Part shown: positions 1 to 35,710 of the stretch, one piece after another
Position numbering within the stretch: the first letter of the stretch is position 1
Layout of the letters: every line of letters starts with the position of its first letter
DNA from: an uncultured Rhodospirillales bacterium
Lineage (GTDB): Bacteria > Pseudomonadota > Alphaproteobacteria > Rhodospirillales > CAJXLG01
Length of the DNA: 35,710 bases
Direction: 5' to 3'
Assembly (NCBI GenBank): GCA_913055885.1
Contig: CAJXLG010000005.1
Location: 1 to 35,710 of the forward strand
Notes under the pieces: generated by a model
What the model saw: only the letters and a program-made list of their open reading frames with translations
Told to the model about the DNA's origin: nothing
Databases searched by the model: none
Program-made: the position numbers and the translations under genes

Positions 1-92
1 CTTCGGTGACGTCCGCCCGCCGCAAAGCGGCCGGGATCGATCCGCATCCTTGCAACACCCTTTTCAGGTTATTACGGTGGCCAACGTTCCAG

Positions 93-283
93 ACGAACCC
101 TGCGGGAGAGTCCGGCCGCCATACGGGCCGGCGCCGAAGGAGCAACCGCCCCCCGGAAACTCTCAGGCACCCGGACCGCAGGGGGATGGAACCTCTGGAA
201 AGCAGGCGCCGCATATACGCGCCTCACCGAAGATGTAAGCCCCGCCCGGGGCGAATCTTTCAGGTCCGGAGACAGAGGGGGGG
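93..283 (+). promoter_or_regulatory. Tandem glycine riboswitch (two aptamers) upstream of the gcv operon
   Basis: Aptamer 1 hallmarks: GGGAGAG ... GCCGAAGGAGCAA ... AAACTCTCAGGCA. Aptamer 2: CCTCTGG ... CACCGAAGATGTAAGC ... GAATCTTTCAGGTCCGGAGACAGAGGGG. Located directly upstream of gcvT. Confidence 0.93.
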
Positions 284-292
284 CTATCGGGG

Positions 293-311
293 CCGCCGGC
301 TGCCGGCGTTT
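293..311 (+). promoter_or_regulatory. Candidate expression-platform hairpin of the glycine riboswitch
   Basis: CGCCGGC-T-GCCGGCG inverted repeat followed by TTTC, between aptamer 2 and the gcvT start. Confidence 0.4.
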
Positions 312-369
312 CGCCCCGCGAGCCCGTGGCGCCAGGAATGAGCCGCACCCCTGCTGTCGGAGGACCGTC

Positions 370-1482
370 TTGACCGAGCTTTCCCGGAGAACCCTCCTCA
401 AAACGCCGCTCAACGCCCTGCACAAGGAGCTGGGCGCCCGCATGGTGGATTTCGCCGGCTGGGAGATGCCGGTGCAGTATCCCATGGGGATCAAGGAGGA
501 ACACCTGCACACCCGTCGCGGGGCCGGGCTGTTCGACGTTTCCCACATGGGGCAGGCGCGGCTGTGGAACGACGACGCCGATGCCACCCTGGAGACGCTC
601 ACCCCCGGCAACTTCAAGGACCTGAAGACGGGGCGCATGCGCTACACCCAGTTCACGGACGAGAAGGGCGGCATCCTGGACGACCTCATGGTGGGCCGCA
701 CGCCGGACGGCATGCTGTTCGCCGTGGTCAATGCCGCCTGCCGGGAACAGGACATGGCGCTTCTGCGCTCCTCGTTCGGGGAGACGGCCGAGGAGATCTT
801 CGGCCAGGCGCTTCTCGCCCTGCAGGGGCCGGAAGCGGGCAGCGTCCTTGCCCGCCATGCCCCGGCCACGCGCGACATGGTCTTCATGGACGTGGCCGAG
901 GTGGAGGTGGACGGCCTGCCCTGCCTGGTGAGCCGCTCCGGCTATACGGGCGAGGACGGTTTCGAGATCTCCTGCCCCGCCGATTCCGCCGAGAAGATCG
1001 CCCGCGCGCTTCTCAACAACGACGCGGTGGAACCCGTCGGGCTGGGCGCGCGCGACACCCTGCGGCTGGAGGCCGGGCTGTGCCTCTACGGCCACGACAT
1101 CGACGAGACCACCACGCCCGTGCAGGCGGGCCTGGGCTGGTCCGTGGGCCGGCGCCGCCGCGAGGAGGGCGGCTTCCCGGGCGAAGAGGTCATCCTCAGG
1201 GAGCTTGACGAGGGCCCGTCGCGCCTGCGCGTCGGGCTGCGGCTCGACGGCAAGGCGCCGGCGCGCGAGGGCGCCGCCATCCAGGCACCGGACGGGGCGC
1301 CGCTGGGCACCGTCACCAGCGGCGGTTACGCGCCCAGCGTGGGCGGCCCCGTGGCCATGGGCTACGTGCCCGCCGGGCACGCCGCGCCGGGCACGCAGGT
1401 TCACGTCATTGTCCGCGACAAGGCCCTGCCCGCCGAAGTGGTGGCGCTGCCTTTCGTCGCGCACCGCTTCCACAAGGCGTAA
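370..1482 (+). CDS. gcvT: Glycine cleavage system aminomethyltransferase (T protein)
   Basis: 370 aa; ...TPLNALHKELGARMVDFAGWEMPVQYP..., FDVSHMGQ; TTG start preceded by GGAGGA; first gene of gcvT-H-PA-PB. Confidence 0.97.
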   Translation: MTELSRRTLLKTPLNALHKELGARMVDFAGWEMPVQYPMGIKEEHLHTRRGAGLFDVSHMGQARLWNDDADATLETLTPGNFKDLKTGRMRYTQFTDEKGGILDDLMVGRTPDGMLFAVVNAACREQDMALLRSSFGETAEEIFGQALLALQGPEAGSVLARHAPATRDMVFMDVAEVEVDGLPCLVSRSGYTGEDGFEISCPADSAEKIARALLNNDAVEPVGLGARDTLRLEAGLCLYGHDIDETTTPVQAGLGWSVGRRRREEGGFPGEEVILRELDEGPSRLRVGLRLDGKAPAREGAAIQAPDGAPLGTVTSGGYAPSVGGPVAMGYVPAGHAAPGTQVHVIVRDKALPAEVVALPFVAHRFHKA

Positions 1483-1515
1483 AGCACACGGCATGAAGAA
1501 GGGGGAGGGAAACCC

Positions 1516-1893
1516 ATGAGCACCACCTATTTCACCAAGGAACACGAATGGGTCCGCGTCGAGGGCGACGAGGGCACCGTGGGCATCACGGACTACGCCC
1601 AGAAGGCGCTCGGCGACGTGGTCTTCGTCGATCTGCCCGATGCGGGCACGGAAGTGGAGACCGGCGGCGAGATCGCCACCATCGAATCGGTCAAGGCGGC
1701 CAGCGAGATCTACGCGCCCCTGGGCGGCAGCGTCAGCGCCGTCAACGACGCCCTCAACGACGCGCCGGAAAAGGTCAACGAGGACCCCGAGGGCGAGGGC
1801 TGGATCCTGAAGATGACCCTGTCCGACACGGCGGAGCTGGATTCCCTGATGGACGCCGACGCCTATCGGGCCTACCTCGACACCCTGGAGTGA
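1516..1893 (+). CDS. gcvH: Glycine cleavage system H protein
   Basis: 125 aa; [37 protein letters not shown] and lipoyl-lysine [12 protein letters not shown]. Confidence 0.98.
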
Positions 1894-1897
1894 TTCC

Positions 1898-3241
1898 ATG
1901 CGTTACCTGCCGCAGACCGACGCCGACCGGTCCGCCATGCTGGCGGCCATCGGGGTCGATTCGGTGGACGAGCTCTACCGCGACGTGCCGCGGGCGGCGC
2001 GCCTGACGCGCCCCCTGGACCTTCCCGGCCACGCCGGCGAGGTGAAGGTGGAGCGCGACCTGCAGGCGCTTGCCGCGCGCAACGTGCCCGCCGGCTCGGT
2101 CCCCTGTTTCCTGGGCGCCGGTGCCTATCGCCACCACCTGCCGGCCGCCCTGGACCACCTCATCCAGCGCGGCGAGTTCCTCACGGCCTACACGCCCTAC
2201 CAGCCGGAGGTCTCCCAGGGCACGCTGCAGACGCTGTTCGAGTTCCAGACCCAGGTGGCGCTTCTGACGGGCATGGAGGTGGCCAACGCGTCGCTTTATG
2301 ACGCGGCCAGCGCCTGCGCCGAGGCGGCGCTCATGGCGGCGCGGCTGACACGGCGCAACCGGATCGTGGTCTCGGGGGCCCTGCACCCGCAGTACCGCTC
2401 GGTGACGGAGACCCACGCGCACTACGTGGACCTCACGGTCGAGGCCGGGAAGCCGAACCCGTGGCAGGCGGAAGACCTTACCGGCGAGCCGGACAAGGAC
2501 ACGGCGTGTGTCATCGTGCAGTACCCGGACTTCTTCGGCCGCCTGGACGATTTCACGGCGCTCGCCGAGGCGTGCCACGCGGCGGGCGCGCTGCTCGTCG
2601 TGGCCGTGCCCGAGCCGGTGGCCCTGGGCGCCGTGCAGTCGCCGGGCGACATGGGCGCCGACATCGTCGTCGGCGAGGGGCAGCCGCTGGGCAATCCGCT
2701 GGCCTTCGGCGGGCCCGGCCTGGGGCTCTTCGCCACGCGCAAGAAGTTCGTGCGCCAGATGCCCGGCCGCGTCCCCGGCCAGACGGTGGACGAGGACGGC
2801 CGCCGCGGCTATGTCCTGACGCTGTCCACGCGCGAGCAGCATATCCGCCGCGAAAAGGCCACGAGCAACATCTGCACCAACTCGGGCCTGTGCGCCCTGG
2901 GCTTCTCCATCCACGTGAGCCTCCTGGGCGAGGCGGGGCTGCAGCGCCTGGCGGCCATCAACCACGCGCGCGCCGTGCGCACGGCGGACGCCCTGGACGG
3001 CCTGGAAGACGTCAACGTCCTGAACGAGAGCTTCTTCAACGAATTCGCGGTGAGCCTGCCGCGCCCCGCGGCCGAGGTGGTGGAGACCCTGGCCGGCATG
3101 GACGTCCTGGGCGGCGTGCCCGTGTCGCGCTTCATCCGCGGCGACCCGCAGCTCGACCACGTCATGCTGGTGGCGGCCACGGAGACCACCACCGACGACG
3201 ACCTGACGGCCCTGACCGTGGCCCTGAAGGAGGCGGTGTGA
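1898..3241 (+). CDS. gcvPA: Glycine dehydrogenase (decarboxylating) subunit 1
   Basis: 447 aa; [61 protein letters not shown]. Confidence 0.97.
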
Positions 3242-4746
3242 TGTCCGAAACCACCCTCACCGGCAACCGCGGCCTCCAGCAGGAGGAGCCGCTGCTTTTC
3301 GAGCAGGGCCATCCCGGCCATTCCGGCGTCGATCTGCCCGAGCCGGAGCCCGTCGCCGAGCGCCTGGGCGGCGTCAAGCGCCAGCGGGACATCGGCCTGC
3401 CGGGCCTTTCCGAGCCCCAGGTGGTGCGCCACTACACCCGGCTGTCGCACATGAACTACGCCATCGATTCCGGGTTCTATCCCCTGGGGTCGTGCACCAT
3501 GAAGTACAACCCGCGCCTCAACGAGAAGATGGCGCGGCTGCCCGGCTTCGCCGACATCCACCCCTTCCAGCCGGAGTCCACGGTGCAGGGCGCCCTGGAG
3601 CTCGTGGACCTGACGGCGCGCTGGCTGAAGACCCTCACGGGCTTCGACGGCGTGGCCATGTCGCCGGCCGCCGGGGCGCACGGCGAGCTGTGCGGCCTCA
3701 TGTGCATCCGCGCCGCCCTGGAGGCGCGCGGGGACGCCCGCAAGACGGTCCTGGTGCCGGAATCGGCGCATGGCACCAACCCGGCGAGCGCCCATTTCTG
3801 CGGCTACAAGGTCCGCTCCATCCCCGCCAACGCCCGCGGCCGCGTGGACCTGGAGGCCCTCAAGGGGGCGCTGGACGATTCCGTCGCGGCGCTCATGCTC
3901 ACCAACCCCAACACCTGCGGGCTGTTCGAGGACGAGATCCTGGAGATCGCGCAGGCGGCCCACGACGCGGGGGCGCTCTTCTACTGCGACGGCGCCAACT
4001 TCAACGCCATCATGGGCCGGGTTCGGCCGGCGGACCTGGGCATCGACTGCATGCACCTGAACCTGCACAAGACCTTCTCCACGCCCCATGGCGGCGGCGG
4101 GCCGGGCTCCGGCCCGGTGGTGATGACGCAGGAACTGGCCAACCACGCCCCGCTGCCCTGGGTGACGGAAGGCGCCGACGGCTTCCGGCTCCTGGAGCAT
4201 GCCGGGGATACGGGGAGCGACGGGGCGCCGCTTGGCCGCATCAAGGGCTTCCACGGCCAGGTCGGGGTCTTCGTGCGGGCGCTCGCCTACATGATGAGCC
4301 TGGGCCGCGACGGCCTGGAACAGGCGGCCGAGGACGCCGTGCTCAACGCCAACTACCTCCTGGAGGGGCTCAAGGACGACCTGTCGCCTTCCTACGAGGG
4401 GCCGTGCATGCACGAGGTCCTGTTCGACGACCGTTTCCTCAAGGACACGGGCCTCACCACGCTGGACATCGCCAAGGGGCTGCTGGACGAGGGCTTCCAC
4501 CCCATGACCATGTACTTCCCGCTGGTGGTGCACGGCGCCATGCTCACGGAGCCCACGGAAACGGAGACCCGGGAGACCCTCGACCAGTTCATGGAAACGG
4601 TGAAGGGCCTGGCCGATCGGGCCAGGGCCGGCGAAACCGCGGCGCTTTCCGAGGCGCCACGCCTGACGCCCCGGCGCCGCCTGGACGAGACCTCGGCGGC
4701 GCGCAATCCGGTCCTGCGCTGGACGCCGCCGGAAGACCAGGCGTGA
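3241..4746 (+). CDS. gcvPB: Glycine dehydrogenase (decarboxylating) subunit 2
   Basis: ATG at 3241 overlaps the gcvPA stop; PLP-lysine motif LNLHKTFSTPHGGGGPGSGPV; MNYAIDSGFYPLGSCTMKYNPR. Confidence 0.97.
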   Translation: MSETTLTGNRGLQQEEPLLFEQGHPGHSGVDLPEPEPVAERLGGVKRQRDIGLPGLSEPQVVRHYTRLSHMNYAIDSGFYPLGSCTMKYNPRLNEKMARLPGFADIHPFQPESTVQGALELVDLTARWLKTLTGFDGVAMSPAAGAHGELCGLMCIRAALEARGDARKTVLVPESAHGTNPASAHFCGYKVRSIPANARGRVDLEALKGALDDSVAALMLTNPNTCGLFEDEILEIAQAAHDAGALFYCDGANFNAIMGRVRPADLGIDCMHLNLHKTFSTPHGGGGPGSGPVVMTQELANHAPLPWVTEGADGFRLLEHAGDTGSDGAPLGRIKGFHGQVGVFVRALAYMMSLGRDGLEQAAEDAVLNANYLLEGLKDDLSPSYEGPCMHEVLFDDRFLKDTGLTTLDIAKGLLDEGFHPMTMYFPLVVHGAMLTEPTETETRETLDQFMETVKGLADRARAGETAALSEAPRLTPRRRLDETSAARNPVLRWTPPEDQA

Positions 4747-4768
4747 ACGGCCGGCGGGGTGGATCGGG

Positions 4769-5620
4769 ATGGTGCGCACACTGGTCCGCCCGGTCCACCT
4801 CGACCGCCCGCCGGAAACCCGGCCGCTGTTCTTCTACCATGTAGAGAAAACGGGCGGGACGACCCTCGACTGGGTGTTGCGCGCGGTGCTGTACGACGTG
4901 GCCCGCCGCCGGGGCGGCCGGTGGCTGGCCCTGTACGTGCACCGGGATCCGGAAGCCGCGCGGAAACCCGGTCCCCGGGGCAACGTCTTTCTGTATTCCG
5001 GCCACGTGCCGTACGGCCGCCATCTGGCGGGGGCACCCGACAGTCTCGCCATCACCCTGTTGCGCGACCCGGTGCGCCGGACGCTTTCCGAGTATGTCAT
5101 GGGGGCGCAGTTCGGCTGGTACGAGGCGACGGCCGACGCCTTCCTGCGTTTCATCGACGACCCCATTGCCGCCAACCGCCAGACCCACCGGCTGGCCGGC
5201 CTGGACGAGCGCACGCCGCCCGACCGGGCCGCGCTGGAGACGGCCAAGCGCAACCTCGCCGAGGGCTGCTTCCTGTTCGCGCCGCTCTCGGGTCTGGACC
5301 GCTTCATCAAGGCCCTGCTGTCCCTTTACGGTCTGCCCGCGGTGCTGTTCCCGGCGGCCCAGGTGGGCAGCTATGACCGCGAGACCTTCGCCCGCGGTTT
5401 CCGCGACCGCCTGCGCGCCAATGCCGCCCTCGACGCCGAGCTTTACGCCTGCGCGGAAAGCCTGTTCGAGGCCCGCATCGGGCCCTTCCTGGACGGGCCG
5501 GATGCGACGGACGGCCGCACCGTCGTCGTGCCGCCGAACTTCTTTGCCAATTTCCGGCAGTACGCCGAGCCGGAGATCTGTGCGCTGGACCGGATCCCCG
5601 AGGATGCCAGGGTGGTTTGA
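4769..5620 (+). CDS. Sulfotransferase-family-like protein
   Basis: 283 aa; FFYHVEKTGGTTLDWVLR (5'-PAPS loop-like) and ITLLRDPVRRTLSEYV (3'-phosphate-binding-like). Confidence 0.7.
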   Translation: MVRTLVRPVHLDRPPETRPLFFYHVEKTGGTTLDWVLRAVLYDVARRRGGRWLALYVHRDPEAARKPGPRGNVFLYSGHVPYGRHLAGAPDSLAITLLRDPVRRTLSEYVMGAQFGWYEATADAFLRFIDDPIAANRQTHRLAGLDERTPPDRAALETAKRNLAEGCFLFAPLSGLDRFIKALLSLYGLPAVLFPAAQVGSYDRETFARGFRDRLRANAALDAELYACAESLFEARIGPFLDGPDATDGRTVVVPPNFFANFRQYAEPEICALDRIPEDARVV

Positions 5621-5650
5621 CGCCACCGCTCCCTGGTCAACGGTGACATC

Positions 5651-6658
5651 ATGAGTCCACAGCCCCGCGCCGCCCTGACGGACCCCAGCGGCCGCCTCGC
5701 CGAGAGCGGAGCCCATGTGTTCCACCGCGCCACCGGGGACGGGGTCACCCTGCGCCTGGCCGTGTGGCGGCCGGCGGGCCCGCCCGGCGGCACGGTGCTG
5801 CTGTTGCAGGGGCGCACGGAATTCCTGGAAAAGTTCATCCCGCTGGTGACGTGGCTGCGCGATGCGGGGGTGTGCGTCCTGGCCCTGGACTGGCGCGGCC
5901 AGGGCGGGTCCGAGCGCCTTCTGGCCGACCCGTACAAGGGCCACGTCCACCACTTCGACGCCTATCTGCGCGATCTGGACGTTCTCATTGCCGAGGCCGA
6001 CACCCTGCCCGGGCCGCGGCTCGTGGTGGGGCAGTCCATGGGCGGGCACATCGCCCTGCGCGGCCTGGCCGAACGGCCCGCCTGGGCCGGCGCCGCCGTG
6101 CTGGCGGCCCCCATGGTGGGGCTGCGGCTGCCCCTGCTGCCCCGGCGGGCCGCCCGCGCCTGGGCGGCGCGGGCCCTGCGCCGCGGCCGGGCCACGGACT
6201 ATGCCCCCAAACAGGGGCCGCGCGTGCGCGCCCAGGCGGTCTTCCGGGGCAACCCCCTCACCAGCGACCCCCGCGCCTTCGCCTGGACGCGCGGCCTCCT
6301 GCGGCGCCATCCGGTGCTGGGGCTGGGCGGCGTGACCTGGGGCTGGATCGCCGCCGCCCTGGAGTCCAACCGCGGCCTGCGCCGCCGCGCCACGGCGCGC
6401 CGGGTGCGCGTGCCGGTGACCATCCTGCTCGGCGCCCGCGATGCCGTGGTGGACAACGCCCCCGCCCGGGCCCTGGCCGCTCGCCTGCCGCGGGCCGCCG
6501 TTGCCGCCATCCCCCGGGCGCGCCACGAGCTTCTGGCGGAGGCGCCCGCCGTGCGCCGCCGCGTGGCGGCCGGCATCGAGGCGCGTGCCCTGGAGGCCGG
6601 CTTGTCTTTTGCCCCGGCGCGACCGATATGGACCTACAAGGGGGAGGCGTCGTCGTGA
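5651..6658 (+). CDS. Alpha/beta hydrolase (lysophospholipase/monoacylglycerol lipase-like)
   Basis: 335 aa; LLLQGRTEFLEKF, LDWRGQGGS, nucleophile elbow VVGQSMGGHIAL. Confidence 0.85.
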   Translation: MSPQPRAALTDPSGRLAESGAHVFHRATGDGVTLRLAVWRPAGPPGGTVLLLQGRTEFLEKFIPLVTWLRDAGVCVLALDWRGQGGSERLLADPYKGHVHHFDAYLRDLDVLIAEADTLPGPRLVVGQSMGGHIALRGLAERPAWAGAAVLAAPMVGLRLPLLPRRAARAWAARALRRGRATDYAPKQGPRVRAQAVFRGNPLTSDPRAFAWTRGLLRRHPVLGLGGVTWGWIAAALESNRGLRRRATARRVRVPVTILLGARDAVVDNAPARALAARLPRAAVAAIPRARHELLAEAPAVRRRVAAGIEARALEAGLSFAPARPIWTYKGEASS

Positions 6659-6912
6659 TTGACGGACGCATGACGAAACGCTCCGTCACCGTGGCGGGGC
6701 ACCGCACCAGTATCACTCTGGAGGCGCCCTTCTGGGAGGCGCTCAAGGCGCTCGCCCGCGCCCGGGGCCAATCCGTGAACGCCCTGGTGGCGGCGGTGGA
6801 TCGCGAGCGCCGGGGCAGCCTGTCGGGCGCGCTCCGGGTCTTCGTCCTGGAAGCCGTGCAGGAGGGCCACCATGCGGATCACGGACTATCGTTTCGGCCG
6901 GATCGCCATTGA
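6655..6912 (+). CDS. Ribbon-helix-helix domain protein
   Basis: RSVTVAGHRTSITLEAPFWEALKALARARGQSVNALVAAVDRERRGSLSGALRVFVLE; GTG 6655 or ATG 6670 start. Confidence 0.75.
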   Translation: MIDGRMTKRSVTVAGHRTSITLEAPFWEALKALARARGQSVNALVAAVDRERRGSLSGALRVFVLEAVQEGHHADHGLSFRPDRH

Positions 6913-7222
6913 CGGCACCGTCTACGACCGGGACGTGCTCATCCACCCCGACGGCCGCGTGCACCATCCGTGGTGGCGCGCCGAGGGCCACAGCCTCGCC
7001 GTTGACGATGTGGCCGACGTCCTGGACGCGGCGCCCGACGATCTTGTCGTGGGAACCGGTTCGGCGGGCCGCATGGCGGTGCCGCCGGAGACCCGCGCGC
7101 GGGTGGAGGCCCACGGCATCCGCCTGCACGCCGCGCCCTCGGAGCAGGCCGTCCGCACCTTCAACGACCTGACGGCCGAGGGGAGCCGGCGCGTGGCCGG
7201 CGCCTTCCACCTCACCTGCTGA
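6872..7222 (+). CDS. Mth938-like domain protein (DUF498/AAMDC type)
   Basis: 116 aa; DYRFGRIAIDGTVYDRDVLIHPDGRVHHPWWR...LVVGTGSAGRM...GIRLHAAPSEQAVRTFNDL; SD GGAGG. Confidence 0.75.
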   Translation: MRITDYRFGRIAIDGTVYDRDVLIHPDGRVHHPWWRAEGHSLAVDDVADVLDAAPDDLVVGTGSAGRMAVPPETRARVEAHGIRLHAAPSEQAVRTFNDLTAEGSRRVAGAFHLTC

Positions 7223-7241
7223 GGGGCTCTTTTATATCTGG

Positions 7242-7270
7242 TTGACCGCATATGCGGTATGCCGTATATA
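7242..7270 (+). promoter_or_regulatory. Sigma70-like promoter with embedded palindromic operator for the arsR operon
   Basis: TTGACC - 17 nt - TATATA; perfect palindrome ACCGCATATGCGGT at 7245-7258 in the spacer. Confidence 0.65.
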
Positions 7271-7276
7271 AGGAGC

Positions 7277-7651
7277 ATGGACGCGGCCCGAACGGTTTTC
7301 CTCGCCCTGTCCGACCCCCTGCGCCTGCGCTGCCTGGCCCTCATGGCGGCGCACGGGGAGGTCTGTGTGTGCGAATTCGTTCGGGCGCTGGCCGTGGCCC
7401 AGCCCAAGGTTTCACGGCACCTTGCCGCTTTGCGCGACGCCGGCCTCGTGGTTGCCCGGCGGGAGGCGCAATGGCTCCACTACCGCATCGCTCCGGACCT
7501 GGCCGGCTGGCGCCGCGACGCCCTGACGGCCGCCGTCGAGGCCGCCCGGGCCGACCCCGCCTTCGAGACGGACCTGGCGCGCCTGCGGGCCGTGGCCGGA
7601 ACGGGCCCGGGCGCCGCCGAACAGCCCCAACGGCCGGAGAAGGCGCCCTGA
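7277..7651 (+). CDS. ArsR/SmtB-family winged-helix transcriptional regulator
   Basis: ARTVFLALSDPLRLRCLALMAAHGEVCVCEFVRALAVAQPKVSRHLAALRDAGLVVARREAQWLHYRI; ATG 7277 after AAGGAG. Confidence 0.93.
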   Translation: MDAARTVFLALSDPLRLRCLALMAAHGEVCVCEFVRALAVAQPKVSRHLAALRDAGLVVARREAQWLHYRIAPDLAGWRRDALTAAVEAARADPAFETDLARLRAVAGTGPGAAEQPQRPEKAP

Positions 7652-8613
7652 TGTTCCCGGTCTTCAGCGCCCTCGCGGACCTTGCCACCCACGACGTCCT
7701 CGGGCTGGCCGCGGGCACCCGCGCCGCCGATGCCGTGCACTTTTTCGTCATGGACACGGCCAAGATCTTCGTGCTGCTGGTGGCGGTGGTCTTCCTGGTC
7801 GGGCTTTTCCGCAGCCTGCTGACGCCGGAGCGGGTGCGCGACTACCTGCGCGACAAGCGACGCGGCCTGACCTACGGCCTCGCCGTGGGCCTGGGGGCGG
7901 TGACGCCCTTCTGTTCGTGTTCGTCGGTGCCGCTGTTCATCGGCTTCGTGAACGCCGGCGTGCCCGTGGGGGCCACCATGGCCTTCCTGGTGGCCTCGCC
8001 CATGATCAACGAGGTGGCCGTGGTGGTGCTCATCTCCGTGGTGGGGTGGGAGCTGACGGTCCTGTACGTGGCCACCGGCCTGGCCGTGGGTGTCCTGGGC
8101 GGCTGGCTGACGGACCGACTCGGCTTCGAGCGCTACATCGAATCCTTCGTCTGGCAGATCCGTGCCGGCGAGGCGCCGCAGGCGTCCGCCGGAAGCGGCG
8201 CGGGCGCGCGCGTGCGTTTCGCCGCCGGGGAAGTGCGCCAGATCGTGGGCCGCATCTGGCCCTATGTGCTGGCCGGCATCGCCGTGGGGGCGGTGCTGCA
8301 CGGCTTTGTGCCGCAGAGCTTCTTCGCCCGCTACGCCGGGGCGGACAACATCCTGGCCGTCCCCTTCGCGGTGCTCGCCGGCATCCCCCTCTACGCCAAC
8401 GCCACGGGCGTCATTCCGGTGGTGGAGGCCCTGCTGGGCAAGGGTGTCCCGGTGGGCACGTCGCTCGTCCTCATGATGAGCGTGGTGGCCATTTCCGTGC
8501 CCGAGTTCGTCATCCTGCGCCAGGTCATCACCGTGCGCGGCCTGGCCTGGTTCGCCGGTTTCCTGGCGGCCGGCTTCATCGCCATCGGCTATGCCTTCAA
8601 CGCCATCGTTTAG
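7651..8613 (+). CDS. Permease, DUF318/ArsP-like family
   Basis: TPFCSCSSVPLFIGFVNAGVPVGATMAFLVASPMINEVAVVVL; multiple TM segments; TGATG overlap with the arsR stop. Confidence 0.88.
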   Translation: MFPVFSALADLATHDVLGLAAGTRAADAVHFFVMDTAKIFVLLVAVVFLVGLFRSLLTPERVRDYLRDKRRGLTYGLAVGLGAVTPFCSCSSVPLFIGFVNAGVPVGATMAFLVASPMINEVAVVVLISVVGWELTVLYVATGLAVGVLGGWLTDRLGFERYIESFVWQIRAGEAPQASAGSGAGARVRFAAGEVRQIVGRIWPYVLAGIAVGAVLHGFVPQSFFARYAGADNILAVPFAVLAGIPLYANATGVIPVVEALLGKGVPVGTSLVLMMSVVAISVPEFVILRQVITVRGLAWFAGFLAAGFIAIGYAFNAIV

Positions 8614-8642
8614 AGCGTTTTCCGACCGGATCGGAAAATGCT
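8614..8642. repeat. REP-like palindromic intergenic repeat
   Basis: AGCGTTTTCCGACCGGATCGGAAAATGCT: arms AGCRTTTTCCGA / TCGGAAAAYGCT with a central 5-nt loop, immediately after the permease stop. Confidence 0.6.
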
Positions 8643-8668
8643 TTGGTCCGGAAAAAGGAGACAGGGCC

Positions 8669-8902
8669 ATGAACATCAAGGTGCTCGGCAGCGGCTGCAG
8701 GAAGTGCCAGGCGGTGGCCGACCACATCCAGCGCAAGGTGGACGAGACGGGCGTCAATGCCAGCGTGGCAAAGGTCACGGACACGGCCGACATCATGGCC
8801 TACGGGGTCATGAACACCCCGGCCGTGGTGGTGGACGAGGCCGTGGTTCACGCCGGCAGCGCCCCGTCGGACAGGCAGATCGCCGAGTGGCTGGGCCGGT
8901 GA
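8669..8902 (+). CDS. Thioredoxin-fold redox-active disulfide protein
   Basis: 77 aa; [21 protein letters not shown] with CxxC and [19 protein letters not shown]. Confidence 0.88.
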
Positions 8903-8940
8903 CCGCCGGTCTAGCCCGGATTTTGCACGGACTCGACGGG

Positions 8941-9423
8941 CTAGCGGCCCATCCCCATCCCCATGCTGGTCCCGGGGCCGCCGTGCCGGGGCCCGTGCCC
9001 CATGCCGCGATGGCGGGGCATGGGGCGGGCCTCGTAACGCGTCCACAGCCACGCCGCCACGGCGCGCACGTCCGCTTTGTCCAGTTGGGGCGCGATTTGC
9101 GACAGCGGCGGCATGACGCCGAACCGCCGCACCGCCGGCCGGGCCAGGGCCCTGTCGCCGGCGGGGTTCAGGGTGAAATCCACCACATGGCGGATGAAGG
9201 CCCGCCGGCTGCCCAGCCGGCGCTTGAGCATGCCGGCCAGCCTGTTCATGGGCGGCCCGTTGAGGGTGGTCTCCGGATTGCGCATCTGCCGTGGCGTCAG
9301 GTTCGCCTTGTGGCAGGTGGCGCACACCTGCCGGAAGACCGTTTCGCCGTGGTTGTCGGCGCTGGCGGTGGGGGCGGCGGCCAGGACGGCGGCCGCGGCG
9401 GCCGGGAACAGGGCTCGCTTCAT
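8941..9423 (-). CDS. c-type cytochrome with a Met/His/Gly-rich C-terminal tail
   Basis: 160 aa; signal peptide, CATCH heme motif, GVMPPLSQ axial-Met region, tail [28 protein letters not shown]. Confidence 0.85.
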
Positions 9424-9564
9424 GGGGCACCTCGAGGGACGGGAAGCCAGGAGGCCATGCTAACCCCGCCGGGCGCGTTCGTCACGGGCGCCGCCTTTCC
9501 CGGCCCGGCGCGAAGTGCTACAGTCCGCGCCCCGATTCATCCCAAGGCAGGAAACCCTGACAGC

Positions 9565-10106
9565 ATGAGCCATTCGCCCGAAGAGCAGCACGGCACAACC
9601 ATCCTGGCGCTGCGCCGGAACGGCACGCCCGTCATTGCCGGGGACGGCCAGGTGACCCTGGGCTACACGGTCATGAAGGCCAACGCCCGCAAGGTGCGCC
9701 GGCTGGCCAACGGGTCCGTCATCTGCGGCTTCGCCGGGGCCACGGCGGACGCCTTCACGCTGTTCGAACGCCTGGAGGGCAAGCTGGAAAAGCACCCCGG
9801 GCAGCTCACGCGGGCCTGCGTGGAGCTGGCCAAGGACTGGCGCACGGACCGCTATCTGCGCCGGCTGGAGGCCATGATGGCCGTGGTGGACCGGGAAACC
9901 TCCCTGGTTCTCACCGGAACGGGCGACGTCCTGGAACCCGAGGACGGCCTCATCGGTCTGGGTTCCGGCGGCGCCTACGCCCAGGCCGCCGCGCGCGCCC
10001 TCATGGACAACACCGACCTGGACCCCGAGACCATCGCCCGCCGGGCCATGGAAATCGCCGCGGGCATCTGCGTATACACCAACGCCGAACTGGTGGTGGA
10101 CAGCCT

Positions 10107-10110
<4 letters not shown>
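9565..10110 (+). CDS. hslV: ATP-dependent protease subunit HslV
   Basis: [39 protein letters not shown]; directly followed by hslU. Confidence 0.97.
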
Positions 10111-11420
<1,310 letters not shown>

Positions 11421-11448
11421 TGGGGCGGGGAACCCGGTTTCCCGGATC

Positions 11449-12411
11449 ATGACCACACCCAACTATCCGCACGACAAGCTGTTCCGCGCCCTTCTGGACG
11501 ATCCGGAACGGGCGCGGAGCCTGCTCCGGGACCACCTGCCGCCGACCGTCGTGGCGGAGCTGGCCGATACACCGCCCGAGCCCGTCGAGGGAAACTTCGT
11601 GGACGCCGCCCTGCAGGGCAGCCAGAGCGATCGGCTTTTCCAGGTTTCCCTCAAAACGGGCGGGACAGCCTACATCTATACCCTCCTTGAGCACAAAAGT
11701 ACCCCGGACCCGCGAACGCCCGTCCAGTTGCTCGGGTACATGGCTCGGATATGGGAAAGACACCTGAGCGAAACGCAAGGAACCCCGGCGCACCTTCCCG
11801 CCATCCTTCCGGTGGTGATGTACCACGGCCGTGCGCCGTGGACCGTGCCCATGTCGGTGATGGACTGGCTGGACGCGCCGGCGGCGATCCTGGAGCAGAT
11901 ACGGGATTTCCGCTATATCCTGCGCGATCTTGGCCCGGTGGAAGATGCCGACTTGGCACGCGACCGCGCCGTGCGTGCCGTTCTGGCCGCCCTCAAGCAC
12001 GCTTTCGAGCAGGACGTCAGCATCGAGACGCTCACACGGGTCTTGTCCGACCTGCCCGATGGCGCCACCCTTGAACATCAGGTGATTACGTACATCCTCC
12101 ATGTTTACGATGTGCCCAGGACTTGGCTGGAAGAGGCAGCCAGCCGGGCGAAACCGGATCAAGAGGAAAGGGTCATGGCGACCATTGCCGAACAGTACAA
12201 GGATGAAGGCCGGGCCGAAGGCCGGGCCGAAGAGCGTGCCGAGGCCGTTCTGCGCATTCTTTGGGGCCGTTTCGGCGACGTGGAAACCCGACTCGCTCAG
12301 CACGTGCGGGGCGCCGACCTGGACGCCCTGGATGCCATGCTGGACCGGGCGCTGACGGTGGACCGACCCGAGGACGTCGTGGGGAGCTCGGCCCCCCGAA
12401 AGGATCAGTGA
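11449..12411 (+). CDS. Rpn-family recombination-promoting nuclease / transposase_31 (PD-(D/E)XK)
   Basis: 320 aa; YPHDKLFRALLDDPERARSLLRDHLP, LFQVSLKTGGTAYIYTLLEHKSTPDPRTPVQLLGYMARIW. Confidence 0.85.
   Translation: MTTPNYPHDKLFRALLDDPERARSLLRDHLPPTVVAELADTPPEPVEGNFVDAALQGSQSDRLFQVSLKTGGTAYIYTLLEHKSTPDPRTPVQLLGYMARIWERHLSETQGTPAHLPAILPVVMYHGRAPWTVPMSVMDWLDAPAAILEQIRDFRYILRDLGPVEDADLARDRAVRAVLAALKHAFEQDVSIETLTRVLSDLPDGATLEHQVITYILHVYDVPRTWLEEAASRAKPDQEERVMATIAEQYKDEGRAEGRAEERAEAVLRILWGRFGDVETRLAQHVRGADLDALDAMLDRALTVDRPEDVVGSSAPRKDQ
12205..12240 (+). repeat. In-frame 12-bp tandem repeat (GAAGGCCGGGCC) in the Rpn gene
   Basis: Two exact GAAGGCCGGGCC units (12205-12228) plus a degenerate GAAGAGCGTGCC; encodes EGRA-EGRA-EERA. 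Confidence 0.9.
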
Positions 12412-12421
12412 AAAAGGAACG

Positions 12422-13231
12422 ATGACCTTGAAGATCGGAATCATGGGCTGCGCCGGCCGCATGGGCCGCGCCCTGGTGCGCACGGTGCTGGAAACGGAGG
12501 GCCGCGGCCTGTCGGGCGGCTGCGACATCGCGGAAAGCGGCGTCGTCGGGCAGGACGTGGCGGAACAGGCGGGTGCGCCGGCCGTCGGCGAGGCCGTCAC
12601 CGACGACCCCGCCGCCGTCATCGGCGTTTCCGATGCCGTCATCGACTTTTCGGGCCCGGACGCCACGGCCCGCCACGCCGCCCTGGCGCGGGACCACGGC
12701 ACGGCGCTGGTCATCGGGACCACGGGGCTGGGCGAGGCGCAACAGGCGGAAGTGGACGCTGCGGCGAAACACGTGCCCGTGGTCCAGGCGCCCAACATGA
12801 GCCTGGGCGTGAATCTGCTCCTGGCGCTGGTGGAGCAGGTGGCCACCGCCCTCGATCCGTCGTGGGACGTGGAGATCACGGAGATGCACCACCGCCACAA
12901 GAAGGACGCCCCGTCGGGCACGGCCCTGGCCCTGGGCCGCGCCGCCGCCAGCGGGCGCGGCGTGGACCTGGACGCCGTGGCCGATCGCGTGCGCGACGGC
13001 CACACCGGGCCGCGCGTGCCGGGCGCCATCGGCTTTGCCACCCTGCGCGGCGGCGACGTGGTGGGCGAGCACAGCGTCACCTTTGCCGGGGAGGGCGAGC
13101 GCGTGGAGATCGGCCACAAGGCGGGCTCGCGCGACATCTTCGCGCGCGGCGCCGTCAAGGCGGCGGGCTGGACGGCGGGCCGCGCGCCGGGCCTGTACGG
13201 CATGCGCGACGTGCTCGGCCTGAACGGCTGA
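12422..13231 (+). CDS. dapB: 4-hydroxy-tetrahydrodipicolinate reductase
   Basis: 269 aa; KIGIMGCAGRMGRALVRTV, EITEMHHRHKKDAPSGTAL, HKAGSRDIFARGAVKAA. Confidence 0.97.
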   Translation: MTLKIGIMGCAGRMGRALVRTVLETEGRGLSGGCDIAESGVVGQDVAEQAGAPAVGEAVTDDPAAVIGVSDAVIDFSGPDATARHAALARDHGTALVIGTTGLGEAQQAEVDAAAKHVPVVQAPNMSLGVNLLLALVEQVATALDPSWDVEITEMHHRHKKDAPSGTALALGRAAASGRGVDLDAVADRVRDGHTGPRVPGAIGFATLRGGDVVGEHSVTFAGEGERVEIGHKAGSRDIFARGAVKAAGWTAGRAPGLYGMRDVLGLNG

Positions 13232-13249
13232 CGGGGGCGGGTCGGGGCC

Positions 13250-14770
13250 ATGTCCTACGCCTCCCTGCGCGACTTCATGGCGCGCCTGGAGCACGACGGC
13301 GAGCTCGTGCGGGTGACGGAGCCCGTTTCCACCCACCTGGAAATGACGGAGATCCAGACCCGCCTGCTCAACGAGGGCGGCCCGGCCGTGCTCTTCGAGA
13401 CGCCCACGGACGCCGCGGGCCACACTGGCACCATGCCCGTGCTCGCCAACCTCTTCGGCACGGTGGCGCGCGTCGCCCGGGGCATGGACCGCACGCCGGA
13501 CCAGCTCCGCGAGGTGGGCGAGATGCTGGCCTTCCTGCGCCAGCCGGAGCCGCCCGGGGGCTGGCGCGAGGCGTGGAACATGCTGCCCCTGCTGCGCTCC
13601 GTCATGGCCATGAAGCCGCGCACCGTGTCGCGGCCGCCCTGTCAGCAGGTGGTGTGGACGGGCGGCGACATCGACCTCAACCGCCTGCCCGTGCAGACCT
13701 GCTGGCCGGGGGAGCCGGCGCCCCTCATCACGTGGCCGCTGGTCATCAGTCAGGGCCCCGGCGACGACAGGCGCGATGCCCCCAACCTGGGGGTCTACCG
13801 CATGCAGGTGACGGGCCCGGACACCACCCTCATGCGCTGGCTGCACCATCGCGGCGGGGCGCAGCAGTTCGCCCGCTGGCGCGAGCAGCGCCCGGGGGAG
13901 CCCATGCCCGTGGCCGTGGCCATCGGCGCCGATCCCGCCACCATCCTGGGCGCCGTCACGCCGGTTCCCGACACCCTGTCGGAATACCAGTTCGCCGGCC
14001 TGCTGCGCGGACGCAAGGCGGAGCTTGCCGACTGCCGCACCGTGCCGTTGCGTGTGCCGGCGCAGGCGGAAATCGTCCTGGAAGGCCACGTCATGCCCGA
14101 CGAATGGGGCGACGAGGGACCCTACGGCGACCACACGGGCTATTACAACGCGGTGGAAAGCTTCCCGGTGTTCCGGGTCTCGGCCGTGACCATGCGCCGC
14201 GATCCCGTGTATCTCTCCACCTTCACGGGGCGGCCGCCGGACGAGCCCAGCGTTCTGGGCGAGGCCCTCAACGAGGTCTTCCTGCCGCTCCTGGTGCAGC
14301 AGTTCCCGGAAATCCAGGACTTCTGGCTGCCGCCCGAGGGTTGCTCCTACCGCATCGCCGTGGTGCGCATGAACAAGGCCTATCCCGGCCACGCGCGGCG
14401 CATCCTCATGGGCGTGTGGTCCTACCTGCGCCAGTTTGTCTACACCAAGCTGGTGATCGTGGTGGATTCGGACATCGACGCACGTGACTGGAAGGACGTC
14501 ATGTGGGCCGTGAGCACCCGCATGGACCCCGCCCGCGACACCGTCACCCTGGAGAACACCCCCATCGATTACCTGGATTTCGCTTCGCCCGAGGCGGGCC
14601 TGGGTGGCAAGATGGGCCTGGACGCCACCACCAAGCTGCCCCCCGAGACGAAGCGCGAGTGGGGCGAGGCCATCCGCATGACGCGCGACGTGGTGGACCG
14701 GGTGTCGGAAAAGTGGGACCGTCTCGGGCTGCCCGGCAGCGGCGCCCCCATCTGGAAGGACCCGAAATGA
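13250..14770 (+). CDS. ubiD: UbiD-family decarboxylase
   Basis: 506 aa; [71 protein letters not shown]. Confidence 0.93.
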
Positions 14771-16107
14771 GCGACGATTCCCTCGACCTCCTGGACGATC
14801 TCCTGGCCCGGGCGAAGGCGCGCGGCGCCGACGCCTGCGACGCCATGGCTGTGGACAGCACGTCGCTGTCCGTCAGCGAGCGCCTGGGCCGGCCCGAGCG
14901 CCTGGAGCGATCGGAAGGCGGCGACGTGGGCCTGCGCGTCTTCGTCGGCCGGCGCTCCGCCGTGGTCGCCACGGCCGACCGCTCGCCGGAAACCCTGGAC
15001 GGCCTGGTGGACCAGGCGCTCGCCATGGCGCGAGCCGTGCCGGAAGACCCCTACGGCGGCCTGGCCGATCCGGAGCGGCTGCACAGCGGCCCGCTGCCCG
15101 ACCTGGCCATCTGCGACACCACGGAGCCCACGCCCGAGGATCTGGTGGACCGGGCGCGGCGCTGCGAATCGGCGGCGCGCGCCGTGGAAGGCGTCACCAA
15201 TTCAGAGGGCGCCGAGGCCGGCTGGAGCCGGGCCCGCATCGCCCTCGCCAACAGCAACGGCTTCGCCCACGCCTACGAACGCTCCGGCGCCAGCCTCTCG
15301 GCCGCCGTCATCGCGGGCGAGGGAACGGGCATGGAAACGGACTGGGAGGCCACAACGGCCACCCATCTGGCGGACCTGTGGTCGCCCGAATACGTCGGGC
15401 AACGCGCCGGCGAGCGTGCCGTGGCCCGCCTCAACCCGCAAAAGCCCGGCACGAAACAGGTGCCCGTGGTTTTCGAGCCGCGCGTGGCGCGCAGCCTGCT
15501 GGGCCATCTGTCGGGCGCCGTGAACGGCGCCAGCGTGGCGCGCGGCAGCAGCTTCCTCCAGGACCATCTCGGCGCGATGCTGTTCGCCCCCGGCGTGCGC
15601 GTGGTGGACGATCCCCTGCGCCGGCGCGGGCCGCGCTCCAGCCCCTTCGACGGCGAGGGCGTGGCGTCGCAGGCCCTCGACCTCATCGACGACGGCCGTC
15701 TGACCACATGGCTCCTGGACAGCCGCTCGGCCCGCCAGCTCGGCATGGCGACCACGGGCCGCGCCCGGCGCAGCCCGGGCGGCCAGCCGTCGCCCGGTGC
15801 CACCAACCTGTATCTGGGCCCGGGCGGGGCGACTCCGGAAGCCATCATCGGCGCCATTCCCGATGGCGTCTACGTCACCACCCTGTTCGGCCAGGGCGTG
15901 AACCCGGTGACGGGCGATTACAGCCGCGGCGCCACCGGATTCTGGATCGAGAACGGGCGGCTCACCCATCCCGTCACGGAAATGACCATCGCCGGCAACC
16001 TGAAAGACATGTTCGCCAACCTGACGCCGGCCGACGATCTGGAGCTGCGCTGGGGCACGGACGCCCCCACCGTGCGCATCGACGGCATGACGGTGGCGGG
16101 GAACTGA
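14767..16107 (+). CDS. pmbA: TldD/PmbA-family metalloprotease-related protein (PmbA-like)
   Basis: 447 codons incl. stop; ATGA overlap with ubi[38 protein letters not shown] and [19 protein letters not shown]. Confidence 0.9.
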
Positions 16108-16127
16108 CGCCGGGATCGGGACGCGCC

Positions 16128-16901
16128 CTAACCGAAAACCTCGCGCAGGAGGTTTGTGGTCCGGGCGGCCGGCTGTTTCCGGATGCGGGCCTCTTCCTGC
16201 GCCAGCTTGTGGAAGATTCCCGTGATGGCGCCGTCCGTGGCGTGGTCCACCAGGCGGGCCTTGGCGTGATTGCCGAGCGCGGGCGCGAAGGGGATGCTGC
16301 CATAGCGTTCCGTGACGGAGCGGAAGGTCTTCATGGCGCCGGCCTCGGCCAGCTCGCGGTCGATGATCGGCCGGACGGTGTCCTTGAGGGCCGGCGTCAT
16401 GGTGCGCTGGAAATACCGGGTCGCGGCGTCGTCCGGACCGTCCAGGATCGCCTGTGCGTCGCTCATCCTCATCTCACCGATGGCGTCGAAAAAGATCTTC
16501 CGGGCGTGCGGGGCCGCGGCCTCGGCGGCGCGGTTCATGCGCGTTTCCAGGTCGTCCAGGAGTCCGGCCGCGCCGGCGCGTTCCAGCCACCGCTGCGCGT
16601 CGCGCAGGTAGCCGGGCAGGGGGATGTGGATGGCCGGATCGTCGAGGTAGCCGCCGGGCCGGCCGATGTGTTCGATCACCCGCTCCGTGCCCACCTTGAG
16701 GGCATCCTTCAGGCCCCGGACGACCTGTGCGGTGGAGAGGCCCTGCGTTTCGCCGTTGCCGCCGGCCGCGTCGCCCAGGCGTTCCAGCCCCTGCTCCAAC
16801 AGACCGGCCCGGCCGGCGGCGGCCCCCAGAGTGCCGACGCCAAGGGCCGTGCCGGCCGTCAGGACAAGGAAACCGCGGCGGGTGGGGCGGTGGGTCGTCA
16901 T
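16128..16901 (-). CDS. DUF4197-like exported protein
   Basis: 257 aa; Tat-like RRGFLVLTAGTALGV leader; LSTAQVVRGLKDALKVGTERVIEHIGRPGGYLDDPAIHIPLPGYL. Confidence 0.8.
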   Translation of the reverse strand: MTTHRPTRRGFLVLTAGTALGVGTLGAAAGRAGLLEQGLERLGDAAGGNGETQGLSTAQVVRGLKDALKVGTERVIEHIGRPGGYLDDPAIHIPLPGYLRDAQRWLERAGAAGLLDDLETRMNRAAEAAAPHARKIFFDAIGEMRMSDAQAILDGPDDAATRYFQRTMTPALKDTVRPIIDRELAEAGAMKTFRSVTERYGSIPFAPALGNHAKARLVDHATDGAITGIFHKLAQEEARIRKQPAARTTNLLREVFG

Positions 16902-17039
16902 GGCAAGGAGGCTCCCGGTCGATGGCGGGCGCGTGGTGCCGGGAGGGATGGCGCCGAGCCCGCCTCCCGGCCCAACACCCGGTCCGGGATTTTGTACCTC
17001 CGCGGCGCCCCTTGTCCACCTGCCCGGAAATAAGGTTCG

Positions 17040-17113
17040 GTCAAACAGGGTCCTGGAGGCCTGCCGTCCTGTCGGTTATACTTTCCGCGGACCATCCTTC
17101 CGCCCTGTTTGAC
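17040..17113. promoter_or_regulatory. 11-bp inverted repeat pair flanking a candidate promoter
   Basis: GTCAAACAGGG (17040-17050) and exact reverse complement CCCTGTTTGAC (17103-17113); TATACT at 17077-17082 between them. Confidence 0.45.
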
Positions 17114-17141
17114 GTTGCGCTCCGTCGGAAAGGCAAAAACC

Positions 17142-18065
17142 ATGCGTGGTTTCCTGGCGGCCCTCGCCCTTCTCATCGCCGCTTTCGCGGTGCCGGCCAC
17201 GGCCGCCGGCGAGGCGAAGTACCTCGTGGGCTTTGCCCAGGACGACATGAGCAACGACTGGCGGGCCGCCCAGGTGCGCGCCGTCGAGAAGGCCTTCGCC
17301 GACCATCCCGACATCGGCTTCACCCACACCGACGCCGGCGGCAGCACGGCGCGCAACGTCATGGACATCGAGCGCCTGGTGGAGCGGGGCATCGACCTGC
17401 TCATGGTGAGCCCGCGCAACAAGCGCGCCATGACCCCGGCCATCGCCCGGGTCCACCGCCGGGGCATCCCGGTGGTGCTCCTCACGCGGCGCATCGCCAA
17501 TGACGCCTACACCACCTTCATCGCCCCCGACGATGCCGCCATCGCCCGCCGCGCCGGCAACGTCCTGGCGAGGGCCCTGGACGGCGAGGGCCGGGTGCTC
17601 ATGCTCAAGGGCGTGCCCACCGCCACCACGGCCGTGGCGCGCACGCGCGGCTTCAAGGAGGCCATCGCCGACGATCCGGGCATCCGCCTCGTGGCCAGCC
17701 GCGCCGCCAACTACAAACGCCAGGACGCCATCCGCGCCATGGAAAAGGTCATGGCCGAGGGCATCGCCTTCGACGCCATCTTCGCCCAGAGCGACAGCAT
17801 GGCCGTCGGCGCCCGCATCGCCCTGCGCGCCCACGACCGCGACCCGCACAACGTGCCCATGGTGGGCATCGACTACATCCGGGCGGCGCGTCAGGCCATC
17901 CGCGACGGCACCCAGGTGGCGAGTTTCACCTACCCCACCTGCGCCAAGCCCGCCGCCCGCATCGCCGCCCGCATCCTGCACGGCGAGGACGTGCCGCGCC
18001 AGGTGACGGTGGAAAGCACCATGGTGACGAAGGAAAACGTGGAGGCGGTGGAGCCCATATTCTGA
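17142..18065 (+). CDS. Periplasmic substrate-binding protein (sugar-type, PBP1 fold)
   Basis: Signal peptide MRGFLAALALLIAAFAVPATA; LVGFAQDDMSNDWRAAQVRAVEKAF, GIPVVLLTRRI, AIFAQSDSMAVGARIAL. Confidence 0.85.
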   Translation: MRGFLAALALLIAAFAVPATAAGEAKYLVGFAQDDMSNDWRAAQVRAVEKAFADHPDIGFTHTDAGGSTARNVMDIERLVERGIDLLMVSPRNKRAMTPAIARVHRRGIPVVLLTRRIANDAYTTFIAPDDAAIARRAGNVLARALDGEGRVLMLKGVPTATTAVARTRGFKEAIADDPGIRLVASRAANYKRQDAIRAMEKVMAEGIAFDAIFAQSDSMAVGARIALRAHDRDPHNVPMVGIDYIRAARQAIRDGTQVASFTYPTCAKPAARIAARILHGEDVPRQVTVESTMVTKENVEAVEPIF

Positions 18066-18079
18066 AGGTTCTATCTTCG

Positions 18080-18092
18080 ATTTTACTAAAAT
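18080..18092. promoter_or_regulatory. AT-rich perfect palindrome in the intergenic region
   Basis: ATTTTACTAAAAT in an AT-rich stretch of an otherwise GC-rich region. Confidence 0.35.
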
Positions 18093-18247
18093 AAAACCAC
18101 AGGAACGCGCCGTTACTACGCGCTTTCGATCCCCGGGGCTAAAAAGAAACCCTCTATCGATTGTGCCGTTACCCCCACCCGGTTACGATCCTGTTGCGTC
18201 GATTCGGGACAAGGGGGCGGGGCACCATCGATCAAGGGGGTAGCGCC

Positions 18248-18454
18248 ATGACCGCATCCACCGAAAGCGCCGAGCCCGAAATCCACACGGAGGAGGCGAT
18301 TCTCGATGACGACAGCCGGCCGTCGCGGCTCGGCACCGCCGAGCCCTGGGCCGGCTGGGAGACCCGGTTGTGCCTGTGGAGCATCGCCATCGGCATCGCC
18401 GGGCTCATCGTCCTGGGGCTGCTCATCAACCTTTTCGTCCTGCCGTCGGCATGA
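18248..18454 (+). CDS. Small single-TM protein (68 aa)
   Basis: MTASTESAEPEIHTEEAILDDDSRPSRLGTAEPWAGWETRLCLWSIAIGIAGLIVLGLLINLFVLPSA; acidic N-terminus, one TM helix; ATGA overlap with the next gene. Confidence 0.65.
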   Translation: MTASTESAEPEIHTEEAILDDDSRPSRLGTAEPWAGWETRLCLWSIAIGIAGLIVLGLLINLFVLPSA

Positions 18455-18735
18455 CCGGGGGAAAGGCCGTGAAGGCGGATCTTGAATTCGCCCTGGTCCA
18501 CGACGGCCGGCAGTGGGTGGCGCGCGGCCGGGACGCGGCGGGCACGCCCGTGATGGCACGCGGCGAATCCCTGCCCGCCCTGGACGACGATTTGGCGGCG
18601 GCGCTCGCCGTCAACCAGGGGTGCAAGGGACAGACCCTGACCATCTTCATGGGCTTCGATACCCGCACCCTGCCCGCCTGGCTGCGCCAGTACAGCCCCC
18701 ACTACTTCAACCGGTTCGTCACCCTCACACCCTGA
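18451..18735 (+). CDS. Small conserved protein, possibly DUF5395 family
   Basis: 94 aa; LEFALVHDGRQWVARG...MARGESLPALDDDLAAAL...TIFMGFDTRTLPAWLRQYSPHYFNRFVTLTP. Confidence 0.6.
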   Translation: MTGGKAVKADLEFALVHDGRQWVARGRDAAGTPVMARGESLPALDDDLAAALAVNQGCKGQTLTIFMGFDTRTLPAWLRQYSPHYFNRFVTLTP

Positions 18736-18763
18736 ACCAGGGCGCGGCATCAGAGGGGGGATC

Positions 18764-20230
18764 ATGGAAGGCGTGAACCGCAAGTGGTATTCCGGCATGG
18801 CCACGAACGAGGACTGGTGGGCCGTGTGGCTGGGGCTCATCCTGTTCGCGGCCGGGCTGTTCTCCATCGGCCGCATCGACCTGGTGGGCTGGATGGTGGA
18901 GACCAGCGTCTGGACGTGGGGCGACTTCTCCTTCAGCAACGCCCTCGATGTCACCCGCTACGAGGGCTGGCATCCGCTGGCCGGTCTGCTCATGGCTTAC
19001 GTCGTCTTCACGGCGCTCACGTGCCTGGGCGCCTGGTCCATGAAATTCAACGTCAGGCGCTTCTGGGCCGGCTGGACGGTGCTTTTCGTCCTCGCCTGGG
19101 CCTGCTGGATCATCGGGCACGAGGCCCATTTCGCCGTGCCCGTGAACGCGTGGGACGAGCACGGGCTCACCTGGGGCCTGTCCCTGGGCGGCGGCTTTTC
19201 CTACATCCTGGCGCTCGCCGTGGGGCTCATCATCGGCAACTTCATCAAGCCCCTGGCCGGCTTCCTGCACGAGGCCGCCAAGCCCGAATGGTTCATCAAG
19301 ACGGCCATCGTCTATCTCGGCATCAAGGTGGGCGTGAAGTCCATGGACGCCGCCGACAAGACCCTGGAGCTGGCGCTTGCCGGGGCGGCGGCGGTTTTCG
19401 TCGCCTATCTGCTGTTCTGGCCCATCGTCTATGCCCTGGGCCGGCGCGCCTTCAGGCTGCCGCGCGACGCGGCGGCGGTGCTGTCGTCGGGCATCTCCAT
19501 CTGCGGCGTCTCCGCCGCCATCGCCACGGCCGGGGCCATCCGGGCGCGGCCCGTGCTGCCTGTCATGGTCTCCATGCTCATCGTCATCTTCGCCATGATC
19601 GAGCTGGTGGTGCTGCCCGGGTTCTACACCTGGGTGGCGCCGGACCAGCCCATCGTCAACGGCGCCGCCATGGGCATGACCGTCAAGACGGACGGCGCCG
19701 ATGCCGCGGCCGGCGCCTTCCTGGAAGAGCTCATGCGCAGCAGTGCCGCCGCGCGCGGCACCCACTGGGAGCCGGGCTGGATCGTCACCTCGGCCATCAT
19801 GACCAAGATCTGGATCGACATGTTCATCGGCCTGTGGGCCTTCCTGCTGGCCATCGTCTGGGTGCGCAAGGTGGAGCACCAGCCCGGCCGCAGCCATGTC
19901 GGGCCCTCGGAGATCTGGCACCGCTTCCCCAAGTTCGTCATCGGCTATCTCATCACCTGGTTCGCCTACCTGGCCATCCTGGCGTTCCTGCCCGAGTTCA
20001 CGGCGGCCGCCAAGCCGGGGGCGGAGGTGGTGGAAGGCCCCATGCGCAAGATGATGTTCATGCTCACCTTCGTCTCCATCGGCACCATCACCGACTTCTC
20101 CAAGCTGAAGGGCATGGGGCGCCTGGCGCTGCTTTATGCCGTCGCGCTGTTCGTCATCATCGCGCCGCTGGCCTATTTCATCGCCTGGCTGTTCCACCGG
20201 GGCATGATGCCACCCACGGTGGGCGGCTGA
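18764..20230 (+). CDS. YeiH-family putative sulfate exporter / UPF0324-like membrane protein
   Basis: 488 aa polytopic; LAVGLIIGNFIKP, TAIVYLGIKVGVKSMD, LSSGISICGVSAAIATAGAI, MFMLTFVSIGTITDFSKLKGMG. Confidence 0.85.
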   Translation: MEGVNRKWYSGMATNEDWWAVWLGLILFAAGLFSIGRIDLVGWMVETSVWTWGDFSFSNALDVTRYEGWHPLAGLLMAYVVFTALTCLGAWSMKFNVRRFWAGWTVLFVLAWACWIIGHEAHFAVPVNAWDEHGLTWGLSLGGGFSYILALAVGLIIGNFIKPLAGFLHEAAKPEWFIKTAIVYLGIKVGVKSMDAADKTLELALAGAAAVFVAYLLFWPIVYALGRRAFRLPRDAAAVLSSGISICGVSAAIATAGAIRARPVLPVMVSMLIVIFAMIELVVLPGFYTWVAPDQPIVNGAAMGMTVKTDGADAAAGAFLEELMRSSAAARGTHWEPGWIVTSAIMTKIWIDMFIGLWAFLLAIVWVRKVEHQPGRSHVGPSEIWHRFPKFVIGYLITWFAYLAILAFLPEFTAAAKPGAEVVEGPMRKMMFMLTFVSIGTITDFSKLKGMGRLALLYAVALFVIIAPLAYFIAWLFHRGMMPPTVGG

Positions 20231-20253
20231 CCGCCGGTCCGCCTGGGCCGTTC

Positions 20254-20294
20254 CGCCGCCCGGCCGGGTGCCCCCTGGCCGGGCGGCGTCTTTT
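20254..20294. terminator. Rho-independent-type terminator between convergent genes
   Basis: CGCCGCCCGGCC / GGCCGGGCGGCG, 12-bp perfect stem (20254-20265, 20277-20288), followed by TCTTTT. Confidence 0.8.
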
Positions 20295-22183
20295 CAGGTC
20301 GTTTCCGGCCACTCGGGAAGCATCACGGTCACGGTGGTGCCTTCCCCGGGCGTCGAGGCGATGCGCAGGCTGCCGCCGTGCCGGGCGACGATGGCGTTGC
20401 ACAGGGCCAGGCCGACGCCGGTGCCGGGATAGGTGTCGGCCGTGTGCAGGCGGCGGAAGGGCTGGAAAATGATGTCCTGGTATGCCGGGGCGATGCCCTC
20501 GCCGTTGTCGGTGACGTGCACGGCGTGGCCGTCGGCCGTGGGCTCGGCGCTCACGTGAACGTGCGGCGTGCGGTTCCCGGGGACGAATTTCACGGCGTTG
20601 GAGAGAAGGTTTTCGAAAACGCTGTAGAGCTGGCCCGGGTCGCCGTGGACCGTGGGCAGGGGGGCGACGTGGATCACGGCGTCGGGGCGCGTCAGCCGGT
20701 CGCGGGCCGTCGCCACCGTGTGGTTGAGGTCCACGGGCTCGGCGCGCTGGGTCTGGCGCGACACCTGGAGATATTCCGCCACGTCGGCCACCAGGTCCTT
20801 CATCTGCCGGGCGCCGGCGACGAGATAGTCGATGTACTGGTCGGCGTCCGCGCCCAGCTCGCCCTTGTAGCGGCGCTTGAGAAGCTGGGCGTAGCTGGCG
20901 ACGTTGCGCAGCGGCTCCTGGAGGTCGTGGCTCGCCATGTAGGTGAAACGTTCCAGGTCGGCATTGGTGCGGGTGAGGAGATCAACACTCTCGCGCAGGG
21001 CCTCCTCGCGCTCGCGCACGGTCCGGTCCATGCCGTCAAAGGCCCGGGCCAGGCGGGCCACCTCGTCGTTGCCGGCGGGGGGCGGCGGCGCGGCCTCCGG
21101 CGCCTCGCCCGATTCCAGCATGCGCACCCGCGTCAAGAGGTCCCGCAGCGGCCGGCTGATCATGCGGTCCAGGAGCCACGCCCCGAGCGGCGCCAGCACC
21201 AGCGCCGTCATCGCCAGCACGCCGAGGGTGATCCAGGCCAGGCGGCTCCGCTGGACCATCAACTGTGCCTTGGGCAGGCCCACCAGCAGGGCCGCGCTGC
21301 CGCCGCCGTCGAGGGTCACCCGCGCCCCCGCCAGGAAGGTGTCGGGTCGCTGGATGGTCAAGGGGGCGGCGTCGCCGTCGGCGATGGCGCGCAGGCTGGG
21401 CAGGCTGCCCGGGGAAAGGCCGGGCGGCACGGCGGGCCCGTTCTTCATGTGCACGGGCCCGTCCGGCAGCATCATGGACAGGCCCAGGCGGTAGCGACCG
21501 GCGATCCGGGCCAGGGCCTGCGGCCGCAGCAGCCGGATCACCCGCAGCGTCCCGGCCCGCGCGCCGGACCCGTTGTCCGGCCGGCTCACGCGCGCCACCG
21601 CTTCCAGCGCCAGGCCCTCGCGCGCCGCCCAGGTCACCACTTCGCCGCTGGCGGCGCGCATGGGCGTTTTAAGCAGTCCCGGGGCGGGCACCGTCCGCGC
21701 TTTCCGCGCGCCCGGGGGCTGGTGTCGCAGCACCGGCTCGCCGCCGGCGTAGGAGCGGAAGGCGGTGAGCGGCGGCGCGCCGGGCCGCGCGGCGTACAGG
21801 GCCGCCACGCCCTCCGCCCCGGCGTAGACGGCGGCGAAGTCGAGATGCGCCGCCTGCGCCCGCCGGCGCAGCACCCGCGCCAGGCGGCGCTTTTCCGGGT
21901 CGAAAATCAGCTCGCGGTAGGATTCCGGATCCTCGTACCGGGCGATCAGATGGGCCGTGGCGACAACGTCTTTCTGGGACGCCAGGGTCCCGGCCGTCGC
22001 GCCCAGGCTTTCGCGGCGACTCTCCATCTCCGCCGCGACGGCCCGGAAGCCGCTTTCCACCAGGTTCCGGAAGGTTTCCCGGTGGATGGCCTGGAGCTGC
22101 CACACCACCAGACCGGCCAGGAGCCCCAGAACCAGGAGCACCGACCCCAGCCATGTGAGCAGCAGCTTGTGGCGAACGGACAT
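20294..22183 (-). CDS. Membrane sensor histidine kinase (HAMP-HisKA-HATPase)
   Basis: N-terminal TM, extracytoplasmic region, second TM, RMISRPLRDLLTRVRMLESG (HAMP), MASHDLQEPLRNVASYAQLL (H-box), DPGQLYSVFENLLSNAVKF, GTGVGLALCNAIVARHGG; start 22183 with AGGAGG. Confidence 0.93.
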   Translation of the reverse strand: MSVRHKLLLTWLGSVLLVLGLLAGLVVWQLQAIHRETFRNLVESGFRAVAAEMESRRESLGATAGTLASQKDVVATAHLIARYEDPESYRELIFDPEKRRLARVLRRRAQAAHLDFAAVYAGAEGVAALYAARPGAPPLTAFRSYAGGEPVLRHQPPGARKARTVPAPGLLKTPMRAASGEVVTWAAREGLALEAVARVSRPDNGSGARAGTLRVIRLLRPQALARIAGRYRLGLSMMLPDGPVHMKNGPAVPPGLSPGSLPSLRAIADGDAAPLTIQRPDTFLAGARVTLDGGGSAALLVGLPKAQLMVQRSRLAWITLGVLAMTALVLAPLGAWLLDRMISRPLRDLLTRVRMLESGEAPEAAPPPPAGNDEVARLARAFDGMDRTVREREEALRESVDLLTRTNADLERFTYMASHDLQEPLRNVASYAQLLKRRYKGELGADADQYIDYLVAGARQMKDLVADVAEYLQVSRQTQRAEPVDLNHTVATARDRLTRPDAVIHVAPLPTVHGDPGQLYSVFENLLSNAVKFVPGNRTPHVHVSAEPTADGHAVHVTDNGEGIAPAYQDIIFQPFRRLHTADTYPGTGVGLALCNAIVARHGGSLRIASTPGEGTTVTVMLPEWPETT

Positions 22184-22417
22184 CGGCCCTCCTGGTCCTT
22201 CTCCCCACAAGCATGCCCCGGGGCCCGGGCCGACTCAAGACGCTCACGAAAACATAAAATTGGAACGATTCTTAACCCTAAGGGTAAGAGCCGGCCCGGG
22301 CGCTCATACCCCTGAACCCGGCCCTTATCCTCCTGCAGGGATTCCCGGCGGGCCGCGTTGTGGCAGACTGGGCCCCGTAGACAACGAACAATCCCGCTTG
22401 GCCGATGGAGACCAGCC

Positions 22418-22588
22418 ATGAAGGACGCCACGACGACCCCCGCCCCGACGAGCGCCGTTGCCCGGGCCCGCGAGACCCGCGAGCGGGTCCAGGCCCTGCG
22501 TGCCGCCATCGCCCGCTTCGACGAGATCGATCTGCACGGCATCCTGAGCAACCTGCACGGCATGCGCGCCTACGCGCGCAAGGGCTGA
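22418..22588 (+). CDS. 56-aa microprotein, paralogue 1
   Basis: MKDATTTPAPTSAVARARETRERVQALRAAIARFDEIDLHGILSNLHGMRAYARKG; near-identical core to the ORF at 22645. Confidence 0.75.
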   Translation: MKDATTTPAPTSAVARARETRERVQALRAAIARFDEIDLHGILSNLHGMRAYARKG

Positions 22589-22777
22589 CGCCCCTTGCGC
22601 CGTGGCATGCGCCGGGGGAGAACGCCGGCCAGGGAGGACAGGTCATGAAGGACGCCATGACGCATCCGGCCGCCAGGAACGCGGCCGCCGACCGCGCCCG
22701 CGAGACACGGGAGCGGGTCCAGGCCCTGCGTACCGCCATCGCCCGCTTCGACGAGATCGACCTGCGCGGCATCCTGA
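22469..22777 (+). repeat. Direct duplication of a 79-bp coding core, offset 230 bp
   Basis: 22469-22547 and 22699-22777 differ at 5 of 79 positions by manual alignment. Confidence 0.9.
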
Positions 22778-22818
22778 TGGAACTCCACGACCTGCGGCAC
22801 TTCATCCGCCGCATTTAA
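22645..22818 (+). CDS. 57-aa microprotein, paralogue 2
   Basis: MKDAMTHPAARNAAADRARETRERVQALRTAIARFDEIDLRGILMELHDLRHFIRRI; AGGGAGGA upstream of ATG. Confidence 0.78.
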   Translation: MKDAMTHPAARNAAADRARETRERVQALRTAIARFDEIDLRGILMELHDLRHFIRRI

Positions 22819-22856
22819 CGGCAGGCGGCGCCGATGCGCCGGTTGCGAGGGGCAGG

Positions 22857-22890
22857 CTGCTCCGCTCCCGCCGGGAGCGGAGCAGTTTGT
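22857..22890. terminator. Strong hairpin/terminator between microproteins and the hyp operon
   Basis: CTGCTCCGCTCCCG-C-CGGGAGCGGAGCAG (perfect 14-bp arms) followed by TTTGT. Confidence 0.75.
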
Positions 22891-22904
22891 GTGGCCGTCC
22901 CGGA

Positions 22905-23936
22905 TCAACAGATCCGGGGCAGGGCCTCGCCGGAGAGCCAGTCCACCAGGTGCCGGCCGCCGTAGGCCGTCTCCAGCTCCACGAAGCCGTGGTCGTCGTG
23001 GACCATCTCCCCGATCCGCACGGCATCGCGCCCGAGGGGGTGCGTCTGCATGGTGGCGAGCAGGGCGTCCACCCGGCCGGGCGGGCAGACAGCGACGAGG
23101 CGGCCTTCGTTGGCGACGTGCAGCGGGTCCAGGCCCAGAAGCTCGCATGCCCCGCGCACCGGCGCCCGGACGGGGATGGCGGATTCCCGCAAAAGCATCC
23201 CCACCCCCGACTGCTGCGCGATCTCGTTCAGCGCCGCGGCCACGCCGCCGCGCGTGGGATCGCGCAGGCAGCGCAGTTCGGGCACCGCCTCCACCATCCG
23301 GCTCACCAGGCCGTGGAGGGGCGCCGAATCCGACACCACGTCGCTCTCGAAGCCCAGCCCCTCGCGCCGCGACAGCACGGCCACCCCGTGCTCGCCGATG
23401 GGCCCGGAAAGCACCACGGCGTCCCCGGGCCGGGCGTTGGCGCCGCCGACCTCGACGCCCGGCGGCACTAGGCCGACGCCCGTGGTGGTGATGTACAGGC
23501 CGTCGGCCTTGCCGCGTTCCACCACCTTGGTGTCGCCCGTCACCACGGGCACGCCGGCGGCGCGGGCGGCGCGGCCCACGCTCTCCACCACGGCGGCCAG
23601 GTCCCTGAGCGGCAGGCCCTCTTCCAGGACCAGCCCCAGCGCCAGATAGAGCGGCCGGGCGCCCGCCATGCTCACGTCGTTGATGGTGCCGTGGACGGCC
23701 AGGCTGCCGATGTCGCCGCCGGGGAAGAAGAGGGGCTGGATGACGTGGCCGTCGGTACTCATGACCATGCGCCCGCCCGGGACGTCGAAGGCGCCGAAAT
23801 CGTTGCCCTCGGCGAGAAAGGGATTGTCCAGATGGGCGCGGAACAGCTCGTCCACCAGGCGGGCCATGGCGCGGCCGCCGCCGCCGTGGCCCAGCTCCAC
23901 ACGGCCGTTTTCCAGGTCCAGGGCGGAATCCGTCAT
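22905..23936 (-). CDS. hypE: Hydrogenase expression/formation protein HypE
   Basis: GHGGGGRAMARLVDELFRAHLDNPFL, DPTRGGVAAALNEIA, C-terminal PRIC. Confidence 0.97.
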   Translation of the reverse strand: MTDSALDLENGRVELGHGGGGRAMARLVDELFRAHLDNPFLAEGNDFGAFDVPGGRMVMSTDGHVIQPLFFPGGDIGSLAVHGTINDVSMAGARPLYLALGLVLEEGLPLRDLAAVVESVGRAARAAGVPVVTGDTKVVERGKADGLYITTTGVGLVPPGVEVGGANARPGDAVVLSGPIGEHGVAVLSRREGLGFESDVVSDSAPLHGLVSRMVEAVPELRCLRDPTRGGVAAALNEIAQQSGVGMLLRESAIPVRAPVRGACELLGLDPLHVANEGRLVAVCPPGRVDALLATMQTHPLGRDAVRIGEMVHDDHGFVELETAYGGRHLVDWLSGEALPRIC

Positions 23937-25063
23937 GCCGCCCCCTCCGCCGCGCTTTTGCGGCCGGCGCCGCGCCGGCGCCAGCGGGCGGCGCACGCCC
24001 CCTCCGACGATACCATGCACGCCCCCACGGGATTCTCGGGGGTGCACTCGGTGCCGAACAGCCGGCACGCCTCGGGCGCCACACGCCCCCGGATGACGCC
24101 GGGGCAGGCGCAGCCGCGCGGCTCCGGCTCCGGCGTGTCGGGCAGGGAGAAGGTGCGCTCGGCGTCGAAGGCGGCGCAGGTGTCGCGCAGGGCCAGGGCG
24201 CTGTGCGGCAGGTGGCCCAGGCCGCGCCAGGCGAAGCTTTCGCGGGGGATGAAGACGGCGTCGATGACCCGGCGTGCCTGCGGATTGCCGTCGGCGTCGA
24301 GGGCCCGGCCGTAGGCGTTGTCCACCCCCGCTTCGCCGGCGTTGACGCGCTTCACCAGCAGATACACGGCGTGCAGCAGGTCCAGGGGCTCGAAACCGGT
24401 GACCGCCACGGGCACGCCGTGGCCCTCGGCGAATTCGCGATAGGGCTCCGTGCCGATGATGGTGCTCACGTGGCCGGGCCCGATGATGCCGTCCAGCGGC
24501 GGCGCCGTGGTGTCGTCCAGGATGCCGCGCATGGCCGGCGGGGTCATGACGTGGTTGCAGAAGACGCGGAAATTGGCGAGCCCTTCCGCCGCCGCCTGCT
24601 GCACGGCGACGGCCGTGGGCGGCGTGGTGGTCTCGAAGCCGATGGCGAAGAAGACCACGGTGCGGTCCGGGTTGTCGCGGGCGAGCGTGAGGGCGTCCAG
24701 GGGGGAGTAGACGATGCGCACGTCCGCCCCGTCCGCCTTGGCGCGCATGAGGCTGCGGCCTTCCGGCCCGGGCACGCGGATCATGTCGCCGTAGGTGGCG
24801 AGGATGGTGCCCGGCTGGTCGGCGATATGAAGCGCCCCGGCCAGGCGGCTTACGGGCAGCACGCACACGGGGCACCCCGGTCCGTGGATGAGGCGCACCT
24901 GGGGCGGCAGCAGGGCGTCCAGGCCGTGGCGGGCGATGGCGTGGGTGTGGCCGCCGCAGAACTCCATCAGGCGGTAGGTGGCCTCCGGCGCCACCGTCCC
25001 GGCGATGGTGGCGGCCAGGTCCTTCACCCGGCCGGGATCGCGGAAGGCGTCCCCCGCCGTCAC
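23933..25063 (-). CDS. hypD: Hydrogenase formation protein HypD
   Basis: 376 aa; MEFCGGHTHAIARHGLDALLPPQVRLIHGPGCPVCVLP; ATGA overlap with hypE. Confidence 0.97.
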   Translation of the reverse strand: MTAGDAFRDPGRVKDLAATIAGTVAPEATYRLMEFCGGHTHAIARHGLDALLPPQVRLIHGPGCPVCVLPVSRLAGALHIADQPGTILATYGDMIRVPGPEGRSLMRAKADGADVRIVYSPLDALTLARDNPDRTVVFFAIGFETTTPPTAVAVQQAAAEGLANFRVFCNHVMTPPAMRGILDDTTAPPLDGIIGPGHVSTIIGTEPYREFAEGHGVPVAVTGFEPLDLLHAVYLLVKRVNAGEAGVDNAYGRALDADGNPQARRVIDAVFIPRESFAWRGLGHLPHSALALRDTCAAFDAERTFSLPDTPEPEPRGCACPGVIRGRVAPEACRLFGTECTPENPVGACMVSSEGACAARWRRRGAGRKSAAEGAA

Positions 25064-25320
25064 GATGCCGGCTCCGCTTCCGCCGCCGCATCATCGCGCG
25101 GCGCGATGGCGCCCGCCTCGGCCAGCAGGTCCAGGGTCTTCCGCGCCTCCTCGGGGTCCAGCTTCGACAGGGCGAAGCCCACGTGGACGATGACGTAATC
25201 GCCCACGGCCACGTCGTCCACGAGGTGCAGGGCCACCTCGCGTTCCACCCCTTCCACGGAGACCCGGGCCATCTGCCCGGGCAGGCGTTCCTTCACCTCG
25301 GCGGGAATGGCCAGACACAT
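25060..25320 (-). CDS. hypC: HypC/HybG/HupF-family hydrogenase chaperone
   Basis: 86 aa; MCLAIPAEVKE...VGDYVIVHVGFALSKLDPEEARKTLDLL. Confidence 0.96.
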   Translation of the reverse strand: MCLAIPAEVKERLPGQMARVSVEGVEREVALHLVDDVAVGDYVIVHVGFALSKLDPEEARKTLDLLAEAGAIAPRDDAAAEAEPAS

Positions 25321-25341
25321 GCGCCCCTCCTTGCAGTAACA

Positions 25342-26436
25342 CTAGCATACGGATTCGCGGGCCAGGGCAGCGGCCCACGCCTGCCCCAGGGCGAGCCCCG
25401 GGTCGCCCGGCGACACGGCCTCGGGCAGCAGCACGCGCAGCCCGCGCGCCTCCAGGCGCGGCACCAGGGCCCGGCGCAGCGCCCGGTTGAGCAGGCAGCC
25501 GCCGCCCAGGGCCACGGTGTCGCGCCCGTGGGCCTCGGCGGCGGCGCCGATCCAGGCGTCCAGGGCGGCGGCCAGGGTGCCGTGGAACAGGTCGGCCCCT
25601 TCGCGCTGGTCGGCCGTGTCCGCCAGCCGGTCCAGGAGCGGGCGCAGGTCGAGCACGCCGTCCTCCGTCACCCGCCAGCCGTCGTCCAGCACCCGAGGCG
25701 TTTCCACCAGGCCCTCCAGGGTCATGGGGGCCTGGCCCTCGAAATCCGCCACGGGACACACCCCCAACAGGGCCGCGGCGGCGTCGAACAGACGGCCGGC
25801 GCTGGTGGTGGGCAGGGTGTTGATGCCCCGCTGGAGCACGGTGGGCAGGGCCGCCGCATGGGGCTGGTCGGCGAAACGCTCGGGGATGGCGTCGGCGCGC
25901 CCCAGGTCGTGCAGGGCGGCGGCGGCCATGCGCCACGGGGCGCGCGCCGCGGCGTCGCCGCCCGGCTGTTGCAGGGGGCGCAGGTGGCCGATGCGCGCGT
26001 AGGCGGGGCCGTCGGAAAGCAGCAGTTCGCCGCCCCAGGCCTCGCGGTTCTCGCCCAGCCCGAAGCCGTCCAGGGCCACGCCCAGTACCGGGCCGACAAC
26101 GCCGTGCTCCGCCATGACGGCGGCGACGTGGGCGTGGTGGTGCTGCACCGGCACGGCCTCCAGGCCCGACTCGCGGGCATAGCGGGTGGTGGGGAAGTCG
26201 GGATGATAGTCGTGCGCCACGGCCACCGGCGCGGCGCCCGCCGCCGCCGTCAGATCGCGGGCGGCGGCCTCGAAGGTGCGGACGTTCTCCGCCGTGTCCT
26301 GGTTGCCGCAATCGGGGGCCAGCCACGCCATGCCGCCGTGCACCACGCACGGCGCCACCTTGAGATACGCCCCCACGGCCAGGACGTCGGGAACGTCCCG
26401 GCCCAGGGGCAGGCGGGCGGCCACGGCCGCCGTCAT
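25342..26436 (-). CDS. hypF: Truncated HypF: Kae1-like carbamoyltransferase domain only
   Basis: [87 protein letters not shown] overlap with hypB leaves no room for the acylphosphatase/Zn-finger/YrdC domains. Confidence 0.9.
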
Positions 26437-27233
26437 GGCGCCTCCGCCAGCGCCGGTGCCTCCGCCGGGGCCGGCCGCCGGGCGTCGATCCAGGCGTACC
26501 AGGCATCCAGCCCTTCGCCGGTGGTGGCGGACAGGCGCAGGCACCGAAGGTCCGGGTTCACCTGCCGCGCCCAGGCCTCGCACTGGTCGGCGTCGAAATC
26601 CAGGTGGGGCAGCAGGTCCACCTTGTTGAGCACCATGAGATCGGCATTGGCGAAGATGTCGGGGTACTTGAGGGGCTTGTCCTCGCCCTCGGTGACGGAA
26701 ACGATGACCACGCGCGCCCCTTCGCCCAGGTCGAAGGCGGCGGGGCAGACGAGGTTCCCCACGTTTTCCAGGAAGACCACGCCGTTCTCCGGCACGCCCA
26801 GGTGGTCCAGGGCGTGGCCCACCATGTGGGCGTCCAGATGGCAGCCCTTGCCGGTGGTGACCTGGAGGGCGGGCGCCCCCGTTTCCCGGATGCGGTCGGC
26901 GTCGCGGCCCGTCTGCTGGTCGCCCTCGACGACGGCCGTGGGATGGCGGCCGGCGAGGTCGCCCAGGGTACGCACGAGCAGGGTGGTCTTGCCGGCGCCG
27001 GGGCTGGAGACGAGGTTCAGGGCCAGGCTGCCGGCGGCGTCCAGGCGCGCCCGGTTGGCGGCGGCGTGACTGTTGTTGTGGTCGAGGACGTCGCGTTCGA
27101 TCTGCACCAGGCGGCCGCCGTCGTCGGCGCCGCTGCCGCCGGCGAAGGCCAGGGTGCCGTCGTCCGCCGCGTGATGATGGTGGTGGTCATGGCCGTGGTC
27201 GTGGCCGCCGCACCCGCAGACGCTGCACATCAC
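26433..27233 (-). CDS. hypB: Hydrogenase nickel incorporation GTPase HypB
   Basis: [20 protein letters not shown]-terminus, [15 protein letters not shown]-loop, [14 protein letters not shown]. Confidence 0.97.
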
Positions 27234-27571
27234 GCCACCTCAAGCTCCGCTATGGCCAGGTCGTCGCCCCCGGTGGGCCGTACCCGCGTCCCCCCGCAGG
27301 CCGGGCACGGCGCGCCGTGTGTCGGGATTGTAACGCGAGAGGCACAGTCGATGCACCATCCTTCTCCCGGGGCGGCAATGATTTCCAGCCGCGCGCCCTC
27401 GGCCAGGGTGCCCTGCCCGGCCGCCTCGAAACAGAAGCGGAGCGCCTCCGGATCCACGTGGGACAGGGCACCCACGCGCAGCCACACGGTGCGCACCTCC
27501 GTGAAATCCTGTTCCGTGGCCTGTTCCTCCAGGATGCGCAGGATGGATTGGACCAGGCTCATTTCGTGCAT
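27230..27571 (-). CDS. hypA: Hydrogenase maturation nickel metallochaperone HypA
   Basis: 113 aa; [18 protein letters not shown]; CxxC pairs CIDC and CPAC. Confidence 0.96.
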
Positions 27572-27577
27572 GGGCGT

Positions 27578-27922
27578 TCAACCGCTGCCGGCGGCGCACC
27601 GGATGCAGGTGGGCACCGCGGGGTCGCTTTCCAGCCGCCTGGGTCCGATGGGCTCGTCGCAGTTGACGCAGTGGCCGTAGTCGCCCTCGTCCATGCGGGC
27701 CAGGGCGGCCTCGATGCGCTGGATTTCCACCTGGCGGCGGCGGTCGCGTTCCTGGGCCATGGCCTGGTTCTGCATGGCGTCGATGCGCGACAGCCGGCCC
27801 ATGCGCGTCTGGTCAAGCTCCACCGTCCGGCGCGCCTCGCTGTTGTCCTCGGCCAGCAGGGTCTCGCGGCGCGCTTCCAGGCGGGCGCGCAGGGCGGTTT
27901 CGTCGGGGGTTTCGGGGCTCAT
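27578..27922 (-). CDS. TraR/DksA-family zinc-finger protein
   Basis: MSPETPDETALRARLEARRETLLAED... IEAALARMDEGDYGHCVNCDEPIGPRRLESDPAVPTCIRCAAGSG; 6 bp upstream of hypA. Confidence 0.88.
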   Translation of the reverse strand: MSPETPDETALRARLEARRETLLAEDNSEARRTVELDQTRMGRLSRIDAMQNQAMAQERDRRRQVEIQRIEAALARMDEGDYGHCVNCDEPIGPRRLESDPAVPTCIRCAAGSG

Positions 27923-27960
27923 GGCACCTCCTCGTCGGATGGCCACGGCCAGGGTAGCAG

Positions 27961-27990
27961 GCGGCCGCCCCGGCGCACCAGGGCGGCCGC
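27961..27990. promoter_or_regulatory. 10-bp perfect inverted repeat in the hyp / cytochrome b divergent intergenic region
   Basis: GCGGCCGCCC - 10 nt - GGGCGGCCGC, immediately followed by TTGACC. Confidence 0.45.
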
Positions 27991-28061
27991 TTGACCCCTG
28001 CCATGCAAAACGCTACCTGGAGGCTCAACGCGCGCGCAACGGTACGAGGCGAGGCGATTTC

Positions 28062-28748
28062 ATGACCGGCACGCATCGAATCCGCATCTGGGACCTGCCC
28101 ACCCGCCTGTTCCACTGGCTTTTCGTCCTGGCCCTGGTGGCCGCGTGGGCGGTGGCGGATCTGGAGCCGGAGATCCCCGGCTACGGCGAAACGGACCTGC
28201 CGGAGCACATGCTCATCGGCTATGGCGTGCTGGTGCTTCTGCTGTTCCGCATCATCTGGGGCTTCGTGGGCAGCGAGACGGCGCGTTTCAGCCGCTTCGT
28301 GCGCGGGCCGAAGGCGGCTTTCGAGCACGTCCGCGCCCTGCGCCGGGGCGAGCCCCACCCCGCCGGCCACAATCCCCTGGGCGGCTGGATGGTCGTCGCC
28401 CTTCTCGTGGTGACGGCGGTGCAGGCGGGCAGCGGCCTCTTCGCCGCCGACGACATCTGGACCTCCGCCATCCTGGCCGACGAGGTGTCCGATTCCACCC
28501 AGGAATTCCTCGACGGCATCCACCATCAGGCGTTCGACGTCCTGGTGATCCTGGCTGGGCTCCACATCCTGGCCGTGCTGGCGCACAAGTGGATCGGGCG
28601 CGAGAACCTGGTGCCGGCCATGGTCACGGGCCGCCGCGCCGTGCCGGCGGACTGGCGGCAGCCGCGCATGGTCTCCCCGTGGCGCGCCGTCGTTGTCCTT
28701 GCCGTGAGCGTCGGCGCCGTGTACGCCCTGGTGGCCGTCTACGGATAG
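28062..28748 (+). CDS. Cytochrome b/b561-like membrane protein
   Basis: IRIWDLPTRLFHWLFVLALVAAWAVAD, HMLIGYGVLVLLLFRIIWGFVGSETARF, LDGIHHQAFDVLVILAGLHILAVLAHKW. Confidence 0.88.
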   Translation: MTGTHRIRIWDLPTRLFHWLFVLALVAAWAVADLEPEIPGYGETDLPEHMLIGYGVLVLLLFRIIWGFVGSETARFSRFVRGPKAAFEHVRALRRGEPHPAGHNPLGGWMVVALLVVTAVQAGSGLFAADDIWTSAILADEVSDSTQEFLDGIHHQAFDVLVILAGLHILAVLAHKWIGRENLVPAMVTGRRAVPADWRQPRMVSPWRAVVVLAVSVGAVYALVAVYG

Positions 28749-28763
28749 AACTGGAGGGAAGCG

Positions 28764-29306
28764 ATGGGCAGCAACGGGGCCGTGTGCGTCTTCTGCGGCG
28801 CGGCCGACGGCAGCGATCCGGTGCACCGCGAGCACGCCCGGCGCCTGGGCGACCTGCTTGCCGACAACGGGCTGGAACTGGTCTTCGGCGGCGGCCACGT
28901 GGGCCTCATGGGCGTGGTGGCCGAGCGCGTCCTGGCGCGCGGCGGGCGCGTCACCGGCATCATCCCGGAACACCTCTACCGGCCGGAGCTGGCCTACGAG
29001 GGGGTCACGGAGCTGGTGGTCACCGAGGGCATGTCCGACCGCAAGGACCAGCTCATCGCGCGCAGCGATTCGTTCATCACCCTGGGCGGCGGCCTGGGCA
29101 CCCTGGACGAGTTCTTCGAGGTGCTCACCCAGCGCCAGCTCGGCCTGCACGCCAAGCCGGTGGTGCTCCTCAACAGCGGCGGCTACTGGAACGGCCTGCT
29201 CGACCTCATCGAGGCCGTGGTGGGCGGGGGCTTCATGCACCACGCGGACCGCGCTTTGTACCAGGTGGCGGACACGCCCGACGCCGCCGTCGCCGCGGTG
29301 CAGTAA
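28764..29306 (+). CDS. TIGR00730/LOG-family Rossmann-fold protein
   Basis: 180 aa; VCVFCGAADGSDPVH, LVFGGGHVGLMGVVAERVL, TLGGGLGTLDEFFEVLTQRQLG. Confidence 0.93.
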   Translation: MGSNGAVCVFCGAADGSDPVHREHARRLGDLLADNGLELVFGGGHVGLMGVVAERVLARGGRVTGIIPEHLYRPELAYEGVTELVVTEGMSDRKDQLIARSDSFITLGGGLGTLDEFFEVLTQRQLGLHAKPVVLLNSGGYWNGLLDLIEAVVGGGFMHHADRALYQVADTPDAAVAAVQ

Positions 29307-29484
29307 AAACCGCACGTTCCCCCGGCCGCGACTCTTGCCACCGGCCGGCCGGGCGGGTATGGTCGCCGCGTCCGTTGGCCGGTCCGTCCGGCCGTCCGCC
29401 ACGATGGGGCGCACCCCGACGGACATCCCGTGACACAACCCGCGTGTGTTTTGCCGCGATCACCCGGATCGGGAGGACCGAGCC

Positions 29485-30702
29485 ATGAGCAAGATCCAGG
29501 TCAAGAACCCCATCGTGGAACTGGACGGCGACGAGATGACCCGGATCATCTGGGACTTCATCAAGAACAAGCTGATCCTGCCCTACGTGGACGTGGACCT
29601 GAAGTACCACGACCTGTCCGTCCAGAACCGCGACGCCACGGACGATCAGGTGACGGTGGACGCCGCCGAGGCCATCAAGAAGCACGGCGTGGGCATCAAG
29701 TGCGCCACCATCACGCCCGACGAGGCGCGCATGGAAGAGTTCGACCTCAAGAAGATGTGGCGTTCGCCCAACGGCACCATCCGCAACATCCTGGGCGGCA
29801 CCGTCTTCCGCGAGCCCATCATCTGCCGTAACATCCCGCGCTACGTGCCCCACTGGACGGAGCCCATTGTCATCGGCCGCCACGCCTTCGGCGACCAGTA
29901 CCGGGCGACGGATTTCGTGGTGCCGGGCAGGGGCAAGCTGACGGTGCGTTTCGAGCCGGAGGACGGCGGCGCCCCCATCGAGCGCGAGGTGTTCGACTTC
30001 CCCGGCGGCGGCGTCGCCATGACCATGTACAACCTGGACGATTCCATCCGGGATTTCGCGCGGGCCTGCTTCAACTACGGGCTCCAGCGCGGCTATCCCG
30101 TGTACATGTCCACCAAGAACACCATCCTCAAGGCCTATGACGGCCGCTTCAAGGACCTGTTCGAGGAGGTCTACAACAACGAGTTCAAGGACGCTTTCGA
30201 CAGGGCGGGCCTCACCTACGAGCACCGGCTCATCGACGACATGGTCGCCTGCTCCATGCGCTGGGAAGGCGGCTACGTCTGGGCCTGCAAGAACTACGAC
30301 GGCGACGTGCAGTCGGACACCGTGGCCCAGGGCTTCGGCTCCCTGGGGCTCATGAGCTCCGTGCTCATGACGGCGGACGGCAAGACCGTGGAAACGGAAG
30401 CGGCGCACGGCACCGTCACCCGCCACTACCGCCAGCACCAGCAGGGCAAGGAGACCTCCACCAACCCCATCGCCTCCATCTTCGCCTGGACGCGCGGCCT
30501 GAAGTTCCGGGGCGAAATGGACGGCACGCCGGACGTGGTGGACTTCGCCGAGACCCTGGAGACGGTCTGCATCGAGACCGTGGAAAACGGCCACATGACC
30601 AAGGACCTGGCGCTGCTCGTCGGCGACGACCAGCCCTACCTCAATACCAACCAGTTCCTCGACAAGCTGGACGAGGGCCTGCGCCAGCGCATGGGGATGT
30701 AG
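29485..30702 (+). CDS. icd: NADP-dependent isocitrate dehydrogenase
   Basis: [78 protein letters not shown]. Confidence 0.97.
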
Positions 30703-30774
30703 CTCGGCCGGGAAACGGGGGATCGCTAGTCCGGATTTCTCACGGCCGGCAACGCCCCGCCGGGTCTTACCGAT

Positions 30775-30807
30775 CAAGGGGCGCGGGTTCCAGGGCGTCG
30801 CCCCTTG
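30775..30807. other. Intergenic hairpin downstream of icd
   Basis: CAAGGGGCG / CGCCCCTTG 9-bp perfect arms, 15-nt loop, no U-tract. Confidence 0.5.
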
Positions 30808-30865
30808 TGTCGGCGCCCTTCCCGGGGCCAGCACTTCTCCGTGCCACCATGCCCGGAGGCCCGCC

Positions 30866-31273
30866 ATGCGTGCTCTTTTTTTGCTTGCCTGCTGCCTCCT
30901 GATGGGCGCCGCCGCCCTGGCGCAGGCCATGAGCGACCGCGCCGTATCCCGTGAACTGCGCGAGCTCGTGACCCGCGCGGCCGATCTGTCCGGGGCGTGC
31001 GTTACAGAGATCGAGGAGACCGGCGCGCAGGGCGATGCCTGCGCCGACTTCCGCGCCTTCTTGACGCGCACGGCGGACAAGCGCCGGCGCTACCGCCGCC
31101 GGGTGGACCGGGCGGCCCGGCGCATCACGCGGGATTTCACCGAGCAGACCCTCGGCTTCACCACGCTGGAAAGCGCCGAGCAGGCCATCCTCGACAACCG
31201 CGCCGCCGCCCAGGCGGCGCGCCAGCGGCTGCGGACGAATCGGCGCCGCATCGACAAGCTTGCCGGCGACTGA
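30866..31273 (+). CDS. Hypothetical secreted helical protein
   Basis: 135 aa with signal peptide MRALFLLACCLLMGAAALAQA and Arg/Ala-rich helical body. Confidence 0.6.
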   Translation: MRALFLLACCLLMGAAALAQAMSDRAVSRELRELVTRAADLSGACVTEIEETGAQGDACADFRAFLTRTADKRRRYRRRVDRAARRITRDFTEQTLGFTTLESAEQAILDNRAAAQAARQRLRTNRRRIDKLAGD

Positions 31274-31828
31274 TCACGGCCGGGGCCGGCCGGGGGTGAG
31301 GGACAGGACGCAGGCTTCCTGGCGGGGATTCTCCACGGCCCCGTGCCGCGCCGCGCGCACGGCCTTCAGGGCATCTTCCGGCCGCCTGCCGCGTTCCACC
31401 AGCAGCCGCACGGCGGCGATGCCGCTGCGGCCCAGGCCGCCCATGCAGTGCACCCCGACGGCCTGCCCCGCGTCCAGGGCGCGATGCAGCATGGGGGCGG
31501 CGTTGTCGCGCCAGGCCAGTTCCCATTCGTTGCCCGGCACGCTGCCGTCCTGCATGGGCAGGTGGGCCCACGCCATCCCGTGGTGGCGCACCAGGGCGCC
31601 GAAATGCTCGGCGGAGAGGCCCTCGCGGGTGAACTCCCGGTGTTCGATGAGGCTCAGGAGGGCCCCCATGCCCAGGTCGGCCAGGGCGCGCACGGTGGCC
31701 TCCGCCGTCAGGCGGCCGCCGGCGTAGGGCGTGCCGGGACACGGCATGACGGCGATGCGGCCGCCGCCCGGGGCGTCCACCCAGCCGATGCGCGTGCGGC
31801 CAATGGTTTCGGCGGCGTCGGCGGCCAT
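31274..31828 (-). CDS. Dual-specificity/tyrosine phosphatase-like protein (CDKN3-type)
   Basis: 184 aa; HCMGGLGRSG matches the HCX5R P-loop. Confidence 0.82.
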   Translation of the reverse strand: MAADAAETIGRTRIGWVDAPGGGRIAVMPCPGTPYAGGRLTAEATVRALADLGMGALLSLIEHREFTREGLSAEHFGALVRHHGMAWAHLPMQDGSVPGNEWELAWRDNAAPMLHRALDAGQAVGVHCMGGLGRSGIAAVRLLVERGRRPEDALKAVRAARHGAVENPRQEACVLSLTPGRPRP

Positions 31829-31844
31829 GGCCGCCCTCCGTTGG

Positions 31845-32330
31845 CTATTCCCCTTCCGGGGCGGGAAGGTCCTCGACCGGCTGCTGGTTGATGCCGCGCG
31901 CCTGGAAGAAATCCTTGTACGCCATGTCCTCTTCCAGGATGTGCAGCCGCAGCCAGTTGTTCAGGAACCCCAGAAGCTCGATGAAGAGCCCGCGCGTGCG
32001 GCCCGCGTTGAAGTCGCGGTGATAGCTCAGGACCTGTTCGCGCAGGGCGTTGTGGGCCCGGATGTGGTCGTCCAGGTCGGGATAGCCGTGCTCGCGCATG
32101 AGCGCTTCCTCGCGCTCGAAATGCTTGTCCGTATACTCCATGAGCAGGTCGAAGGCGGGCCGCAGGGCGTCCGGCCCCTTGCCCGCGGCGTAGGCCTCAT
32201 GAAGCTGATTGATGAGGTCCACCAGGATCTTGTGGTCATAGTCGAAGGCGTCCACCCCGACGCTGTACCTGTCCTGCCAGGAAATAAGGGACACGGCTCT
32301 CACCCCAGCGTTTGCAGCCAACACCGCCAT
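31845..32330 (-). CDS. Bacteriohemerythrin
   Basis: WQDRYSVGVDAFDYDHKILVDLINQLHEAY, HFEREEALMREHGYPDLDDHIRAHNALREQV, LRLHILEEDMAYKDFF. Confidence 0.93.
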   Translation of the reverse strand: MAVLAANAGVRAVSLISWQDRYSVGVDAFDYDHKILVDLINQLHEAYAAGKGPDALRPAFDLLMEYTDKHFEREEALMREHGYPDLDDHIRAHNALREQVLSYHRDFNAGRTRGLFIELLGFLNNWLRLHILEEDMAYKDFFQARGINQQPVEDLPAPEGE

Positions 32331-32372
32331 GATTAGGCGACGGAGCGTGGCGAAGCAAGGGCTGAAGGCCTA

Positions 32373-33185
32373 TCACACGCCGGTATCGCCGCGCAGGCGG
32401 TCCAGGCGCAGGCGGTGGCGGCCGTCGGTGAGCCGCGCCGCCGCCGCCAGGGTCACGGCCAGCACGCCCAGGGCCGTGCCCGCGGCGATGAGGAAGACGA
32501 TCATGAGCTGGTAGCGCACCGCCTGGGTGGGGGGCACGCCGGCGAGAAGCTGCCCCGTCATCATGCCGGGGATGAAGACCAGCCCCATGGCCGACATGGC
32601 GTTCACCACCGGGATGAGGCCCGCCCCGGCCGCCGCCCGCACGGGCCCCGCCAGGGCCTGCCAGCGGTCGTGGCCCAGGGCCAGCCGGGCCTCGATGGCC
32701 GGGCGTTCGCGGATCACCTCGCCCGACAGCCGGTCCAGGGCGAGGCTCACGCCGTTCATGGCGTTGCCCAGGATCATGCCCAAAAGCGGCAGGGCATAGG
32801 CGGGATCGTACCAGGGATCGGCCTTGATCTGGGCCGTCAGGGCGAAGAGGGTGACGAGCAGCCCCGCCACGGTCATGGCCGAGGTGCCCAGCCCCAGGGT
32901 CCACCAGCCGGCGAACTTGTGGCCCTGCCGGGCGGCTGCCTCGCGCCCGGCGAAGCCCAGCATCACCGCCACGGCGAGCGCCGTCAGCCAGGGCGAGGCC
33001 ATCTCGAACAGCGCCTTGAGCACCAGGGCCATGACGGCGAGCTGGGCCGTGGCCCGCACGGCGGCGATGAACAGCCGGCCCGCCACGCCCAGGCGCAGCA
33101 CCAGGGCGAGCAGGCCGGTGAGGACCACCAGGCCGGCGGCCAGGGCCAGCTCCACCGGCCCCAGGACGATGTAGTCGGCGGTCAT
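32373..33185 (-). CDS. fetB: UPF0014/FetB-like ABC permease
   Basis: 270 aa; GMILGNAMNGVSLALDRL, GLVFIPGMMTGQLLAGVPPTQAVRYQLMIVFLIAAGTALGV. Confidence 0.9.
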   Translation of the reverse strand: MTADYIVLGPVELALAAGLVVLTGLLALVLRLGVAGRLFIAAVRATAQLAVMALVLKALFEMASPWLTALAVAVMLGFAGREAAARQGHKFAGWWTLGLGTSAMTVAGLLVTLFALTAQIKADPWYDPAYALPLLGMILGNAMNGVSLALDRLSGEVIRERPAIEARLALGHDRWQALAGPVRAAAGAGLIPVVNAMSAMGLVFIPGMMTGQLLAGVPPTQAVRYQLMIVFLIAAGTALGVLAVTLAAAARLTDGRHRLRLDRLRGDTGV

Positions 33186-33811
33186 GCCGGCGCCTCCACC
33201 CGGGACCGGGTATCGCTCGCCGTGGTGGCGGCGAGGGTGCCGTCGCGCAGGGTGAGCAGCCGGTCCGCGAGGTGGTCACGCTGGTGGACGTCGTGGGTGA
33301 CGAGCAGGATGCCGGCGCCCGCCGCCTGGTGGGCCTGGACGAGGGTGTCCACGGCGCCGGCGGCCTCCGGGTCGAGGCCGCTGGCCGGCTCGTCCAGGAG
33401 CAGGAAATCCGGCGCCTGGATCAGCAGGCGCACCAGGGCGAGGCGCTTGCGCTCGCCCGTGGAGAGCCGGCTCACGGCCCACGCCAGGGCGTCGTCGGGC
33501 AGGTGCAGGCGGGGCAGCAGGGCCCGGGCGGCATCGGTGTCGGCCATGTGCTCGCCCACGGTGGCGGCCCACCAGCCGGCGTCGGCGGCCAGATAGCCCA
33601 CCTGCCGCCGCCATTCCGGCGCGCTGAAGCGCTCGCGTTCAATACCGTCCAGGGTGACGGTGCCGCCGTTGGGCTCCAGGTCGGCGAGGGCGCGCAGGAT
33701 GAGGCTCTTGCCCGCGCCCGAGGGGCCGCTCAGGGCGATGCAGACCCCCCGCGCCACCGAAAGGCGCATGGGTCCCAGGTGGCGGATGGTGAGGTCGCGG
33801 GCCTCCAGCAT
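33182..33811 (-). CDS. fetA: FetA-like ABC ATP-binding protein
   Basis: Walker A GPSGAGKS, signature LSTGERKRL, Walker B FLLLDEPASGLD, LLVTHD; overlaps fetB. Confidence 0.9.
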   Translation of the reverse strand: MLEARDLTIRHLGPMRLSVARGVCIALSGPSGAGKSLILRALADLEPNGGTVTLDGIERERFSAPEWRRQVGYLAADAGWWAATVGEHMADTDAARALLPRLHLPDDALAWAVSRLSTGERKRLALVRLLIQAPDFLLLDEPASGLDPEAAGAVDTLVQAHQAAGAGILLVTHDVHQRDHLADRLLTLRDGTLAATTASDTRSRVEAPA

Positions 33812-34704
33812 CAGGCCGGTTGCTGGTTGCCCAGGGCCGCCCGCGCCTCGTCGGCGCGCTCCTTCAGGCCGGCGTGGTCGAGCAGGCTCACGGCCCGCTC
33901 CAGGTGGCGGCGGGCGCGCTCGGGATCGGCCTTGCGCTCCAGCCGGCCCAGGGCCAACAGGGTCTCGCCCTCGCCGCCCATATCCCCGGCTTCGTGGTAC
34001 AGCCGGGCGGCGGCGTCGAAGGCCTCGGTGGCGCCCGCCGCGTCGCCCAGGCCGAGCTGCATCTCGCCGAGCGCCGCCTGGGTGCGGGCGTGGTCCAGCA
34101 CGTCGCCGCACTCCACGAAGCGGTCCACGGCGGCCTCGTAATCCTCCAGGGCGGTGTCGGGCCGCTCGAGCATGCGATGAATGTCGCCGCGCGCCTTGAG
34201 GACGCGGGCCTCGCCGCAGGTGTCGTTGGCGTGGCGGTACAGGTTGATGGCCCGCGCCAGGAAGTCCTGGGCCGTGTCCTCCTCGCCGTTGGCCAGCCGC
34301 ACGTGGGCGAGCTGCGCCAGGGCGTAGGCCTCCCGCTCGCTGTCGCCAGCGGCGCGCAGCAGCTCACGCGCCCCCTCGAAGTAGGAGCGCGCCTCCACCT
34401 GATCCTTGCGGGCCAGGGCGAGGTCGCCCAGCCGGTTGAGGGCACGCCCCTGATCCACCTGGGCGCCCGCCTCGGCGAAGAGGGCGCGGCCCTCGATGTA
34501 GTGCTCGCGCGCTCTTTCCAGGTCGTTGTTGTGGAGCGCCGCTTCGCCGAGCGCCAGGTGGGTGTTGGCGGCGCCGTGTGGGTCGTCCGCTTCCTCGTAC
34601 AGGGCGCGCGCCCGCTCGTAGGCATCGCGGGCGGCCTCCCAGTCCCCGGCCTGGGCCAGGCGCTCCGCCTGGTCGAAGGTCTCGTCGGCGCGCGTCCGGG
34701 CCAT
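33811..34704 (-). CDS. Tetratricopeptide-repeat protein
   Basis: Repeated AxxAYERARALYEEADDPHGAANTHLALGEAALHNNDLERAREHY-type TPR units; stop overlaps the fetA start. Confidence 0.9.
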   Translation of the reverse strand: MARTRADETFDQAERLAQAGDWEAARDAYERARALYEEADDPHGAANTHLALGEAALHNNDLERAREHYIEGRALFAEAGAQVDQGRALNRLGDLALARKDQVEARSYFEGARELLRAAGDSEREAYALAQLAHVRLANGEEDTAQDFLARAINLYRHANDTCGEARVLKARGDIHRMLERPDTALEDYEAAVDRFVECGDVLDHARTQAALGEMQLGLGDAAGATEAFDAAARLYHEAGDMGGEGETLLALGRLERKADPERARRHLERAVSLLDHAGLKERADEARAALGNQQPA

Positions 34705-34797
34705 GATCGCCTCCCGCTTCCAGAAGAATCGGCTGTTCGAGCCCCTTACGCCAAAGTGTACCGCGTCGGGGCAGCATGGTAAACGGCGGCGCGGGCA

Positions 34798-34830
34798 TTG
34801 GCGCGTGGCGGCGGGCATCCTATGATGCCC
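34798..34830 (+). promoter_or_regulatory. Candidate promoter with inverted repeat over -10, upstream of the pentapeptide gene
   Basis: TTGGCG - 17 nt - TATGAT; GGGCATC-CTAT-GATGCCC at 34813-34830. Confidence 0.5.
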
Positions 34831-34860
34831 CGGCGACAATGCCGAGGAGGTCTTGCCACC

Positions 34861-35370
34861 ATGCCCCTTACCCGCCGCCGTCTCCTCGCCGCGCTGGCCG
34901 GGCTCGCCACGGCGGGCGCCGCGGGGCGCGCCCGTGCCGACTGTTCCGACCCGCCCCTGCCCGCCGTGAACTGGCGCAAGTGCCTGCATTCCGGCCGCGA
35001 CCTGGAAGGGGCCAATCTGGCGGGGGCGAATCTGCGCGAGGCGGACCTGTCGCGCGCCAACCTGGAAAAGGCCGACCTGTCCGGCGTGGACGCCTATAGC
35101 GCCCGCTTCACCAGCGCCTCCATGAAAAAGGCCACACTCGACGGCGGCAATTTCGAGGAGGCGGACTTCACGGGCGTGGCCCTCACGGGCGCCTCTCTCG
35201 TCGGCACCAACCTGCGGCGGGCCACCCTGTACAACGCGGACCTCACGAACGCCGACCTCACCGACGCCAGCCTGGGCGAAGCCGATACCCAGAATGCCGT
35301 CTTCTCCGGCGCCACGTGGACGGACGGCAATTACGAATGCCGGGAAGGGTCCGTGGGGAGCTGCGGATGA
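34861..35370 (+). CDS. Exported pentapeptide-repeat protein
   Basis: [22 protein letters not shown] leader; [31 protein letters not shown]... repeats. Confidence 0.92.
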
Positions 35371-35693
35371 ACGGTCGCCTGCCCGGTGCCGGCCGCGGCG
35401 CCGTGACGGATGTTGCCAGCCGGTTCGACACCCTGGTGCGCGAGCCGGACGCGCCGCCGGAGGGGCGCGCCACGGAGGTGCACGAGGAAACGGCCAAGAG
35501 CATCATCAGCCGCAACACCTCGCCCGACGTCCCCTTCGACCGCTCCCTGAACCCATATGCCGGGTGCGAACATGGCTGCGTCTACTGTTACGCCGTGCAG
35601 CCCCCGGAGATCGCCAAGCGGCGCTATCGCGAACACGACCCGGACGACCCGTTCCTGATCCGGCCGGCCGGTAGCCAGCGCCGGACCGGGTGA
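35367..35693 (+). pseudogene. Truncated or interrupted radical-SAM protein (PA0069/SPL-like)
   Basis: [29 protein letters not shown] (CxxxCxxC) and then unrecognisable sequence to a stop at 35693; starts ATGA-overlapping the pentapeptide gene. Confidence 0.6.
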
Positions 35694-35710
35694 AGCGCGA
35701 TCCATCCGGG

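Follow-up and report, generated by a model that had tools for sequence, protein, structure and literature searches.

Within a 35,710-nt stretch of DNA from an uncultured Rhodospirillales bacterium (the whole stretch analysed, hereafter the window), two short open reading frames (ORFs) lie in tandem between a sensor kinase gene and hydrogenase maturation genes, and the question that they raise is whether they encode a pair of paralogous microproteins and, if so, what such proteins might do. The features of the locus, numbered by window position, are as follows.

20294-22183, minus strand: membrane sensor histidine kinase (HAMP, HisKA and HATPase_c by Pfam), divergent neighbour
22184-22417, no strand: intergenic region between the kinase gene and W1, with the imperfect palindrome CTTAACCCTAAGGGTAAG at about 22271-22288
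22410-22462, plus strand: duplicated ribosome-binding region and N-terminus, copy 2 at 22637-22689 (repeat search)
22418-22588, plus strand: W1 microprotein, 56 aa, MKDATTTPAPTSAVARARETRERVQALRAAIARFDEIDLHGILSNLHGMRAYARKG (ORF, Shine-Dalgarno site, GC3, homologues)
22454-22566, plus strand: duplicated core copy 1, 113 nt (repeat search; 86% identity to copy 2)
22645-22818, plus strand: W2 paralogue, 57 aa, MKDAMTHPAARNAAADRARETRERVQALRTAIARFDEIDLRGILMELHDLRHFIRRI (ORF, Shine-Dalgarno site, GC3, match to W1)
22684-22796, plus strand: duplicated core copy 2, 113 nt (repeat search; offset 230 bp)
22857-22885, plus strand: perfect 14-nt inverted repeat closing the W1/W2 unit, followed by TTTGTGTG (repeat search and folding)
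22905-23942, minus strand: hypE (AIRS and AIRS_C by Pfam), convergent neighbour, followed by hypD and hypC

Coding signals and duplication of W1 and W2

Both ORFs were present at 22418-22818 as originally predicted, encoding 56 and 57 aa. The W1 ATG is preceded by GGAG and the W2 ATG by GGAGG, in each case 7 nt upstream, and GC content per codon position was coding-like in both (0.70/0.55/0.95 for W1 and 0.72/0.46/0.91 for W2), so that translation signals, whose absence would have counted against the original prediction, are present. An overlapping alternative frame at 22405-22644 had a GC content per codon position of 0.89/0.66/0.64, unlike W1 and W2, and this comparison supports the W1 and W2 frames and not the long frame from 22405. 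The two proteins, which are arginine-rich with a pI of 10.8-11.0, were 70% identical (E = 1.7e-17).

The 74/79 nucleotide identity first reported for the core is consistent with the six differences that we counted in a 28-codon core (RARETR..GIL). In addition, the repeat search returned a second block of 53 nt (72% identity, 227-bp offset) that spans the ribosome-binding region, the MKDA start and the N-terminus, and the 3-base gap between the 230- and 227-bp offsets corresponds to one extra codon in W2 (AAADR vs AVAR). Because this block reaches the N-terminus, the N-termini are homologous with a one-codon indel; thus, of the original claim that both tails differ, the C-terminal part stood (the last ~14 residues diverge) and the N-terminal part did not. 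The duplicated unit therefore begins in the ribosome-binding region and reaches almost to the end of the ORF, with true divergence limited to the C-terminal ~14 residues, and W1 and W2 would have arisen by tandem duplication of a whole ORF together with its ribosome-binding site. No further copies were found in their own genome (a 2.96-Mb draft, 88.6% complete).

Within the 28-codon core dN was 0.034 and dS 0.192, a dN/dS of about 0.18 that rests on small counts (six changes) and is not near 1, while the whole shared stretch gave about 0.75. W1 and W2 show constraint in the core and a C-terminus that is free to vary or is changing.

Boundaries of the pair and its neighbours

The pair was described as divergent from a sensor kinase, convergent with hyp genes and closed by a strong terminator. 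Pfam confirmed the first two, assigning HAMP, HisKA and HATPase domains to the upstream gene and identifying the downstream one as hypE. The terminator claim fared less evenly: the hairpin at 22857-22885 is strong (-39.2 kcal/mol, z = -4.5), but its T tract (TTTGTGTG) is weak and a consensus terminator scan did not call it. The inverted repeat is nevertheless a probable intrinsic terminator, and it is plausible that the pair forms a self-contained transcription unit; the intergenic region 22184-22417 contained no recognisable sigma-70-like promoter. W1 and W2 would then be two translated genes in one small operon.

Position beside hypE could suggest that the pair serves hydrogenase maturation. 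We consider this a remote prospect, since position is all that speaks for it, while the genes are convergent with a terminator-like hairpin between them and no relative of W1 or W2 was beside hyp genes in the neighbourhoods read. Two features of the surroundings were recorded separately. A HypF-like ORF in the window (25342-26583, minus strand) carries the C-terminal Kae1-like carbamoyltransferase domains alone (PF17788, PF22521), without the N-terminal acylphosphatase/zinc-finger/YrdC half, which may be encoded elsewhere; a HypB-like gene lies directly upstream. A PF03601 (YeiH-like) transporter gene occurs near W1/W2 (window 18764-20230, plus strand) and another near the relative D2 described below (L074, 11333-12343, plus strand), possibly by coincidence.

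Relatives in other spirilla

A search of 297 genomes of the order with the W1 sequence alone gave one meaningful result, a tandem pair in Insolitispirillum peregrinum DSM 11589 (G106), where the two matches (E = 1.8e-4 and 7.7e-4) lay about 410 bp apart on one contig. For a query of 56 aa, the placing of both matches in one tandem pair itself speaks against chance. The ORFs concerned, I1 (73 aa) and I2 (65 aa), are on the same strand, each with a Shine-Dalgarno site, and downstream of the second is a terminator-like hairpin that has a T run. Most W1 matches at E 0.01-0.1 were left unused, being located in long frames. A profile of W1, W2, I1 and I2 found a second tandem pair in the same genome (I3/I4), next to lrgAB. 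The next profile, run against 317 genomes of the order, placed all members in the source genome of the window and in six genomes belonging to a single other family (E values of 1e-8 to 1e-22), well clear of noise at 0.003. Homologous ORFs therefore exist, including a second tandem pair in another genus. The members in the six genomes were as follows.

I. peregrinum DSM 11589 (G106): subtype 1 pair I1/I2 and subtype 2 pair I3/I4 (L081, L082)
Novispirillum itersonii ATCC 12639 (G114): N1 and N1b (L075, L076)
N. itersonii DSM 11590 (G090): M1 and M1b (L077, L078)
Rhodospirillaceae bacterium BRH_c57 (G294): B1 (L080)
G166: C1 (L079)
G160: D1 and D2 (L073, L074)

Profile searches of samples from the class (385 genomes) and the phylum (399 genomes) gave no convincing member; two weak hits were rejected, one inside a long enzyme-like frame (L083) and one in an arginine/alanine-rich stretch (L125). 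Plasmid tblastn and a single-sequence scan of genome contigs with W1 returned nothing, nor did a viral-contig scan with one Insolitispirillum protein.

Members were delimited by a first helix carrying ARETR..(A)F/L R..(I/V).RF, a second amphipathic helix and an ORF of <100 aa, all of which W1 and W2 display, and the family proteins range from 56 to 99 aa. Subtype 1 (W1, W2, I1, I2) has [AR]F[DE].I[DN][LMI]..I[LMF]..L..[ML]R and occurs in just 2 of the 317 genomes, as a tandem pair in both; for the homology of W1 to the Insolitispirillum ORFs (L003/L081), the profile E value was 1e-26. Subtype 2 (I3, I4, N1, M1, B1, N1b, M1b, D1) has RF..EMP.[HY]LDRFH.AM or a sequence near it, and C1 and D2 form a third variant (alignment A5). 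Profile-profile comparison joined subtypes 1 and 2 at a probability of 94.8% (E = 5e-8), a value that is not independent because subtype 2 was found with the subtype 1 profile. Alignment A6 proved too diverse to be used in scanning a collection. Copies within a locus were 70% and 45% identical vs about 30% across genomes, so that either the tandem duplications were separate events or the copies have been homogenised. Upstream of positions 13905 and 13476 in L081, the two Insolitispirillum copies have a common block like TTTTGAAAT(G/C)T..GCGACAT, so that each gene may have been copied together with its promoter or leader. The family members L054, L055, L068, L069 and L070 end in AAE, which may be a conserved tail motif.

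The Novispirillum orthologues N1b and M1b, compared over 46 codons, differed by 24 synonymous vs 2 non-synonymous changes, with 23 of the 26 at third positions and a dN/dS of about 0.01, a pattern that points to clear purifying selection on the family proteins. For the family, the same pattern in practice already refutes a reading of the repeat as a non-coding or DNA-level element whose ORFs arose by accident. Such an element would agree with the high DNA identity of the core and with an Rfam search whose sole match was at chance level (CRISPR-DR28, E = 0.44), but not with protein-level homology across genera or with the ribosome-binding sites, and we regard its probability as negligible. With paralogy, homologous ORFs in other genera, purifying selection and translation signals all observed, the duplicated and selected coding core of the original prediction held. 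W1 and W2 almost certainly belong to a real, undescribed family found in a few Rhodospirillales-type spirilla.

The settings of the relatives varied: a FolD-like gene, lrgAB or a PAS kinase preceded them at some loci, and at others mutY lay nearby or the neighbour was an IspE-like gene or an ammonium transporter with a GGDEF domain (the FolD-like and IspE-like genes being assigned by reading the translation, not by family search). Thus, in answer to the copy-number and neighbourhood check proposed at the outset, the genome of the window holds two copies and the neighbours vary among relatives. That they vary by locus argues for action in trans over a role tied to the hydrogenase or to the adjacent kinase. 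No conserved partner gene was found; among relatives only the mutY/lrgAB neighbourhood recurs. That the loci have no partner in common suggests a product that acts in trans and is transcribed as a unit of its own. The mutY neighbourhood is common to Novispirillum and BRH_c57, which argues for vertical descent of the family.

Predicted structure and comparison with known families

The AlphaFold2 model of W1, built from seven sequences, contained helices at residues 12-35 and 39-55 (pLDDT 75, pTM 0.38), and the subtype 2 protein I3 was predicted as a single helix from residue 2 to 56 (pLDDT 91.6). The predicted helices of W1 and W2 are amphipathic, and the C-terminal helix of W2 is cationic with a moment of 0.65. 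An amphipathic, coiled-coil-like helix had been expected of the core; the amphipathic character was borne out, but W1 was predicted, at modest confidence, to form not one helix but two, interrupted at residues 36-38. Helical character of the family is well supported by these predictions; the packing of the W1 helices, as a hairpin or an extended coiled coil, is tentative at a pTM of 0.38 with seven sequences. A PDB fold search gave no match, and the best PDB sequence-profile match (E = 0.081) was taken as chance.

We propose that W1 and W2 are soluble alpha-helical microproteins acting in trans as adaptors or modulators, a reading to which we assign a probability of roughly one in three (about 0.35). 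The constant element of the family, its amphipathic helix, would dock on a partner, either each other or a larger regulatory protein, and the diverging C-terminal helix of each copy would set specificity. Near-neutral turnover is likewise compatible with repeated duplication and relaxed tails.

The family was not recognised when first noted, and this stands: Pfam and NCBIfam contained no relative of W1 or W2, nor did PADLOC (one chance-level match only) or the PDB. Four family members matched an unnamed PHROGs family weakly (best E = 0.007). W2 scored 17 bits (E = 0.0065) against the MmyB-like regulator ligand-binding domain (PF17765), below its 26.3-bit cut-off; W2 alone scores, not W1 or the relatives, and the score is probably compositional. 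NepR proteins are small alphaproteobacterial helical regulators similar in length to W1 and W2. The NepR model (PF18557, cut-off 25.7 bits) matched no family gene in 5 genomes, and, unlike NepR, family genes were not beside ecfG/phyR in the neighbourhoods read; EcfG-type GGAAC and GTTCC motifs were not enriched upstream of them.

The small DUF1127 (YjiS-like) proteins are the best-known functional analogue, being likewise short and arginine-rich with two predicted helices, several copies per genome and tandem pairs in the same organisms as the W1/W2 relatives; ARFDEIDLHGI also weakly resembles ARLDDRLLRDI of DUF1127. In Agrobacterium, PhoR is a binding partner of small DUF1127 proteins (PMC12501420), W1 and W2 are divergent from a sensor kinase, and C1 (L079) has a PAS histidine kinase gene immediately upstream. 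By analogy, W1 and W2 might bind and tune a sensor kinase, perhaps the divergent HisKA/HATPase protein, or RNA. We consider this unlikely, however, because most relatives have no adjoining kinase and because the two families failed to meet in any search: the conserved DIG(L) motif is missing from W1 and W2, the local-set motif L..[ML].DR.L.DIGL.R is absent from both and from their relatives, hmmscan with the Pfam model (PF06568, cut-off 23.3 bits) matched neither, a search of their own genome at E <= 1 found G000:C66 only, and profile comparison (hhalign) gave a probability of 0.7%. DUF1127 tandem pairs about 500-670 bp apart occurred in G166 (C5, 84714 and 85234), G160 (C33, 32004 and 32497), G114 (C2, 300701 and 301213) and G090 (C12, 40805 and 41471).

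The tandem arrangement and the amphipathic, cationic C-terminal helix of W2 could also be read as those of a short cationic membrane peptide pair, such as a peptide toxin or leaderless bacteriocin-like system. This is highly improbable, given that the sequences contain no hydrophobic transmembrane-like stretch or leader, that no immunity or export gene occurred in the neighbourhoods read, that subtype 2 includes the mildly acidic I4 (pI 6.0) and that conservation lies in the N-terminal helix.

Candidate CtrA boxes upstream of family genes

Exact TTAA-N7-TTAA boxes lay 41-72 bp upstream of I1, N1b and M1b, and no other exact box occurred in 200 kb of neighbourhood sequence; boxes with one mismatch lay upstream of three more family genes. 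Allowing up to one mismatch, the noncoding sequence upstream of family genes (2366 bp) contained 6 boxes vs 5 in 34409 other noncoding bp, a post hoc enrichment (Fisher p = 2.5e-5) for a motif picked by eye after the sequences had been viewed and with N1b and M1b, as orthologues, not independent. Only 7-11 exact sites occurred per genome in the species of I1, N1b and M1b. TTAA-N7-TTAA is the known CtrA motif (PMC9437464), and in Rhodospirillales flagellar genes are under CtrA control (PMC8116508), so that the family could belong to a motility or cell-cycle regulon of CtrA and act on its phosphorelay or outputs. Against this, genome-wide counts fell below those of the reversed-pattern control in 6 of 7 genomes, and the intergenic region 22184-22417 lacked the canonical box, offering a TTAACC half-site alone (at 22272, inside the imperfect palindrome). 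Membership of that regulon is distinctly unlikely on present evidence, and the upstream motif is best taken as a suggestive lead. A combined version, in which the microproteins are under CtrA-type control and pair as heteromers to tune a regulator of the cell cycle or of motility, the constant helix serving as dimer interface and the variable one conferring specificity, is very unlikely.

These microproteins add a small selected protein family that is in none of the libraries searched, and its presence in culturable strains (I. peregrinum, N. itersonii) should make deletion and tagging feasible. Were the CtrA link true, the CtrA system would gain a small-protein output in an order that branches early and in which the role of that system is less known; if not, the family is one more lineage-restricted set of small proteins.

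TTAA occurs just 3 times in the 35.7-kb window. Three GANTC (CcrM-type) sites, at 22232, 22267 and 22340, fall in the 234-bp intergenic region 22184-22417 vs 55 in the entire window.
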